Shown here one piece after another: positions 1-64,000 of a DNA stretch of 64,000 nucleotides; position 1 is the stretch's first letter, and the number at the start of each line of letters is the position of its first letter. Below the pieces are notes generated by a model. The model was not told where the DNA came from and searched no databases. It was given only the letters and a program-made list of their open reading frames with translations. A program made the translations under genes and the position numbers. The DNA is from an uncultured Ruminococcus sp. (GTDB lineage Bacteria; Bacillota; Clostridia; Oscillospirales; Acutalibacteraceae). The stretch covers positions 20,310-84,309 of the forward strand of contig CADBCC010000004.1 of the NCBI GenBank assembly GCA_902793125.1. Direction: 5' to 3'.

Positions 1-253
1 GGAAGCTTTCCCGAACTCAAAATACACCTGTAAAGATACCGATAATACAATCTGCGGAGATTACGGAAAATGTGATACAGATACCGATTATAAATATATA
101 ACCTTGGCGGTTAACGGTGTTGACGAGAATACTACTATTGCCGCGAGATTTTATATTCAGGATTCAAACGGCGTTTACCACTACGCTAAGTACACAAACA
201 GATACAGCAAAACATATCAGGGAATCGCGGTTAAATACAGCGATTTAGGTTGA
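1..253 (+). CDS. C-terminal end of a secreted repeat protein (5' truncated by the window)
   Basis: An open frame runs from base 2 to a TGA at 251-253 and gives about 83 residues. It matches the last part of the protein at 58482-60560. Both share a Y-K-Y-I-T-x-A-V-N-x-V-D block, then I-x-A-R-F-Y and Y-Y/H-Y-A-K-Y. This is the C-terminal domain of the surface-protein cassette described at 58482 and 61208. As in that copy, a tiny gene follows at once, here with its ribosome binding site overlapping this stop codon. There is no LPXTG signal or C-terminal membrane segment, so the domain may bind the wall or the protein may be released. The N-terminal part and any leader lie outside the window. Function unknown. 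Confidence 0.8.
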   Translation, partial: EAFPNSKYTCKDTDNTICGDYGKCDTDTDYKYITLAVNGVDENTTIAARFYIQDSNGVYHYAKYTNRYSKTYQGIAVKYSDLG

Positions 254-263
254 GGTGGTTAAT

Positions 264-446
264 ATGAAACTAACATATTTAACTCCACGAATAGCTGTTG
301 AAGAGCTGGTAAAAGCTGATGTGCTACTCTCTTCAGGCAAATATGATAATCAGAATATTTTCGGTTCGGGACTTGGCTCGTTCTTAGGTCCCGACGTTGA
401 GGATAATAAAAATATTAACGGGTTCAATCTGGAAAAATTCCTGTAA
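264..446 (+). CDS. small cassette protein with P-x-I-x-V-E-x-L-x-K-A-D-V-L core
   Basis: A 60-residue protein. ATG at 264 is preferred over the in-frame GTG at 255 because GAGGTGG at 252-258 sits five bases before it and overlaps the upstream stop codon, implying translational coupling. Residues 7-22 read TPRIAVEELVKADVLL. The gene at 60575 has the same block (SPVITVEDLAKADVLC), while the C-terminal halves differ. There is no signal peptide or membrane segment. In both places the small gene directly follows a large secreted protein with the shared C-terminal domain and precedes a strong hairpin. Function unknown. A chaperone, escort or precursor peptide is possible, but nothing here proves it. 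Confidence 0.75.
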   Translation: MKLTYLTPRIAVEELVKADVLLSSGKYDNQNIFGSGLGSFLGPDVEDNKNINGFNLEKFL

Positions 447-460
447 TATATTCTAAAATT

Positions 461-493
461 ACGGCTCAAAACTATCTATGAGTTTTGAGCCGT
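461..493 (+). terminator. rho-independent terminator-like hairpin
   Basis: Perfect 13-base arms (461-473 and 481-493) enclose a 7-base loop, just after the stop at 446. There is no long T run downstream. The arm core CGGCTCAAA recurs in the terminator at 3474-3502. Confidence 0.7.
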
Positions 494-508
494 AAAATTA
501 TGCGTAAA

Positions 509-571
509 ATGGTGACATTTATAAAGCTTAAAAAAGAAATTCAGGAATATATCTACGAGGATTTAAAATAA
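509..571 (+). other. 20-codon open frame, possible gene remnant
   Basis: ATG at 509 opens a 20-codon frame that starts inside a 16-base sequence (512-527) also found exactly at 3512-3527. In the second location this sequence forms the -35 part of a promoter. No ribosome binding site is seen before 509. A hairpin follows at 578-607. It may be the remains of a gene or noncoding. Confidence 0.2.
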
Positions 572-577
572 TCTCTT

Positions 578-607
578 GAAACCGGCTCAATTTTTCGAGC
601 CGGTTTC
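578..607 (+). terminator. terminator-like hairpin
   Basis: Perfect 11-base arms (578-588 and 597-607, GAAACCGGCTC and its complement) with an 8-base loop. It is followed by an A/T-rich stretch before the gene at 702. Confidence 0.6.
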
Positions 608-701
608 ATATAAAATATAATACTTTTTAATTCGATTTTAGAATTAAAAACTAAGTATTTATGATAAAATTAAAGAAATAATTTTTTATATGGTGAGTTA
701 A

Positions 702-899
702 TTGAAAAGAACGGTTATTGAGTTTATAATCGGTTTACCGATTATTGTATTAGGCTATTTTTTTCTTGATTATTTGTATTGTGTTCTTATTTCACACACT
801 GATTTTTCCTTCGATATTAAAGGCGGCGCAATTGCTGTTGTCGTATGGCTCTCTGTTGTGATTTTTTCACACATAAAAAGAAATAATAAAGAAAAATAA
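702..899 (+). CDS. small two-helix membrane protein, unknown
   Basis: A 65-residue protein starting at TTG 702, with GGTGAG at 692-697 as ribosome binding site. Two hydrophobic stretches, about residues 5-31 and 43-57, suggest two membrane helices, and the tail is short and basic. It lies 19 bases upstream of the secreted PLP-fold gene at 919 and may be co-transcribed with it. No known family is recognised. The start is less certain because TTG is rare, but no better start exists in this frame. Confidence 0.5.
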   Translation: MKRTVIEFIIGLPIIVLGYFFLDYLYCVLISHTDFSFDIKGGAIAVVVWLSVVIFSHIKRNNKEK

Positions 900-918
900 T
901 AAATAAAGGAGTAAAAAT

Positions 919-3450
919 ATGAGAAAAGCAAAACAATTTATAAGCGTATTTCTTTGTGTATTGCTCGGCGTTTCAACTTTTGTTATAAGCGCCCGGGCTA
1001 AAGATACAAGAAAATATGTAAAATCAATCAGCGTAAAAAAGAAAGCAACCGTTACAATCCCCGCCTCAAAGAAAAAGATTGTAAAAACTTTTAAGGTTAA
1101 TGTAAAAGTTAACGGTAAAGCTTCCGCGAAATTTACAGCGAAATCAAGCAAGAAATCCGTCGCTACCGTAAAAGTAAGCGGAAAGAAAATTAAAGTTACG
1201 GCTAAAAAAGCAGGTAAGGTTAAGATTAAAGTTACCACAAAAGCAAAAAATCTTAAAAAGAAAAAGCTCAGCAAAACTCTTACTCTTACCGTTAAAAAAG
1301 CTAAGAAAAAGAGCAATAACTCTAATCCCGCTCCGACTCCGGCTCAAGCTCCCACAGAGGCTCCCACAGAAGCTCCTACAGCTGCTCCCGAGCCCGGCAC
1401 GACCGAAGCTCCGACGCAAGCTACCACAGAAGCCGATACGGAAGAACCGACTGACGAACCCGATCCGGATCTTCCCGCGAGGATAGAGCCCGAAAGTTTA
1501 AATATTGATCTTAAATATTCAAATTACAGCAAAAACGATATGATGTCTTTTGCAAGAGACAGCGCCATAGGTTCTATCGCTTACCCCAAAAGTAACGCTG
1601 AGTATACTTTCGATATTGCCGACACAAGCGTTGTTAAACTTACTGAAGACGTAGACGGCGAAAAGTTTTTCTGTTCCGCGGGTGTGGGACAAACTACCGT
1701 AGATGTTTTTGAACAGTTCCCCGGAGAAGAAAAGACCAAGTTAGGAACAATCAATATCAAAGTAACGGAAGCTACAATGTCCGAGGTTTGCGAAGAAGCT
1801 TTCTCAAATTATACCGAAACTGATTATGTGAGCGTTTCGCTTAAATTGGACTTCGATATAAAAAGCTTTGACCTCGGAGCTGTTATAAAAAAAGTCCTCG
1901 GCGAATCGGAAGATATAGGAGTTCAATTTAGCGATAAAGACTATACTGTTTCTTATCAATCCGAAAACGAAAAGGTCGCTGTAGTTGATGATAAGGGCTT
2001 AATTTCAGGCGTTAAAAACGGCGAAACCCAGATACCTTACGCTATAAAGTTCAGCGATAATTCGGTTGACGAAGAGTTGTTATCCGTAACCGTTAAAGGA
2101 AACGCAATTGAGCATGTTGACGGTTATACAATCGATAATGTAAGAGACTATATTGTCGGTGTAGATACTCCGGTTAAGCTTAACGACGGTTCGGAAACTC
2201 CGCTCGTAAACTTCGATAACGCCGCCACAACTCCCGCGTTTAAAGCTGTTCAAGACGCTGTAAACAAGGAACTTGAGATGTACGGCTCTATAGGAAGAGG
2301 CTTCTCCCAGAAATCAAACCACTCAACTGATGTTTATAACAATACAAGAGATAAGGTGCTCCAATTCCTTACGGCAGATCCCGATTTATACACCTGTTTC
2401 TACGTTAATTCCACAACCGACGGTCTTAACAAACTCGCTTCCGCTTTAGTTGAAAGCGAAGACGATATCGTGCTTACAACCCGAATTGAGCATCACGCTA
2501 ACGACCTCAGCTGGCGTGAACGCTGTAAGGTAATTTACGCGGAGGTTGACGAAAAGGGCAGAGTAATCTACGACGATATCGAAAGACTCTTAAAAGAAAA
2601 CAAGGTAAAAATCGTTTCAATTTCGGCGGCATCCAATGTTACAGGCTACGTTGACGATGTCCATAGAGTTGCTAAAATGGCGCATAAATACGGCGCTAAA
2701 ATCGTTGTTGACGGCGCTCAGATCGTCGCCCACAGAAAGTTCTATATGATGGGCGATTTAGACGATCCCGATGATGATATCGACTTTATTGCTTTCTCGG
2801 CGCACAAAATGTATTCTCCCTACGGCGGCGGAGCTGTTGTAGGTCTTACCGAGGAACTCAACCAGCATATGCCGGAATTCTACGGCGGCGGAACAATCAA
2901 AGTCGTAGGCGATGACTGGCAGGTTTATAAGGAAGCTCCCGCGGCATACGAGGCGGGCTCGCCGAACTATCCCGGAGTTGTAGGTTTAGGTAAGGCGATT
3001 GATGTTCTTACAACAATCGGTATGGATAAAATCGAAGCTCACGAAAAAGTTCTTAACCGAAAGCTTATCGACGGACTTGAAAAGCTCCCGAACGTTATTC
3101 TCTACGGCGATACTGTTAATATAGACGACAGGGTAGGCGTAATAAGCTTTAACTTCAGCGATATTAATACTATGCTGCTTGCGGAACAGTTAAGCGGTCT
3201 CGGCGGAGTTGCCACAAGACGCGGAGCGTTCTGTGCTCATCCGTATGTATGGAGACTTATGGGCATTGACGACGAAACAGTCCGCGGTTTTGAAAACTGT
3301 TCGGACGCCAATACAGCGGGTATGATTCGTGTAAGTTTCGGAATTTATAATAACGAGGAAGAAATTGATAAGCTCCTTGACCTTATGCCCGCGGCAATGC
3401 AGGCGGCGAAAGACGCTAACAAGGACGGAGATATTAAACCCGAGTATTAA
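919..3450 (+). CDS. secreted protein: Ig-like modules fused to a SufS/class V aminotransferase domain
   Basis: An 843-residue protein; AAGGAG lies just upstream of ATG 919. Residues 1-28 form a signal peptide (basic start, hydrophobic core, A-R-A end). Residues about 30-130 are a lysine-rich BIG2-like Ig module. Residues about 135-185 are a Pro/Thr/Glu linker. Residues about 190-400 hold beta-rich and BIG2-like modules. Residues 431-835 are a full class V aminotransferase / cysteine desulfurase fold: N-F-D-N-A-A-T-T-P at 431, E-H-H-A-N with His525/526, S-A-H-K with the predicted PLP lysine at Lys630, Y-E-A-G-S-P-N, and R-R-G-A-F-C-A-H-P with Cys772 where SufS has its catalytic cysteine. SufS enzymes are normally about 400 residues and cytosolic. 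Export is therefore odd, because PLP must be loaded before or after secretion. Substrate unknown. No sorting signal is present. Confidence 0.85.
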   Translation: MRKAKQFISVFLCVLLGVSTFVISARAKDTRKYVKSISVKKKATVTIPASKKKIVKTFKVNVKVNGKASAKFTAKSSKKSVATVKVSGKKIKVTAKKAGKVKIKVTTKAKNLKKKKLSKTLTLTVKKAKKKSNNSNPAPTPAQAPTEAPTEAPTAAPEPGTTEAPTQATTEADTEEPTDEPDPDLPARIEPESLNIDLKYSNYSKNDMMSFARDSAIGSIAYPKSNAEYTFDIADTSVVKLTEDVDGEKFFCSAGVGQTTVDVFEQFPGEEKTKLGTINIKVTEATMSEVCEEAFSNYTETDYVSVSLKLDFDIKSFDLGAVIKKVLGESEDIGVQFSDKDYTVSYQSENEKVAVVDDKGLISGVKNGETQIPYAIKFSDNSVDEELLSVTVKGNAIEHVDGYTIDNVRDYIVGVDTPVKLNDGSETPLVNFDNAATTPAFKAVQDAVNKELEMYGSIGRGFSQKSNHSTDVYNNTRDKVLQFLTADPDLYTCFYVNSTTDGLNKLASALVESEDDIVLTTRIEHHANDLSWRERCKVIYAEVDEKGRVIYDDIERLLKENKVKIVSISAASNVTGYVDDVHRVAKMAHKYGAKIVVDGAQIVAHRKFYMMGDLDDPDDDIDFIAFSAHKMYSPYGGGAVVGLTEELNQHMPEFYGGGTIKVVGDDWQVYKEAPAAYEAGSPNYPGVVGLGKAIDVLTTIGMDKIEAHEKVLNRKLIDGLEKLPNVILYGDTVNIDDRVGVISFNFSDINTMLLAEQLSGLGGVATRRGAFCAHPYVWRLMGIDDETVRGFENCSDANTAGMIRVSFGIYNNEEEIDKLLDLMPAAMQAAKDANKDGDIKPEY

Positions 3451-3473
3451 GGAAAATATATTTAATAATTTTA

Positions 3474-3502
3474 AACGGCTCAAACTTTTGTTTTGAGCCG
3501 TT
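3474..3502 (+). terminator. rho-independent terminator
   Basis: Perfect arms AACGGCTCAAA (3474-3484) and TTTGAGCCGTT (3492-3502), followed by A then seven T. It ends the transcript of the gene at 919. Confidence 0.9.
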
Positions 3503-3511
3503 ATTTTTTTA

Positions 3512-3540
3512 GTGACATTTATAAAGCGCTATGTTATAAT
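3512..3540 (+). promoter_or_regulatory. sigma-A promoter for the DUF218 gene
   Basis: -35 GTGACA at 3512-3517, a 17-base spacer, and -10 TATAAT at 3535-3540, 24 bases before ATG 3564. Confidence 0.75.
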
Positions 3541-3563
3541 ATCGATAATAAGGGGTGAGGTAT

Positions 3564-5015
3564 ATGAAAGTGAAAAAACGCATTATAGCTCTTAGCGCGG
3601 GGCTTTTAGCTGTAATGCTGTTTTCTTTCTTATATGTTATGATAGTCGGAAGCCACTATTCATTGAACACATTTATAAAATGTGAAGACAAAAGGATTCC
3701 CGAAGATATTAAAGTGATTATTGAAAATAAAAATGTTTTAAAGAAATCCGATATCCGAACGGATAAAGGAATGCTGTATGTCGATTTTGACGCTGTAAGC
3801 ATGGGGGAAAGCAAGGTTAAAATAACTTATACTCACGAGGGAAAGAAAAACACCGCCGATAACTTTTCGCTAAAAGTTAATATATTTAATACAATTATTG
3901 ACTCGACCGGCGGAATGATTAGTTTTAACGGCTACAGGGCAATAATCCACGCGATAATATTCCAGCTTGTATTTACCGAGGTGATTATGCTGTGGATGTA
4001 TATTGACTACAGAAGAAAAGGAAAGTTTTCCTACGCGATGATTGCCTGCGGAGGAATAAGTATCTACAACTTTATTCTTATTGCTTATATTGCTTTTTGT
4101 AATTTTACGGTTTCGGTTTTTTCGTTTACTTTTTTCCTTATGATTATTTCTTCCGCCGGAATGATAATGCTCGTTTTACTTGCTCCGATAATGATGATGC
4201 TTTCGGTTTTGATTGCAATAAGCAATATCTGGCTTATCCGAAACGAGGGATTCAGCCTGATGAATATGCTCGGAATTGCTTTTGCGGCGCTTTGGTTTGG
4301 CGGAGCTTTACTTACTATCGGCACATTTTTCTTCAACTTTATAAGCAATATTCCTTTCTACAAAGAAATGATGATACCGCTTATCTATATTGTCGGTTAT
4401 ATTGAGTGTATGTTTATTTCGACCGTTGCCTGTTCGTACCTTGCGACCAAGTACAAGGTGCCGTATGACCGCGATTATATTATTATACTCGGCTGCGCGA
4501 TAAGAAAAGACGGAACGCCCACTCCGCTTCTTAAAAACAGAATTGACAGGGCGGTTGAATTTGAAAAGAAACAGTTTGAAAAAACAGGAAAACACGCGGT
4601 GTTTGTGACTTCGGGAGGACAGGGCTCAGACGAGGTCGTCTCCGAAGCCGAGGCTATGGAAAACTATCTTTTAAGTATAGGGATACCCAAAAAACAGATT
4701 CTTCGTGAGGATAAAAGCGTTAACACATTTGAGAATATGAAGTTTTCAAAAAATCTTATTATGAATAATTCTTATAATTTTGAAAATCAGAAAATCGCTT
4801 TTTCCACAACCAACTACCACGTTTTCAGAGGCTATGTACTCGTTAAGAAAAATGATTTTGAAGCTAAAGGAATTTCCGCGAAAACAAAGCAGTATTTCTT
4901 CCCGAACGCTTTTATAAGAGAGTTTATCGGAATGCTTGTAGATAAGAAATGGAAACATATTGTATTTATTGCTTTAACTGTTATTTTCTTTGTTTTGCTT
5001 TCGTGGCTGATATAA
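3564..5015 (+). CDS. DUF218 (YdcF/SanA/ElyC-like) membrane protein
   Basis: A 483-residue protein. ATG 3564 is chosen because GGGGTGAGG (3552-3560) lies just upstream; the in-frame GTG at 3555 is inside that site. One N-terminal helix is followed by an extracytoplasmic region (about residues 30-115), then about six hydrophobic helices (about 125-295). A DUF218 domain follows, beginning D-Y-I-I-I-L-G-C-A-I with T-P-T-P-L-L-K-N-R-I-D-R-A, V-T-S-G-G-Q-G and N-T-F-E-N-M-K. A last hydrophobic helix is at the C terminus. DUF218 proteins are linked to envelope and polysaccharide maintenance in other bacteria, but the reaction is not settled. It is monocistronic, between a promoter and a bidirectional terminator. 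Confidence 0.85.
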   Translation: MKVKKRIIALSAGLLAVMLFSFLYVMIVGSHYSLNTFIKCEDKRIPEDIKVIIENKNVLKKSDIRTDKGMLYVDFDAVSMGESKVKITYTHEGKKNTADNFSLKVNIFNTIIDSTGGMISFNGYRAIIHAIIFQLVFTEVIMLWMYIDYRRKGKFSYAMIACGGISIYNFILIAYIAFCNFTVSVFSFTFFLMIISSAGMIMLVLLAPIMMMLSVLIAISNIWLIRNEGFSLMNMLGIAFAALWFGGALLTIGTFFFNFISNIPFYKEMMIPLIYIVGYIECMFISTVACSYLATKYKVPYDRDYIIILGCAIRKDGTPTPLLKNRIDRAVEFEKKQFEKTGKHAVFVTSGGQGSDEVVSEAEAMENYLLSIGIPKKQILREDKSVNTFENMKFSKNLIMNNSYNFENQKIAFSTTNYHVFRGYVLVKKNDFEAKGISAKTKQYFFPNAFIREFIGMLVDKKWKHIVFIALTVIFFVLLSWLI

Positions 5016-5048
5016 AGTTTTAAAATATTTTAATAAGTTGTAAACTAA

Positions 5049-5077
5049 AAAGCGCGGCGTATAATCTGCCGCGCTTT
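5049..5077. terminator. bidirectional terminator
   Basis: Perfect arms AAAGCGCGGC (5049-5058) and GCCGCGCTTT (5068-5077) between two convergent genes. Confidence 0.85.
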
Positions 5078-5081
5078 AAAA

Positions 5082-5663
5082 TTATTTATCTACTTTTTCT
5101 ATTCTTTCTTTGGCTTTAATCCTTGCTTCAAGCAATTCGTTTTCATCATTATATCTTTCTTTATCGTCAGGCTGTCTTACTGTAACTCCGATTACTCTTG
5201 CCTGTTTATGATAAGACATTAAGTGTTTCTTTTTAATTACATACTGATAATCGAATTCGTCGTATTTCGCGATAACAAGCTGTTTAATCTGCTGCGGGTC
5301 AACGTATCTTGCGCCCGAAGCGGAGATTGTAAGAAAGTATTTATCCTTATCGGTTGTTATCGTAGCGTACGCTCTGAAAAGATTGTCTGTTTCGTGGTAT
5401 ATTGTAAGGTCTTCAATTTTTGTCGATTTACCCTGATAAAAATCTTTCAGCTCGTTAATATTACCGTCAAAATCAACGCTGTATTTTTTAGTATCTTCGG
5501 TAAACATATCTTTTAAACCGTTGCAGGAATTATCGAGCGACTGTACGGTTTGGTTAAAGATGTTTTCGATTTTTGAAGTGTCGTTGCTGAAGAAAAAAGC
5601 GAAAGATACAATTAACGCCAATAAAAGGAAGATTGTTACGCCCGTAACAATAAACTTTTTCAT
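5082..5663 (-). CDS. anchored extracytoplasmic protein, unknown
   Basis: A 193-residue protein from ATG 5663. An in-frame ATG at 5672 is only two bases from the GAGAGG site and is less likely. Residues 1-27 are a basic start and one hydrophobic helix without a lipobox cysteine, so it is probably a signal anchor. The rest is a soluble mixed alpha/beta domain of about 125 residues and a charged helical tail rich in Glu, Lys and Arg. It is vaguely like small NTF2-type or DUF5104-type export domains, but I cannot assign a family. It is monocistronic with its own promoter. Confidence 0.6.
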   Translation of the reverse strand: MKKFIVTGVTIFLLLALIVSFAFFFSNDTSKIENIFNQTVQSLDNSCNGLKDMFTEDTKKYSVDFDGNINELKDFYQGKSTKIEDLTIYHETDNLFRAYATITTDKDKYFLTISASGARYVDPQQIKQLVIAKYDEFDYQYVIKKKHLMSYHKQARVIGVTVRQPDDKERYNDENELLEARIKAKERIEKVDK

Positions 5664-5699
5664 ACTTACCATATCCTCTCAAAACATTTAACTTATAAT

Positions 5700-5727
5700 A
5701 TTATATAACGTACGTAGAATTTGTCAA
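5700..5727 (-). promoter_or_regulatory. sigma-A promoter for the gene at 5082-5663
   Basis: On the minus strand: TTGACA (5722-5727), a 16-base spacer, and TATAAT (5700-5705). Confidence 0.75.
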
Positions 5728-5740
5728 TACTTAAGAATGA

Positions 5741-7402
5741 TTACTTTCTCAGTAAAAGTCCGTTAGCTAAATCTTCTTTAGCCTGGGCTTTAACTTTGTA
5801 ATGCTGTTTTTTACCCGTAGCGGTTCTCGGAACGTCGTCGACAAGTCTGAAATATCTCGGAACCTGGTATTTGGAAAGATTGGGAGAGTTTTTGCAGAAT
5901 TCGAGAATTTCCGATACGGTTAAGTCATCATTTTCGGGGATAACATAAGCGACAACCGCTTCGCCTCTCGTTTTATCGGGTACGGAAGTTACAATACATT
6001 CATTAACCTTATCGAACATATTTATAGCTTCCTCGATACGGGCGGGATAGATGTTTTCGCCTTTACTGATTATCATATCGTCTTTACGTCCGGCAATGGT
6101 TACAAAATTATTTTTATCCCAGGTTCCTATATCGCCTGTGTACATCCAGCCTTTATAGAATTTTTCCTTAGTTACTGTTTCGTTGTTGATGTAGCAGTAG
6201 GTTGTTTTCGCGGGACATTTAATTATAATTTCGCCTTCGGTTTTATTGTCGGTGGGAACAACTTCATCGGGCTTTGCCTTTTTATCCTCGTAAACTTTAA
6301 CGACTCTTACTTCGTCGTCGGTACAGCTTTTGCCCGCGCTTCCCGACATCTCGGGTAAATCCTGAGGTCTTAAAAATGTATTCCAGAACGATTCGGTTGT
6401 GCCGTAACCGTTGAAAATATTGGGAGTGAGAACTTCCTGGAAGCGTATGCAGTCCTGCTTTTCAAGCGGACTTCCCATTGTTACTATACCTTTAAGCGCG
6501 CTTATATCTTTCGGATGTTTTTCCTGGCGTGAAGCTAAAAGTCCGAGTACCGATGGAACGCCTATAAGGAAAGTGATTGAATATTTCTGAACATAGTCCA
6601 AAGTTTTTTTCGGATGGAACTCACGCATAATTATAATCTCAGCTCCGACGTAAAGACTCGGTGTAATTCCGCCCGAGTGAATACCGCCTCGATGGAACCA
6701 GGGCGTCATATTCATAGTTTTGTCGTACGGAGAGAGAGGGAAGTGCATAATAACGTCATGCGCCGAGAGCACCTCGTTGATGTTGTTGAGCGGAATTCCC
6801 TTGGGAGTGCCTGTAGTTCCCGAAGTCTGAAGTCTTAAAACCTCGTCGTAAATGTGGGGCTTAAAGTCAACCGGCGGATTATCCTCGCTTTGGTTGTTTA
6901 CAAAATCCTCGTACTTTATATGACCTTCCGGAGCGTTTTCATAGCTGTCCGTATAATCTGCCATAATTATAATTTCGGGTTTATGCTCGGCTAATTTAAG
7001 CGCTTTAACGGCTGTGTTTGTAATAGCGCTGTCGTAAATATACACCTTAGGTTTATTATGATTAATAATCTCCGCGGTTTCTCCGGGGGATAAATTGAAG
7101 TTGGCGGGGTTTGAAATCGCGCCTAACTTCTGCGGAGCGATATATGAAAATACAAAGTAAGGCGAATTGTAAAGCTGGTTAAAAACTATGTCGCTTTTTT
7201 TAACGCCTGATTTTTTCATAGCGTTCGCGAATTTGTTACATTCGCGGTTAAGTTCCGAGTAAGTCCATCTCTGATTTTTAATCGGATCGAACAAAGCGGG
7301 GTTATCGCCGAATCTCATAACATTTCTTAAAAAGCCGTTAAGCCATGTGTACTCGGATTCAAAAGTTTCTTTGAACATTTTTATATCGTATGTATAATCC
7401 AT
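5741..7402 (-). CDS. AMP-dependent acyl-CoA synthetase / ligase
   Basis: A 553-residue class I adenylate-forming enzyme. The P-loop-like A3 motif reads LQTSGTTGTPKGIPLN. The Y-G-T-T-E-S motif, Y-T-G-D-I-G-T, G-R-K-D-D-M-I-I-S-K-G-E-N-I-Y-P hinge and C-terminal R-T-A-T-G-K with the catalytic lysine are all present. It should activate a carboxylic acid as acyl-AMP and pass it to CoA or a carrier protein. It is the second gene after fabF (23-base gap) on the minus strand. With the LysR regulator and thioesterase next door, it fits a small lipid or polyketide-like pathway. Medium- or long-chain fatty acid is the likeliest substrate, but sequence alone does not decide. No carrier protein gene is nearby. 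Confidence 0.85.
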   Translation of the reverse strand: MDYTYDIKMFKETFESEYTWLNGFLRNVMRFGDNPALFDPIKNQRWTYSELNRECNKFANAMKKSGVKKSDIVFNQLYNSPYFVFSYIAPQKLGAISNPANFNLSPGETAEIINHNKPKVYIYDSAITNTAVKALKLAEHKPEIIIMADYTDSYENAPEGHIKYEDFVNNQSEDNPPVDFKPHIYDEVLRLQTSGTTGTPKGIPLNNINEVLSAHDVIMHFPLSPYDKTMNMTPWFHRGGIHSGGITPSLYVGAEIIIMREFHPKKTLDYVQKYSITFLIGVPSVLGLLASRQEKHPKDISALKGIVTMGSPLEKQDCIRFQEVLTPNIFNGYGTTESFWNTFLRPQDLPEMSGSAGKSCTDDEVRVVKVYEDKKAKPDEVVPTDNKTEGEIIIKCPAKTTYCYINNETVTKEKFYKGWMYTGDIGTWDKNNFVTIAGRKDDMIISKGENIYPARIEEAINMFDKVNECIVTSVPDKTRGEAVVAYVIPENDDLTVSEILEFCKNSPNLSKYQVPRYFRLVDDVPRTATGKKQHYKVKAQAKEDLANGLLLRK

Positions 7403-7425
7403 AAAATTACCTCTAAATTACCTTT

Positions 7426-8643
7426 TTACTCGTATTTACCTACAATTACGCTTGAGTTCTGTCCGCCGAAGCCGAACGCGTTGGACATAGCGTATTTTAT
7501 TTCCGCCTTTTTAGCCTCGTTCGGAATAAAATCAATACTGCAGGGTATCGGATTTTCGAGGTTGATTGTCGGCGGTAAAATTCCCGTCTCAATCGCTTTA
7601 ACACAGGAGATTACCTCGGTTATTCCGCCGGCTCCCATCATATGGCCCGTAGCGCCTTTTGTGGAGCTTACGAAAGGAGTTTTTTCTCCGAACACTTCCT
7701 TAACGGCGTGGGTTTCAACCTCGTCGCCTTTCGGGGTAGAAGTTCCGTGGGCGTTAATATATCCTATATCTTCGGGCTGTAATCCGCCTTCCGATAAAGC
7801 CTGTTTCATACACGCTACAGCGCCTTTGCCCTCGGGGTGGGGAGCGGTAACGTGGTAAGCGTCGCAGGTGTTTCCGCAGGCGATGAGCTCGCCGTAGATT
7901 TTAGCGCCTCTTGCTTTTGCGTGTTCTTCTGTTTCAAGAATAAGCGCTCCGCCGCCTTCGCCGATAACGAATCCGTCTCTGCTTTCATCGAACGGACAGG
8001 AAGCTTTCTGCGGATTTTCATTGTTTCTTGATAATGCCTTTGCGTTGGCGAGGCTGTAAATAAAGATGGGGCAGTGCGCCGATTCCGCTCCGACCGCTAT
8101 CATCGCGTCCGCCTTTCCGGCTTTTAAAAGCATAGCCGCCTGATAAATCGCGTCACCGCCTGAGGAGCAGGCTGTGCTTACCGTAAAGCTCGGTCCCTGG
8201 ATATCGTGAGCGATAGCGATATTAGCCGCCGCGATATTTCCGAGAATTTTCGGAATAAAACGAGGGCCCACCTTTTTATGGGAAGCTCCCGTAAGCGCTT
8301 CCTGGGTAAAGGCGATAGTTGAAATACCGCTCATAGCCGTACCCATAATAATTCCCGTTCTCATCGGGTCGATTTCAAGCTCGGACTGTTTAAGCGCTTC
8401 CTCAGCCGCGATATAAGCGTACTGCATAAAAGCGTCGGTTTTTCTTACGACATCTTTCGGAAGGTAATCGGCGGGATTAAAATCTTTTATTTCTCCCGCG
8501 ATCTGAACCGCTAACTCGCTTGTGTCGAAGCTGCGGATTTTGTCAATTCCCGACTTTCCTTCGATTAGGTTGTTAAAAAAATTATCTACTCCGATTCCGA
8601 CAGGGGTAACAGCTCCCATACCGGTAATAACAATTTTGCTCAT
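7426..8643 (-). CDS. fabF: beta-ketoacyl-ACP synthase II
   Basis: A 405-residue condensing enzyme of normal length. The Cys-His-His triad is intact: Cys159 in S-T-A-C-S-S-G-G, then N-A-H-G-T-S-T-P and G-A-T-G-H-M-M-G-A-G-G. It extends acyl-ACP with malonyl-ACP by two carbons. It is the first gene of a two-gene operon with the acyl ligase, divergent from a LysR regulator. The rest of a fab cluster is absent, so this may be an accessory condensing enzyme for a special lipid rather than the housekeeping FabF. That is an inference from context only. Confidence 0.9.
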   Translation of the reverse strand: MSKIVITGMGAVTPVGIGVDNFFNNLIEGKSGIDKIRSFDTSELAVQIAGEIKDFNPADYLPKDVVRKTDAFMQYAYIAAEEALKQSELEIDPMRTGIIMGTAMSGISTIAFTQEALTGASHKKVGPRFIPKILGNIAAANIAIAHDIQGPSFTVSTACSSGGDAIYQAAMLLKAGKADAMIAVGAESAHCPIFIYSLANAKALSRNNENPQKASCPFDESRDGFVIGEGGGALILETEEHAKARGAKIYGELIACGNTCDAYHVTAPHPEGKGAVACMKQALSEGGLQPEDIGYINAHGTSTPKGDEVETHAVKEVFGEKTPFVSSTKGATGHMMGAGGITEVISCVKAIETGILPPTINLENPIPCSIDFIPNEAKKAEIKYAMSNAFGFGGQNSSVIVGKYE

Positions 8644-8684
8644 AATAAACCTCGCTATTATTTGTATTCTGCATATTCTTATGC

Positions 8685-8722
8685 TATAATTGAATTATAA
8701 CAAATAAATGTGAATAATTCAA
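8685..8722 (-). promoter_or_regulatory. fabF promoter with overlapping palindrome
   Basis: Minus strand: -35 TTGAAT (8717-8722), a 17-base spacer, and -10 TATAAT (8694-8699). A perfect 7-1-7 palindrome (8685-8699) covers the -10 box in the divergent region, a plausible regulator site, though it is A/T only and lacks the usual LysR T-N11-A form. Confidence 0.55.
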
Positions 8723-8789
8723 TGATTTATTAATGCAAATAAACCATATATAAATGTGATGTAATTCGGATTAAGCATAAGGAGAAATT

Positions 8790-9698
8790 ATGGACCATAT
8801 TCAGTTAAAATGTTTTATATCGGTCGCGAGGACACTGAGTTTTTCCGAAGCGGCAAGACGCAACTATGTAAGCCAGTCCACCGTAAGCCGATATATAAAG
8901 GATTTGGAAAAAGAGTTTGGCGTAAAACTTTTTGAGCGTACAAGGCGTGAGGTTTCTCTTACAAATGAGGGAAAGCTAATTCTTCCGTACGCCCAGGAAA
9001 TTATTGATACTCTCAACAAAGCGACTTCCGCTGTAAGCAGACTCCATAGCGGAAGCGGCGGAAGACTGAGGCTTGCCTACGATTCAACGTCGATTGAGTA
9101 TCCGACGAAATGTCTGAAAAAGTTTATGAAAAAATATCCCGAAATTTCCGTGGAAATGCAAAAGCTTTCAGGCTCCGAAATCGAATCCGCCTTAAACTCT
9201 ACCGATTATGATTTCTATTTTATGATGAGAGATATGCTTCCCGATAACGATAATATCGAAAGTAAAGTAACCCATAAAGATAAATTAAAACTTTTAGCTC
9301 CTGAAAATTTAAAGATGAACGAAAACGATTTAAAAGGAGTTAATCTAAAAAAACAAAATTTTGTTTTACTGTCCGAAGCCGAAAGCCCGATATTATATAT
9401 GGAAATAATGGATATATTCCGTACTTTCCATTTCGCTCCCGACTCGGTTGTTGAGTTTGACGACGTTCGCTCGGTTTATATGGCGGTTGCCGCGGGAATG
9501 GGCGTTTCGGTTTTGCCGGAGGGTTTGCTGAAAAACTACGCTCAGCCCGATATAGGAAATTATGAATTCAGCGGTATAGAAACGGATTTAACCTATGTTA
9601 TTGCTTGGCGAAAAAACAATTCCAATCCCGCCGCTCAGCTTTTTATGGATGTTGCGGGAAGCGAAATAACCGAGGATGACGAGGAATATGTTTTATAG
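8790..9698 (+). CDS. LysR-family transcriptional regulator
   Basis: A 302-residue protein; AAGGAG lies before ATG 8790. The N-terminal winged helix-turn-helix (residues about 1-60) has the typical L-S-F-S-E-A-A-R-R-N-Y-V-S-Q-S-T-V-S-R-Y-I and L-G/F-E-R-T pattern. A periplasmic-binding-like effector domain covers about residues 88-295. It diverges from the fabF-ligase operon, so it probably controls that operon in response to a pathway metabolite. Its last six bases overlap the end of the convergent thioesterase gene. Confidence 0.9.
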   Translation: MDHIQLKCFISVARTLSFSEAARRNYVSQSTVSRYIKDLEKEFGVKLFERTRREVSLTNEGKLILPYAQEIIDTLNKATSAVSRLHSGSGGRLRLAYDSTSIEYPTKCLKKFMKKYPEISVEMQKLSGSEIESALNSTDYDFYFMMRDMLPDNDNIESKVTHKDKLKLLAPENLKMNENDLKGVNLKKQNFVLLSEAESPILYMEIMDIFRTFHFAPDSVVEFDDVRSVYMAVAAGMGVSVLPEGLLKNYAQPDIGNYEFSGIETDLTYVIAWRKNNSNPAAQLFMDVAGSEITEDDEEYVL

Positions 9699-10121
9699 TT
9701 TACTTATTTCAATTAACTTTTTGTGTTCTTTCGGAAAATCTTTTCTGAAAGAAATGTAGGGGAGATACTGTTCTTTGCCCGTTTCTTTCGCGAAGAAATG
9801 CGAGCTTTCTCCCGTATAGCAAAGAGTGTTGTTATTCTCGTTATAGATTTTGTAGGAGAATGTCATCTTTATTCCCTTATATTCTTTGAGCATAACCTCA
9901 ACCCTGAAAGGATCGTCAAAGCGAAGATAGTTTATAAAGTTTTCGCTCGCGCTCTGCGCGGGGATAATACATCCGCGCTTTTCCATTTCTTTGTAATCCA
10001 TTATGTTTTCGTTACACCACTGAAGCCGCGCTTCCTCAATTATTTTTAGATAATTTGAGTGGTGAACAACTCCCATACGGTCAGTTTCGTAGTATTTAAC
10101 CCGGCGTCTGTATGCAAACAT
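9693..10121 (-). CDS. YbgC/FadM-like hotdog acyl thioesterase
   Basis: A 142-residue 4HBT-family protein of standard length. The active-site region is Y-E-T-D-R-M-G-V-V-H-H-S-N-Y with Asp14, followed by the long central helix. It hydrolyses acyl-CoA or acyl-ACP thioesters. It lies convergent to the LysR gene with a six-base overlap, next to fabF and the acyl ligase. It could release the product of that locus. Substrate not determined. Confidence 0.85.
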   Translation of the reverse strand: MFAYRRRVKYYETDRMGVVHHSNYLKIIEEARLQWCNENIMDYKEMEKRGCIIPAQSASENFINYLRFDDPFRVEVMLKEYKGIKMTFSYKIYNENNNTLCYTGESSHFFAKETGKEQYLPYISFRKDFPKEHKKLIEISKL

Positions 10122-10257
10122 TTCTCCATCTCCCTGTGTTTTTATAATTACAAATTAATTATAATTTACCCGCGTATTTTTTACAATACTTCCTTCAATG
10201 CAAATTTCCGCTAAAATGAATAAGCTTATTCGATTTCTGCATAAGTCGAATATAAAA

Positions 10258-10294
10258 AAGCCGAAAACTGAGTTTTAATCCCGGTTTTCGGCTT
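10258..10294 (-). terminator. terminator of the nadA-mnmA operon
   Basis: Arms AAGCCGAAAAC (10258-10268) and GTTTTCGGCTT (10284-10294). On the minus strand it is followed by a T run. It lies just beyond the mnmA stop. Confidence 0.85.
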
Positions 10295-10300
10295 ATTCTG

Positions 10301-11371
10301 TTAAATTATTGTTCCTCCGCCTACTACAACGTCGCCGTCGTACATAACGACCGCCTGGCCTTTGCAGATAGCCCTCTGCGGTTCGTCAAAAATAATATGT
10401 ATTTTATCGTCGCTGAGCTGTGTAACTACGGCGGGCTGTTCTTTCTGGTTGTATCTTACTTTCGCGTTTATACGCATGGGTTCTTTAATTCTGTCGGTTG
10501 TAATGAGGTTTAGCTCGTTCGCGAAAAGTTCTTTTGAAAATAAATCCTCGTTTTTACCGAGAATAACTTTATTGTTTTCTAAATCCTTTTCGCATACGTA
10601 CATCGGCTCGGGAAGCGCGAGTCCGAGACCTTTTCTCTGACCGATAGTGTATCTTATAATGCCTTTGTGTTCGCCTAAAACATTTCCGTTTTTATCCGTG
10701 AAGTCGCCGTTTTTATATTTTTTGCCCGTGTACTGTTCAATAAACTCGGCGTATTTTCCGTTCGGCACAAAGCATATATCCTGGCTGTCGTGCTTTTTCG
10801 CGTTGATAAATCCGTTTTCTTCCGCTAAAAGTCTGACTTCGTTTTTTGTCATTTTACCCAGCGGAAAAAGCGTATGTTTAAGCTGCTCCTGCGTCAGCGA
10901 ATAAAGCACATAGCTCTGGTCTTTTGTATCGTCAAGCGCTTTTTTCAGTATATAGCGTTTAAGCTCTTCGCTGTACTCGATTACGGCGTAATGCCCCGTA
11001 ACGACATAATCCATCTCAAGTTCTTTCATTCTTTTCATAAGGCGGTCGAACTTAATATATCTGTTGCAGTCTATGCACGGGTTCGGTGTTGAGCCGTTTT
11101 CGTAAGCTTTAATGAATCTTGTGATTACCTGATCGTTAAAGCTGTCCCTGAAGTTGAAAACGTAGTAGGGGATATTGAGCTTGTTGCAAACCGCCCTCGC
11201 GTCTTCTATATCGCTGAGCGAACAGCAGGTGTTGGATTTTTCTTCTCCGATATCATCGTTATCGTAAAGCTTCATAGTTATGCCGATAGAGTCGTATCCT
11301 GTTTTTTTAATTAAAAAAGCGGCGACTGAACTGTCAACGCCGCCGCTCATAGCAATGAGTGCTTTTTTCAT
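10301..11371 (-). CDS. mnmA: tRNA-specific 2-thiouridylase
   Basis: A 356-residue protein of family length. The PP-loop M-S-G-G-V-D-S-S-V-A is at the N terminus. The first catalytic cysteine is in N-P-C-I-D-C-N and the second in D-I-C-F-V-P. It thiolates U34 of Lys, Glu and Gln tRNAs in the cytoplasm, using sulfur delivered by a cysteine desulfurase. It starts one base after the nadA stop (TAA-A-ATG), so the two are translationally coupled. In many Firmicutes a cysteine desulfurase gene adjoins mnmA or nadA. None is here. Confidence 0.97.
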   Translation of the reverse strand: MKKALIAMSGGVDSSVAAFLIKKTGYDSIGITMKLYDNDDIGEEKSNTCCSLSDIEDARAVCNKLNIPYYVFNFRDSFNDQVITRFIKAYENGSTPNPCIDCNRYIKFDRLMKRMKELEMDYVVTGHYAVIEYSEELKRYILKKALDDTKDQSYVLYSLTQEQLKHTLFPLGKMTKNEVRLLAEENGFINAKKHDSQDICFVPNGKYAEFIEQYTGKKYKNGDFTDKNGNVLGEHKGIIRYTIGQRKGLGLALPEPMYVCEKDLENNKVILGKNEDLFSKELFANELNLITTDRIKEPMRINAKVRYNQKEQPAVVTQLSDDKIHIIFDEPQRAICKGQAVVMYDGDVVVGGGTII

Positions 11372-11372
11372 T

Positions 11373-12287
11373 TTATCCCAATCTGATCATTTCATCAATA
11401 CATTTTTTTGCGTCATTTATTGTTTTTTCGTCGAGTATAATTTCTTCGCCCGCGGTACCGTTTACACAGTTGTAAAGGTCAACTAAAGTAGTCGCTTTCA
11501 TATTAGGGCAGATAAGTTTAAGAGAAAGGTAATGGAACTTTTTATCGGGACACATATACTGAAGGTGTTCCGCAATACTGATTTCCGTTCCGATTATAAA
11601 TTCCTTTTTATCCGATTTAACAGCGTAGTTCATAATTCCCGAGGTTGAGCCGACGTAATCTGCCATATTTAAAACTTCGGGAGTACATTCGGGATGTACA
11701 AGAAGTAAGGCTTTGGGGTAAAGCTCTTTTGCTTTTTTTACGTCATCCTTATTTACGCAGGCGTGAATAGGACATCCGCCCGATAATAGCTTGAAGTTTT
11801 TATCGGGAATTTGCTTCGCGACATAATCGCCGAGGTTGCAGTCGGGAATAAAGAGAATGTTTTTATTCTCGATTTTTTTACATATTTCAACCGCGGAGGA
11901 TGATGTTACGCAAACGTCGCATATTGTCTTTAAATCGGCGGTGGTATTAATATAAGCTACTACCGTGTAATCGGGATATTGCTTTTTAACCTGAGAGATA
12001 AGCTGTTTATCCATCTGGTCCGCCATAGAGCATCCCGCGTGGGGATTGGGTAAATATACTTTTTTTTCGGGAGCTAAAATTTTACAGGTTTCCGCCATAA
12101 AACGCACGCCGCTCATAATAATATTCTTATTTTCGGCTTTGCTCGCGTCAACCGAGAGTTTGTAAGAGTCGCCCGTATAATCCGCGACTTCCAAAATTTC
12201 CCTCGCCTGGTAGCTGTGCGCTAAAATACATATATCTTTTTCTTTTTTAAGTCTAATTATTTCGTTTTGAAGCTCTGAAATTGTCAT
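11373..12287 (-). CDS. nadA: quinolinate synthase A
   Basis: A 304-residue protein. The start is ATG 12287, because GGGGTGAT sits just upstream and the residues further upstream are not NadA-like. It condenses iminoaspartate with dihydroxyacetone phosphate to quinolinate in NAD synthesis, using a 4Fe-4S cluster. The three cluster cysteines fit those in N-P-H-A-G-C-S-M, G-G-C-P-I-H-A-C and I-C-P-N-M-K. nadB and nadC are not adjacent. It shares a promoter with mnmA. Confidence 0.96.
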   Translation of the reverse strand: MTISELQNEIIRLKKEKDICILAHSYQAREILEVADYTGDSYKLSVDASKAENKNIIMSGVRFMAETCKILAPEKKVYLPNPHAGCSMADQMDKQLISQVKKQYPDYTVVAYINTTADLKTICDVCVTSSSAVEICKKIENKNILFIPDCNLGDYVAKQIPDKNFKLLSGGCPIHACVNKDDVKKAKELYPKALLLVHPECTPEVLNMADYVGSTSGIMNYAVKSDKKEFIIGTEISIAEHLQYMCPDKKFHYLSLKLICPNMKATTLVDLYNCVNGTAGEEIILDEKTINDAKKCIDEMIRLG

Positions 12288-12342
12288 AATATCACCCCGG
12301 TCAGGACAGAATATATAAGTACGAATCCTGAAATTTAGTTCT

Positions 12343-12371
12343 ATTATACATTTTAATGATAGGTTTTTCAA
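12343..12371 (-). promoter_or_regulatory. nadA-mnmA promoter
   Basis: Minus strand: TTGAAA (12366-12371), a 17-base spacer, and TATAAT (12343-12348). A NiaR-type operator was not recognised. Confidence 0.7.
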
Positions 12372-12410
12372 GACTTTTATGTTTTTTGTAAATTTTAAAT
12401 GAATTTGGTA

Positions 12411-12439
12411 TTTACATTTTGAAAAATGTGTGTTATAAT
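12411..12439 (+). promoter_or_regulatory. promoter for the sortase-substrate gene
   Basis: TTTACA (12411-12416), a 17-base spacer, and TATAAT (12434-12439). Confidence 0.7.
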
Positions 12440-12479
12440 CCAAGAGTATAGATGTATTTTGACTATGGAGGTAATATTT

Positions 12480-12974
12480 ATGAAAAAGACCTTATCAGTA
12501 TTAGTTGCAGTAATTATTGCGGCGTTGTCGGCTATGCCCGCTTTCGCTGTTGTAAGTAGTCCTAGTCCTACCGCAAGTAAGGAGTATAGTATTGTAGTTC
12601 ATAATAACGAAGGCGGCTCGGGTTCATATACAACCAAAACCGATAAAGACGGTAAGCACGCTACTATCGTTGCTCATCCCAAAAACGGTTATGAATTCGT
12701 TAAATGGATTATTAACGGAAAATATGAAATAACCGAAGGCGACCTTAACAGTAAAACTCTTAAATTATTGTTAAAGGGAAATGTAGTGGCTACTCCTGTT
12801 TTCAGAAAGATTAAAACAGGTTCTAAAACCACGGGCTCTCCCGTAGTTGTTAACCGTTCCTCGACTTCTCCGAAGACCGGCGATAATACAGTTTATTTCG
12901 CGATTGGTCTTTCCGCTGCGGCGTTAATTATAATCTCCGCGCTCGGAGTTAAGCTCGCTAAAACCAAAAAGTAA
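12480..12974 (+). CDS. small cell-wall-anchored protein with SPKTG sorting signal
   Basis: A 164-residue protein; GGAGG precedes ATG 12480. Residues 1-23 are a signal peptide ending A-F-A. Residues about 34-110 resemble one InlB B-type / Listeria-Bacteroides repeat (G-Y-E-F-V-K-W). A Ser/Thr-rich linker leads to S-P-K-T-G at 130-134, a hydrophobic helix, and a K-T-K-K tail, which is a complete sorting signal. The S-P-x-T-G form is the one known for Clostridioides difficile sortase B. The class B sortase gene lies 125 bases downstream after a terminator, so it is the likely partner. Function of the exposed domain unknown. Confidence 0.85.
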   Translation: MKKTLSVLVAVIIAALSAMPAFAVVSSPSPTASKEYSIVVHNNEGGSGSYTTKTDKDGKHATIVAHPKNGYEFVKWIINGKYEITEGDLNSKTLKLLLKGNVVATPVFRKIKTGSKTTGSPVVVNRSSTSPKTGDNTVYFAIGLSAAALIIISALGVKLAKTKK

Positions 12975-12987
12975 AAAGTTTTTATTC

Positions 12988-13007
12988 GGCCGCGCTTTTG
13001 CGCGGTC
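12988..13007 (+). terminator. terminator after the sortase substrate
   Basis: GGCCGCGC and GCGCGGTC arms (one G-T pair) around TTTT, followed by a run of T. Confidence 0.85.
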
Positions 13008-13033
13008 TTTTTTTATAATTATTTATATAGATG

Positions 13034-13062
13034 TTGACAGTTTTTCGCATTAATATTATAAT
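13034..13062 (+). promoter_or_regulatory. promoter of the sortase-LCP operon
   Basis: Consensus TTGACA (13034-13039), a 17-base spacer, and TATAAT (13057-13062), 37 bases before ATG 13100. Confidence 0.85.
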
Positions 13063-13099
13063 AATACAGATAATGTAATTGTATGGTTCAGGTATTGAT

Positions 13100-13885
13100 A
13101 TGAAAAAGGAAAATAAATCGAAAATAATTTTTATTATTATAATTTTAATTCTCCTTATTGTACTCGGCGTATTGGGCTATTTCATTTATAATGTGTATGT
13201 AAATAATATGGTCCAGAAGGATTATACCGAGCTCAGTTCTTCCGTATCACAGACTTATGATGTTGAAAGCGATACCGAAAAAAATAAGGCTCCGAAGAAT
13301 CCGATAGATTTTAAAAAGCTAAAAAAGACCAATAAGGAAATCTTCGCGTGGATAAAAATTCCAGATACAAATATCAACTATCCGATTCTGCAAAGTCAGA
13401 AAGCCGACGATTATTACCTGCATCGGGATATTTACGGAAACAATAAATACGCAGGTTCGCTCTATATCGAGTATTGCAACAGCACCGAGCTTACCGATAG
13501 AGTAACCGTCGTATACGGCCATAATATGCAAAACGGTTCGATGTTCGCGAATCTCCACAAATTCGAGAATCCGTCCTTTTTTAAGAAACACAGGTATTTT
13601 TATGTTTATACTCCTGAGAAAAGGCTTAAATACGAAGTTGTTTCGGCGCACAATTATTCCACAAAACATATTATGAATTCGTATAATTTCGCGGAAAATA
13701 AAGTTTTTGAGGATTATCTTAAATTTATTCAGAATCCGCGTTCAACAGTAAAGAATGTAAGGAAAAAGCTTGACCATAAGCTTAGTACGGAAGATAGAAT
13801 TTTAACATTAAGCACCTGCCTTAATGTAGGTGACGGAAGGTATCTTTTACAGGGGGTTTTGGTAAAGGATGAGTACACAAGGTAA
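13100..13885 (+). CDS. srtB: class B sortase
   Basis: A 261-residue membrane-anchored transpeptidase. ATG 13100 is preferred to the in-frame TTG at 13079; the ribosome binding site is weak. One N-terminal helix (about residues 8-30) anchors it outside the membrane. The catalytic residues are His141 in Y-G-H-N-M, Cys240 in T-L-S-T-C and Arg247. The extra helices before the catalytic barrel fit class B. It should cleave S/P-P-x-T-G-type signals and join the protein to cell-wall peptide. It overlaps the LCP gene by 17 bases. Confidence 0.92.
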   Translation: MKKENKSKIIFIIIILILLIVLGVLGYFIYNVYVNNMVQKDYTELSSSVSQTYDVESDTEKNKAPKNPIDFKKLKKTNKEIFAWIKIPDTNINYPILQSQKADDYYLHRDIYGNNKYAGSLYIEYCNSTELTDRVTVVYGHNMQNGSMFANLHKFENPSFFKKHRYFYVYTPEKRLKYEVVSAHNYSTKHIMNSYNFAENKVFEDYLKFIQNPRSTVKNVRKKLDHKLSTEDRILTLSTCLNVGDGRYLLQGVLVKDEYTR

Positions 13886-15266
13886 AGAAAATAACCATAA
13901 TAACGATCCGCTTTCAAAAAAAGAAACCGGCGACGCGTTTTTGGATTTTATGAATTCTGACTATGAAAATATAACAGGTATGAGCAGGGAAGAGTCATCC
14001 GAACAGCTTGAGGAAAACGAGCGAGCCTCTAAATTGCAGGAGGCTATTGATAAGGAAAATTCCTCGGCGTATGAAGATTTAGACGACTTTATTTACAGGC
14101 AGAATAAAAAGCGTACCCGTACTTCGGGACGCCATCATCACCACCGCCGCAGAAGTCCGTCCAAGCTTTCACCCGGACATAAGGCTTCCTCTATAAAAAA
14201 GAATCATAAGCATAAGCATCATTTTCATAAACATCACCGCCATAAAAGATTCAGACGCTGGCAGAAAATTGCCCTCGGTATAATCGCGGCGCTTGTGGCT
14301 CTTATTGTTATCGGCGCGGCTATGCTCGCGTTAATGGTCAATATGGGTAAAAACTCCATGCTTGATAAAGGCGGAATGAATATCAGCGTTCCGAAAAACG
14401 CCGAAGCGATTGATAACGGAAACTATATCTACTATAAGGGATATAAGTATAAATATAACGATAATGTCACCAGCATACTTTGTATGGGTATTGATAAAGA
14501 TACTCTTAATAAGGTTGACGGTGAAGTAGGTACGGGCGGAGACGCCGATACGATTTTTATCGCTACGCTTGATATTAATACGGGAAAATCAAAGTTTATT
14601 AATATCTCCCGTGATACTATGGCGGAAATCGGAATTTACTCCACGAGCGGAAGTTATATCGGCGAGAAAAAAGCCCAGCTTGCTTTAGCGTACGCGTACG
14701 GAGACGGACATCATACAAGCTGCCACAATGAACTTGTAGCTGTAAGACAGCTTCTTTACAATATTCCTATTAATTCCTATTTAGCGCTCGATATGCAGGG
14801 AATAGGCGCGATTAACGACGCTATGGGCGGAATAACCGTTGTATCTCCCGAAACAATCGGCGAATTTAAGCAGGGCGAAACCTATACCCTTATGGGAAGT
14901 ATGGCGCAAAAATACGTAAGAACACGTTCCCACGCTACAATACAAGGCAACAGCCTGCGTATGGAACGCCAGAAATCCTACCTTGAAAGTTTCGGCGCCT
15001 CGCTGTTTGATAAAACCAAAAAGGATTTAATGACTCCGCTGAATATTTACAATACCGCTACTCCCTATGTTTGTACGAATATTGACGCTAATAAGGTCGC
15101 GTTCCTTTCGTATAACGCGGTTAGAGGAAACTATAACGGAGTTGATATTATAAATATTCCCGGTACATTAAAACAAGGAAAACAGTACGCCGAGTTTTAT
15201 GTTGACGAAACTAAGATGTTCGAAATTTTCCTTGATGTGTATTATATAAAAGAAGGAAAAGTTTAA
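13869..15266 (+). CDS. LytR-CpsA-Psr (LCP) family glycopolymer transferase
   Basis: A 465-residue protein. The cytoplasmic N terminus (about 130 residues) is long and ends in an unusual stretch rich in His, Arg and Lys (about residues 80-130). One membrane helix (about 131-158) and an external LCP domain (about 195-450) follow, with M-G-I-D-K-D, D-T-I-F-I-A-T, N-I-S-R-D-T-M and Y-V-R-T-R. LCP proteins transfer lipid-linked glycopolymers to peptidoglycan. Here the gene overlaps a sortase gene, so it may act in surface assembly with it. The histidine-rich tail is not part of the usual family architecture. Confidence 0.88.
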   Translation: MSTQGKENNHNNDPLSKKETGDAFLDFMNSDYENITGMSREESSEQLEENERASKLQEAIDKENSSAYEDLDDFIYRQNKKRTRTSGRHHHHRRRSPSKLSPGHKASSIKKNHKHKHHFHKHHRHKRFRRWQKIALGIIAALVALIVIGAAMLALMVNMGKNSMLDKGGMNISVPKNAEAIDNGNYIYYKGYKYKYNDNVTSILCMGIDKDTLNKVDGEVGTGGDADTIFIATLDINTGKSKFINISRDTMAEIGIYSTSGSYIGEKKAQLALAYAYGDGHHTSCHNELVAVRQLLYNIPINSYLALDMQGIGAINDAMGGITVVSPETIGEFKQGETYTLMGSMAQKYVRTRSHATIQGNSLRMERQKSYLESFGASLFDKTKKDLMTPLNIYNTATPYVCTNIDANKVAFLSYNAVRGNYNGVDIINIPGTLKQGKQYAEFYVDETKMFEIFLDVYYIKEGKV

Positions 15267-15277
15267 TACTTTAACAG

Positions 15278-15303
15278 TTCAGCTCATTTAATTATGGGCT
15301 GAA
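15278..15303 (+). terminator. terminator of the sortase-LCP operon
   Basis: TTCAGCTCA and TGGGCTGAA arms (one G-T pair), followed by seven T. Confidence 0.85.
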
Positions 15304-15337
15304 TTTTTTTGCCCGAAAAAACATGAATACATAGATA

Positions 15338-15374
15338 ATACCCCATACCGACCGTAAAGGTTAGTATGGGGTGT
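15338..15374. terminator. second terminator-like hairpin
   Basis: Eleven-base arms (15338-15348 and 15364-15374, one wobble pair), then TATTTTT. It may end leftward transcripts of the adhE operon as well. A further short hairpin CTCGGG-aca-CCCGAG lies at 15451-15465, overlapping no gene. Confidence 0.7.
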
Positions 15375-15465
15375 ATTTTTATAGTTATTTAAGCTCCGCC
15401 GTTTATGACGCTTTGCTATATTGCGAAGTTTTACAAAGGCGGATTCGGTTCTCGGGACACCCGAG

Positions 15466-16215
15466 TTACTGATAGTCAGCTACGTTTGCCCAGCGCATAA
15501 GGAGCTCCTGCTCCTCGGGAATACCCTTAACCGACTGAGAAGCCGCTACAATCGGCATCCAAAGCTGTACAAGCTGTTTAGCCGTGTCGGTTTTAGCGCA
15601 GTAAGTATCAAGATACTTTTCCGCTAAATCTTCTTTTCCACCGAGGATGAGCATAAGGTAGGTTCTCGCCGCGTCAGCCGCGCCGTTGCCCTGGGTTACA
15701 TGCGCCCAGTCGATTACATAATACTCGCCGTCGGGTGTGAAAATAATATTGCTCGGTACAAAGTCGCCGTGGCAGACCTTGTTGTGTTTTTTCATACTGT
15801 TAACTCTTGTATGAAGTTCGTATCTTGTTGTTGCGTCAAGCTTTGTGGAGCTGATTTTTCTCTGCATTTTATCTCTGAGGTCTGTAAGCAGGGGAGAACG
15901 CTTTGAAAGAATCTTAATCTGAATATCTACGAATTTATCCATCAATTCGTCAATCTTATCAGGGTTTTCCTCCATAATCTGAGCTAAGGTTTTACCCTCG
16001 ATAAAATCGGTTACGATAGCCCATTTTCCGTCGACCTTTGTAACTTCGTGGATTTTCGGCATATTGATTCCGATTTCCTCAACACGCGCCTGGTTAAGAG
16101 CTTCGTTGAGAACCTCAGCCTTTGAGAATTCCTCGTCAAAAACCTTAACAGCCTTGTCGCCGTCACGGTAGATTTTCTTTCCCTGTGTTTCGTAAATTAC
16201 ATCTTTAAGTTTCAT
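15466..16215 (-). CDS. APH/choline-kinase-like phosphotransferase
   Basis: A 249-residue protein with a small-molecule kinase fold. The catalytic loop is C-H-G-D-F-V-P-S-N (His149, Asp151) and the metal-binding motif is V-I-D-W with Asp169. AAAGGAGG precedes the start. It is the last gene of the LRR lipoprotein-adhE operon, 15 bases after adhE. Members phosphorylate aminoglycosides, choline, homoserine, fructosamine and other small molecules. A housekeeping kinase is likelier than a resistance gene, because no mobile context exists. Substrate unknown. Confidence 0.85.
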   Translation of the reverse strand: MKLKDVIYETQGKKIYRDGDKAVKVFDEEFSKAEVLNEALNQARVEEIGINMPKIHEVTKVDGKWAIVTDFIEGKTLAQIMEENPDKIDELMDKFVDIQIKILSKRSPLLTDLRDKMQRKISSTKLDATTRYELHTRVNSMKKHNKVCHGDFVPSNIIFTPDGEYYVIDWAHVTQGNGAADAARTYLMLILGGKEDLAEKYLDTYCAKTDTAKQLVQLWMPIVAASQSVKGIPEEQELLMRWANVADYQ

Positions 16216-16230
16216 TTTACAAACCTCCTT

Positions 16231-18849
16231 TTATCCTTTGTAATCCTTACCGTAGTAAGCCTTTAAATACATTTCTTTTATTTCCGACATAAGCGGGTAT
16301 CTCGGGTTGGCGCCTGTACACTGGTCGTCGAAAGCCTGTTCTGTCATATCGTCAAGAGTGTCGAGGAAGTATTTTTCGTCAACTCCGTAATCACGGATAG
16401 TTTCCTTAATTCCGACTCTCTTTTTAAGTTTGTTAATTTCTTTGATAAGATTTTCAACGCTCTCGCTGTCGTTCTTGCCCGCAAAGCCTAAATACTCGGA
16501 TATCTCGGCGTATCTTCTCAGCGTATGAGGATAAGCGTACTGCGAGAATGTACCCATCTTTGCAGGTACCTCAGCGGAGTTGAATCTTATTACATACTCA
16601 AGCATAAGCGCGTTTGCTACGCCGTGGGCGATATGATGGAAAGCGCCTAACTTATGCGCCATAGAGTGGCAAACTCCCAAAAACGCGTTAGCGAACGCCA
16701 TACCCGCCATAGTTGCCGCGTGAGCGACTTTTTCTCTCGCTTCGGGTTCGTTCATTCCGTTATCGTAGCAAGCGGGAAGATACTCGAAAATAATCTTTAA
16801 CGCTTTAAGCGCTAAACCGTCCGTGAATTCCGTAGCTAACATAGCGGCGTACGCTTCTAAAGCATGAGATACCGCGTCAATTCCCGAAGCGGCTGTCAGT
16901 CCCTTGGGACCGGACATCATAAGGTCAGCGTCAACAATAGCCATATCGGGCATAAGCTCATAATCGGCTAAAGGATATTTTGTGCCGTCGTTTTCGTCGG
17001 TAATAACCGCGAACGGAGTAACCTCCGAACCTGTACCGGATGAAGTAGGTACAGCAATAAACATTGCTTTTTCGCCCATTTTCGGGAATTTGTAAACTCT
17101 CTTTCTTATATCTGAGAATCTCATCGCCATATCTTCGAAGTCAACCTCGGGATGTTCGTAAAGCACCCACATAATCTTACCCGCGTCCATAGCGGAGCCG
17201 CCGCCGAGCGCGATAATTACGTCGGGCTTAAACGCCGCCATAGCCTGAGCGCCTTCCTTTGCGGAAGCGAGCGTCGGGTCGGGCTGAACGTTGAAGAATG
17301 TTGTATGGGTAATACCCATTTTATCAAGTTCATCGGTTATGCATTTTGTATATCCGTTATTGAATAAGAATTCATCGGTAACGATAAATGCTTTTTTCTT
17401 ATCGAGCTCTTCTTTAAGCTCTTTAAGCGCTATCGGAAGACATCCTTTTTTAATATATACCTTTTCGGGAGCTCTGAACCAAAGCATATTTTCTCTCCTT
17501 TCGGCAACAGTCTTAATGTTGAGTAAATGTTTGCAGCCTACGTTTTCCGATACTGAGTTGCCGCCCCAAGAGCCGCAACCGAGCGTAAGCGACGGATTTA
17601 AGTCGAAGTTGTAAAGGTCGCCGATTCCGCCGTGGGAAGAGGGAGTGTTAACAAGAATTCTACAGGTTTTCATTCGAGCTGCGAATTCGTCAAGCTTGTC
17701 TTTTTCCGTAACGGCGTTTAAGTAGATTGAGGATGTGTGGCCGTAACCGCCGTCGGCAATAAGTCTTTCGGCTTTTTCAAGCGCGTCGGAGAAGTTTTTG
17801 GATTTATACATCGCGAGTACGGGGGAGAGTTTTTCGTGAGCGAATTCTTCCGAAATCTCAACCGACTCAACTTCGCCGATAAGTATTTTTGTGCTTTCGG
17901 GAACATCAACGCCCGCTAATTTTGCGATTGTGTACGCCGACTGTCCGACGATTTTAGCGTTGAGCGAGCCGTTGATAATTATTGTTTTTCTTACTTTATT
18001 AATTTCATCGGCTTTAAGAATATAGCATCCTCTGTTTTTAAACTCTCTTTTAACTTTAGCGTAAACGCTTTTGTCAACAATTACGCTTTGTTCGGACGCG
18101 CATATCATACCGTTGTCAAAAGTTTTTGAGTGGATAATCGAGTTAACGGCTAAAAGTATATCCGCGGTTGAATCAATAATCGCGGGAGTGTTTCCCGCAC
18201 CGACTCCGAGAGCGGGTTTTCCCGAGGAGTACGCCGCTTTAACCATTCCCGGGCCGCCTGTCGCTAAGATTGTATCAGCCTCGCTCATAACAAGGTTTGT
18301 CATTTCGAGCGAAGGACTGTCTATCCAGGCGATAATATTTTCGGGAGCGCCTGCTTCCACCGCTGCTTCCAAAACGACCTTAGCCGCCGCGATTGTGCTT
18401 TTCTTCGCGCGGGGATGAGGCGAGATTATAATTCCGTTTCGGGTTTTAAGCGCGATTAAACATTTAAATATTGCTGTAGAAGTAGGGTTGGTTGTCGGAA
18501 TAACCGCCGCTATAACACCGATCGGCTCAACAATTCTTTTTGTTCCTAAAGATTTGTTTTCTTCGATAACTCCGCAGGTTTTAGCGTCACGGTATTTGTT
18601 GTAGATTTCTTCGGAAGCGTAGTGGTTTTTAATAATCTTATCCTCAACGATTCCCATTCCCGTTTCCTCAACGGCAAGCTTCGCGAGCGGAATTCGCTGT
18701 TTGTTTGCGGCTGTAGCCGCGGCGAGGAAAATTTTGTCTACCTGTTCCTGCGTGTAAGTAGAAAACTCAGCTTGGGCGGCTTTAACTCTCTTTAAAGCTT
18801 TTTCAAGAGAAGGTATTCCTGTTACAGCGGGATATTTTTTTGTACTCAT
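16231..18849 (-). CDS. adhE: bifunctional acetaldehyde-CoA / alcohol dehydrogenase
   Basis: An 872-residue protein, full length for AdhE; GGAGG precedes the start. The N-terminal half is an aldehyde dehydrogenase with catalytic Cys250 in N-G-M-I-C-A-S-E-Q. The C-terminal half is an iron-type alcohol dehydrogenase with G-G-G-S-A-M-D-A-G-K, P-T-S-S-G-T-G-S-E-V and histidine metal ligands in the H-x3-H and H-x9-H regions. It reduces acetyl-CoA to ethanol with two NADH. AdhE forms filaments (spirosomes) in other bacteria. It is co-transcribed with a lipoprotein gene upstream and a kinase downstream. The operon promoter carries a Rex-like site. Confidence 0.98.
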   Translation of the reverse strand: MSTKKYPAVTGIPSLEKALKRVKAAQAEFSTYTQEQVDKIFLAAATAANKQRIPLAKLAVEETGMGIVEDKIIKNHYASEEIYNKYRDAKTCGVIEENKSLGTKRIVEPIGVIAAVIPTTNPTSTAIFKCLIALKTRNGIIISPHPRAKKSTIAAAKVVLEAAVEAGAPENIIAWIDSPSLEMTNLVMSEADTILATGGPGMVKAAYSSGKPALGVGAGNTPAIIDSTADILLAVNSIIHSKTFDNGMICASEQSVIVDKSVYAKVKREFKNRGCYILKADEINKVRKTIIINGSLNAKIVGQSAYTIAKLAGVDVPESTKILIGEVESVEISEEFAHEKLSPVLAMYKSKNFSDALEKAERLIADGGYGHTSSIYLNAVTEKDKLDEFAARMKTCRILVNTPSSHGGIGDLYNFDLNPSLTLGCGSWGGNSVSENVGCKHLLNIKTVAERRENMLWFRAPEKVYIKKGCLPIALKELKEELDKKKAFIVTDEFLFNNGYTKCITDELDKMGITHTTFFNVQPDPTLASAKEGAQAMAAFKPDVIIALGGGSAMDAGKIMWVLYEHPEVDFEDMAMRFSDIRKRVYKFPKMGEKAMFIAVPTSSGTGSEVTPFAVITDENDGTKYPLADYELMPDMAIVDADLMMSGPKGLTAASGIDAVSHALEAYAAMLATEFTDGLALKALKIIFEYLPACYDNGMNEPEAREKVAHAATMAGMAFANAFLGVCHSMAHKLGAFHHIAHGVANALMLEYVIRFNSAEVPAKMGTFSQYAYPHTLRRYAEISEYLGFAGKNDSESVENLIKEINKLKKRVGIKETIRDYGVDEKYFLDTLDDMTEQAFDDQCTGANPRYPLMSEIKEMYLKAYYGKDYKG

Positions 18850-18864
18850 AATCTGACCTCCGTA

Positions 18865-19569
18865 TTATTTTATCTTGTACTTTATATTATTTGATTTAGC
18901 TGTTTTAATCGCTTTTGAATCTTTTGGAGCGATAATTGTAACGTTTGGGGATTTGTTAAAAGTTGTTTTGTAAAATTCAGTATTTTTAGAATTGATTTTA
19001 ATTTCTTTAAGCTTTTGACATTCCGCAAAAGCGTACTCTTTTATTTCCTTAACCTGCTTCGGTATATTTATTTTTTCTACAGCCGTAGCGTCGAAACTGT
19101 ACATTCCGATCGAAGTAAGGTTTTTCGAAAGATTAACGCTCTTTAATTTCGCGCATCCCGCGAAAGCGCTTGTGCCGATTGTTTTCACGCTGTCGGGAAT
19201 AGTGACGCTCTCGATATTTCCCGAAAAGGCGAAAGCGTAGTCGTCGATTGTCTCAACAGTATCGGGAATTGTTACGCTTTTGATTTTTGACATCTTAAGC
19301 GAGCTCGTTCCGATTCTTTTAATTTTCTTACCTTTTACGTCGGACGGAATATTAAGTTCGGAAGTTTTACCCGAGAAGTTTGAAATATACAGGCTTCCGT
19401 CGGGATCCAAATTGTAAGATACTCCGTTTTTATCCGTATAGTAAGCTTCAGTCGGCGCTGAAGTTGCAACAGCAGAGCCTGTATCGGCAGTATTGTTTCT
19501 TGAACATCCGGTAAAAACCGCCGGGATAAGCATCGCGGATAAAGCTAAAAAAGTTATTATCCTTTTCAT
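18865..19569 (-). CDS. LRR_5 (BspA-like) lipoprotein
   Basis: A 234-residue protein. ATG 19569 is preferred because AAGGAT lies at the right distance. The signal peptide ends in the lipobox A-V-F-T-G-C, so it is a lipoprotein. Residues about 70-205 contain five or six leucine-rich repeats of about 23 residues with the BspA pattern (I-x-x-V-x-I-P-D-T-V-x-x-I-x-x-Y-A-F). Such domains bind host or bacterial surface partners. Only 15 bases separate it from adhE with no terminator, so a surface lipoprotein and a fermentation enzyme appear to share a transcript. Confidence 0.85.
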   Translation of the reverse strand: MKRIITFLALSAMLIPAVFTGCSRNNTADTGSAVATSAPTEAYYTDKNGVSYNLDPDGSLYISNFSGKTSELNIPSDVKGKKIKRIGTSSLKMSKIKSVTIPDTVETIDDYAFAFSGNIESVTIPDSVKTIGTSAFAGCAKLKSVNLSKNLTSIGMYSFDATAVEKINIPKQVKEIKEYAFAECQKLKEIKINSKNTEFYKTTFNKSPNVTIIAPKDSKAIKTAKSNNIKYKIK

Positions 19570-19592
19570 ATTTTTATCATCCTTTTTAATAA

Positions 19593-19621
19593 AGATTACC
19601 ACATTGTTAAAAAATTGTCAA
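19593..19621 (-). promoter_or_regulatory. promoter of LRR-adhE-kinase operon with Rex-like operator
   Basis: Minus strand: -35 TTGACA (19616-19621), a 17-base spacer, and -10 TAATCT (19593-19598). The 18-base sequence at 19604-19621 (plus strand TTGTTAAAAAATTGTCAA) matches the Rex consensus TTGTTAAnnnnTTAACAA in the first half exactly and has two mismatches in the second. It covers the -35 box and spacer, where Rex represses adhE in other Firmicutes. A rex gene is at 50493. Confidence 0.6.
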
Positions 19622-19710
19622 TCTTTTAATTCCATACAATAACCTATTATTTTAATACTATTATATATAATTCACATCGTCTTATAATTGTATTAGGGAA
19701 AATATAAAAA

Positions 19711-19737
19711 AACTGTTCCGTTTTTTTCGGAACAGTT
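19711..19737 (-). terminator. terminator of the ylbJ-asnB-PAP2 operon
   Basis: AACTGTTCCG (19711-19720) and CGGAACAGTT (19728-19737), directly after the PAP2 stop. On the minus strand it is followed by TTTTTATATTTT. Confidence 0.9.
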
Positions 19738-20244
19738 TTAGATATATAACCCTATTAACCCTAAAATAATCGAGTAAAGAGCTCCGCATACAACGTCGCT
19801 TATATAATGCACTCCCGCCAATACTCTCGATACGCACATAATTACTCCCATAATTATAAGAACAACGGCTGCTTCGGGGCTGAACATAAAGCTCGCCATG
19901 GCGATTGTAAATATACTCGCCGAGTGGCGGCTCGGAAAGCTCTTTCCTTTTGTATCTTTTTTTATAAGCGGATCGATGTTTAAAGCTTCGTACGGACGGG
20001 GTTTGTCTATAATCTTTCTTAGTATGGTTACGCTTACGAAAGTTACCGCAGGTATTACAAGTGTCCGTACAAAATCCTCGGCGCCTCCGCCTTTTAACAT
20101 TTCGATAAACGTATTTAAAACAAGAACGGGGTAGAGGATGTATACAAGTATCGGAAGATAAGTGTATATAATTCTTAATAAGAAATATAATTTATCGTGG
20201 GATCTGAAAAATTCTCCCATTTTATTATACGTTTTTTCAGTCAT
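19738..20244 (-). CDS. PAP2-family membrane phosphatase
   Basis: A 168-residue protein with about four hydrophobic helices. The three phosphatase motifs are present: R-K-I-I-D-K-P-R-P, P-S-R-H-S-A and R-V-L-A-G-V-H-Y-I-S-D. Members dephosphorylate undecaprenyl pyrophosphate or phosphatidate at the membrane. It is 36 bases downstream of asnB on the same strand and is probably the last gene of that operon. Confidence 0.9.
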   Translation of the reverse strand: MTEKTYNKMGEFFRSHDKLYFLLRIIYTYLPILVYILYPVLVLNTFIEMLKGGGAEDFVRTLVIPAVTFVSVTILRKIIDKPRPYEALNIDPLIKKDTKGKSFPSRHSASIFTIAMASFMFSPEAAVVLIIMGVIMCVSRVLAGVHYISDVVCGALYSIILGLIGLYI

Positions 20245-20280
20245 GGAATCACCGCGATAATTTTAACATACTTGCGTTAT

Positions 20281-22113
20281 TTATTCAATATCAATTTTAT
20301 ATTTTTCAAACCAGTAATCGAGTTCAATAATATACGCTAAAATCTGCGGAGCTCTCATAAGCTGACCGTACCAGGGAGAGCTGATTTTTTCCGGATAATT
20401 AATAATCTCCCTTACACCGTCTTTGTTTAAAAGCTCATTTAGCGGTGTACGTTTTTTAAGAATACCCCTTACCTTATCCGAGCATATTTCCATATATACG
20501 GGATTATGTGTTTTCGGGTAGGGGCTCTTTTTCCTCCAGGCAATATCGTACGGAAGAATATCCTCGAACGCTTTTCGCACAATCCCTTTTTCGCGGTTTT
20601 TATATGCTTTTATTTCCCAGGGCATATTGTACGCGTATTCCACAAGCCGATAGTCGCAAAACGGAACTCTGACCTCAAGTCCGCTGTACATACTGCACCT
20701 GTCTTTTCTTTCAAGAAGACACTGCATAAACCAGTAGTAATTCAGCGAGAACATTTCTCTCATCCTCGAAGTGAGCTCTGAGTCGGTTTTAAGCTTATTT
20801 GTATTTTTAATTGTCTGTAAATATTTTTCCCTGACGTATTCTTCGCCTTTCGGTAAAACGCCGTCTTTAAGTATGCTCCTCCTTATACTCTGCGAGCGCG
20901 ACCATGGAAAACCGTCCTCAAAAAGCATTTCCTTATTATGATACCAGGGATATCCGCCGAAAAGCTCGTCGGCGCATTCTCCCGAAAGCGCTACGGTATA
21001 GTTCTTTTTAATCTCCTTGCAAAACAACAGCAAAGATGAATCTACGTCGACGTAGCCCGGTAAATCCCTTGCCTCAACGCTCGGGTAAAGCGCTTCGGCT
21101 AAATCATTATTATCAATAATTACTTCGTGATGAACCGTATCGGCGTTTTCGGACATTATATTAATATACTCAATATCCGAACTCGGCTGAAAAAGGTTTT
21201 TCTCAAAATATTTTTTATTGTCTTTGTACTCGACCGAATAGCTGACTGCTCTATCCTTGCCGTTCTTCTTGTAATAATTCCCCGCGGTCTGAGTAATTAT
21301 ACTGCTGTCAAGCCCTCCCGATAAAAAGAAACATAGAGGAACGTCGCTCGTAAGCTGTTTTTCCACAGCGTCCGTAAGCAGGTATCTTACTTTTTCGATT
21401 GCTTCTTCGGTGGAGTCGGTGAATTCTTTAGCCTCTAAATTAAAGTAACGTGTTTTAGTAAGTTTTCCATCCGTGTAAAAGGCGTATTCTCCGGGAAGAA
21501 TCTCTTTTACATTTTTAAATACTCCGTTTCCCGGAGTTCTTGCGGGACCTAAAAAGAAAACCTCGTATAAACCTTCCTCGTCGATTACGGGTTTAACTTT
21601 TCCGCTTTTTAAAATCGCTTTTATTTCGGACGAGAATACTATACCGTTTTTGTACTCGCTGTAAAAAAGCGGTTTAACGCCGACCTTATCCCTGCACAAA
21701 AATATCTTTTTGTTGTACATTTCGTAAATCGCGAAGGCGAAAATTCCGTTTAGTTTATCCGCGCATTTCTCTTTGTACTCGATGTACATTTTAAGCACAA
21801 CTTCGGTATCGCTGCGACCTTTAAAACTGTAGCCTTTATTAATAAGCTCATTTCGCAATTCTTCGGTGTTGTAAAGCTCGCCGTTATAAACAATTACGTA
21901 TTTCTCGCCTTTTTTACCGCAAATCATCGGCTGTTTACCGTTTTCCTTATCAATTACAACGAGGCGTCTGTGTATTAAAGCTACGTTGTGGTCAATAAAA
22001 ATTCCGTTTTCATCGGGGCCTCTCCTGCAAAGCGTCTTTGACATACCCGAAAGCATTCCTATATCTTCCGATAAATCCTCATATTTACTAAATAAACCTG
22101 CTATACCGCACAT
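20281..22113 (-). CDS. asnB: glutamine-hydrolysing asparagine synthase
   Basis: A 610-residue protein, standard length. It starts M-C-G-I-A-G, so Cys2 is the glutaminase nucleophile. The synthetase domain has the ATP-binding S-G-G-L-D-S-S loop. AGGAGG precedes the start and overlaps the end of ylbJ (9-base gap). It makes asparagine from aspartate, glutamine and ATP. Its link to ylbJ recalls the sporulation-specific paralogue in Bacillus subtilis, but a biosynthetic role is equally possible. Confidence 0.96.
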   Translation of the reverse strand: MCGIAGLFSKYEDLSEDIGMLSGMSKTLCRRGPDENGIFIDHNVALIHRRLVVIDKENGKQPMICGKKGEKYVIVYNGELYNTEELRNELINKGYSFKGRSDTEVVLKMYIEYKEKCADKLNGIFAFAIYEMYNKKIFLCRDKVGVKPLFYSEYKNGIVFSSEIKAILKSGKVKPVIDEEGLYEVFFLGPARTPGNGVFKNVKEILPGEYAFYTDGKLTKTRYFNLEAKEFTDSTEEAIEKVRYLLTDAVEKQLTSDVPLCFFLSGGLDSSIITQTAGNYYKKNGKDRAVSYSVEYKDNKKYFEKNLFQPSSDIEYINIMSENADTVHHEVIIDNNDLAEALYPSVEARDLPGYVDVDSSLLLFCKEIKKNYTVALSGECADELFGGYPWYHNKEMLFEDGFPWSRSQSIRRSILKDGVLPKGEEYVREKYLQTIKNTNKLKTDSELTSRMREMFSLNYYWFMQCLLERKDRCSMYSGLEVRVPFCDYRLVEYAYNMPWEIKAYKNREKGIVRKAFEDILPYDIAWRKKSPYPKTHNPVYMEICSDKVRGILKKRTPLNELLNKDGVREIINYPEKISSPWYGQLMRAPQILAYIIELDYWFEKYKIDIE

Positions 22114-22122
22114 ATTATCCTC

Positions 22123-23160
22123 CTAATTCTTTTTTATGCTGCATAGAAAACATATCCCCGTAAGTATTAAAAGCGAGCTTCCGACAACAGAACTGCTGAG
22201 CGAAAGCGAAAAATCTTCTCTTATACTTGAAAAAACAGGAATTGTTATATTAAAGACTTTACAAAATAAATAGGTGAGAGCAGCGGTAATACCGCCCTGT
22301 ATAATTCTGTAAAAGAAAAATAAACCTTTTTTAATCTTTATATCTCCGAGCGCCTGAAAAATCTGAATATGAACGCAGATTCCGCCGAAGCCTACGGCAA
22401 AAGCGATTAAAACAATGTTTCCGTTTTCGCTTAATTTATAGCAGGCGCGGCTTACTTCTAAAATGATATTAACTATATCTCTTTCGCCTGAATACTTTTC
22501 AATAACTTTTATTATTGACGAAAAAACGCATACAACAGCGCACATTTCAATTACGGCGTACACCGCGTCTGATACCGAACTTATAAATGCCTCAAAAGTG
22601 TTTATCTTTGTTTTTGTTTCGAATTTAGAATTATAATCTCCTTTTCCGAATATAATCCTGTTAATTATTCCGAGTATTATTACCGAAATAATCTGTGAAG
22701 AAAAAAGCGCGGCTCCCGCGTCAAAACTGTTCAAAAGCCTTATCCCGATGTATGTAATTAAAAATCCCGGTCCCGCGCCCACGGCGATGTAAGCCGCCTT
22801 TGCGGCTTCTCTTTCGCTTATGCTTCCGTTTTTATAAAGCGCGCTTATTCCTTTCGCCGCAACGGGATATCCTCCCGAAATTCCGATTAATACCGTGAAT
22901 ACCGTTTTCGCGGATAGTCCGAATAAAGAGTTTGTGATTCTGTTAAAAGTTTTCCCCTTAAAACCGAGGTTTAATTTCGCCGTTAATGATGAAATTATCA
23001 TAAACGGAAAAATCGACGGCACAAGAACCGTTACGCAAAAGTAAATTCCCTCGTTTATTCCGCCTGAGACTTCTTTAGAGAAGAATATCGTTCCCGCTCC
23101 AATTATTACGATAAATATCAGCTTAAAAACCTGCGGGCTTTTGAGCGCTCTTTTATACAT
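22123..23160 (-). CDS. ylbJ: YlbJ-like sporulation membrane protein
   Basis: A 345-residue integral membrane protein with eight or so hydrophobic helices. The G-I-S-G-G-Y-P-V-A-A-K segment and a nucleoside-recognition-like core fit YlbJ, needed for spore cortex formation in B. subtilis. GGTGAG precedes the start. It diverges from yqfC across 44 bases, and asnB follows after 9 bases. The identity is by overall pattern; a related transporter-type protein cannot be excluded. Confidence 0.8.
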   Translation of the reverse strand: MYKRALKSPQVFKLIFIVIIGAGTIFFSKEVSGGINEGIYFCVTVLVPSIFPFMIISSLTAKLNLGFKGKTFNRITNSLFGLSAKTVFTVLIGISGGYPVAAKGISALYKNGSISEREAAKAAYIAVGAGPGFLITYIGIRLLNSFDAGAALFSSQIISVIILGIINRIIFGKGDYNSKFETKTKINTFEAFISSVSDAVYAVIEMCAVVCVFSSIIKVIEKYSGERDIVNIILEVSRACYKLSENGNIVLIAFAVGFGGICVHIQIFQALGDIKIKKGLFFFYRIIQGGITAALTYLFCKVFNITIPVFSSIREDFSLSLSSSVVGSSLLILTGICFLCSIKKN

Positions 23161-23204
23161 TATTTTTACTCACCGTTAATATATATGTAAAAGGGTGAAA
23201 GATA

Positions 23205-23465
23205 ATGAGAAAAAAACGTAAGAATTTAGTTTCCGCTCTTCCCGTGGATTTCCTATACAACCTTCCCGTAATTGAATTTACGGGTAACCGCCGCGCTGTT
23301 ATTGAAGGCTCAACAGGCGTGCTGCGCTACAGTGAGGATAACGTAAAAATAAAAACACGGAAATATATACTTTCTTTCAGCGGGCGCGGACTTAGAATAA
23401 AATGTATTTCCCCGACCTGCGTGATAGTGGAAGGATTTATTTTAGATTTTGAGTTTATTATTTAG
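23205..23465 (+). CDS. yqfC: YqfC sporulation protein
   Basis: An 86-residue protein of the YabP/YqfC family. The pattern D-F-x-Y-N-L-P-V-I-E-F-T-G-N-R and V-x-I-K-T-R-K-Y-x-L-x-F-S-G-R-G-L is typical. It starts after AAAGGGTGA and is followed 9 bases later by yqfD, the standard pair. Both are made in the mother cell under sigma-E in Bacillus. Exact role unknown. Confidence 0.92.
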   Translation: MRKKRKNLVSALPVDFLYNLPVIEFTGNRRAVIEGSTGVLRYSEDNVKIKTRKYILSFSGRGLRIKCISPTCVIVEGFILDFEFII

Positions 23466-23474
23466 GGTGATAAA

Positions 23475-24680
23475 ATGTTAATTAAACTTGTAAGGTTTTT
23501 AAGGGGCTATATTGTTTTTACCCTGAGCGGAAAATACCCCGAGCGCTTTATTAACCTGCTTAACGGCAACGGTATAGTTTACTGGAATCTTCTGCCCGAA
23601 AATAAAAGTTATACGGGCTGTATGCTCCTTTGCGACTATCGGAAAATAAGAAGATTAACTAAAAAAACATCGGTAAAACTGAAATGTAAAAAACGCACGG
23701 GACTGCCTTTTATAATAAAAAAATACAGTATGAGAAAAGGGCTTGCGATCGGCGGAATTTCAGCATTAATAATTATGTGTTTTTTAAGCTCTTTTATCTG
23801 GACTGTTCAGATTAACGGCGCCGAAAATCTCAGCCGTGCAAAAATAATAAACGCGCTCGAAAGCTGTAACTTAAAACCGGGAGCTTATAAATACTCTCTT
23901 GATTTTGAGTCAATCGAGCGTGAACTGCTTTTAAAAGTTCCCGAAATACGCTGGGTGTCCGTAAACGCGCTTAACGGAATCGCTAAAGTTGAAATAAAAG
24001 AAAGGCTTCTGAAACCGAAAATAAAAACAGAAAAATATCCCTGTAATCTTACCGCGGCGGAAGACGGCGTAATAACCGATACGATTGTAAATAACGGAAC
24101 CTGCGAAGTTAAAAAGAAAAGCGCGGTTGTAAAAAACCAGCTTCTCGTCAGCTGTGTGGTTGAAGGTACCAACGAGGCCGAGGATAAACTGACTTTCGTT
24201 CATTCCGACGGAAAAATTTTTGCCGACGTTAATTATAAGGAAAAGTTTATAATTTCTAAAAAGAATAATAATATAATTCTAAATTCGAATTATTATGAAA
24301 AATCAAATTTAATTCTGCTCCATTTAACCTTTCCGATTTTCTTCAACTGTCCGTCGGGCGATTTGAATACAAAAAGCTTTTACCAAAAAAACCTAAGCGC
24401 TAACGGAGTTACGCTTCCGCTCGGGCTTGATTCGGTGAGGAGTTATGATATTAATAAGTCGTTAGAAATAATTAATAAGGAAAAAGCTAAAATTCTTTTA
24501 GAGAAAAAAGCGAATCTTTACGAAGTATTTAATTACGGAAAGTTTAAGGTAAAAAAGAAAAATTATTCCATAAAAGAATTAAAAGACAAATTTATCTTAA
24601 AAGCGGATTATAAAGTCAACAAAAATATCGCTCAGCCTAAACGGGTGAAAATATCCGATAAGTCAAAAACCGAAAGATAA
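23475..24680 (+). CDS. yqfD: YqfD sporulation protein
   Basis: A 401-residue protein of the YqfD family. A short N-terminal domain (L-x-G-Y-I-V-F-T-L-S-G-K-Y-P-E-R-F-I-N) is followed by one membrane helix at about residues 92-114. The large external part begins W-T-V-Q-I-N-G-A-E-N-L, like a POTRA-type fold. It is paired with yqfC. In most Clostridia phoH and ybeY come next, but here ymdB follows after about 110 bases. Confidence 0.93.
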   Translation: MLIKLVRFLRGYIVFTLSGKYPERFINLLNGNGIVYWNLLPENKSYTGCMLLCDYRKIRRLTKKTSVKLKCKKRTGLPFIIKKYSMRKGLAIGGISALIIMCFLSSFIWTVQINGAENLSRAKIINALESCNLKPGAYKYSLDFESIERELLLKVPEIRWVSVNALNGIAKVEIKERLLKPKIKTEKYPCNLTAAEDGVITDTIVNNGTCEVKKKSAVVKNQLLVSCVVEGTNEAEDKLTFVHSDGKIFADVNYKEKFIISKKNNNIILNSNYYEKSNLILLHLTFPIFFNCPSGDLNTKSFYQKNLSANGVTLPLGLDSVRSYDINKSLEIINKEKAKILLEKKANLYEVFNYGKFKVKKKNYSIKELKDKFILKADYKVNKNIAQPKRVKISDKSKTER

Positions 24681-24789
24681 TATTTTATTGCCTAAAACAA
24701 AAAGCTATGTTAAAATAAATAAGTTAGGAAAAAGAACAGGCGCGAACCTGAGTTTTGCGAAATATATAAATTAATAGAAAGCTGATATT

Positions 24790-25563
24790 ATGAGATTACT
24801 TTGCATTGGTGATGTTGTAGGAAAAGTCGGATGCGTTTTTTTGCGTTCAAAACTTCCCGCTTTAAAAAAAGTAAAGGGGATAGACGCCGTTATTTGCAAC
24901 GGTGAAAACTCCGCCGACGGTAACGGAATTACCCCCGTGTCCGCTGATTTTTTATTTGACAGCGGAGTTGACGTTATTACGCTGGGCAATCATTCTTTCA
25001 GGAGAAAAGAAGTTTATTCTTATCTTGACCGAACTCCGTATATAATCCGCCCCGCTAATTTTCCCGAGTCCACAACCCCGGGAAAGGGCGTATGTACTCT
25101 TGATTTCGGAAGATACAGCGTAACGGTAATTAATCTTATCGGAAATATGTTTATGGAACCGGGACTTTTGAGTCCTTTTGATAAAATCGACAGCATTTTA
25201 AAAGATATTGATAGCAAAATTATCGTTGTTGATTTCCACGCCGAAACAACTTCCGAAAAACTCGCGATGGGATATTATCTTGATTCAAAAGTTTCCGCGG
25301 TATTCGGCACCCATACCCACGTGCAGACTTCGGACGAGCGAGTGCTTGCGGGCGGTACGGGATATATTACCGATTTGGGAATGACAGGCCCGAAAGATTC
25401 CGTGCTCGGCGTTAAACCCGAGATTTCAATCGAAAAATTTAAAAGCAGATTGCCTGTGCGTTTTGAATTAAAAAACGGTCCCTGCAAGATGGAATGTGTT
25501 ATTTTTGACATTGATGATAAAACGGGAAAAACAATTTCCGCTGAAAGGCTGAGAATTTTGTAA
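24790..25563 (+). CDS. ymdB: YmdB-type metallophosphoesterase
   Basis: A 257-residue protein of family length. The metal-site motifs are G-D-V-V-G-K-x-G at the N terminus, N-G-E-N-S-A-x-G-N-G, L-G-N-H-S-F, D-F-H-A-E and G-T-H-T-H-V-Q-T. YmdB is a 2',3'-cyclic phosphodiesterase that affects biofilm and motility decisions in Bacillus. Next to yqfC-yqfD it may belong to a developmental set. Confidence 0.93.
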   Translation: MRLLCIGDVVGKVGCVFLRSKLPALKKVKGIDAVICNGENSADGNGITPVSADFLFDSGVDVITLGNHSFRRKEVYSYLDRTPYIIRPANFPESTTPGKGVCTLDFGRYSVTVINLIGNMFMEPGLLSPFDKIDSILKDIDSKIIVVDFHAETTSEKLAMGYYLDSKVSAVFGTHTHVQTSDERVLAGGTGYITDLGMTGPKDSVLGVKPEISIEKFKSRLPVRFELKNGPCKMECVIFDIDDKTGKTISAERLRIL

Positions 25564-25570
25564 AATACTA

Positions 25571-25598
25571 TTGCAAAAATTTATTTTTATAGTATAAT
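25571..25598 (+). promoter_or_regulatory. fakA promoter
   Basis: TTGCAA (25571-25576), a 16-base spacer, and TATAAT (25593-25598). Confidence 0.7.
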
Positions 25599-25648
25599 AG
25601 CTATGAATGATTTTAAATCCTTTTTATGGGTGAGGAAGTGTTTATTAA

Positions 25649-27298
25649 ATGAACGGAATTGATTTAAAAAAAGCAGTAATTTCAGGTTCGAATAATATTT
25701 GTTCAAAGAAATCTTATATTAACGACCTTAATATTTTCCCCGTTCCCGACGGCGATACCGGTACAAATATGTCTATGACTACAACCGCCGCCGTTAAGGC
25801 TCTCGAAAAAACCGACTCCGATGAAATCGGCGTTGTTTCTAAAGCTATCGCTTCCGCGATGCTCAGAGGCGCGAGAGGTAACTCGGGCGTAATCTTATCT
25901 TTATTGTTCAGAGGATTTGCCGAAGGACTTAAAGATAAAGCGGTCGCTAACGGAAAAGAATTGGTTGACGCTTTGGGAATCGGAGTTGACGCGGCTTATA
26001 AAGCTGTTATGAAACCTACCGAAGGTACTATCCTTACCGTAGCGCGCGTAGGATACGAAGGCGGACTCGAGGCTTGCGATAAAACCGACGATGTTGCCGA
26101 AGTCTGGGAAGCTGTTTGTGTTTCCGCTGAGGAAGCTTTAAGAAAAACTCCCGAATATCTTCCCGTTCTTAAAAAAGCGGGCGTTGTAGATGCGGGCGGA
26201 ATGGGACTTTACTCGATTTTTGACGGAATGCTTTCTTACTTTAAAGACGGCGAGGTAATTGAATGTGACGACGCTTCCGTCGAGGAAGAATTGGAAAACT
26301 TTTCAAGCACCGTAGCTGAGTTTGACGAAGTTATTAACTTTGCGTATTGTACCGAGTTTATTGTCGGTCGTGACGAGAAAATAAAAACCGATCCCAACGA
26401 ACTGCGTATGTTCCTTGAAACTATCGGCGACTGCGTAGTTGTTGTAAACGACGACGAGATTATTAAAGTTCACGTTCATACCGATAATCCCGGAAACGCT
26501 CTCCAGAAAGGCCTTGATTACGGCCAGCTTCTCACCGTAAAAGTTGAGAATATGGTTGAACAGCACCGTCAGCGTGTTGAAGATAACGAGGCTAAAAAGG
26601 AAGAGAAAAATAAATTAACCCCCGTTGATCCTACTGAGGAAGTCGGATTCGTTGCGGTAGCCGCAGGCGAGGGAGTTACAAATCTCTTTAAAGATTTAGG
26701 ATGCACAAATGTTGTTTCAGGCGGTCAGTCAATGAACCCCAGTACAGACGATATTTACGAAGCTATAATGGCTACTCCAGCTAAAACCGTATATGTGCTT
26801 CCCAATAACAAAAATATAATTATGGCTGCCGAGCAGACCGTTCCCATGGTTGAGGACAGAGAAGTTGTTATCGTACCTACCCGTACAATTCCCCAGGGAA
26901 TGTCAGCTATGTTGAGCTTTGACCCCGAACTTACAGCTGAGAGCAACCGCGATATTATGATGAGCGCTGCTAAGCAGGTAGCGACCGGCCAGGTTACTTT
27001 CGCCGCTCGAAACAGCGAGTTCGGCCACCAAAAGATAAAAGAAGGCGAAATTATCGCTCTCGAAAACGGAAAGCTTACAATAACCGAAAGAACTCCCGCG
27101 AGGGCGGTTGTTAAGCTCGCTAAAAGTATGATTAACCACGAAACTTCATTCGTAACGTTAATATACGGCGCGGATGTTTCCGAAAAAGAAGCTCAGGAAG
27201 CCTACGAAGCGATTAACGTAAGATACGGCCACAAAGTTGACGTTTCGCTCGTTAACGGCGGACAGCCGATTTATTACTTCATATTGAGTGTTGAATAA
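25649..27298 (+). CDS. fakA: fatty acid kinase ATP-binding subunit (DAK2 / DegV-like)
   Basis: A 549-residue protein of the YloV/FakA type. The N-terminal DAK2 (DhaL-like) domain has P-D-G-D-T-G-T-N-M and G-A-R-G-N-S-G-V-I-L. The middle and C-terminal domains are typical of the family. With a separate FakB lipid-binding protein it phosphorylates exogenous fatty acids to acyl phosphate for phospholipid synthesis. An Asp23-box alkaline-shock gene usually precedes it, but not here. It is monocistronic: a promoter lies upstream and a terminator directly downstream. Confidence 0.93.
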   Translation: MNGIDLKKAVISGSNNICSKKSYINDLNIFPVPDGDTGTNMSMTTTAAVKALEKTDSDEIGVVSKAIASAMLRGARGNSGVILSLLFRGFAEGLKDKAVANGKELVDALGIGVDAAYKAVMKPTEGTILTVARVGYEGGLEACDKTDDVAEVWEAVCVSAEEALRKTPEYLPVLKKAGVVDAGGMGLYSIFDGMLSYFKDGEVIECDDASVEEELENFSSTVAEFDEVINFAYCTEFIVGRDEKIKTDPNELRMFLETIGDCVVVVNDDEIIKVHVHTDNPGNALQKGLDYGQLLTVKVENMVEQHRQRVEDNEAKKEEKNKLTPVDPTEEVGFVAVAAGEGVTNLFKDLGCTNVVSGGQSMNPSTDDIYEAIMATPAKTVYVLPNNKNIIMAAEQTVPMVEDREVVIVPTRTIPQGMSAMLSFDPELTAESNRDIMMSAAKQVATGQVTFAARNSEFGHQKIKEGEIIALENGKLTITERTPARAVVKLAKSMINHETSFVTLIYGADVSEKEAQEAYEAINVRYGHKVDVSLVNGGQPIYYFILSVE

Positions 27299-27301
27299 GA
27301 G

Positions 27302-27325
27302 AAAGGGTTGCCTTGGCAACCCTTT
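27302..27325 (+). terminator. fakA terminator
   Basis: AAAGGGTTGCC and GGCAACCCTTT arms with a very short loop, then TT. recG starts 19 bases after it. Confidence 0.9.
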
Positions 27326-27344
27326 TTAGTTAAGAGTTGGATTT

Positions 27345-29384
27345 ATGAGTTTATACGGGATGAAAATTGAAGAGCTTTCCGGAATCGGAAAAAAGCGCGC
27401 TGAGTTGTTTAAAAAGCTCGGTGTATTTTCTGTTGGTGAACTTCTGAATTTTTATCCCCGGACTTACGAGGACTGGTCGGAAATAACCGATATCGCCGAT
27501 GTCGAGGACGGAGCGGCGGTTTGTATACGCGCTTCAGTCCACAGCGCTTTTCAGTCAGGCTTTACAAAAACAGGAAAGTATATAGCTAAAACTATCGTTA
27601 CCGACGAAACAGGCGCTTGCGAGCTTATTTATTTTAATAATAAATATATCGATCGAATGCTTATTAACGGAAATACTTATCGCTTTTTCGGAAAAGCGTC
27701 CAACACTTTCGGTAATGTAAGTATGATTGCGCCGACTTTTTCTCCCGACAGCGCCTCGACTGAAGTACGTCCGGTTTATAACCTTACTTCGGGGCTTAAC
27801 AATAATACGGTTGTAAACGCCGTAAAACAGGCAATTAATCTTATGCCCGAAAAAATAAACGACCCTTTACCCGAAAAGCTGAGGGAGAAGTTTTCGCTGT
27901 GCGATTTAAAATACGCGATAAAAAATATCCATTTTCCCGAGAATATGAAAGCGCTTGAGACCGCGCAAAAAAGACTTGTTGTAGAAGAACTTCTCGTCTT
28001 AAACCTGGGACTCAGAAGTTTAAAATCCCACAAAAGGCGCGAGAATATGAACGCTTTAAGTAAGGATTATTCGGACGAATTCGAAAGCCTTTTACCGTTT
28101 AAGCTTACAAACGCGCAGAAAAACGCGATAAAAGATTGTATTAACGATATAAAAAATCCCGAAATAACTTTAAACAGGCTTGTACAGGGCGACGTCGGTT
28201 CGGGTAAAACTGTTGTTGCGGGTTCGGTTTGCTATTCAATGATAAAAAACGGTTTCCAAACGGCGTTTATGGCTCCGACTGAAATCCTTGCCGAACAGCA
28301 CTATAATTCTTTTAAAGAAATATTTAAAAATATTGATATAAATTTAGCCCTGCTTACGGGTTCTCTTAAACAGTCTGAAAAAGACAGGGTAAGAGAAAGT
28401 CTTAAAAACGGCGAAACCGACCTTGTAATCGGAACCCACGCGCTTATAACCGATAAAACGGAGTTCGATAATTTAGGCTTGGTTGTAACCGATGAACAGC
28501 ACCGTTTCGGTGTAGCCCAGAGAGCTAAGCTTCTCTCAAAAGGCAACAGTCCGCATTTGCTTGTAATGAGCGCGACTCCTATTCCGAGGACTCTCGGGCT
28601 GATTATTTTCGGAGACCTTGATATTTCAATAATCGATGAGCTTCCTCCGGGACGGCAGGAGATTGATACTCTTTTAATCGGTTCCGATAAAAGGGTAAGA
28701 GCGCTTAACTTTATTAAAAAAGAAATTGCCCGGGGACGCCAGGCGTATATTGTCTGTCCGCTTGTTGAGGAAGGTGAGGGAGACCTCGCTTCGGCTGAGG
28801 AATACGCCGCCGAGCTGATGCTGAATTATTTCAGCGATATTCCCGTAGGTATTCTCCACGGAAAGATGAAAGCTTGCGAAAAAGAAGAAGTAATTCGTAA
28901 TTTCGCCGAAAATAAAATTAAACTTCTTGTCGCGACGACTGTAATCGAGGTCGGTATTGACGTTAAAAACGCTACGATTATGATGATTGAAAACGCCGAG
29001 CGGTTCGGGCTTTCCCAGCTTCACCAGCTTAGGGGAAGAGTCGGAAGAGGAAGCGAAAAAAGCTATTGTATTTTAGTTTCCGACAGCACAACCGAAAACT
29101 CAAACGAACGCCTTAAAACTATGTGTACCACAAATGACGGATTCAAAATCGCCGACGCGGATTTAAAACTCAGAGGTCCGGGAGATTTCTTCGGCTCGCG
29201 CCAGCACGGACTTCCCGAGCTTAAAATCAGCAGTTTAGCCGATACAAAAAATCTTTCGCTTTCCCAGAAAATCGCGGATTACGTAATGAAAGATTCACAA
29301 AATTTAAGAGATGACGCCTACCGCGGACTGAAAGCCGAGATTAACCGGCTGTTTAAAACTACCGGCGATTCGACGTTAAATTAA
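27345..29384 (+). CDS. recG: ATP-dependent DNA helicase RecG
   Basis: A 679-residue protein, standard length. Wedge domain with OB fold (about 1-230), Walker A G-D-V-G-S-G-K-T, DEAH-type box D-E-Q-H, helicase C-terminal motifs, and Q-L-R-G-R-V-G-R-G near the end. It remodels stalled forks and recombination intermediates. The ribosome binding site is weak, and the gene follows the fakA terminator so closely that some readthrough is likely. Confidence 0.98.
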   Translation: MSLYGMKIEELSGIGKKRAELFKKLGVFSVGELLNFYPRTYEDWSEITDIADVEDGAAVCIRASVHSAFQSGFTKTGKYIAKTIVTDETGACELIYFNNKYIDRMLINGNTYRFFGKASNTFGNVSMIAPTFSPDSASTEVRPVYNLTSGLNNNTVVNAVKQAINLMPEKINDPLPEKLREKFSLCDLKYAIKNIHFPENMKALETAQKRLVVEELLVLNLGLRSLKSHKRRENMNALSKDYSDEFESLLPFKLTNAQKNAIKDCINDIKNPEITLNRLVQGDVGSGKTVVAGSVCYSMIKNGFQTAFMAPTEILAEQHYNSFKEIFKNIDINLALLTGSLKQSEKDRVRESLKNGETDLVIGTHALITDKTEFDNLGLVVTDEQHRFGVAQRAKLLSKGNSPHLLVMSATPIPRTLGLIIFGDLDISIIDELPPGRQEIDTLLIGSDKRVRALNFIKKEIARGRQAYIVCPLVEEGEGDLASAEEYAAELMLNYFSDIPVGILHGKMKACEKEEVIRNFAENKIKLLVATTVIEVGIDVKNATIMMIENAERFGLSQLHQLRGRVGRGSEKSYCILVSDSTTENSNERLKTMCTTNDGFKIADADLKLRGPGDFFGSRQHGLPELKISSLADTKNLSLSQKIADYVMKDSQNLRDDAYRGLKAEINRLFKTTGDSTLN

Positions 29385-29391
29385 AAAAATA

Positions 29392-29420
29392 TTGAAAAAT
29401 CTGATTTTATATAGTATAAT
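29392..29420 (+). promoter_or_regulatory. promoter of the D,D-carboxypeptidase gene
   Basis: TTGAAA (29392-29397), a 17-base spacer, and TATAAT (29415-29420). Confidence 0.75.
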
Positions 29421-29450
29421 GTAACCTGAAATTTTATGGGAGGTATTCCT

Positions 29451-30809
29451 ATGAGGAAGAAATTATCAATTATTTTGTCGGCAATACTTGTTATTTGCAC
29501 GGTTTTTTCGGCGTCGGTTTTACCCGCCGGAGCGGCGAATTATAAGAACAAAATTAAAGTTGCCTCAAAATCCGCTATTTTAATTAACCTTGATACGGGA
29601 CAGACGGTTTACGAAAAGGATTCCGATACAAAGCGCTATCCCGCTTCAACTACCAAGATAATGACTTATATTATTGTCGCGGAGCATGTTAATAATTTTA
29701 AAAGAACCAAGGTGCCGATTAAGCAGTCCGTTTTGGATGTATTAGAAGGTACAGGAAGCTCCATGGCAAATATAGGAGCCCATGTCGGTAAAAAAATGAG
29801 CGTTATTGACCTGCTTTATTCCATGATGGTTCCGTCGGGTAACGACGCGGCTGTTGTTTTAGCTGATTATGTCGGCGGCGGAAGTATAGAGAAATTCGTT
29901 TCCATGATGAATAGTAAGGCAAAGGATTTGGGATGTAAAAACACTCATTTTATGAACCCCGACGGTCTCCACGATAAAAACCACTACACAACCGCGAGGG
30001 ATTTAGCGAAGATAACTCAGTACGCGCTTACTTTGCCCGAGTTCTCTAAAATCTCAAATACAACAACCTATTATGTAGCCGGGGACGAATATCCTTTGGT
30101 TACAACAAACTATCTGATTGATTCAAACCGAGGCGGAAAGTATTATTACCAGTACGCTAAGGGAATTAAAACAGGTACAACCGATGAAGCGGGCCATTGT
30201 CTTGTTACTTCGGGAAGCGCCGACGGTTACTCATATCTCGGTGTATTTCTTAAATCACCTTATAATCCCGATCCCGCTAAGGACGTTTACGGAACTATGC
30301 TCGACGCAAAAGCTTTGTTCCGCTGGGCGCTTACAAAACTTGAGCTTAATCAGGTAGCGTCCTCCGAAACTCCGATGCGCGAAGAAAAGATTAATTTAGC
30401 GTGGGGTAAAAACAGCGTTCAGCTTGTCCCCGAGAAAAATATTAACGCTATTGTTCCGAAGGATTTTAAGGAATCCGATGTAAAAGTTGAAACCACGGTT
30501 CCCGACAGCGTTGACGCTCCCGTTAAAAAGGGCGACATTATCGGAAAAGCCGTAGTTTATTATGACGGACCGAAAGTTAAAGAGAAAACAAAATTAGCCG
30601 AAGTTAATTTAGTTTCCAGCGAATCGGTCGAGAGGAGCGGCATCCTCTATATATTTTCCGTCATACAGAATATTATTACCTCCAGATGGTTTATCGTTGT
30701 TGTCGCGGCAATAGTTCTGCTTCTTATACTCTATATTATCATCAGCTCGATAATCAGACGCCGCAACAGAAGAAGCCGCAGAAGCGTAAGAAGATACAGA
30801 AATTTCTAA
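29451..30809 (+). CDS. D-alanyl-D-alanine carboxypeptidase (peptidase S11, PBP5/DacF type)
   Basis: A 452-residue protein. GGGAGG (29438-29443) fixes ATG 29451. Signal peptide ends A-G-A at about residue 28. The serine active site is S-T-T-K (Ser66, Lys69), with S-G-N and K-T-G-T. A PBP5-like C-terminal beta domain is followed by a hydrophobic helix and a very basic tail (R-R-R-N-R-R-S-R-R). It trims the terminal D-Ala from stem peptides outside the membrane. It could be a DacF/DacB-type spore gene or vegetative; context does not decide. Confidence 0.93.
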   Translation: MRKKLSIILSAILVICTVFSASVLPAGAANYKNKIKVASKSAILINLDTGQTVYEKDSDTKRYPASTTKIMTYIIVAEHVNNFKRTKVPIKQSVLDVLEGTGSSMANIGAHVGKKMSVIDLLYSMMVPSGNDAAVVLADYVGGGSIEKFVSMMNSKAKDLGCKNTHFMNPDGLHDKNHYTTARDLAKITQYALTLPEFSKISNTTTYYVAGDEYPLVTTNYLIDSNRGGKYYYQYAKGIKTGTTDEAGHCLVTSGSADGYSYLGVFLKSPYNPDPAKDVYGTMLDAKALFRWALTKLELNQVASSETPMREEKINLAWGKNSVQLVPEKNINAIVPKDFKESDVKVETTVPDSVDAPVKKGDIIGKAVVYYDGPKVKEKTKLAEVNLVSSESVERSGILYIFSVIQNIITSRWFIVVVAAIVLLLILYIIISSIIRRRNRRSRRSVRRYRNF

Positions 30810-30826
30810 GTATAAAATAAACATAT

Positions 30827-30851
30827 AGCGCAGCACAAAACGTGCTGCGCT
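30827..30851. terminator. bidirectional terminator
   Basis: AGCGCAGCAC and GTGCTGCGCT arms, then seven T, between convergent genes. Confidence 0.92.
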
Positions 30852-30861
30852 TTTTTTGTAT

Positions 30862-31485
30862 CTAAATATCTAAAAAATGTTCTAACGCTTTTTCACAGCT
30901 TTCTCCGTTTTTACACAGCGCGTTAAGGCTGTTAAGGCTGATTCCGATGCTTTCCGATTTCTTATTAAAGCCTTTTGCCTGAACGTCCCACGGACAGGCG
31001 CAGGTTTTTAAGTACGGATATTTTTTTATTTTTTCCGTATATCCTTTTGAAAGATTAAAAAGGGGGATATACACCGCTTTGTTTTTGTATGTAATATAGC
31101 GGTCGGAGAGCTTTTTGACTTTATTTTCTATTTTAGAATAATAAATGCTTCCGTTCTTATATTTTTTAAGGAAATCCTTTTTGCTAATTCTTTCGTTTTT
31201 GCTGAGTTTTCCGCCTTTATAATTCGAATTTAGAATTAAAATCAGCGCGTTCAATGTTTCGTCCGAGTAAGACTCCCTGAAATAATACGCCGCGGCGGAT
31301 GAAATAAGCTCATTTTTCTTGGAAGTTTTATTTTGAAAAATATTTTTCGTATCAATTTTAATATTATTTTTGCTGAAAACAAGCGGAATTGCCGCCATTA
31401 TAGCAAGTATTAACAAAAGTCCCGTTATTTTCTTCTTCATATTCTCACTCTGATTCCTATGATTTTTATTTATATTTCTTGACAT
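30862..31485 (-). CDS. divergent SpoIID/LytB-like protein
   Basis: A 207-residue protein from ATG 31485; ATG 31440 (M-K-K-K) is an alternative, and neither has a strong ribosome binding site. One N-terminal hydrophobic helix anchors it. Two segments recall SpoIID: the S-D-E-T-L-N-A-L-I-L-I-L-N-S-N-Y stretch aligns with the usual 'EALKAQAVAARTY' block, and the C terminus (P-Y-L-K-T-C-A-C-P-W-D-V through G-I-S-L-N-S-L-N-A-L-C-K-N-G-E-S) aligns with the SPWD and GMSQYGA blocks. The catalytic G-H-G-x-G-M-S-Q motif and the A-A-E-M glutamate block are not seen. It is shorter than SpoIID. It may be a non-catalytic relative. Assignment tentative. Confidence 0.5.
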   Translation of the reverse strand: MSRNINKNHRNQSENMKKKITGLLLILAIMAAIPLVFSKNNIKIDTKNIFQNKTSKKNELISSAAAYYFRESYSDETLNALILILNSNYKGGKLSKNERISKKDFLKKYKNGSIYYSKIENKVKKLSDRYITYKNKAVYIPLFNLSKGYTEKIKKYPYLKTCACPWDVQAKGFNKKSESIGISLNSLNALCKNGESCEKALEHFLDI

Positions 31486-31575
31486 AATACTTTCTTTGCC
31501 TTAAAATATATTATGTACGTTTGGATGAAAATATGAAAAAATACGTATAACGCCCTAAGAAAGGTTATGTATATT

Positions 31576-32772
31576 ATGAAATCAAAATTAACTTGGATAT
31601 CGTTTATTCCGCTGACAATCACGGCGGTAACAATGGTAGTGCTGCAATATTTTTCCATAGGCTTTTCCTCTGATGATAATTTAGCCTATTATATCGCTTT
31701 GGGCGCTGTATTGCTTATGTTTTTTATTAATATTGTTTTCTGCGCGCTTGATAAAGAAACTTCGCCGGCTTATATTCTGAACCGAAATGTTCCCGCCGCG
31801 ATTTTCGCTATTCTCACCGCTGCGATGATTGCCTCCAAGTCAGCGTTAACTCTTATTTTAGCTCTTCAGAACAGGACGTTTGATTTATTTATTTTAGCTT
31901 TAACCGTATTCGGAATGCTGACCGCTATTTGTTTTGTTATTATCGCGCTTTCGCATTTGCAGGGAAGAAACTTCCTTCCGCGAATGGGTATTTTATTCCT
32001 TTCTATGCCCATATGGGGAGGTTTGGTGTTAATTAACGAATTCCTCGGAAACCGTACCGTTTCCGTTTACGCGTTAAATCCGCTGAAGCTTTTCTGCTAC
32101 GCTTTCGCTATGATTTACCTTTTTAAACTTTCTATGGTTATTTCTACAATAAAGGGAAAAAATCCCGTAAAGTCTATGTTCTTATACGGTTTCCCTTTAG
32201 CGGCAATAGGGCTTTGCTACGGCGTGTATAATATACTTACAATCGCCGTTAACGGAATTGATTATTCCGAAAACGTAATCGCTTTCGCGTACTTCTCTAT
32301 GGCAATTTATATAATTCTCTTTAACGCCGAAATTACGAAAAACTGTTTTACAAAAGAAGAACAGATTTTAAAATACGACCTTGACGACTTTGACGAGGAA
32401 CAAAGAGTTTACGGCGCTTATCAGGACAATACCGTTGTCGCTCCCGAAACCCAGACAGGCGATTACGATTATGACTATTCAAAAGTTACCGGCGACGCCG
32501 AAACTTATGTAACTTCCGCTGACGAAAACTATACCGACGACTACGATTACGACTATAATTACGGCGGTACAAACGAAAGCGAAGATTTAGTTGTAGCTCC
32601 CGACGTTGAAGTTGATGACGACGCTATTTATGTTGAAAAAGATAAAGTAGAGTCTTTCGAGGAGCAGGTTGTTGAATCCAACAGGGAATCCATTAACTCG
32701 ACAGAAGAAGTAGAAGTAAGCGAAGTCGATCAGGAGAGAATCGACAAGCTTATCGAAGATATAAACAGTTAA
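31576..32772 (+). CDS. polytopic membrane protein with acidic Asp/Tyr-rich tail, unknown
   Basis: A 398-residue protein. ATG 31576 fits AGAAAGG better than ATG 31567, which is only two bases from it. About seven or eight hydrophobic helices span residues 1-255. The last 145 residues are cytoplasmic or external, very acidic, and contain D-Y-D-Y-D-Y-type repeats twice, then a Glu/Val-rich end. No family recognised. Such tails often bind cations or partner proteins, but no function can be assigned. Confidence 0.7.
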   Translation: MKSKLTWISFIPLTITAVTMVVLQYFSIGFSSDDNLAYYIALGAVLLMFFINIVFCALDKETSPAYILNRNVPAAIFAILTAAMIASKSALTLILALQNRTFDLFILALTVFGMLTAICFVIIALSHLQGRNFLPRMGILFLSMPIWGGLVLINEFLGNRTVSVYALNPLKLFCYAFAMIYLFKLSMVISTIKGKNPVKSMFLYGFPLAAIGLCYGVYNILTIAVNGIDYSENVIAFAYFSMAIYIILFNAEITKNCFTKEEQILKYDLDDFDEEQRVYGAYQDNTVVAPETQTGDYDYDYSKVTGDAETYVTSADENYTDDYDYDYNYGGTNESEDLVVAPDVEVDDDAIYVEKDKVESFEEQVVESNRESINSTEEVEVSEVDQERIDKLIEDINS

Positions 32773-32792
32773 TATTTTCAAGTAAAAACTTG

Positions 32793-32821
32793 TTGACTTT
32801 TTTAACTTTGAATGATAATAT
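32793..32821 (+). promoter_or_regulatory. thrS promoter
   Basis: TTGACT (32793-32798), a 17-base spacer, and TAATAT (32816-32821), just upstream of the T-box leader. Confidence 0.6.
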
Positions 32822-32839
32822 ATATTTAATATTTTTGCT

Positions 32840-33054
32840 GTGATAAGGACATGATTCCGAAAAGCTTTTCCAGAGAGTATACGGTTGCTGCGAGTATATA
32901 AAGTTTAAGGATATTACCGCCTTTGAGCTCCGCGCAGGAAATGGCGCGGCGGTTAACCTCGTTAAAGGTTTAAATTAAGGGTTTATCCGAAATTGGGTGG
33001 AACCGCGGTATGAATTTGTCGCCCCAATATTCCGTGTGGAATATTGGGCGTTTT
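32840..33054 (+). promoter_or_regulatory. T-box riboswitch (threonine)
   Basis: The conserved T-box element TGGGTGGAACCGCG is at 32994-33007. An A-G-A-G-A-G bulge region lies at about 32872-32877, and the probable specifier codon ACC (Thr) is at 32916-32918. The transcription terminator has arms at 33020-33033 and 33038-33050, followed by five T. Uncharged tRNA-Thr should pair with specifier and T-box and allow readthrough into thrS and the next gene. Confidence 0.93.
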
Positions 33055-33088
33055 TATATTTAATGTATTTTATAAGGAGTAATCAGTT

Positions 33089-35032
33089 ATGGTAAATGTA
33101 GAACTTAAAGGCGGAGTAGTAAATCAGTACGAAGAAAATATTACGCCCGCCGAAATCGCAAAAGGAATAGGAATGGGGCTTTATAAGTCTGTTTGCGCCG
33201 CTAAAATCGACGGCGAAGTTTTTGATTTAAGAACCCCGATTAATAAGGATTGCAAGGTGGAGCTTCTTACCTTTGACGATATTGACGGTAAAAAAGCTTT
33301 CTGGCATACAGCTTCACATATCCTCGCCCAAGCGGTAAAGCGTCTTTATCCCGAGGCGAAGCTTGCTATCGGTCCCGCTGTGGATAACGGATTTTACTAT
33401 GACTTTGATGTTGATAAAGCTTTTTCATCCGACGATTTAAAGAATATTACAGCCGAGATGAAGAAGATTGTAAAATCAAAAATCGCTATCGAAAAATTCG
33501 AGCTTGAGCCCGAAGAGGCTGTAAAGCTTTTGGAAGATATGAACGAGCCCTATAAGGTTGAGCTTTGTAAAGAGCACAGCGATAAAGGCGAGAAAATCAG
33601 CTTTTATAAGCAGGATGATTTTACCGACCTTTGCGCCGGACCGCACCTTATGGACGTAAGCGCGGTTAAGGCTATCGCTCTTACCGCTACTACGGGCGCG
33701 TACTGGAGAGGCGATGCCAAAAACGCCCAGCTCTGCCGTGTATACGGCGTAGCTTTCCCGAAAGCTTCCATGCTTGAAGAACATCTTACTATGATGGAAG
33801 AAGCTAAAAAGCGCGACCATAATAAGCTCGGCCGCGAACTCGAGCTTTTTACAACAGTTGATTATATAGGCCAGGGACTCCCGATTATGCTCCCAAAAGG
33901 CGCGAGAGTAATCCAACTTCTCCAGCGTTTTGTTGAGGACGAGGAGCAGAAGCGCGGATGGCTGCTTACAAAAACTCCGTTTATGGCTAAATCCGACTTA
34001 TATAAAATCAGCGGCCACTGGGACCATTATAAAGACGGAATGTTTGTGCTCGGCGATGAGGAAAAAGACGATGAGGTTTACGCTCTCCGTCCGATGACTT
34101 GTCCTTTCCAGTACCAGGCGTATCTTAACCGCCAGCGCTCCTATCGCGACCTCCCGCTCCGCTATAACGAAACCTCAACGCTTTTCAGAAACGAGGCTTC
34201 GGGCGAGATGCACGGCCTGATCCGCGTGCGCCAGTTCACAATCTCCGAGGGACACCTTATGTGTACTCCCGAACAGCTTGAGCAGGAGTTTAAGAACTGC
34301 CTTGAGCTTGCTATATTTATGCTGAAAACATTAGGACTTTACGAGGATGTAAGCTATCGTTTCTCGCAGTGGGATCCCAACGACAGAGAAAAATATATCG
34401 GTACAGAGGAAGAATGGAACAGCAGTCAGGATATGATGGGAAGAATTCTCGATCACCTCGAGGTTCCCTACGAAATCGGTATAGGCGAAGCTGCGTTCTA
34501 CGGTCCGAAGCTTGATATTCAGATTAAGAATGTATACGGAAAAGAGGATACGCTTATTACAATCCAGATTGACGGTATGATTGCCGAAAAATTCGGTATG
34601 GAATACGTTGATAAAGACGGTAAAAAGAAGAATCCCTATATTATCCACCGTACGTCAATCGGCTGTTACGAGAGAACTTTAGCTCTCTTAATTGAGAAAT
34701 ACGCAGGCGCGTTCCCGATGTGGCTCGCTCCGACTCAGGTTAAGATTTTACCGATCGCTGACCGTCACTTCGATTACGCCTACGATATTAAAAAAGCTCT
34801 CGAGGCCGAGGGTATGCGCGTTGAAATTGACGACAGAAGTGAAAAAATCGGCTATAAAATCCGTGAGGCTCAGCTCCAGAAAGTACCTTATATGTTCGTA
34901 GTGGGCGATAAGGATATTGAAAACAACGCTGTGTCTGTACGTCACAGAAAAGATGGCGACCTCGGTTCAATGCCTCTTTCCGAGTTTATAGCCAAGGCTA
35001 AAAAAGAAATTGATTCTAAGGAGATAAAATAA
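33089..35032 (+). CDS. thrS: threonyl-tRNA synthetase
   Basis: A 647-residue class II synthetase of standard length. TGS domain (about 1-62), editing domain with H-x3-H (H-T-A-S-H), catalytic core with motif 2 and the zinc ligands (including M-T-C-P), then the anticodon-binding domain. It charges tRNA-Thr in the cytoplasm. AAGGAG precedes ATG 33089, and the T-box leader controls it. The last bases contain AAGGAG, which serves the next gene four bases downstream. Confidence 0.98.
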   Translation: MVNVELKGGVVNQYEENITPAEIAKGIGMGLYKSVCAAKIDGEVFDLRTPINKDCKVELLTFDDIDGKKAFWHTASHILAQAVKRLYPEAKLAIGPAVDNGFYYDFDVDKAFSSDDLKNITAEMKKIVKSKIAIEKFELEPEEAVKLLEDMNEPYKVELCKEHSDKGEKISFYKQDDFTDLCAGPHLMDVSAVKAIALTATTGAYWRGDAKNAQLCRVYGVAFPKASMLEEHLTMMEEAKKRDHNKLGRELELFTTVDYIGQGLPIMLPKGARVIQLLQRFVEDEEQKRGWLLTKTPFMAKSDLYKISGHWDHYKDGMFVLGDEEKDDEVYALRPMTCPFQYQAYLNRQRSYRDLPLRYNETSTLFRNEASGEMHGLIRVRQFTISEGHLMCTPEQLEQEFKNCLELAIFMLKTLGLYEDVSYRFSQWDPNDREKYIGTEEEWNSSQDMMGRILDHLEVPYEIGIGEAAFYGPKLDIQIKNVYGKEDTLITIQIDGMIAEKFGMEYVDKDGKKKNPYIIHRTSIGCYERTLALLIEKYAGAFPMWLAPTQVKILPIADRHFDYAYDIKKALEAEGMRVEIDDRSEKIGYKIREAQLQKVPYMFVVGDKDIENNAVSVRHRKDGDLGSMPLSEFIAKAKKEIDSKEIK

Positions 35033-35036
35033 CTCT

Positions 35037-35870
35037 ATGTATAATCGTTCGTACAACAGAGGAAGAAGAGGAATGACTTTTAAATTCAAAACGCCTAAGC
35101 GTAGAAAATTTAAAAGTAAATTCACTCCCATGCCTATGAAACAGTCGGGCGACGGCATAGGTTCGCTTAGAGTAGCGCGTTTTGTAATACTCGGGCTTAT
35201 TGCCGCGGTTATTATTACGACTTTAATAATCGGTATGAATATGTTTATTGTTAACTCCGACAGAGAAAATTCTTCCGTATATAAAAAATCGGAAGAGAGC
35301 AGTAACGCAGAACTGCTGAGAGTTGTAAACAAAAGCAATCCTCTTGATAAAAAATATGTGCCTGATCTTACCGATAAAGGCGGTTATAAGATTAACGTCC
35401 TCGCCGAAAAAAATCTTGATAAAATTCTTAAAGCCGCTAAAAAGGACGGAATAAGCTTAGGAGTTAAGTACGCCTACGTAAGTTATGACGAACAGGCGAA
35501 AAAATACAAAACCCTTTATAAGTCCTATATTAAAAAGGACGGCTTAACCGAGGTTAAAGCCCAGGCTAAAACAAACCTTACCGTTCCTCAGGCGGGAAGA
35601 TCTGAGTACCAGACCGGACTTATGGTTTATTTTGTGACTCAGGAAAAGGGCAAGTTTAAAAAATCAAAAGCCAACGACTGGCTCGGTAAAAACGCTAAGG
35701 ATTACGGATTTATTCTTCGCTATCCCGCGGATAAAACCAACGAAACCTCTATGAAAGCCGATTACAACGCCTACCGCTATGTCGGAAAGGAAAACGCTTA
35801 CGCGATGTTAAGGCTTAATATGTGCCTTAATGAGTACAGCTACTATATAAACAGCCGACCTGATAAGTAA
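35037..35870 (+). CDS. VanY-like (peptidase M15B) pseudoenzyme, membrane anchored
   Basis: A 277-residue protein. A basic cytoplasmic start (about 1-45), one membrane helix (about 48-70), then a domain that follows VanY D,D-carboxypeptidases from end to end: N-K-S-N-P-L-D-K-K-Y-V-P-D-L, D-G-I-S-L, Y-G-F-I-L-R-Y-P-A-D-K-T and Y-R-Y-V-G. The catalytic residues are lost. S-G-Y-R-S is Y-A-Y-V-S (Val148 for Arg). S-E-H-Q-T-G-L-x-V-D is S-E-Y-Q-T-G-L-M-V-Y (Tyr191 for His, Tyr198 for Asp). E-P-W-H-Y-R-Y is D-Y-N-A-Y-R-Y (Asp242 for Glu, Ala245 for His). It cannot bind zinc in the usual way. The frame is intact, so it is probably a functional binding or regulatory protein. It lies four bases after thrS, so the T-box should control it too. 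Confidence 0.88.
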   Translation: MYNRSYNRGRRGMTFKFKTPKRRKFKSKFTPMPMKQSGDGIGSLRVARFVILGLIAAVIITTLIIGMNMFIVNSDRENSSVYKKSEESSNAELLRVVNKSNPLDKKYVPDLTDKGGYKINVLAEKNLDKILKAAKKDGISLGVKYAYVSYDEQAKKYKTLYKSYIKKDGLTEVKAQAKTNLTVPQAGRSEYQTGLMVYFVTQEKGKFKKSKANDWLGKNAKDYGFILRYPADKTNETSMKADYNAYRYVGKENAYAMLRLNMCLNEYSYYINSRPDK

Positions 35871-35970
35871 TAAGGCTTCAGTAAAAAGTTTTAAGTTAAA
35901 AGGGATATAAGATATTAAACGGTAAACGTTCTTTATTAACGAAGAAAAATAAAAAGTTTTGAAAAAAGAC

Positions 35971-35999
35971 TTGCAATTTGTTGTAAACTATAGTATAAT
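35971..35999 (+). promoter_or_regulatory. rpmE promoter
   Basis: TTGCAA (35971-35976), a 17-base spacer, and TATAAT (35994-35999), 42 bases before ATG 36042. Confidence 0.75.
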
Positions 36000-36041
36000 T
36001 CTACTGTTATATTGAATTATATCCCGAACGAGGTGAATAAA

Positions 36042-36242
36042 ATGAAAAATGGAATCCATCCGAATTATGAGCAGACAACTATCAAATGCGCATGCGGTAA
36101 CGTAATCGAAACAGGTTCAACAAAGAAGGATATCCGCGTTGAAGTTTGTTCCAAATGCCATCCTTTCTTTACCGGAAAGCAGAAGTTAGTTGATACAGGC
36201 GGACGTGTTGACAGATTTAAAAAGCGTTTCAACATGGGCTAA
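36042..36242 (+). CDS. rpmE: 50S ribosomal protein L31 (zinc-binding form)
   Basis: A 66-residue protein; AGGTGA precedes ATG 36042. The four zinc ligands are in C-A-C-G and C-S-K-C-H. The rest ([26 protein letters not shown]) is standard. It has the zinc-binding cysteines, unlike the zinc-free L31B paralogue. Confidence 0.98.
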
Positions 36243-36257
36243 TTTTAATTTGACTTT

Positions 36258-36282
36258 AAAGACGGCAAACTTTGCCGTCTTT
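36258..36282 (+). terminator. rpmE terminator
   Basis: AAAGACGGCAAA and TTTGCCGTCTTT arms with a one-base separation (effective loop larger), then a T run. Confidence 0.9.
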
Positions 36283-36304
36283 TTTTCTGTAAAAGGCAGT
36301 TGCT

Positions 36305-36937
36305 ATGAATAAAAGTTATAAGACCGTTAAACTCAGCGCGAGCGATGAGTTCGTTGAAAAACGTTCCCGTTTTATAGGTTACGCAAAACCTGTTAAAACC
36401 GAAGAAGAAGCGCAGGAGTTTATAGCGAAAATAAAAAAAGAACATTGGGACGCGCGCCATAACTGCTACGCTTATGCTCTTAAAGAGGGCGCGGTTAAGC
36501 GCTACAGCGACGACGGCGAGCCGCAGGGAACCGCAGGCGTTCCTATGCTTGACGTTATTGAAAAGAACGAAGTTGTTGATGTCTGCGTGGTAGTAACGCG
36601 TTATTTCGGCGGAGTTCTTCTCGGAACAGGCGGACTTGTGCGGGCGTATACAAAGGGCGCTAAAATCGCTCTTGAAGCCGCGCGTATTATTAAAATGACA
36701 GTCTGCTCGGAATGTGAAATAAAGTGCAGCTATAACCAGTACGGAAAACTCAACACCCTTATTATGAACAGCGGAGGCGCGGTTGACGATACGGCGTTTG
36801 CCGACGATGTTAAAATGAAGTTTCATATTCCCGCTGACGCTGTCCCGGCGCTCGAAAAGGAGATAGCCGACGCTACGGCGGGTGAAGTTAAAATTGAAAT
36901 TTCGGACGAAAAATATTACGAAACAGGCGAAATATGA
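36305..36937 (+). CDS. YigZ/IMPACT-family protein
   Basis: A 210-residue protein of usual length. The N-terminal UPF0029/Impact domain shows S-R-F-I-G-Y, A-R-H-N-C-Y-A-Y, D-D-G-E-P-Q-G-T-A-G and T-R-Y-F-G-G-V-L-L-G-T-G-G-L. A ferredoxin-like C-terminal domain (DUF1949) follows. The family is widespread and linked to translation regulation in eukaryotes. Its bacterial role is unclear. It follows the rpmE terminator by about 20 bases. Confidence 0.93.
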   Translation: MNKSYKTVKLSASDEFVEKRSRFIGYAKPVKTEEEAQEFIAKIKKEHWDARHNCYAYALKEGAVKRYSDDGEPQGTAGVPMLDVIEKNEVVDVCVVVTRYFGGVLLGTGGLVRAYTKGAKIALEAARIIKMTVCSECEIKCSYNQYGKLNTLIMNSGGAVDDTAFADDVKMKFHIPADAVPALEKEIADATAGEVKIEISDEKYYETGEI

Positions 36938-37040
36938 GAAATTTTAAAATTTTTTAGGAAATTTTATTTTATATTCGTATATATATTTGGTGAGTTTATT
37001 GTTTGCTTACCGCTTACCGATAGTATAAGGAGGTGTTTTT

Positions 37041-38804
37041 ATGCCGTTGCCTGACGGGTTCTTGCAGGAGCTGAAGCTTCGCAATGATATAACCGAGGTT
37101 GCCTCGTCGTACGTTAACCTTAAACGCAGAGGCAGAAATATGGTAGGACTTTGTCCTTTCCACGGCGAAAAAACTCCTTCCTTTAATATTTATACCGAAA
37201 ACGGTTCTTTTTACTGCTTCGGCTGCGGAGTCGGCGGAGATGTAATCACTTTTATAATGAAGATTGAAAACTTAGATTACATCGACGCGGTTAAGTTTTT
37301 AGCGCAAAGAGCGGGACTTAATATGCCCGAGGACAGCTTTGACGACTCTATGTCAGCTTTGAGAAAGAGGATATATGAAGCAAACCGCGAGGCTGCGCGA
37401 TTCTTTTACAGCCAGCTCTATACTCCGAAAGGCGCGAAAGGGCTTTCCTATTTTCGCTCAAGAGCTTTGGCCGAGCGTACTATAAGACATTTCGGACTCG
37501 GTTACGCTGATCCCGAACGGTATTCGCTCGTTAACCATCTTAAATCCCTCGGATTTAAAAATAACGAAATTGTCCAAGCGAATTTAGCTTACCAGAATAA
37601 AAACGGCAATATCTCCGACCGATTTTACGACAGGGTTATGTTTCCGATTATTGATTTGCGCGGAAACGTAATCGCTTTCGGCGGACGAATACTTACTGAC
37701 GCAAAACCAAAATATCTTAATACATCCGATACTCCGGTCTTTAAAAAGAGCGCTAACCTTTTTTCGCTTAATAACGCTAAAAATACGGGCAGCCGTACTC
37801 TGATACTGTGCGAGGGTTATATGGATGTTATCGCGCTTAACCAGGCGGGCTTTCAGAACGCCGTCGCGACTTTGGGAACAGCGCTTACACAGGAGCAGGC
37901 TCTGCTTATGAAACGCTACGCCGACGAAGTAATTATCTGTTACGATTCGGACGAAGCGGGGCAGAAGGCTACAGCGCGGGCTATCGGCTTTTTAAGAAAC
38001 GCCGGACTTTTAATCAGGGTAATTAATATTCCCGAGGGAAAGGATCCCGACGAGTTTCTCAGGAATAAAGGCGAACAGGGTTATAACGCGTTTAAAAATG
38101 TTATTGAGTCGAGCGGAAACGATATCGAATACCGTATCGCGAAAATAAAGGGCTCTTATAATCTTGAGAGCGCCGAGGGCAGGGTAAGCTACCTTAACGA
38201 GGTAGTAAAGATTTTAGCTACTCTTGATAATTCTATTGAGCAGGATGTATATATTTCCAAAATCTCGAAAGAATTAGGGGTTTCTCCCGACGCGATAAAG
38301 CAGCAGCTTAATAAAGCCAACCGAAAAAATTACCGCGATAAACGCCGCTCGAATTTCCGCGATATGCAGTCTAAGCTCAACGGAAGAAATGATAAGATAA
38401 ATACCGAAAGATATAAAAAACCTCGTGTTACAACCGCCGAGGAGGGCGTAATAGCTTTTATGATAAAGAATCCGGACAAGCTTTCTCTGATTCAAAACAG
38501 CCTTGACGAAGAAAGATTCCAGACCGATTTTAATAAAAAGCTTTACTCTTATTTCTCTGAAAGAATTAAAAACGGCGACGACATACTTTCATCGGTATCG
38601 GGCGATTTTACTCCCGACGAAACCGCTAAGATATATCAGATTGTTAATTCCGATTTCGCTAAAATGGCAAATGAAAATACCCTTAAAGAGAATATAAACG
38701 TAATTAATGATGAATATCTGAAGCTGAAAACCGCGGACGCCTCAAGCGCTTCCTACGACGATATAGCCGAGCGTCTTAAAAAGCTTCGTGAAAATCATCA
38801 GTAA
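37041..38804 (+). CDS. dnaG: DNA primase
   Basis: A 587-residue protein. An N-terminal CHC2 zinc finger (C-P-F-H, C-F-G-C), then the primase/TOPRIM core with E-G-Y-M-D-V, and a C-terminal helicase-binding region. AAGGAGG precedes the start. It makes RNA primers for replication. rpoD follows after 35 bases, the conserved dnaG-rpoD order. Confidence 0.98.
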   Translation: MPLPDGFLQELKLRNDITEVASSYVNLKRRGRNMVGLCPFHGEKTPSFNIYTENGSFYCFGCGVGGDVITFIMKIENLDYIDAVKFLAQRAGLNMPEDSFDDSMSALRKRIYEANREAARFFYSQLYTPKGAKGLSYFRSRALAERTIRHFGLGYADPERYSLVNHLKSLGFKNNEIVQANLAYQNKNGNISDRFYDRVMFPIIDLRGNVIAFGGRILTDAKPKYLNTSDTPVFKKSANLFSLNNAKNTGSRTLILCEGYMDVIALNQAGFQNAVATLGTALTQEQALLMKRYADEVIICYDSDEAGQKATARAIGFLRNAGLLIRVINIPEGKDPDEFLRNKGEQGYNAFKNVIESSGNDIEYRIAKIKGSYNLESAEGRVSYLNEVVKILATLDNSIEQDVYISKISKELGVSPDAIKQQLNKANRKNYRDKRRSNFRDMQSKLNGRNDKINTERYKKPRVTTAEEGVIAFMIKNPDKLSLIQNSLDEERFQTDFNKKLYSYFSERIKNGDDILSSVSGDFTPDETAKIYQIVNSDFAKMANENTLKENINVINDEYLKLKTADASSASYDDIAERLKKLRENHQ

Positions 38805-38839
38805 TATAAAAGATTTAATGTCAGGAAAGGATTGATTTT

Positions 38840-39925
38840 ATGGCATCAAACGATAAAAAAACCATTATAAAAGAGCTTACCGACTTAGGTAAATCCAAAG
38901 GTAATCTTACCAATGACGAGATTATCGAAGCGCTGGGTGAAGTCGAGTTTAAACCCGAGGAGCTTGAAAAGCTTTACGATTCTCTTGAGCAGCAGGGAAT
39001 TGAGATTATCGAAGATATTGAAAATCTTGATTTCGATAAGCTTGCCGAGGAAGAATCGAAAAAAGGCGACTCAAAATCCGATTCGGGCGATTCAATTTCG
39101 ATTGACGACCCCGTAAAGGTTTACCTTAAAGAAATCGGACGTGTTCCGCTTCTTACTCCCGAAGAGGAAATCGAACTCGCTATTAAAATCGCCGAAGGAG
39201 ATATCCAGGCTAAAAAACGCCTTTCCGAAGCAAACCTGCGTCTCGTTGTAAGTATCGCTAAGCGTTACCTCGGGCGCGGAATGCAGTTTTTGGATTTAAT
39301 CCAGGAGGGTAACTTAGGCCTTATTAAAGCGGTTGAAAAGTTTGATTATACAAAAGGCTTTAAGTTCTCAACCTACGCTACATGGTGGATTCGCCAGGCT
39401 ATTACCCGAGCGATTGCCGACCAGGCGCGTACAATCCGTATTCCTGTACATATGGTGGAAACCATAAATAAAGTAAAAAAAGTAAGTACCCAGATTCTCC
39501 ACGAAAAAGGCCACGAGCCTTCTTCCGAGGAAATCGCCGAAAAGCTTGATATATCTGTTGAGAAGGTGCGCGAAATTGTCCGCGTAGCCCAGGAGCCCGT
39601 TTCGCTCGAGACTCCTATCGGCGAGGAAGAGGACAGCCACCTCGGAGATTTTATCCCCGACAGCGATACTCCCGCGCCTGCCGACGAAGCTTCCCACGCG
39701 CTTTTAAAAGAACAGTTAGAGGAAGTTCTTTCCACTTTAACTCCGCGTGAGGCTAAAGTCCTGCGTCTGCGTTTCGGACTTGAAGACGGTAAGAGCCGTA
39801 CACTTGAGGAAGTCGGTTCCGAGTTTAAAGTTACGCGTGAGCGTATCCGCCAGATTGAGGCTAAAGCTCTTAGAAAACTCCGCCATCCCTCAAGAAGCAA
39901 GAAGCTTAAAGACTACCTCGATTAA
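38840..39925 (+). CDS. rpoD: RNA polymerase primary sigma factor
   Basis: A 361-residue sigma-70 family protein. Region 1.1 is at about residues 1-70. Region 1.2 begins [11 protein letters not shown]. Region 2 has the [10 protein letters not shown] motif. The region 4.2 helix-turn-helix is near the C terminus (L-E-E-V-G[23 protein letters not shown]). It recognises the TTGACA/TATAAT promoters found throughout this window. Confidence 0.98.
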
Positions 39926-39934
39926 TAAAAAACA

Positions 39935-39967
39935 ACAGCACCTGAGGCTAATGCCTTCGGGTGCTGT
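39935..39967. terminator. rpoD terminator, shared with the LysM gene
   Basis: ACAGCACC/GGTGCTGT outer stem with an inner GAGGC-taat-GCCTT stem, then ATTTTTT. It lies between convergent genes. Confidence 0.88.
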
Positions 39968-39979
39968 ATTTTTTGCGGA

Positions 39980-40288
39980 TTAAATATATAACCTTGTACC
40001 CGGATAAAGGATATTCGGGTTGCACATTCCGTTTTTCTTAGCTATGCTTTCGACGGTTGTGCCGAATCTCTGAGCAATTGACCATAGCGTATCGCCCGGA
40101 CGGGTAACGTAAATATAACCGTTTAAATCCTCCGTATCGACGGGTACGAGTATTTCCTGGCCTACATATATTTTATTCGGATCCGCTATATTATTAATTT
40201 GTAAAATTTTTTCAACTGTTGTTCCGAAAAAATTAGCGATACCGAAAAGTGTATTGCCTTTTCGTACAGTATAAGTGATTGTTTCCAT
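39980..40288 (-). CDS. double LysM protein without signal peptide
   Basis: A 102-residue protein. GGAGG fixes ATG 40288. It consists of two LysM modules (about residues 3-49 and 57-102) with Y-T-V-R-K-G-N-T-L and V-T-R-P-G-D-T-L-W-S-I-A. LysM binds N-acetylglucosamine polymers. No export signal is present. Similar leaderless LysM proteins are known in spore coats or are deposited in the mother cell, which is a possible role in a spore former. Confidence 0.85.
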   Translation of the reverse strand: METITYTVRKGNTLFGIANFFGTTVEKILQINNIADPNKIYVGQEILVPVDTEDLNGYIYVTRPGDTLWSIAQRFGTTVESIAKKNGMCNPNILYPGTRLYI

Positions 40289-40491
40289 AGTAATCCTCCG
40301 TTCAATATAGCTTATGCGGATTAAGTTATTATGTGTCTTAAAAATTCTATGGTTAATATGCACATAAATCAGCTCTTTTTTTCTACATATAAAACAGCGG
40401 TCTCTTTGCTTATAATTCTAAATTCGAAATATAATTTTATTAAAATTTGATAAAATATTATGGATAATACAAAAGTAATTCGGAGATAAAA

Positions 40492-43293
40492 ATGAAATTT
40501 AAAAAAGCCTTTTCCGTTCTCTTAATTATTCTTACGGCTGTGATCGGGCCTGCGTCCTCTTTTTCGGTTTACGCCGTTAAAGATTACGAGGCTTACGCGA
40601 AAAAACTTGACAAAAACACCTACAGCGGGCAGTTAGGCGCGATTTACAGCAAAAAAGCTACAACTTTCCGCGTATGGTCGCCTGACGCCGACGCGGTGAG
40701 CGTTAAGTTTTATAAGTCCGCGTCCTCCGATATGTATACAAAAATCACGAATCTGAGGAAAGATAAACGCACGGGCGTATGGTCGGCGCGTATTAAAGGG
40801 AATTTAAAAAATACTTATTATACATATATTGTAACAGTTAATGACAGAACGAGCGAAACTTCCGATATATACGCTAAAGCCTGCGGAGTTAACGGAAAAC
40901 GCAGTATGGTTGTTGACCTTGACTCCACCGATCCCGAAGGCTGGAGCTCGGATAAGCGTATCTCATCAGGTGAACAGACCGACGCAAAAATCTGGGAAAT
41001 TCAGATAAGCGATTTCTCGTCTTCGGAGTCAAGCGGTGTTTCAAAAGAGCATAGGGGAAAGTATCTCGCTTTCTGTGAAACGGGTACTACGGTTAACTCG
41101 ATTTCGGGTTCCGAGTCTACCTGTGTGGATTATATAAAAAAATTAGGCGTTAATTACGTTCAGATTAACCCGTTTTACGACTTCGGCTCAATTGATGAGT
41201 CCGATAATTCAAAATCCGATTCCTTATTCAACTGGGGATATGATCCCGTTAACTACAATTGCCCCGAGGGTTCTTACAGTTCCGACCCGAATAAGGGTGA
41301 AGTAAGAATTAAAGAATGTAAAAAAATGATACAGGCTCTGCATAAGGCGGGGATCGGCGTGATTATGGACGTAGTTTATAATCACACAGAGCAGAGTTCC
41401 GACTCTCCCTTTAACCGAACGGTTCCCGATTATTACTACAGGAGAAATGCCGACGGTTCATTTTCCAACGGTTCGGGCTGCGGAAACGATACCGCTTCCG
41501 AGCGTAAAATGTTCAGGAAGTTTATGGTTGATTCTGTAACTTACTGGGCTTCTGAATATCATATCGACGGATTCCGTTTTGATTTAATGGGGCTTCACGA
41601 CGTTGTAACTATGAATCAAATAAGAAAATCTCTCGATAATTTAAACGGCGGAGAGAATATTATTATGTACGGCGAGGCGTGGAATCTCCAGACAGCCGCC
41701 GACAGCGGAACGGTTTTAGCTAATCAGAATAACGTGCGAAGTCTTGATACAAGAATCGGCGCTTTTAACGATAATTACCGCGACGCGATAAAAGGAAGCA
41801 CAAACGGCGTGGATAAAGGTTTTATCCAGTCAGGACTTAATAAGAATAAGTTAAAAACAGGAATACTTGCCCAGACTGATGAAATAATGGGATGGGCAAA
41901 AGCTCCTTCCCAATGTGTAACATACGCTTCGTGCCACGATAATTTAACTTTGTGGGATAAGCTTATTAAATCCGTAAAAGGAAGCAGCGCGAAATACAAT
42001 AAACGCTACGAAGACCTTGTCGCTATGAATAAGTTAGCGGGAGCGGTTACCTATACATCCCAGGGTATAAGCTTTATGCTTGCGGGAGAAGAATTCAGCC
42101 GAACCAAAAACGGCGATGAAAACAGCTATAAATCAGGTGTAAAACTTAACCAGCTTGATTGGGAAAGCCTTTATACTTTCGGCGATGTATCCGACTATTA
42201 TAAGGGATTAATTGAAATCCGAAAGAATATTAAAGGATTCACCGAAGCGGATAATAAAACCGTAAAGAAAATTAAATTCAAATCCAATGTGCCCGAAGGG
42301 GTTTTGGCGTATTCGTTTAAAGACTATAAATACAAAAATACGTATGTAATTTTCAACAGTTCCGGAGACTCCCGTACCGTTTCGGTAGACGGAAACTATG
42401 TCCAGCTTGCGAATAACGTAACGGCGGGAATGGAAAAACTTGCCGATATAAACGGAAGCGTTGAGCTTCCCGCGCGTTCGGCGGCGATTTTAGTAAGCCG
42501 GGACGGCTACGAAAAATACGCTCCTAAAGTAAAAAAAGGTAAAGTAATAGTCCGCTATCACAACGGCGACGATATTTTTAATAGCTATGTTGTAAACGGA
42601 GAAAAAGGCTCTGATTATAAAATTGAGCCGTTGAACTCTGTTCTTATAAATTACAATGTTAAAAAGTCGGAAGGCGTTTCGGGTAAATTCGGCGATTCGG
42701 TTCATTTCTGTGATTTTTACTGCGAAAAATATGACGGCTCATATTCGAGCGTTACATTTAATTTTGTTGACGATGTTACCGAAAAAAATATAACCGATTC
42801 CGTGGTTATGACTAACCGCCGAGGGCAGCCTTACTACACTTTGGAAATTCCCCCGGTTGACGGCTACAGCCTAAATCTTGAAAGCCTGCCGAAAAACGGC
42901 TGCGGAAAGTTTGCCGATAAAAATATTGAGGTAAATTATAAATACACCAAAAAGACCTCAGCCGATAAACTCTCCAAGGTTAATATAATTTATATGTCGT
43001 CCGACGGAAAAATCCTCGGTACAGACTCAATGTCAGGTGATAACGGTACGGAATATAAAACGGGTAATATAGACTTCGACGGCTACGCGCTTTCTAAAAC
43101 ACCCGATAATTTTAAAGGGACTTATTCCGACGCCGAGCAGACGGTGCTCTATATTTACGATCCCGTATCAATAGGCGCTTATCTTCCGATTATAATTGCT
43201 GTTGTGTGCGCTGTTTTGTTAATCTCGGTATTTTCCGTAATTTATTACAAACGTAAAAAAGCTTCTCTTATGAAAAGCTTGGATATATCATAA
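40492..43293 (+). CDS. membrane-anchored type I pullulanase
   Basis: A 933-residue protein. Signal peptide 1-29; a CBM48-like module at about 40-140 (F-R-V-W-S-P-D-A); a GH13 catalytic domain at about 150-600, with nucleophile Asp364 in F-R-F-D, acid/base Glu395 in Y-G-E-A-W-N and Asp483 in C-H-D-N. Three MucBP-like modules occupy about 680-895. One membrane helix and a basic tail close the protein. There is no dockerin and no LPXTG, so it stays on the cell membrane. It hydrolyses alpha-1,6 branches of pullulan and amylopectin. It lies 37 bases before a close paralogue that carries a dockerin instead. Confidence 0.93.
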   Translation: MKFKKAFSVLLIILTAVIGPASSFSVYAVKDYEAYAKKLDKNTYSGQLGAIYSKKATTFRVWSPDADAVSVKFYKSASSDMYTKITNLRKDKRTGVWSARIKGNLKNTYYTYIVTVNDRTSETSDIYAKACGVNGKRSMVVDLDSTDPEGWSSDKRISSGEQTDAKIWEIQISDFSSSESSGVSKEHRGKYLAFCETGTTVNSISGSESTCVDYIKKLGVNYVQINPFYDFGSIDESDNSKSDSLFNWGYDPVNYNCPEGSYSSDPNKGEVRIKECKKMIQALHKAGIGVIMDVVYNHTEQSSDSPFNRTVPDYYYRRNADGSFSNGSGCGNDTASERKMFRKFMVDSVTYWASEYHIDGFRFDLMGLHDVVTMNQIRKSLDNLNGGENIIMYGEAWNLQTAADSGTVLANQNNVRSLDTRIGAFNDNYRDAIKGSTNGVDKGFIQSGLNKNKLKTGILAQTDEIMGWAKAPSQCVTYASCHDNLTLWDKLIKSVKGSSAKYNKRYEDLVAMNKLAGAVTYTSQGISFMLAGEEFSRTKNGDENSYKSGVKLNQLDWESLYTFGDVSDYYKGLIEIRKNIKGFTEADNKTVKKIKFKSNVPEGVLAYSFKDYKYKNTYVIFNSSGDSRTVSVDGNYVQLANNVTAGMEKLADINGSVELPARSAAILVSRDGYEKYAPKVKKGKVIVRYHNGDDIFNSYVVNGEKGSDYKIEPLNSVLINYNVKKSEGVSGKFGDSVHFCDFYCEKYDGSYSSVTFNFVDDVTEKNITDSVVMTNRRGQPYYTLEIPPVDGYSLNLESLPKNGCGKFADKNIEVNYKYTKKTSADKLSKVNIIYMSSDGKILGTDSMSGDNGTEYKTGNIDFDGYALSKTPDNFKGTYSDAEQTVLYIYDPVSIGAYLPIIIAVVCAVLLISVFSVIYYKRKKASLMKSLDIS

Positions 43294-43330
43294 AAAATCC
43301 TGTATAACAGGTTTAAGGAGGAATAAAATT

Positions 43331-46300
43331 ATGGCAAAAAAACTTTTGTCCGCATTACTCTGCGCTATGTTAATCCTGTCGTCCGTTGTTATGGCGGGAG
43401 CCGCGTCAACCGATAAGAGCGCTACAGGCGATACCGCTTACGCAACAGCGGCCCGCCAGCTCGATAACGAATACGGTTACAACGGCAACGACCTCGGCGC
43501 AACTTATTCAAAAGAGTCCACAACCTTTAAGGTTTGGGCGCCTACAGCTACTTCAATAAAGTTAAATCTCTATAACACAGGTAGCGACACAGAAGAAAAT
43601 GCCAAGAAATTAGGAAGCTATAATCTTGAAAAGCTCAGTAATATAGCTACAAATGATGAAGATCAGAAATTTACAGGCATTTGGACTGTTACCGTAAGCG
43701 GCGACTTAAAGAATAAGTATTATACTTATACTATCACCGCCAAAAACGTAACAGGAAGCAAGACATCATCAAATAAAGAAACACCCGACGTATACTCTGT
43801 TGCGACAGGCGTTAACGGAAAACGTTCGATGATTTGCGATTTGTCCGACACCGACCCCGAAGGCTGGGATAAGGACACTCATGTTGTTCAGAAAAGAAAC
43901 ACTCAGAGTTCCGTTTGGGAAGTTCACGTAAAGGACTTCTCCTATAACGAGAATTCAGGCGTTTCCGAAGAAAACCGCGGTAAATACCTCGCGTTTACCG
44001 AAAACGGCACTACATTAAACGGTGAGGGAAATGTATCTACATGTATTGATTACCTTAAAGAATTAGGTATTACTACAGTTCAGATTAACCCCTTCTATGA
44101 TTACGGTTCTGTTGATGAGTCAGGAGCTTCCTCGCAGTTTAACTGGGGTTATGATCCCGTTAACTACAATGTTCCGGAAGGCTCTTACTCGAGTAATCCT
44201 TACGACGGAAACGTTCGTATCAAGGAATGTAAGCAGATGATTCAGGCGCTCCACAACGCGGGAATCTCCGTTGTTATGGACGTTGTATACAACCATACTT
44301 ACTCCGCCGACTCCTGCTTCGAGCGCACAGTTCCCAATTACTACTACAGAATGAAAGCCGACGGTTCTTATTCCAACGGCTCGGGCTGCGGAAACGAAAC
44401 CGCTTCCGAAAACTTAATGTTCAGAAATTATATGGTTCAGTCCTGCCTTTACTGGGTAAACGAGTACCACGTTGACGGATTCCGTTTTGACCTTATGGCG
44501 CTTCATGATACTGAAACAATGAACATTATAAGAGATGAACTTGATAAAGTTAATCCCGGTCTTACAACGTGGGGCGAAGGCTGGACAGGCGGAACAAGCA
44601 CATATCCGTCCACAACCTGCACAGGCGCTGCTTTCAAACAGGCTAAACAGTCCAACGCTTCCGCACTTGATCCGAGAGTAGCCTTCTTTAACGACGGCGT
44701 ACGCGACGGTTTAAAGGGTAAAGTATTCGGCTCAACTTCTACAGGCTGGGTACAGGGTACAGAAGGTTCTTACCAGGCGGTTGCCTACGGCGTGCTCGCT
44801 AATACCAAAAACGGTAACTGGCGTTCACAGCAGCCTTCCCAGACAGTAACCTACGCTTCCTGCCACGATAACCAGACTCTTTGGGACAGACTCTGCGCTT
44901 CACAGAATCTCGATGATTATTTCCGTGTTCGTCATCCGTTGATTGTTTCCGAAAATAAACTCACGGGCGGTATGCTCGCTATGTCGCAGGGCGTTAATTT
45001 TATGTTAGCCGGCGAGGAAATGGGACGTTCTAAGGATAACGACGAAAACAGCTATTCATCACCTGCTACATTAAATATGCTTGATTGGTCACAGGTAAGC
45101 ACAAACGCGGACATCGTTTCCTACTATAAGGGTATGCTTGATATCCGCAAAGCTTTTTCGCCTCTTACCGATGACACAAAAGCTTCTTCTGAAAAATACA
45201 GAATTTATACAGGATATAAGAATCCCAGCGCTGTTTACGCGGGCGTTTGGGATAATGATACCGAAGGCGAATGGAATAAACTTGCCGTAATCGCCAACTC
45301 CGCAAGTACAGAGAAAGAATATACTCTTGATGAATTGGACGGCGTTAAAGACTGGGTAATTATCGCTAACGACCGTATTGCCGGCGTAAGCAAGATTTCC
45401 GAAAACGGCAAGAAGTTTACACTTCCCGCTAAATCAATGATAGTTGCGGTTGATAAGGAAAGCTTCGAATCTGTTCCCGCTACTGATAAGAGCGGTTATG
45501 TAAATGTTAAAAACGTAAACGTAGCTTCGGGAAAAATTATTGATTCCTACACAATTAAGGGTACAATCGGTTCAAAATATTCCGTAAGTATTCCTACAGG
45601 AATAGATAAATCCTTCGAGCTCAAGAGCATTACAGGCGATATGAACGGCGTATTCAGCGAAGGTACAAAGGAAGTAGTTCTCTATTACGGTTACTATGTT
45701 CCCGAGTCCTGCAAATCTGATATTAACGGCGACGGAAAGTCCAATATTTTAGACGCTACATATATGCAGAAAGCTCTCGCTCATATTGTTGAACTCGACG
45801 ATAATCAGTCTAAACTTGCCGACGTAACTTGCGACGGAGTTTTTGACATCAACGACGTTACAATGTACCAGAAGAATATCGCTAAGATTAACGTTGCTAC
45901 AGGTGTGGTTATCGTTAACTATTTGGACAAGGCTACCAATAAACCTATTATCGGCTCTGTTGAATATACAGGCAGAGTAGGCGAGGAGTTTAAGCCTAAT
46001 AAAGCGAGCATCCTCGGTTACGCGGTAGATGAAACCCAGCTTCCCGAAGAGAGCGTACTTGTTCCTTACGGCGATAAAGAAATAAACTTCTTCTATGATG
46101 AAGCCGAGTCGAATGTAAGTCTCCACGTTAAGCACAGCGGAACAAAAACTTGGGAACCTTCACTTTGGATCTGGGGTATGTTTGACGGCGACGATTCAGG
46201 TAATAGTTATAACGACAGACAAGAATGGCCCGGCGTTACACTTACCGAAAAGGATGAAAAAGGCTGGTATACAAGATCCTTTACAGCTGACGAGGAAGAC

Positions 46301-46477
46301 GATTCCTACGCGTTTGTAGTATCCAATGACGGTTCTCCTCAGTCCATGGATTGCGCGGGCTTTACTCAGAACGAGCTCTGGATTGTTATCGACGACAGTA
46401 AAGACGGAGTAAATCTCTCAGTTTACGATGTTAATCCTGATGATAATCCCGGCGCTAAGCCTGTTTTAAAAACCTGA
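43331..46477 (+). CDS. dockerin-bearing type I pullulanase (amylosome-type)
   Basis: A 1048-residue protein; AAGGAGG precedes ATG 43331. Signal peptide about 1-25; CBM48-like module about 45-165; GH13 catalytic domain about 180-640, with Asp387 (F-R-F-D), Glu416 (W-G-E-G-W) and Asp513 (C-H-D-N). A MucBP-like module is followed by a type I dockerin at about 794-853 with two calcium repeats (D-I-N-G-D-G-K and D-V-T-C-D-G-V-F-D-I-N-D). Another MucBP module and a C-terminal CBM26-like starch-binding module (about 929-1035, W-I-W-G-M-F-D and E-W-P-G-V) follow. The dockerin should dock it to a cohesin scaffoldin, as in the R. bromii amylosome. No cohesin gene is in the window. Confidence 0.95.
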   Translation: MAKKLLSALLCAMLILSSVVMAGAASTDKSATGDTAYATAARQLDNEYGYNGNDLGATYSKESTTFKVWAPTATSIKLNLYNTGSDTEENAKKLGSYNLEKLSNIATNDEDQKFTGIWTVTVSGDLKNKYYTYTITAKNVTGSKTSSNKETPDVYSVATGVNGKRSMICDLSDTDPEGWDKDTHVVQKRNTQSSVWEVHVKDFSYNENSGVSEENRGKYLAFTENGTTLNGEGNVSTCIDYLKELGITTVQINPFYDYGSVDESGASSQFNWGYDPVNYNVPEGSYSSNPYDGNVRIKECKQMIQALHNAGISVVMDVVYNHTYSADSCFERTVPNYYYRMKADGSYSNGSGCGNETASENLMFRNYMVQSCLYWVNEYHVDGFRFDLMALHDTETMNIIRDELDKVNPGLTTWGEGWTGGTSTYPSTTCTGAAFKQAKQSNASALDPRVAFFNDGVRDGLKGKVFGSTSTGWVQGTEGSYQAVAYGVLANTKNGNWRSQQPSQTVTYASCHDNQTLWDRLCASQNLDDYFRVRHPLIVSENKLTGGMLAMSQGVNFMLAGEEMGRSKDNDENSYSSPATLNMLDWSQVSTNADIVSYYKGMLDIRKAFSPLTDDTKASSEKYRIYTGYKNPSAVYAGVWDNDTEGEWNKLAVIANSASTEKEYTLDELDGVKDWVIIANDRIAGVSKISENGKKFTLPAKSMIVAVDKESFESVPATDKSGYVNVKNVNVASGKIIDSYTIKGTIGSKYSVSIPTGIDKSFELKSITGDMNGVFSEGTKEVVLYYGYYVPESCKSDINGDGKSNILDATYMQKALAHIVELDDNQSKLADVTCDGVFDINDVTMYQKNIAKINVATGVVIVNYLDKATNKPIIGSVEYTGRVGEEFKPNKASILGYAVDETQLPEESVLVPYGDKEINFFYDEAESNVSLHVKHSGTKTWEPSLWIWGMFDGDDSGNSYNDRQEWPGVTLTEKDEKGWYTRSFTADEEDDSYAFVVSNDGSPQSMDCAGFTQNELWIVIDDSKDGVNLSVYDVNPDDNPGAKPVLKT

Positions 46478-46485
46478 TAAAAGAT

Positions 46486-46512
46486 AAAGGAGCTGCTTTC
46501 TGCAGCTCCTTT
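46486..46512 (+). terminator. terminator of the pullulanase operon
   Basis: AAAGGAGCTGC and GCAGCTCCTTT arms with a five-base loop, followed by T. Confidence 0.9.
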
Positions 46513-46523
46513 TAACGTAAAAA

Positions 46524-46548
46524 ACTCAGCCGTAAATTTCGGCTGAGT
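46524..46548 (-). terminator. terminator for the gene at 46558
   Basis: ACTCAGCCG and CGGCTGAGT arms, ten bases beyond the stop codon of the leftward gene. On the minus strand it leads into TTTTTTACG. Confidence 0.8.
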
Positions 46549-46557
46549 AATTTTATA

Positions 46558-46935
46558 TTATTCGAAATCTCCGTAAAAATCGAATTCCTCGAATGTATCG
46601 GTGAGCAGATCGGCGGCTTCATCTCTTATATCCGCCTCGTCTTTTCCGCGGTCAAGCTCCTGAAGGAAAAGGTTTACGCTTCCGAATAAATCCGTGAAAA
46701 GGATTTCCGCAATATCTTCTTTTGTGATTTCGGGGTTGCTGTCGTAAAGAACCTTAGCGGTCTGAAGCATAATATACTGAAGTGTGCTTTCGATTGCCTC
46801 TAAATCAGCTTCCTCGCAGCATACTCCCGCGTTAATATCGCCGTTTGATTCACAATGTCCGTACATAAAAAGCTCGCCTGATTTAAGCTTGCTATCCTCG
46901 ATTTCCTCTATTTTTTTAGTGATGTTTGAAGCCAT
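46558..46935 (-). CDS. acidic cytoplasmic protein, unknown
   Basis: A 125-residue, strongly acidic protein with AAAGGAAG before the start. It has no signal peptide or membrane helix. A central helical part (about 45-110) is followed by a Glu/Asp/Phe-rich end. It contains a C-C pair at about residues 39-40 and one earlier Cys. No family recognised. It is monocistronic. Confidence 0.65.
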   Translation of the reverse strand: MASNITKKIEEIEDSKLKSGELFMYGHCESNGDINAGVCCEEADLEAIESTLQYIMLQTAKVLYDSNPEITKEDIAEILFTDLFGSVNLFLQELDRGKDEADIRDEAADLLTDTFEEFDFYGDFE

Positions 46936-47020
46936 TTTTATACTTCCTTTCTTTTAAGTGTTTTTATTTTATCATATTTATTCGGGATTGAAAAGATATA
47001 TATTTTGTAAATTGTTCATA

Positions 47021-47299
47021 TTATCCCGAAGTAAGATTTACAATCAAGCTGATTACAAAATACAAGAGAAAAATAAACGCCGCTAAAGATAATCCGAAAA
47101 CAAGAATTTCGAGCAGTAATTTTTTTCTGCTTTTCTTTTCGGGGAAGTAGTCTTTAAATTTTTCTTTAAAGCTGTCCATAGCCTCTTTGACCGGCATTTT
47201 GAAGTCGCACAGGGGACAGTTTGTTTCACTTTCATTTTCGTCCGCCTCAAAAATATAACCGCATTTTAAACATTTAGCGTTATAGTTTTCTTTTTCCAT
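47021..47299 (-). CDS. small zinc-ribbon protein with C-terminal membrane helix
   Basis: A 92-residue protein. ATG 47299 has GCGAGG eight bases before it, while ATG 47305 is too close to that site. The N-terminal zinc ribbon C-L-K-C-G-Y ... C-P-L-C-D is followed by a charged linker and one hydrophobic helix (about residues 65-88), so it is tail anchored with the ribbon in the cytoplasm. Function unknown. Confidence 0.75.
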   Translation of the reverse strand: MEKENYNAKCLKCGYIFEADENESETNCPLCDFKMPVKEAMDSFKEKFKDYFPEKKSRKKLLLEILVFGLSLAAFIFLLYFVISLIVNLTSG

Positions 47300-47388
47300 A
47301 ACCATAACCTCGCTTTCATAGTATATAATATAATAGTTTTGGTATTTTTTCAATACTGTTTTCCTAACTATGTGAAAATTAACTTATA

Positions 47389-47418
47389 TTGACAATTTAC
47401 TGATATTTGTGGTATTAT
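47389..47418 (+). promoter_or_regulatory. pckA promoter
   Basis: TTGACA (47389-47394), an 18-base spacer, and TATTAT (47413-47418). Confidence 0.65.
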
Positions 47419-47463
47419 ATATGTGTTAAAAAATTAACTTTTAGAAAGGCTGTTGAGATTACT

Positions 47464-49080
47464 ATGGCTAAGATTGATTTAACAAATTACGGAATCAAAG
47501 ACGTAAAAGAGATTATTTACAATCCTTCTTACGAACAACTTTATAAAGACGAGACGGATGCGTCTTTAGAAGGTTTCGATAAAGGACAGGAAACCGAACT
47601 CGGCGCTGTTAATGTTATGACAGGCGTTTACACAGGCCGTTCGCCCAAAGACAAGTTTATTGTTATGGACGAAAAGTCCAAGGATACTGTTTGGTGGACT
47701 ACTCCCGAATATCCCAACGATAACCATCCCGCTTCCGAAGAAACATGGGAAGCTTGTAAAAAGCTTGCTATTGACGAACTTTCGGGCAAGAAGCTTTATG
47801 TAGTAGACGCTTTCTGCGGAGCTAATAAAGATACACGTATGTCCGTACGTTTTATTATGGAAGTTGCGTGGCAGGCTCACTTTGTTGAGAATATGTTTAT
47901 TAAGCCTACGGCTGAGGAGCAGGAAAACTTCGTTCCCGACTTTACTGTATTCAACGCTTCCAAGGCTCTTGTTAAGAACTATAAGGAGCTCGGCCTTAAT
48001 TCCGAAACCGCGGTTCTCTTTAACGTAAAAAGCCGTGAGCAGGTTATTTTAAATACCTGGTACGGCGGAGAGATGAAGAAGGGTATCTTCTCTATGATGA
48101 ACTACTTCCTTCCGCTTCAGGGTATCGCTTCAATGCATTGCTCTGCCAATACCGATATGGAAGGTAAGAATACAGCTATTTTCTTCGGACTTTCCGGTAC
48201 AGGTAAAACAACTCTCTCAACCGATCCGAAACGTCTTCTTATAGGCGATGACGAGCACGGCTGGGACGATAACGGAATATTTAACTTCGAGGGCGGATGC
48301 TACGCTAAGGTAATCGGTCTTGATAAGGAAAGCGAGCCCGATATCTTTAACGCGATTAAGAGAGACGCTCTTTTGGAAAACGTAACTGTTGCCGATGACG
48401 GTACTATTGACTTCGACGATAAGAGCGTAACCGAAAATACACGTGTTTCTTATCCGATTGAGCATATTGAAAAGATTGCTAAAAATGTTAATAAGATTTC
48501 CTCAGGCCCCGCCGCCGATAACGTAATCTTCCTTTCTGCCGACGCTTTCGGAGTGCTTCCTCCCGTATCAATCCTTACTCCCGAGCAGACTCAGTATTAT
48601 TTCCTCTCGGGCTTTACAGCTAAGCTTGCGGGTACAGAGCGCGGAATCACAGAGCCCACACCTACATTCTCAGCTTGCTTCGGCCAGGCGTTCTTAGAGC
48701 TCCATCCCACAAAGTACGCTGAGGAGCTCGTTAAGAGAATGGAAAAGAGCGGAGCGAAAGCGTACCTCGTAAATACAGGCTGGAACGGCACAGGTAAGAG
48801 AATTACAATCAAAGATACACGCGGAATTATCGACGCTATCCTCGGCGGAGATATTAAGAACGCGCCCACTAAGAAAATCCCTTACTTCGATTTTGAAGTT
48901 CCCACCGAGCTTCCCGGAGTTGACAGCGGAATACTCGATCCGAGAGATACTTACGCTGACGTTTCCGAATGGGACGCTAAGGCTAAGGACCTTGCCGAAA
49001 GATTTGTAAAGAACTTTAAGAAATACGAATCCAACGAAGCCGGTAAAAAGCTTGTAGAAGCAGGCCCGAAAAACAGTTAA
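47464..49080 (+). CDS. pckA: phosphoenolpyruvate carboxykinase (ATP)
   Basis: A 538-residue protein. The start is ATG 47464 (M-A-K-I-D-L); upstream in-frame codons are not family-like. G-R-S-P-K-D-K-F near the N terminus, the kinase-1 P-loop [11 protein letters not shown], and the metal site D-D-E-H-G-W are intact. It interconverts oxaloacetate and PEP. In rumen and gut anaerobes it often fixes CO2 toward oxaloacetate. It is convergent with the acyltransferase gene across the repeat element. Confidence 0.98.
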
Positions 49081-49090
49081 TAGTTAATAA

Positions 49091-49243
49091 TTAATAGTTA
49101 ATAGTTTCGGTCGGGTAGACAGAATGGTTATAACTTCAACCAATGTCACCCGACCGAGTTTTTATGCGCTTCGCGCAAGCGAAATAATATGGTCGGGAAA
49201 ATAACGTTGATAATTTATCACGCTGTCTTCTCGACCATAACTG
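49091..49243. repeat. structured intergenic repeat, copy 1 (153 bp)
   Basis: The first of two adjacent near-identical units. Inner hairpins are CGGTCGGGT (49108-49116) with ACCCGACCG (49148-49156), CGCTT-cgcgc-AAGCG, and TATGGTCG with CGACCATA (about 49189-49196 and 49232-49239). AGACAG near the start is complementary to CTGTCT near the end. The unit begins with TTAATAG repeats. Confidence 0.9.
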
Positions 49244-49399
49244 TTAATAGTTAATAGTTTCGGTCGGGTAGACAGAATGGTTATAACTTCAACCAATGTC
49301 ACCCGACCGAGTTTTTATGCGCTTCGCGCAAGCGAAATAATAATATGGTCGGGAAAACAACGTTGATAATTTATCACGCTGTCTTCTCGACCATAACTG
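49244..49399. repeat. structured intergenic repeat, copy 2 (156 bp)
   Basis: It differs from copy 1 only by an extra three-base AAT and one T-to-C change in the region after the CGCTT hairpin. It is followed by a short run of TTGTTAA/TTAATTG simple repeats to 49420. It lies between the convergent ends of pckA and the acyltransferase gene, so its hairpins may also stop transcription. Confidence 0.9.
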
Positions 49400-49420
49400 T
49401 TAATTGCTAATTGTTAATTG

Positions 49421-50500
49421 TTAATTGTTTCTTCCACCTGTAAGAACCTTATGCACAGGCCGTAATAGTTTTCTTATTACCATACTTATAATCATACAAA
49501 CAGCGATAATCGAAATCGGAAGGCAAATATATAGTATAAAGTGGCTTCCGTCCGAGCTGTCGGGAATAATCGCAAGCTCATAGCTAATGCGTAAAAGCGG
49601 CTCGTGCAGCGCGAAAACAAAGAATAAATGCGCCGCCGCCAAAAGCAATCCTTTCATTGTTGAAATGTATCTTACAATATGGTCAAATACTAACCACATT
49701 CCCGCGATTCCCGCTGCCTGAGTGAATTTATGAACAATATTTACTAATATTGTATTCTTTGTTAGCGCCGCTAAATACATCTGTAAAAGGCTTAAAGCTA
49801 TCCATACTAAAGCGAATATCGCCGCCTGCAAACGGTTATCTCTTTTCGTAAAAATACGCCATTTTCCGAATATCGCTAAAGAAGCTCCTATTGAGAAGAA
49901 CAAAAGCGCTTCCGACTGAAGAACAAAGTTAATATTAAAAAACCAAAGCGCGCCGAATGGTATAAGTATTAACGCCTTTGTATACTTTACAAGAACATAA
50001 ATAACAGGGGCTAAAATTGTAAGAAGCATAACCTGTCTTAAAAACCAAAGCTGATAAGCGGGCGGTTTAATAAGGTACATATAAAACTTTTCAAACCCGA
50101 GGTTGTTTTCCTTAATAAAAGCTAAGTTATTGAAATGTTCGAAATTGGAAAGGATTATTATCGCGAGTCCCGATAAAAGCGCCCACGCGACATAGGGGAC
50201 AAGCAAAGGGAAAATGCGCTTTTGCATTTTATTAAAATAACCCTGTACCGTGTTTTCGTAGTTAATAAAAAGCAGAAATCCCGAAAAGATAAAGAACATC
50301 GGAACCGCGAAAGAGAATAATCCGTTACTGAAAAAGTATTCGAACATTTCCGCCGCGTTGTAACCTGTGGTAATAAGCGAGTCGGGGCGAAGAGCGCCGT
50401 TTGAGTAATTATAGGAATTAACAAAAACAATCGCGAACATAGCCAAAACCGAAACAAATTTAATTTTTCTGCTTAAATATTTGCTCATTGGTTTACTCAT
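49421..50500 (-). CDS. acyltransferase family 3 membrane protein
   Basis: A 359-residue protein. ATG 50500 is chosen because GAGGG lies five bases upstream; it overlaps the end of rex by eight bases. About ten hydrophobic helices follow the OafA/NodX-like pattern, with M-F-F-I-F-S-G-F-L-L and Y-Q-L-W-F-L-R near the middle. The usual N-terminal R-x10-H motif is not evident, with N-S-Y-N-Y where the His would lie, so the catalytic histidine may be missing. Such proteins O-acetylate surface glycans. Target unknown. Confidence 0.75.
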   Translation of the reverse strand: MSKPMSKYLSRKIKFVSVLAMFAIVFVNSYNYSNGALRPDSLITTGYNAAEMFEYFFSNGLFSFAVPMFFIFSGFLLFINYENTVQGYFNKMQKRIFPLLVPYVAWALLSGLAIIILSNFEHFNNLAFIKENNLGFEKFYMYLIKPPAYQLWFLRQVMLLTILAPVIYVLVKYTKALILIPFGALWFFNINFVLQSEALLFFSIGASLAIFGKWRIFTKRDNRLQAAIFALVWIALSLLQMYLAALTKNTILVNIVHKFTQAAGIAGMWLVFDHIVRYISTMKGLLLAAAHLFFVFALHEPLLRISYELAIIPDSSDGSHFILYICLPISIIAVCMIISMVIRKLLRPVHKVLTGGRNN

Positions 50501-51131
50501 TTTTGCCCTCATTCATACAGTAACATAATGTCATCATAATATCGCTTAAATGTACGTTTTCTACAATCGCGTCGGGGTATTCTCCGACAATATCATAATG
50601 CGTGAAATTCCAGAAGTTTTTTATTCCGAGGTTGTAAAGTCTTTTTACGGTATCCGCCGCCGCTTCTTTGGGAATACAGAGAAAGGCGACGTCGGTATGA
50701 TTCTCTTTGCAAAAGCTTTCGAGAGTATTAATATCTTTTATTTCTATGTTATTAATCGTATTCCCGAAAATCTTATTATTGCTGTCAAAAATCCCGACTA
50801 TTTCAACACCCATCTTGCTGAAATTCATACCGGCCGCTATAGCCGTGCCGATATGTCCCGCGCCTATAAGTATTGCTTTGTAGTTCTTATTAAGACCGAG
50901 AATTTTAATTATTTCGTTTTTAAGAGTTGTAACCGGATAACCGTAACCCTGGTGGCCGAACCCGCCGAAGCAGTTTAAATCCTGCCTTACCTGCGAAGCG
51001 GTTGTCCGCATAATCTCCGCTAATTTTCCCGAGCTTACTCTGTCAACGTCATTTTCCTCAAGCTCGCACAAAAATCTATAATATCTCGGTAATCTTCTTA
51101 TTACCGATTTTGAAATCCTATTGTTGCTCAT
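50493..51131 (-). CDS. rex: redox-sensing transcriptional repressor Rex
   Basis: A 212-residue protein of usual length. The N-terminal winged helix (S-x-x-V-I-R-R-L-P-R-Y-Y-R-F-L, S-S-G-K-L-A-E-I-M-x-T-T-A-S-Q-V-R-Q-D-L) binds DNA. The Rossmann domain has G-A-G-H-I-G-T-A-I. It releases operators when NADH rises. It lies about 110 bases after icd on the same strand, separated by a hairpin. Rex-like sites are found in the acnA-icd and adhE operon promoters. Confidence 0.97.
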   Translation of the reverse strand: MSNNRISKSVIRRLPRYYRFLCELEENDVDRVSSGKLAEIMRTTASQVRQDLNCFGGFGHQGYGYPVTTLKNEIIKILGLNKNYKAILIGAGHIGTAIAAGMNFSKMGVEIVGIFDSNNKIFGNTINNIEIKDINTLESFCKENHTDVAFLCIPKEAAADTVKRLYNLGIKNFWNFTHYDIVGEYPDAIVENVHLSDIMMTLCYCMNEGKNE

Positions 51132-51202
51132 TTTTCATCCTTCATTATATATAAAATTCAAAATTCAAATTTTAAAAATTAAAATCTCAATTTTAAATTT
51201 CA

Positions 51203-51232
51203 GTGATAAGCGGTAAAACTACCGCTTATCAC
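51203..51232. terminator. terminator-like hairpin between icd and rex
   Basis: Perfect 13-base arms (51203-51215 and 51220-51232) with a 4-base loop. The T run is on the plus side, so on the minus strand it may only partly stop icd transcripts before rex. Confidence 0.7.
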
Positions 51233-51239
51233 AATTTTT

Positions 51240-52448
51240 TTACATCGCTTTTTTAAGAGTTTCGTTAACCGCCTCTAAGAATTCGGTGGTATTTACTTTC
51301 TTTTTATTTTCTAATTTAGAAATAAGATAGAGGTCGCCTGTCATAATTCCGCTCTCGATTGTGTCGATAATAGCCTTTTCAAGCTTATCCGCGAAATCCA
51401 TAAGCTCGGGAAGATTATCTAATTCTCCGCGTTTTCTTAATGCGCCTGTCCACGCGTAAAGCGTAGCTACTGAGTTTGTGGATGTTTCTTCGCCTTTTAA
51501 GTGCTTGTAATAATGGCGCTGAACGGTTCCGTGAGCCGCCTCGAATTCATATACACCGTCGGGTGATACAAGTACGGATGTCATCATAGCGAGCGAGCCG
51601 TAAGCTGTAGCTATCATATCGCTCATAACGTCTCCGTCGTAGTTTTTGCAAGCCCAGATATAACCGCCGTTTGAACGGATAACTCTTGCTACAGCGTCGT
51701 CGATAAGTGTATAGAAGTATTCGATTCCCGCCGCCTCGAATTTATCCTTGTATTCGTTTTCAAAAATCTCGGCGAAAATATCCTTGAATCTATGGTCGTA
51801 CTTTTTGCTGATAGTATCTTTTGTTGAGAACCACACATCCTGCTTGGTGTCTAAACCGTAGTTAAAGCACGCTCTCGCGAATGAGCCGATACTTGAATCG
51901 AGGTTGTGAAGTCCCTGAATAATTCCGTCGCCTTTAAATTCGTGGATTGTGCTTGTTTCCTGTGAGCCGTCGGGCTTGGTTACTAAAAGCTCGGCTTTTG
52001 AACCGCCTTTAACAACCATTTCGGTGTTTTTATATACATCGCCGTAAGCGTGACGCGCGATAGTAATCGGCTTGGTCCAGGTCGGAATGTAGGGGGTAAC
52101 ACCCTTAACTAAAATCGGAGCTCTGAAAACAGTTCCGTCCAAAGCCGCTCTGATTGTGCCGTTGGGGCTTTTCCACATTTCGGATAAGTTGTATTCGGGC
52201 ATTCTTGCGGCGTTGGGAGTAATTGTCGCGCATTTAACCGCTACGCCGTATTTCTTTGTAGCTTCGGCGCTGTCTAAAGTTATTTGGTCTTTGGTTTTTT
52301 CTCTGTTATTAAGTCCTAAATCATAATACTCGGTTTTAAGGTCAATATACGGCTTAATAAGGATATCCTTAACCTGCTGCCATATAACTCTTGTCATCTC
52401 GTCTCCGTCCATCTCAACGAGCGGAGTTTTCATCTGTATTTTACTCAT
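51240..52448 (-). CDS. icd: NADP-dependent isocitrate dehydrogenase
   Basis: A 402-residue protein of the eukaryote-like homodimeric type (starts near P-L-V-E-M-D-G-D-E-M-T-R, then L-G-L-x-N-R-E-K-T). The substrate-binding region and the C-terminal E-A-A-H-G-T-V-Q-R-H-Y segment are intact. It oxidises isocitrate to 2-oxoglutarate. Its ATG overlaps the acnA stop by four bases, so the two are translationally coupled. Confidence 0.97.
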   Translation of the reverse strand: MSKIQMKTPLVEMDGDEMTRVIWQQVKDILIKPYIDLKTEYYDLGLNNREKTKDQITLDSAEATKKYGVAVKCATITPNAARMPEYNLSEMWKSPNGTIRAALDGTVFRAPILVKGVTPYIPTWTKPITIARHAYGDVYKNTEMVVKGGSKAELLVTKPDGSQETSTIHEFKGDGIIQGLHNLDSSIGSFARACFNYGLDTKQDVWFSTKDTISKKYDHRFKDIFAEIFENEYKDKFEAAGIEYFYTLIDDAVARVIRSNGGYIWACKNYDGDVMSDMIATAYGSLAMMTSVLVSPDGVYEFEAAHGTVQRHYYKHLKGEETSTNSVATLYAWTGALRKRGELDNLPELMDFADKLEKAIIDTIESGIMTGDLYLISKLENKKKVNTTEFLEAVNETLKKAM

Positions 52449-54379
52449 TTGCTGTTCTCCTTTGTAAAGTCAAGCAGACCGCCGGCGATAATAATCGCTT
52501 TTGTTCTGTCGGTAAGTTCGCAAACCGCCTCAATGCTTTCGCCGTTTGTTTTGTTTACGACGGTGATGTTTTTGCCGTCATTAATTTCCTGTTTAACGTT
52601 CGGGAGCTCAAGCTGATCTCCGAGGTTGAATTTATCGTAATCCGAAGCGTTAACGAAAGTAAGCGGAATAATACCGGCGTTAATAAGGTTAGCTCTGTGA
52701 ATTCGCGCGAAGCTCTTTACGAGCACAGCTTTAACTCCGAGGTATAAGGGAGCGAGAGCCGCGTGTTCACGTGATGAACCCTGACCGTAGTTTTCGCCGC
52801 CGACAACAATACTGCTGCCTAAAGCCTTAGCTCTTTCGGGGAAGTCTTTATCGCATACAGTAAAGCAGTGCTGCGAGATTTTCGGAATATTGGAACGGAG
52901 CGGTAAAATCTTGGCGCCCGCGGGCATAATGTGGTCTGTAGTAATATTATCTCCGACCTTTAAGCTGCAGCTTGCTTCAATTTTATCCGCAAGCGGAGAA
53001 GTTTCGGGATAAGGCTTGATGTTCGGACCTCTTAAAACTTCAACGCTGTCCATCTCGTCAATTGTTGCGGGTTCAATTACCATATTGTCGTTAATTAAGA
53101 ACTTTTCGGGCATTTCGATTTCAACATCCGCGCCTAAAGTTGTCGGGTCTGTAAATACGCCTGTTAACGCGGAAGCCGCCGCGGTTTCGGGGGATACGAG
53201 GTAAATCTGTCCGTCGGCTGTACCCGAACGTCCCTCAAAGTTGCGGTTGAATGTTCTAAGCGAAATTCCGCCTGAGTTCGGCGACTGCCCCATTCCGATA
53301 CATGGACCGCAGGCGCTCTCTAAAATTCTCGCGCCCGCCGCGATCATATCGCCCAAAGCTCCGTTTAAAGCTAACATATTAAGAACCTGCTTGCTTCCGG
53401 GAGCGATAGCGAGGCTTACGCCGTCGGCAACAGTTTTGCCTTTTAAGATAGCGGCAACCTTCATCATATCTCTGTAAGAAGAGTTAGTGCACGAGCCGAT
53501 GCAGACCTGATTGATCTCCTTGCCTGAAAGCTCCTCGATAGTTTTGATATTATCGGGAGAATGAGGACATGCTGCAAGAGGTTTAAGCTCGTCTAAGTTA
53601 ATATCAATAACCTCGTCATATTCAGCGTCGGCGTCGGAAGAAAGTTCGGTATAATCTTCTTCGCGGCCCTGCGCCTTTAAGAATTCCTTTGTGATTTCGT
53701 CGGAGGGGAAGATGGAAGTTGTGGCTCCGAGCTCAGCGCCCATATTTGTAATAGTCGCTCTTTCGGGAACGGATAAAGTCTTAACTCCTTCGCCCGCGTA
53801 CTCAACAATTTTTCCTACGCCGCCTTTAACGGACATAACCTCGAGCACCTTTAAGATAATATCTTTAGCGCTTACCCAGGGTTTTAATTTACCTGTAAGG
53901 TTAACCTTAACCATCTTGGGCATTGTGATGTAATACGCTCCGCCGCCCATTGCAACAGCAACGTCAAGTCCGCCCGCGCCGATAGCGAGCATACCGATAC
54001 CGCCGCCTGTAGGTGTATGGCTGTCTGAGCCGATTAAGGTTTTACCGGGCTTACCGAAACGCTCTAAATGTACCTGGTGGCAAATTCCGTTACCCGGTCT
54101 TGAAAAGTAAATTCCGTGTTTTTTACAAACCGACTGTATAAAGCGGTGGTCGTCCGCGTTTTCAAAGCCCGTCTGTAATGTGTTATGGTCTATGTAAGCA
54201 ACGCTTTTTTCTGTTTTAACTCTCGGAACACCGATAGCCTCGAACTCAAGATACGCCATTGTACCCGTAGCGTCCTGAGTTAAAGTCTGGTCGATTCTGA
54301 GACCTATATCCTGACCGACTTTCATTTCGCCGTCAACGATATGATTTTTAATAATTTTCTGAGCAATTGTTAATCCCAT
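52445..54379 (-). CDS. acnA: aconitate hydratase
   Basis: A 644-residue protein. ATG 54379 follows AAGGAGG. It is of the shorter bacterial type. Cluster ligands are in C-I-G-S-C-T-N-S and C-G-P-C-I-G; the swivelling C-terminal domain follows (G-S-S-R-E-H-A). It converts citrate to isocitrate. With icd it forms the oxidative half of an incomplete citrate cycle that supplies 2-oxoglutarate. Citrate synthase is not in the window. Confidence 0.96.
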   Translation of the reverse strand: MGLTIAQKIIKNHIVDGEMKVGQDIGLRIDQTLTQDATGTMAYLEFEAIGVPRVKTEKSVAYIDHNTLQTGFENADDHRFIQSVCKKHGIYFSRPGNGICHQVHLERFGKPGKTLIGSDSHTPTGGGIGMLAIGAGGLDVAVAMGGGAYYITMPKMVKVNLTGKLKPWVSAKDIILKVLEVMSVKGGVGKIVEYAGEGVKTLSVPERATITNMGAELGATTSIFPSDEITKEFLKAQGREEDYTELSSDADAEYDEVIDINLDELKPLAACPHSPDNIKTIEELSGKEINQVCIGSCTNSSYRDMMKVAAILKGKTVADGVSLAIAPGSKQVLNMLALNGALGDMIAAGARILESACGPCIGMGQSPNSGGISLRTFNRNFEGRSGTADGQIYLVSPETAAASALTGVFTDPTTLGADVEIEMPEKFLINDNMVIEPATIDEMDSVEVLRGPNIKPYPETSPLADKIEASCSLKVGDNITTDHIMPAGAKILPLRSNIPKISQHCFTVCDKDFPERAKALGSSIVVGGENYGQGSSREHAALAPLYLGVKAVLVKSFARIHRANLINAGIIPLTFVNASDYDKFNLGDQLELPNVKQEINDGKNITVVNKTNGESIEAVCELTDRTKAIIIAGGLLDFTKENSK

Positions 54380-54426
54380 ATTAATTACCTCCTTAAAAAA
54401 TAACATACTTATAGTATATTTTATTC

Positions 54427-54461
54427 TTGTTAATTTTATCACAAATTAATTATAAAGTAAA
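54427..54461 (-). promoter_or_regulatory. acnA-icd promoter with Rex-like operator
   Basis: Minus strand: TTTACT (54456-54461), a 17-base spacer, and TAAAAT (54433-54438). The palindrome at 54427-54444 (plus strand TTGTTAATTTTATCACAA) matches the Rex consensus: the TTGTTAA half is exact and the other half resembles TTCACAA. It covers the -10 box. Confidence 0.6.
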
Positions 54462-54588
54462 TCTAATATAGAATTATAATAAAAAAGCGGAGAGCCGCCG
54501 CTCTGAATCGCGTTTTTGAAAACATTTAATTTTTTGGAAAGCTTCTTAAACGGCATCGCCTGAATAAAGCGGTTTTCTAAAAAGAAAA

Positions 54589-54611
54589 AACGGTTCAATT
54601 ATCGAACCGTT
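54589..54611 (-). terminator. terminator of the YczE-like gene
   Basis: AACGGTTC (54589-54596) and GAACCGTT (54604-54611) arms. On the minus strand followed by TTTTTTCTTTTT. Confidence 0.85.
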
Positions 54612-55257
54612 AATTTAAAAATTTATTTAAAGGATTACTTATGAATTTTGTAAGGAAATTTACAATAAATCCTGTAAATACTGCCGCTAAAAGCGTTCCC
54701 TCTCTTATTCCGACAATTTTACCGAAGAATATCATGGAAAGTACGGCGGCAGTTGCAACGCATGTAATATCGAATCCCACCTTAACTTTTCCGAAATCCT
54801 TACCGCTTACGTCTGAAATGGCTTTTACAAGTCCTTCTCCTGAGTTAAACAGCACATTCGCTACTACCGCGAGAGCGATTCCAAACGCGAGGATAAATAT
54901 TCCCGCGATGGTAAGCGCCATTCTTACAGCGTAATTGGGCGTTGGAATAAACGATACAATATAGAGTCCTATGTCCGTGAATATCCCGAAAAGGAACGAC
55001 ATCGGTATCTGCATTAGCTGAAATAGTTTAAAATTCCTTTTTAGAATAATAATTTGTCCGAGTACAAAGGCAAAGTTTGAAATCGCAGACCACATCCCGA
55101 ATGAAATGAAGTCGAACTTAATACTGAGAACATTCGCTACCGACGATACCGTCGAAATTCCTAAATCGGCGTGCTTCGAGAACGCTATTCCGAGCCCCGA
55201 AAAGAAAAGACCTATCGTAAACAGTATTAACCTTTTTATAAATTCTTTTTTGCTCAT
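54610..55257 (-). CDS. YczE/YyaS-like membrane protein
   Basis: A 215-residue protein with about five hydrophobic helices. The first has F-F-S-G-L-G-I-A-F, followed by A-D-L-G-I-S-T-V-S-S, typical of the YczE family. GGTGA precedes the start. YczE affects lipopeptide synthesis in Bacillus amyloliquefaciens but the biochemical role is not known. It is a single gene between the acnA promoter and typA. Confidence 0.8.
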   Translation of the reverse strand: MSKKEFIKRLILFTIGLFFSGLGIAFSKHADLGISTVSSVANVLSIKFDFISFGMWSAISNFAFVLGQIIILKRNFKLFQLMQIPMSFLFGIFTDIGLYIVSFIPTPNYAVRMALTIAGIFILAFGIALAVVANVLFNSGEGLVKAISDVSGKDFGKVKVGFDITCVATAAVLSMIFFGKIVGIREGTLLAAVFTGFIVNFLTKFISNPLNKFLN

Positions 55258-55369
55258 TTATTTCACCGCGACTATTTTAACACAAATTTATAATAAGTTA
55301 AAGTTGAAATTTGAATTATAAAGTGATATAATTTAAAATTAGGTAATTTTGGGTAAAAGGAATGATAAT

Positions 55370-57190
55370 ATGAGCACGAGAGAGAATTTAAGAAATATCG
55401 CGATTATTGCTCACGTTGACCACGGAAAAACAACTTTGGTTGACCAGCTTTTAAAGCAGAGCGGCGTTTTCAGAGAGAACGAGGAAGTAAACGAGCGTGT
55501 AATGGACTCCAACGACCTCGAGCGTGAGCGCGGTATAACGATACTTTCCAAAAATACTGCCGTAATGTATAACGACACAAAGATTAATATAGTAGATACC
55601 CCGGGGCACGCCGACTTTGGAGGCGAGGTTGAGCGTATTCTTATGATGGTAGACGGCGTTGTGCTTTTGGTAGACGCGTTCGAGGGTTGTATGCCCCAGA
55701 CAAGATTCGTTCTTAAAAAAGCTTTGGGACTCGGTAAAAAGCCCCTTGTTGTTCTTAACAAAATCGACCGTCCCGGAGCTCGTCCCGAGGAGGTTGTCGA
55801 CGAGGTTCTCGACCTCTTTATCGAACTCGGCGCCGACGAAGACCAGCTTGAGTTCCCTGTAGTTTACGCTTCCGCTAAGGACGGCTACGCGTCAGACGAT
55901 CCTTACGAAAAAGGCGAGGATATGACTCCGCTTTTCAACGCGATTATTAACGAAATTCCCGCTCCCGAGGGCGATCCCGACGGCGGTTTACAGCTTCTGT
56001 TATCCAATATCGACTACGATCAGTTTATCGGACGTATCGGCGTAGGACGAGTTGAGCGCGGTTCCGTTAAGAACGGCCAGCAGGCTGTCCTCTGTCACAG
56101 CGACGGAACTACAACCAACGTAAAGGTCGCGAAGCTCTACCAGTTCGAGGGATTAAAGCGTGTTGAAAGCGAAGAAGCGACTTTCGGCGATATTGTCTGC
56201 GTAAGCGGAATTGCCGACATCAATATAGGTGAAACCATCTGCGATACGGAAAATATCGACCCGCTGCCGTTCGTTAAAATTGACGAACCTACGGTAAGTA
56301 TGAATTTTATTGTAAACAATTCTCCTTTTGCGGGCCAGGACGGAAAGTACGTAACCTCGCGCAATATCCGCGAAAGACTTTTCAGAGAGATTGAAACAAA
56401 TATCGCGCTTCGTGTTGAGGAAACCGATTCCGCCGACACCTTTAAGGTAAGCGGACGAGGCGAACTGCATCTTTCAATCCTTATCGAAACAATGCGCCGC
56501 GAAAACTACGAGTTCCAGGTATCGCGCCCGCAGGTAATTACAAAGACAATCGACGGCGTTCTCTGCGAACCGATTGAATATCTTATGATAGAAGTTCCCG
56601 ATAACTATGTCGGAGCTGTAATGGAAAAATTAGGCTCAAGAAAAGCCGAGCTTGTAAATATGGGCACGCGCGAAAGCGGAATTACCCATATTGAGTTTAA
56701 AATCCCTTCGCGCGGACTTATGGGCTATCGTCCCGAGTTCCTGACCGATACAAACGGAAACGGTATTATGAACCACGTTTTCGATTCCTACGAACCCTTT
56801 AAAGGCGAGATTATAACCCGCCGCCAGGGCTCGCTCGTTGCCTTTGAAACAGGCGAAAGCGTAGCCTACGGACTTTTCCAGGTACAGGACAGAGGACGCC
56901 TCTTTATTGGCCCCGGCGTACCCGTGTACGAGGGTATGATTGTCGGCGAGTCTCCGAAAGCGGGCGACATTGTAGTAAATGTCTGCAAGAAAAAGCATAT
57001 TACAAATACCCGCGCCTCAGGTTCAGACGACGCTTTAAAGCTCACTCCGCCCACAATTTTATCGCTCGAACAGTGCCTCGAGTTTATAGCCGACGACGAG
57101 CTTGTTGAGGTAACGCCTAATAATATTAGAATGAGAAAAACAATACTTTTAAAAGAACAGCGAATGAAGCATCAGTTCAGAAAGAAGTAA
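55370..57190 (+). CDS. typA: ribosome-associated GTPase TypA/BipA
   Basis: A 606-residue protein. ATG 55370 (M-S-T-R-E-N-L-R-N-I-A) follows AAAGG; an in-frame TTG at 55349 is not supported. P-loop A-H-V-D-H-G-K-T-T, switch R-G-I-T-I, D-T-P-G-H-A-D and N-K-I-D are intact, with EF-G-like domains and the TypA C-terminal domain. It acts in ribosome assembly and stress at low temperature. Confidence 0.97.
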   Translation: MSTRENLRNIAIIAHVDHGKTTLVDQLLKQSGVFRENEEVNERVMDSNDLERERGITILSKNTAVMYNDTKINIVDTPGHADFGGEVERILMMVDGVVLLVDAFEGCMPQTRFVLKKALGLGKKPLVVLNKIDRPGARPEEVVDEVLDLFIELGADEDQLEFPVVYASAKDGYASDDPYEKGEDMTPLFNAIINEIPAPEGDPDGGLQLLLSNIDYDQFIGRIGVGRVERGSVKNGQQAVLCHSDGTTTNVKVAKLYQFEGLKRVESEEATFGDIVCVSGIADINIGETICDTENIDPLPFVKIDEPTVSMNFIVNNSPFAGQDGKYVTSRNIRERLFREIETNIALRVEETDSADTFKVSGRGELHLSILIETMRRENYEFQVSRPQVITKTIDGVLCEPIEYLMIEVPDNYVGAVMEKLGSRKAELVNMGTRESGITHIEFKIPSRGLMGYRPEFLTDTNGNGIMNHVFDSYEPFKGEIITRRQGSLVAFETGESVAYGLFQVQDRGRLFIGPGVPVYEGMIVGESPKAGDIVVNVCKKKHITNTRASGSDDALKLTPPTILSLEQCLEFIADDELVEVTPNNIRMRKTILLKEQRMKHQFRKK

Positions 57191-57194
57191 AATT

Positions 57195-58061
57195 ATGAAT
57201 ATAGTTATTCTTGATTTGGAATGGAACGGTTCCTACAGTAAAAAAGTTCACCATTATGTAAACGAGATAATCGAGTTCGGCGCGGTAAAGGTTGACGAAA
57301 GGCTCGAGATTATCGATACATTTTCAATGCTTATAAAGCCCGAAATCGGAAAAAAACTAAGCAGCCATATCGCGTCCTTAACCCATATAAGTAACGACGA
57401 GCTGTTTGAAAAGGGATTAAGCTTTAAAACCGTAACCGATAAATTCCGCGAGTTCGTCCATGACAGCGTAATTCTTACCTGGGGAACTTCCGATATCTTA
57501 ACCCTTATGGATAATTTCAGCTATTATACGGGCGACAGCGAAATCCCCTTCCTGAAAAGCTACTGCAACCTCCAGGAGTATTGCGAGTACGCTCTTGACG
57601 TACACAATCCCGCGGCTCAGCTCGGACTAATAAACTGCGCTGAAATGCTTGAAATCAACAGCGATGAGGGAGAGCTCCACAGGGCTTACACCGACGCTTT
57701 GCTAAGTTTAAAATGTCTTAAAAAGCTTTATAACAAAAAGCAGTTCGCGGGCTATATTTCAGAAGCTGACGACGAATTCTATCGCAAAATTACATTTAAA
57801 AATAAGCTCATTACCGATATAAACAATCCGCTTATTGATAAATCCCAGCTCTATTTTATATGCGATGACTGCGGAATCAGAGTTGAACAGTTAACTCACT
57901 TTAAAGTAAAAAATAAAAACTTTGTCGCAAAATTCCGCTGCCCGAAATGCCGGAAAGTATTTAACGGAAAAATCTCAATGCGCCTGAAATTTGACGGCGT
58001 AACAATTAAAAAACGCACGTTTGAAAACGCGCCTCCTCAAATTCCAGACGACGATGAATAA
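57195..58061 (+). CDS. DnaQ-like 3'-5' exonuclease with C-terminal zinc ribbon
   Basis: A 288-residue protein four bases after typA. The DEDDh exonuclease domain (about 1-175) starts with L-D-L-E-W-N (Asp7, Glu9), continues with T-W-G-x-x-D, and ends H-R-A-Y-T-D-A-L. It resembles KapD-type and Eri-type exonucleases. A C-terminal zinc ribbon (C-D-D-C, C-P-K-C, about 225-255) is not usual for the family and may bind nucleic acid. An RNA substrate is likely given the link with typA, but unproven. Confidence 0.88.
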   Translation: MNIVILDLEWNGSYSKKVHHYVNEIIEFGAVKVDERLEIIDTFSMLIKPEIGKKLSSHIASLTHISNDELFEKGLSFKTVTDKFREFVHDSVILTWGTSDILTLMDNFSYYTGDSEIPFLKSYCNLQEYCEYALDVHNPAAQLGLINCAEMLEINSDEGELHRAYTDALLSLKCLKKLYNKKQFAGYISEADDEFYRKITFKNKLITDINNPLIDKSQLYFICDDCGIRVEQLTHFKVKNKNFVAKFRCPKCRKVFNGKISMRLKFDGVTIKKRTFENAPPQIPDDDE

Positions 58062-58092
58062 AAGGCTCCGTAGGGATCCTTTTTTTCTGTGT
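58062..58092 (+). terminator. terminator of the typA-exonuclease operon
   Basis: An imperfect AAAGGCTCC / GGGATCCTTT hairpin followed by seven T. Confidence 0.75.
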
Positions 58093-58245
58093 AAATAAAT
58101 TAATAAATTCAGCTTGCTGAATGAATAATTACTGAGAATATACCGAGTTGATATAAATTGTGAATGATATTAACTTAATATAAATTATATAAACATCATA
58201 TCGTAAATTTGTTAAAAATGCCGAAGGTTTAATTCTTTAAAATCA

Positions 58246-58274
58246 TTGAAAATACTTTTAAAATATGTTAAACT
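58246..58274 (+). promoter_or_regulatory. promoter of surface cassette copy A
   Basis: TTGAAA (58246-58251), a 17-base spacer, and TAAACT (58269-58274). The predicted start is near 58281, the first base of the leader hairpins. The stretch before it (58093-58245) is A/T rich and holds no gene. Confidence 0.55.
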
Positions 58275-58280
58275 ATCTAC

Positions 58281-58481
58281 AAGTATAGTACAACTATGCT
58301 TATACGCATTGTATATCGACGCGTAATATATAATGCGGGTCGGATGGGGTAGAGCCCCGCCCTGCTTTAAATAGCAAGCGGTATGTTTTTTCAATTTTGA
58401 AATCTCACGGTCAGATATTGCGGGAATTATATCCGATAAAAATTTCATTAGGAAAAAATTTATGAAAGGAATGATATTCCT
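58281..58481 (+). promoter_or_regulatory. structured leader RNA, copy A
   Basis: About 200 nt of untranslated leader aligned along nearly its whole length with the leader at 61011-61207. Hairpins in order: AAGTATAGT / ACTATGCTT; CGCATTGTATAT / ATATATAATGCG with loop CGACGCGTA; a GGGG / CCCC stem only in this copy; TGCT-TTAAAT-AGCA; TTTCAA / TTGAAA; GATAT / ATATC. An outer stem TCGGAT / ATCCGA encloses the later ones. The conserved unpaired segment CACGGTCAGATATTGCGGG precedes the ribosome binding site AAAGGAATGAT. No known riboswitch class is recognised. Confidence 0.65.
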
Positions 58482-60560
58482 ATGAGAATGACAAAGAAAA
58501 TTACTTCTATCGTACTTGCTGTACTGATGGTAGTTTCTATGATGTCCGTTATGGCTGTTAGCGCAAGTGCGGCTACTTACGTAGCTAAGATTAACGATAC
58601 ACCGTACGAGACACTCGAAGATGCTTTCGCTGCTGCGGTTGACGGCGACACAATTACAGTACTCGCTGACTGCGCAGGCAACGGTATCAAGACTCCGCAG
58701 GGCAAGTTCGGCACTAACGGTCTTACTGTTGACTTCAATGGTCACACCTACACAATCGACGGCGATCTCGTTGGTTCTACAGGAACACAGACACTTGCGT
58801 TCCAGCTTCTTAAGGATAATAAGATTACTTTCAAGGATGGTACTATCTATTCCGAAAAAGCTAAGATGCTCGTTCAGAACTACAGTGATCTTACACTCGA
58901 CGGTATGACACTTACACTTGATAACCCCAACTATTATCCGTCCTACACACTCTCGAACAACAACGGCAACGTTGTTATCGACGACACAACTATCAACGCT
59001 AACCCCGCAGGCGGCTATGCGTTTGACGTATGCCGTTATTCAAGCTATCCCTCAGTTAACGTTACAGTTAAGGGCAACAGCGTAATCAACGGTGACGTTG
59101 AAATGAGCGCTTCCAAGAGCGATCCTAAGGACGGCTTCTCGCTTACACTTGAAAGCGGTGAAATAAAAGGTACAGTAGTAGTTGACCCGACTGCTCAGAC
59201 TGCGCTGGGCGAGTCTTCTCCTGAAGCTTGTTACACAAAAGATGCTGGTTTCGATATTTACGTAGCTGAGATCGGCACTAATAAGTACGCTACTCTCGAA
59301 GCTGCTTTCGCGGCTGCTACTGACGGCGACACTATCAAAGTAGTTGCTGATTGTGCAGGCAACGGTATCAAAGTAACTCCCGCAGGCAAATTCGCTACAG
59401 GTCTTACGGTTGACTTCGACGGTCATACTTATACAGTAGACGGCGAGACAGTAGGTTCCCCGGGAACAGAAACACTTGCGTTCCAGCTCCTTAAAAATAA
59501 TAAGGTTACATTCAAGAATGGTACACTTTATTCCGAAAAAGCTAAGATGCTTGTTCAGAACTATTGCGACCTTACTCTTGATAATATGACTCTTACACTT
59601 AATAACACAAGCTACAACGGAGCTTATACACTGTCTAACAACAACGGTAACACAGTTATCAAGGATACTACTATCAACGCTAACCCGACAACAGGCAGCT
59701 ATGCGTTTGACGTATGCCGTTATTCAAGCTATCCGTCCGTTAACGTAACAGTTACAGGCGCCAGCAAAATCAACGGTGACGTTGAGGTGTTCGCTTCCAA
59801 GAGCGATCCTAAGAACGGCTTCTCACTTACACTCGAAAGCGGTACAATGACAGGCGATATCGTTCTTGATAAGACTGCTCAGAATGTAATTGCGGCTACT
59901 CCCGAAAAGGTTGAAGTTACCAAGAAGAATACATTCAGCCAGGAAGCTCCTTTAGGCTACGAGTGGAAAGATAATGGCGACGGCACAAGCTCGATTATCG
60001 TCGCTGAATCTAACCCGCTTGATCCGATCGAAAAGCTTGCAGCTGATATCAACGACGGCAACGCATTCGAGATTAATTCTGATTACCTTAAAGGCACACT
60101 CTTAGGCGTACAGAAGAAAAATGCTGTTGACGACGCTGAAATTACTTCCGAATCCCATCAGGAAAACGGTAGCGATATGCGTTTCGTAGCTGTTCTTGAT
60201 AAGGACTTACTTGACGACGCTGACGATTACGGATTCGTACTTGCTAAAGTCGGCACAAATAAGACTTGCGCTAATACAAACTTTGATAATCTTAAAGTTA
60301 ATATGGGCAACGGCGAAAAGACAATCTCCGCTAAGGGCACATACAATACAGTATGCGGCACAGAGTACGGCGATCCCGCTTCCGCTACACCTTACAAGTA
60401 TATCACTTGCGCGGTAAACAGCGTTGATGATTCTTCAAAGATCGTAGCACGTTTCTATTATAAGAAGGACGGTAAGACTTACTACGCTAAGTATGCAGGT
60501 CATAACTATCAGTACACAGGTTGTACGGCAGGCATTAACGTCTCCGGCAACATTTATTAA
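58482..60560 (+). CDS. secreted tandem-repeat beta-helix-like protein (cassette copy A)
   Basis: A 692-residue protein. Signal peptide 1-30 (M-R-M-T-K-K-I-T-S-I-V-L-A-V ... A-S-A). Two homologous repeats of 227 residues (about 31-257 and 258-495), each opening with Y-x-T-L-E-x-A-F-A-A-A-x-D-G-D-T-I and continuing with short beta strands and N-G-T / T-I-N-A-N motifs, as in right-handed beta-helix surface proteins. A linker and a shared C-terminal domain (about 515-692) follow, with G-S-D-M-R-F-V-A-V-L-D and D-D-Y-G-F-V-L-A-K-V-G, also found at 61208 and at the left edge. No LPXTG, dockerin or catalytic motif is seen. The start is fixed by the ribosome binding site and by identity with the paralogue. 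Role unknown; adhesion or glycan binding is a guess. Confidence 0.85.
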   Translation: MRMTKKITSIVLAVLMVVSMMSVMAVSASAATYVAKINDTPYETLEDAFAAAVDGDTITVLADCAGNGIKTPQGKFGTNGLTVDFNGHTYTIDGDLVGSTGTQTLAFQLLKDNKITFKDGTIYSEKAKMLVQNYSDLTLDGMTLTLDNPNYYPSYTLSNNNGNVVIDDTTINANPAGGYAFDVCRYSSYPSVNVTVKGNSVINGDVEMSASKSDPKDGFSLTLESGEIKGTVVVDPTAQTALGESSPEACYTKDAGFDIYVAEIGTNKYATLEAAFAAATDGDTIKVVADCAGNGIKVTPAGKFATGLTVDFDGHTYTVDGETVGSPGTETLAFQLLKNNKVTFKNGTLYSEKAKMLVQNYCDLTLDNMTLTLNNTSYNGAYTLSNNNGNTVIKDTTINANPTTGSYAFDVCRYSSYPSVNVTVTGASKINGDVEVFASKSDPKNGFSLTLESGTMTGDIVLDKTAQNVIAATPEKVEVTKKNTFSQEAPLGYEWKDNGDGTSSIIVAESNPLDPIEKLAADINDGNAFEINSDYLKGTLLGVQKKNAVDDAEITSESHQENGSDMRFVAVLDKDLLDDADDYGFVLAKVGTNKTCANTNFDNLKVNMGNGEKTISAKGTYNTVCGTEYGDPASATPYKYITCAVNSVDDSSKIVARFYYKKDGKTYYAKYAGHNYQYTGCTAGINVSGNIY

Positions 60561-60574
60561 GGAAGGAGATAAAA

Positions 60575-60742
60575 ATGAAAGAATTATATAAGTCTCCTGT
60601 AATTACAGTAGAAGATTTAGCAAAGGCTGACGTACTCTGCGCTTCCACAGAGCAGAATAACGGACAGTATGACTCTTCCAAGAGAGTTGATAACATTAAC
60701 CAGCTCGCTTCCACAATCGGAGATATGTCCGGATTACTGTAA
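60575..60742 (+). CDS. small cassette protein with P-x-I-x-V-E-x-L-x-K-A-D-V-L core
   Basis: A 55-residue protein with GGAAGGAG just upstream of ATG 60575, 14 bases after the surface-protein stop. Residues 7-22 read SPVITVEDLAKADVLC, matching the partner at 264-446; the second half is rich in Asn, Gln and Ser and ends D-M-S-G-L-L. There is no signal peptide. The gene lies before a strong terminator, so the pair is one transcription unit. The recurrence after two surface genes supports it as a real gene. Function unknown. Confidence 0.8.
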   Translation: MKELYKSPVITVEDLAKADVLCASTEQNNGQYDSSKRVDNINQLASTIGDMSGLL

Positions 60743-60765
60743 TCCTTAAGGGAAAAATTAAATTT

Positions 60766-60793
60766 CAGCCGGCGGTTTTGCGACCGCCGGCTG
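60766..60793 (+). terminator. terminator of cassette copy A
   Basis: CAGCCGGCGGT and ACCGCCGGCTG perfect arms, followed by six T. Confidence 0.93.
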
Positions 60794-60976
60794 TTTTTTA
60801 TAGTTATTTATAGCTGAATCACTTGCGCGTATGAAGAATTACGAGGGCTGAGAACTGCCCGCGGGGAAGAGGATATAAGACTATTTTAAGGGTGAAAAAT
60901 ATTAACTTGGGTAAATTATCTAAACATTAAATAAAAAATTTGTTAAAATTGACTACTGTATAATTCTTTTAATTCA

Positions 60977-61005
60977 TTGAATTATCTTTTTAAATTTGAT
61001 ATAAT
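60977..61005 (+). promoter_or_regulatory. promoter of surface cassette copy B
   Basis: TTGAAT (60977-60982), a 17-base spacer, and TATAAT (61000-61005). The predicted start is near 61012, at the first leader hairpin. Between the terminator and this promoter (60794-60976) no gene is seen. Confidence 0.7.
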
Positions 61006-61010
61006 TCTTA

Positions 61011-61207
61011 AAGTATAGTGATACTATGCTTAAACGCATTGTATATCGACGCGTAATATATAATGCGTATCGGATTAAAAGCCCTGTTTTAAATAACAGG
61101 CGGTATGATTTTTCAATTCTGAAATATCACGGTCAGATATTGCGGGTAAATATCCGATAATCTTTATTAGAAAAATGAATTAAATTTATGAAAGGAGTGA
61201 TTCTCTT
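61011..61207 (+). promoter_or_regulatory. structured leader RNA, copy B
   Basis: The same architecture as 58281-58481. The second hairpin is identical. In the third, CCTGTT-TTAAAT-AACAGG replaces copy A's TGCT / AGCA pairing, so a C-G pair has become T-A, which is a compensatory change. The GGGG / CCCC insert of copy A is absent. The outer stem TATCGGAT / ATCCGATA is extended to eight pairs. AAAGGAGTGAT precedes the ATG. Confidence 0.65.
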
Positions 61208-64000
61208 ATGAGAATGACAAAGAAAATTACATCAATCGTTCTCGCGGTAATGATGGTCGTTTCTATGATGTCTGTAATGGCTGTTACAGCTAACGCAATC
61301 GGCGAGGTTGTGCCGGAGAGTAAATATCTGACATTTACGGCGGAAGAAGCCAATTCTTCGGTTACGCTGAAATTTAGATACGGCAGTAATTTTAAGTATA
61401 ATAAAAACGACTCAGGTTGGCAAGATTATACTAAAGGCACGCAGATCACGCTCAACGACGTGGGCGATTATGTTCGTTTTAGCGGAAAAGATGCTGAATT
61501 CAATGACTATAATCACTTTTCGCTCACCGGAAAAGTAGCGGCAAGCGGTAACGTTATGTCGCTGAGGCTCGACGACAACGGCAAGAGCCAAGGCTTGATC
61601 AATTATTGCTATCAATATATGTTTAGCGACTGCACCAGCTTAACTCAAGCGCCGGAGCTGCCTGAAACAACGCTGGCGACGTATTGCTACGGAGCTATGT
61701 TTGTTGGCTGCACGAATCTGACCAAAGCTCCCGATCTTCCCGCGACAAATCTGGCGGATTACTGCTACAGATATATGTTTAGAGGCTGCGAGAACCTGAC
61801 CGAACTCCCCGCGCTTCGTGCGACAACGCTGGCGGATAACTGCTACGCCTATATGTTTTATGGCTGCTCGAAAATTCGTATTTCTGACGTGGCAGGTACC
61901 TTTGATGGAATTACATATTCAGCCGAATACAGGATCCCGTCCACAGGCACGGGAACTTCGGCAGAGGATGCACTCGATGATATGTTCGGTAACACCGGCG
62001 GTAAATTTGAAGGAACTCCGAACATCAACACGACCTATTATCTTCCTGCGCCCGCTCCCGCTACTCCCAAGGTAGCTGAGGTTAACGGTACACAGTACGA
62101 TACTCTCGAAGAAGCTCTCGCGGCTGCTCCCTCAGGCGCTACTGTTAAGCTTCTTGAGGACATCGACTTTAGCGAGGTTACTACTAACAGAAACGCTCAC
62201 GACACTGGCGACGAACTTACGATTGACCTTAAAGACCTTACTCTCGATTTAAATGGTAAGACTATTACTACTGTAAACGCTTCCGTAGTATTTACAGGTA
62301 ACGGCGCTACTATCGAGAACGGTAACTTTGCGCTTAAACATGTTAAAGCTGACGGAACAACATATCAGGCAGGTTCCTACGGTCTTTGTATCGACGGTTA
62401 CGACAAAACGAACTCTATCACACTCAACGACCTTACTGTTGAGGGCGGTATCAATATCTGGGACGCCGACGTTGTAATCAACGACGTTACAGCTACAGCG
62501 ACAGCTTCTAACTTCTATGCTATCTGGGCAGAGGGTAACTCCAATGTAGTTGTTAACAGCGGTACGTTCAGCGATAACGGCACCGCTAAAGCAAAAGGTC
62601 CTATCGCTACCGAAAAATCAGGCACAGGAACATTAGTTACAGTAAAAGGCGGTACATTCAACGCTACAAACAAGGTTGTTAACGCCGCTGCTCCCGGATC
62701 CGTTAAATTCGAGGGCGGTACATGTACTAAGCCTGTTCCCGAGCAGTATTGCGCTGACGGTTATATTCCGAAGGATAACGGTAACAATACCTACGGCGTA
62801 AAGGTTGGCACTTATGTTGCTCAGGTAGGCACAACTAAGTACGAGAACCTCCAGGACGCTCTTGACGTTGTTCCCGACGGCGGTACAGTTACTGTTCTTA
62901 AAGATATTGCGACAAGCGGAAATATCTTTGCCGATGGCTATGTAAGCGGCGGTAACAGAACTTACACTGTAGACCTCGGCGGTTATACTGTTTCAGGCGC
63001 TACATTTATTGTTGATAGCGGTAACAACGTAACCTTTAAAAACGGTACAATCGAATCCGCTACTTACGGTATTCAGAATAAAGCTACAGCTACTGTAGAT
63101 TCTACAGCTACAGTTAAGTCAACAAGCGCTTCTGCATCCGCTGTATACGGCGCGGCAGGTTCTACAACTAACATCAACGGTACAGTTGAAGGCAACAAGT
63201 ACGGCGTTATCGTAAGAGGCGGTACACTTAACGTTGCTGGTGAAGTTACAGCTGTTAATACAGGTATCGACGCAATTGACGGCGGTATTGCAAATCTCAA
63301 CGACGGCGCTGATGTTAGCGGCAAATTCGCTATTGTAGCTCATAAGGACTCTACTGTTAATGTAAACGGCGGTAATGTTGAAGGTACAAGCCACGCTGTT
63401 TCAGGTAACGGAAAAGCGGCTGACGGCCCTTATACAATCAACGTAACAGGCGGTACTCTTACTGCTACAGACGGCGCGGCTATCTATAACCCGAACGCAA
63501 CAGGAACTATGAATATTTCCGGCGGTACAATCACAGGTTCAACATCTGCTGTAACAGCTGGCGCTGACAGCACAAACAGTATCTCAGGCGGTACTTTTAA
63601 CACACCTGTTCCCGAGGAATATTGCGCTAACGGATATGTTCCGAAGGATAACGGCAACGGCACTTACGGTGTAGGTCCCGATACTTCAAGCCCGCTTAAT
63701 CCTCTTATGGTAGCTGCTGCTGATATCAACGACCACAACGCGTTCGAAATTAACTCTGATTACCTCAGAGGCACACTCTTAGGCGTACAGAAGAAAAATG
63801 CTATTGACGACGCTGAAATTACTTCCGAATCCCATCAGGAAAACGGCAGCGATATGCGTTTCGTAGCTGTTCTTGATACTGATTTAGTTCAGGATGCTGA
63901 CGATTACGGTTTCGTACTCGCTAAAGTCGGCACAAATAAGAATTGCGCTAATACAAACTTTGATAATCTTAAGGTTGATATGGGCAACGGAGAAAAGACA
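61208..64000 (+). CDS. large secreted surface protein with LRR, beta-helix repeats and shared C-terminal domain (3' end beyond the window)
   Basis: An open frame from ATG 61208 to the window end, at least 931 residues. The signal peptide is nearly identical to that at 58482. Residues about 30-275 contain three to four leucine-rich-type repeats (L-P-x-T-x-L-A-x-Y-C-Y-x-x-M-F-x-G-C-x-x-L-T). Residues about 290-825 contain two beta-helix-like arrays opened by Y-D-T-L-E-E-A-L-A-A-A and Y-E-N-L-Q-D-A-L-D, each ending with P-V-P-E-x-Y-C-A-x-G-Y-x-P-K-D-N-G. From about 830 the shared C-terminal domain begins. Part of the LRR region uses CTG and GCG codons more than its surroundings, which suggests module shuffling. 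A small partner gene is expected just beyond the edge. Confidence 0.85.
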   Translation, partial: MRMTKKITSIVLAVMMVVSMMSVMAVTANAIGEVVPESKYLTFTAEEANSSVTLKFRYGSNFKYNKNDSGWQDYTKGTQITLNDVGDYVRFSGKDAEFNDYNHFSLTGKVAASGNVMSLRLDDNGKSQGLINYCYQYMFSDCTSLTQAPELPETTLATYCYGAMFVGCTNLTKAPDLPATNLADYCYRYMFRGCENLTELPALRATTLADNCYAYMFYGCSKIRISDVAGTFDGITYSAEYRIPSTGTGTSAEDALDDMFGNTGGKFEGTPNINTTYYLPAPAPATPKVAEVNGTQYDTLEEALAAAPSGATVKLLEDIDFSEVTTNRNAHDTGDELTIDLKDLTLDLNGKTITTVNASVVFTGNGATIENGNFALKHVKADGTTYQAGSYGLCIDGYDKTNSITLNDLTVEGGINIWDADVVINDVTATATASNFYAIWAEGNSNVVVNSGTFSDNGTAKAKGPIATEKSGTGTLVTVKGGTFNATNKVVNAAAPGSVKFEGGTCTKPVPEQYCADGYIPKDNGNNTYGVKVGTYVAQVGTTKYENLQDALDVVPDGGTVTVLKDIATSGNIFADGYVSGGNRTYTVDLGGYTVSGATFIVDSGNNVTFKNGTIESATYGIQNKATATVDSTATVKSTSASASAVYGAAGSTTNINGTVEGNKYGVIVRGGTLNVAGEVTAVNTGIDAIDGGIANLNDGADVSGKFAIVAHKDSTVNVNGGNVEGTSHAVSGNGKAADGPYTINVTGGTLTATDGAAIYNPNATGTMNISGGTITGSTSAVTAGADSTNSISGGTFNTPVPEEYCANGYVPKDNGNGTYGVGPDTSSPLNPLMVAAADINDHNAFEINSDYLRGTLLGVQKKNAIDDAEITSESHQENGSDMRFVAVLDTDLVQDADDYGFVLAKVGTNKNCANTNFDNLKVDMGNGEKT

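What the first reader, a model, noticed from the sequence alone, without database searches (positions are those of the whole stretch)
58246..60793. Repeated surface cassette: structured leader, secreted repeat protein and tiny P-x-I-x-V-E-x-L-x-K-A-D-V-L protein
Seen directly: a large secreted protein with a shared C-terminal domain is followed within 0-14 bases by a 55-60 residue gene in two places (left edge and here), and a third large gene starts at 61208. The small proteins keep a 16-residue core but differ elsewhere, which looks like a recognition part plus a variable part. The order and coupling suggest the small protein works with the large one, perhaps in export, folding, signalling or as a processed peptide. 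I know no described system of this form.
Basis: partly seen in the sequence, partly recalled or inferred. Interest (0 to 1): 0.82.

Follow-up and report, generated by a model that had tools for sequence, protein, structure and literature searches.

The report
Surface proteins paired with leader-bearing peptides
In Ruminococcus-like gut bacteria, large secreted proteins are often followed by a tiny gene that looks like the precursor of a processed peptide and is tied by genome statistics to a PqqD-type peptide-maturation machine, and some copies carry a new-looking structured RNA; this suggests an undescribed link between surface proteins and peptide processing.

Summary
The 55-aa gene (60575-60742) belongs to a large family of short proteins: a conserved N-terminal 24-residue block (M-K-x-x-Y-x-x-P-x-I-x-V-E-x-L-x-K-x-D-V-L-x-x-S) and a variable remainder. 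Of 80 distinct genus members, 62 start within 60 nt of the end of a large ORF; 20 of 22 complete ones look secreted. The block carries YxxP, the motif bound by PqqD-type recognition domains (RREs) in lasso precursors (PMC12710340 passage). Every genome with a detected peptide also has a PqqD match: 18 of 18 (of 120 family genomes; p=1.6e-5) and 23 of 23 (of 196 class genomes; p=9e-10). In five genera large protein, peptide, HprK-like protein, PqqD and S24/S26-like protein share a neighbourhood, but most sampled PqqD loci have no peptide nearby. The lasso protease family is missing in the genus (0 of 60 over cut-off). One cassette branch carries a covarying RNA leader without an Rfam match. Best reading: dispersed precursors of an RRE-guided maturation/export system, most paired with a surface protein. 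Binding, modification, cleavage and role are inferred.

The parts
58246..58274 (+). promoter-like site (TTGAAA-17-TAAACT, TG before the second hexamer)
   Evidence: consensus scan only; 18 such sites found against 8.7 in shuffles of the region
58301..58440 (+). structured leader RNA, copy 1
   Evidence: RNA model R1 and covariation counts; no Rfam match at gathering score
58482..60560 (+). large secreted protein, 692 aa, two internal repeats seen in the translation, signal peptide
   Evidence: no Pfam family over cut-off
59988..60557 (+). region of the C-terminal domain shared by cassette proteins; beta sandwich in the model
60575..60742 (+). small peptide gene, 55 aa; leader-like part residues 1-24 (60575-60646), variable part residues 25-55
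60766..60793 (+). terminator-like hairpin closing the unit
   Evidence: 12 pairs, 9 G-C, T tail
60977..61005 (+). promoter-like site (TTGAAT-17-TATAAT, TG before the second hexamer)
   Evidence: consensus scan only
61031..61161 (+). structured leader RNA, copy 2
61208..64000 (+). large secreted protein of the next cassette, cut by the end of the window and contig
2..253 (+). C-terminal end of the large protein of another cassette (842 aa in the contig)
255..446 (+). its small peptide gene; ATG start at 264 gives 60 aa

Best explanation
The small gene encodes a precursor peptide. Its conserved first 24 residues are a leader that a PqqD-type RRE protein binds through Y-x-x-P-x-I; the variable rest is the cargo. 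A shared machine encoded elsewhere in the genome (PqqD; an S24/S26 peptidase-like protein; in some loci an HprK-like protein, an NTP_transf_5 protein and an ABC exporter) would modify the cargo, cleave near D-V-[LI]-x-x-S and export it. Most precursors are co-encoded with one large Sec-secreted surface protein, and the cargo tracks the C-terminal domain of that protein, so peptide and protein probably act together outside the cell. In one branch the unit is headed by a structured RNA that probably controls its expression. Shown: the pairing, the leader/cargo split, selection on the small ORF, genomic co-occurrence and partial clustering with PqqD, RNA covariation. Inferred: binding, modification, cleavage site, export, joint function, regulation.
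For: 62 of 80 distinct peptides begin within 60 nt of a large same-strand ORF; median gap 15 among the 74 with such an ORF within 600 nt. 35 of 38 named loci likewise, the other three matches lying at contig ends. Leader invariant at M1, Y5, P8, D19 and near-invariant at K2, L21, S24 in 64 sequences, rest variable. Same leader pattern in other genera and families of the class. Peptide genomes all have PqqD: 18/18 against 51/102 without peptide, 23/23 against 63/173; 13 families of 13 (p=5e-4). Peptides near PqqD more than expected: 4 of 32 within 2.5 kb, 0.14 expected; 6 of 92 within 3.1 kb, 0.47 expected; both limits were set after seeing the tables. Neighbourhoods with large protein, peptide, HprK-like, PqqD and S24/S26-like genes: L285, L287, L288, L289, L302. 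PqqD is closest to the lasso chaperone models, below their cut-offs. YxxP is the lasso RRE motif. Cargo distance follows C-terminal-domain distance, r=0.61; 0.545 with leader distance removed.
Against: Most sampled PqqD loci have no detected peptide beside them: 14 of 20 family loci and 18 of 21 genus loci by profile (two of the 18, L125 and L129, have one by motif), 29 of 30 short loci. The two own PqqD loci are among those without. PqqD is also in 51 of 102 family and 63 of 173 class genomes without a detected peptide. One of the six class neighbours (G125) is a weak match with an internal stop on the other strand. At least 14 of 80 genus peptides have no large gene within 60 nt. No class-defining modification enzyme was identified; the HprK-like protein matches known models only weakly (1.3e-4) and no Pfam family. 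The own genome's only NTP_transf_5 match lies outside a PqqD cluster. Cargo/domain correlation can come from co-duplication alone. No peptide-RRE complex was modelled.
Confidence: 0.6

Rival explanations
1. The small protein is an unprocessed cytosolic partner of the large protein (export pilot, assembly or anchoring factor) and its co-occurrence with PqqD is indirect.
For: Tight coupling and cargo/domain correlation; most sampled PqqD loci lack an adjacent peptide.
Against: Does not explain 18/18 and 23/23 co-occurrence with PqqD, the shared neighbourhoods or the lasso-like YxxP block. Peptides without a large gene exist.
Confidence: 0.2
2. The peptides are a secreted bacteriocin or signalling peptide family matured by the PqqD machine, and the large protein is only a co-expressed neighbour with no joint function.
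For: Leader/variable-core layout; stand-alone copies with their own core type; ABC exporter in some clusters.
Against: Pairing with large proteins recurs in other genera and families of the class and the cargo tracks the neighbour's domain. Immunity-like genes were not looked for.
Confidence: 0.15
3. Ordinary paralogous surface genes whose small downstream ORF is a relic of duplication.
For: Cassette copies lie at contig ends, as repeats do; two genus hits contain a stop.
Against: dN/dS 0.19 in the leader and 0.32 in the rest; conservation across genera and families.
Confidence: 0.03

Closest known systems
Lasso peptide systems of Firmicutes with a separate PqqD-like protein, HPr kinase and nucleotidyltransferase genes (passages of PMC7533575)
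   Same: Short precursor with YxxP in the leader (the Ruminococcus lasso precursors printed there also have Y-x-x-P); PqqD-like protein whose best NCBIfam models are lasso chaperones; HprK-like, NTP_transf_5 and ABC exporter genes in some clusters.
   Different: Lasso protease family PF13471 over cut-off in 0 of 60 genus genomes; no conserved Thr near the leader end; an S24/S26-like protein instead; precursors scattered and mostly paired with large secreted proteins. The cyclase was not searched.
RRE-dependent RiPP systems in general (passages of PMC12710340; abstract start of PMC7470986)
   Same: Leader bound by a PqqD-fold RRE (inferred here), variable core, exporter in some clusters.
   Different: No identified class-defining modification enzyme; 19 precursor hits against 3 PqqD hits, one of them weak, in G007; coupling to surface proteins.
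SynChlorMet (ScmC/ScmD) and HPr-rel-A (TIGR04353, TIGR04355) cassettes of NCBIfam
   Same: PqqD-like plus HprK-related or ScmC protein.
   Different: Our proteins match these models weakly, far below cut-off.

Membership tests
RRE-dependent RiPP system | short precursor with conserved N-terminal leader and variable core | tested here: met
   alignment A3, 64 of the 80 distinct genus sequences; A11, 32 sequences
RRE-dependent RiPP system | PqqD-fold recognition protein in the same genomes | tested here: met
   18/18 and 23/23 peptide genomes
RRE-dependent RiPP system | precursor encoded beside the recognition protein | tested here: inconclusive
   6 of 20 and 3 of 21 PqqD loci by profile, 1 of 30 short loci; above chance but not general
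RRE-dependent RiPP system | identified modification enzyme and modified product | not testable with these tools
   HprK-like and NTP_transf_5 proteins are candidates only
Lasso peptide | B2-type leader protease (PF13471) | tested here: not met
   0 of 60 genus genomes over cut-off; 3 weak partial matches; not searched outside the genus
Lasso peptide | YxxP leader motif | tested here: met
Lasso peptide | conserved penultimate Thr of the leader (abstract start of PMC10368454) | tested here: not met
   no such conserved column in A3
Lasso peptide | asparagine-synthase-like cyclase | not tested
   no search made
Known RNA family (Rfam 15) | leader reaches a gathering score | tested here: not met
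   0 matches in the window; in 9 further leader loci only a tRNA elsewhere; wcaG E=2.3 and E>=0.059 matches are chance level

The most novel reading that the evidence does not exclude
A class-wide (Clostridia) kind of RRE-matured peptide made to work with surface proteins: each genome keeps one to a few PqqD machines and up to about 19 precursor genes, most encoded as a pair with their own secreted protein, so that a surface protein gets its own processed peptide (as ligand, plug, cross-link or signal), with a new regulatory RNA on one branch.
Probability: 0.33. Interest if true: 0.88.

Novelty: new variant of a known kind. Interest (0 to 1): 0.75.

Why it matters
It gives a testable role to PqqD-type clusters whose product is not recognised, and to a widespread unnamed family of about 35-65-residue proteins behind large secreted proteins. 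If right, peptide maturation is coupled to surface-protein display, a link I found in none of the papers searched. The covarying leader is a candidate new regulatory RNA.

Tried and rejected
Lasso peptides: rejected as membership because PF13471 is missing in the genus. Rfam family for the leader: none. Pfam and NCBIfam: nothing over cut-off for the two small proteins and the cassette's large proteins; the 61208 protein has LRR_5 and PARCEL-repeat matches below cut-off. Fold of the C-terminal domain: good model (pLDDT 83.8) but only generic Ig/FN3-like matches, none at E<=0.001, so no function from it; VIA-align was not on hand. PqqD as a genus marker: useless, 60 of 60 genomes have a match, some only weak ones in ~460-aa frames. 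PqqD loci of 3 kb: 1 of 30 with a peptide, and that call's control set came from the own genome and held two family members, so it is no clean control.

Limits of the counts. Genus loci include near-identical copies, and several named loci come from the same genomes as G handles (judged from equal contig lengths). The script mis-set one start (L151; 13 nt gap); three more are at contig ends (L027, L067, L087). A3 holds 64 of the 80 peptides. The distance limits (2.5 and 3.1 kb) were chosen after I had seen the tables; one of the six (G125) is a weak match with a stop, on the other strand. S24/S26-like and HprK-like residue conservation is partly circular, since my patterns demanded SMxP, H-[RKQ]-[VI] and a P-loop. 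Alignment A8 was fitted to the RNA model and includes the doubtful G013 match; A9 (plain MAFFT, 12 sequences) gives 18 of 34 pairs with double changes. 17 of the 20 PqqD loci were chosen because their genomes had peptide hits. The family total 67 is the highest label seen, a lower bound. Output was cut; repeat most of the missing parts. Co-occurrence tests are not corrected for phylogeny except by the family count.

Full report
WHAT IS IN THE WINDOW. The unit at 58246-60793 is: promoter-like site, leader RNA, 692-aa protein with a signal peptide, a 55-aa gene 14 nt later, and a terminator-like hairpin. A second unit starts near 60977 and its large gene is cut by the end of the contig. A third is cut by the left edge; in the contig its large protein has 842 aa. 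The window is C4:20310-84309 of a 2.0 Mb assembly of 51 contigs. Contigs C4, C34, C43 and C10 all have an end inside a copy of this cassette, as repeats do.

THE SMALL PROTEIN FAMILY. The own genome has 14 hits with profile A11 plus C10:7064. In the genus, 15 of 60 genomes have hits at E<=0.01 with a narrow seven-sequence profile, up to 19 per genome. A profile search of 100 held loci gave 85 hits, 80 distinct peptides. Of these, 62 begin within 60 nt of a same-strand ORF of at least 120 aa; 74 have one within 600 nt, median gap 15. 20 of 22 complete upstream proteins show a signal peptide by a simple hydrophobicity rule. A pattern scan of named genomes gave 38 loci, titled Ruminococcus sp., Clostridia, Clostridiales or only 'bacterium'; some titles name goat rumen, cattle abomasum or red deer. 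35 of the 38 have the large ORF, the other three matches lying at contig ends. At least 14 of the 80 peptides have no large gene within 60 nt, several with an E-N-x-Y-x-D-F-type core.

LEADER AND CARGO. In 64 of the 80 sequences (A3) the first 24 residues keep M1, Y5, P8, D19 throughout and K2, L21, S24 in at least 90%; the rest varies. Among 51 close pairs from 24 sequences dN/dS is 0.19 in residues 1-24 and 0.32 after it (pairs not independent). Distances of the cargo and of the neighbour's last 150 residues correlate (r=0.61; 0.545 with leader distance removed; permutation p=5e-4; 56 non-redundant of 62 pairs). Co-duplication could give this.

LINK TO PQQD. The own genome has two PqqD loci: C35, behind a large protein of the same C-terminal-domain family and followed by an S24/S26-like gene and an ABC transporter cut by the contig end; and C21, behind a lipoprotein-like, a dockerin and an HprK-like protein and before an S24/S26-like gene. 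Neither has a detected peptide beside it. PqqD passes PF05402 and scores best with lasso PqqD models, below their cut-offs. The S24/S26-like protein is nearest to the archaeal signal peptidase model (1.8e-11, below cut-off); that its SMxP, HR and GDN motifs are those of the ER/SipW type is recalled. In the family, 18 of 120 genomes have peptides and 69 have PqqD, with all 18 in common (p=1.6e-5). In the class (Clostridia, judged from the titles), 23 of 196 have peptides and 86 have PqqD, all 23 in common (p=8.9e-10). The 23 lie in 13 families, all with PqqD (p=5e-4). Peptides lie near PqqD more often than expected, with limits set after seeing the tables. Six of 20 family-level PqqD loci have a peptide on the same strand within 6 kb, five of them with HprK-like and S24/S26-like genes as well. 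Class-level L328 has large protein, peptide and an HprK-like-looking gene in a row; L326 and L332 have the same with one other gene between.

COUNTER-EVIDENCE. Most sampled PqqD loci have no peptide nearby (14 of 20, 18 of 21 and 29 of 30). PqqD is common anyway: 60 of 60 genus genomes have a match, 51 of 102 family and 63 of 173 class genomes have it without a detected peptide. So the tie is strong in one direction only: peptide implies PqqD. Some PqqD loci may serve scattered precursors, others different products.

NOT A LASSO SYSTEM. PF13471, the lasso leader protease family, reaches its cut-off in 0 of 60 genus genomes. The cyclase was not searched. The machine resembles lasso accessory genes without the lasso protease.

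THE LEADER RNA. A model from five sequences finds 12 matches in 6 of 60 genus genomes. Seven lie directly upstream of a large secreted-type gene that is followed by a peptide (own copy 1; G007, G015 and G033, two each). Three (own copy 2, two in G005) precede a gene start with a signal-peptide-like sequence that is cut by the contig end; C10 runs straight into a contig end; one weak match in G013 (E=0.0038) is not beside a cassette. Among other named loci, L198, L200 and L205 have leader, large gene and peptide, and L206 has leader and large gene 50 nt before the end of its sequence. On 15 aligned copies 93.3% of pair cells are standard pairs against 77.3% in shuffles; 29 of 38 pairs show changes on both sides against 15.7; sliding the partners by 1-3 columns leaves 8-10. 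That alignment was fitted to the model and includes the G013 match, but a plain MAFFT alignment of 12 copies folds alike. Rfam has no match. The conserved loop G-A-C-G-C-G-U-A and the G-G-U-C-A-G-A-U-A-U segment suggest a specific ligand or protein; that is inference.

THE C-TERMINAL DOMAIN. AlphaFold2 gives a beta sandwich, pLDDT 83.8; solved structures give only weak matches, Ig-like, FN3 and CBM56 among them, best E 0.0098. By eye other cassettes end in related but different sequences.

LITERATURE. Beyond listings with abstract starts I saw passages of PMC12710340, PMC7533575 and PMC12282076 and a term search in PMC7470986 that found none of its six terms. Absence from this library is not absence from print.

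VERDICT. A real, recurrent cassette. The small gene is most likely a precursor for a PqqD-guided peptide pathway; which modification, and what the peptide does with its surface protein, is open.

Noticed in passing
window 919-3450 (+): An 843-aa protein with a signal-peptide-like start, a Lys-rich region and Ig-like (Big_2) domain, ending in a class-V aminotransferase / SufS-like cysteine desulfurase domain (PF00266 1.2e-80, full length): an apparently extracytoplasmic PLP enzyme.
   Followed up: partly
L124 5631-6669, L132 5047-6232, L134 555-2135, L138 7259-8215 (PqqD cluster II): The lipoprotein-like and dockerin-type proteins upstream of HprK-like/PqqD end in similar short tails, such as KDNVEVDFNDL and GWDPRIIQP, as if the tails themselves were recognised.
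   Followed up: no
L169, L158, L181 (beside glmS-like genes), L150, L168 (near a hydrogenase-like gene), L073, L087: Stand-alone YxxP peptides sit in the same chromosomal neighbourhoods in different genomes; several share an E-N-x-Y-x-D-type core, a separate subclass without a large protein (gene names by eye).
   Followed up: partly
L319 4152-4459 (own contig C13): Two YxxP peptide genes in tandem, with a 479-aa protein on the opposite strand; two peptides in a row also in L288 and, by motif, L302.
   Followed up: no
L180 4480-5600 and L320 3166-4232 (own contigs C2, C10): Cassettes with large protein, acidic YxxP peptide and a dockerin-like protein, the same order as upstream of PqqD in L127.
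   Followed up: partly
G007:C181:16748 and G007:C163:1875: Two genus peptide matches carry one internal stop each, so some copies seem to be decaying.
   Followed up: no
genus genomes, ~455-495-aa open frames: Weak PqqD matches within ~460-aa frames in many genomes; recalled, not tested: they may be PqqD-fused radical SAM maturases, a different peptide system.
   Followed up: no
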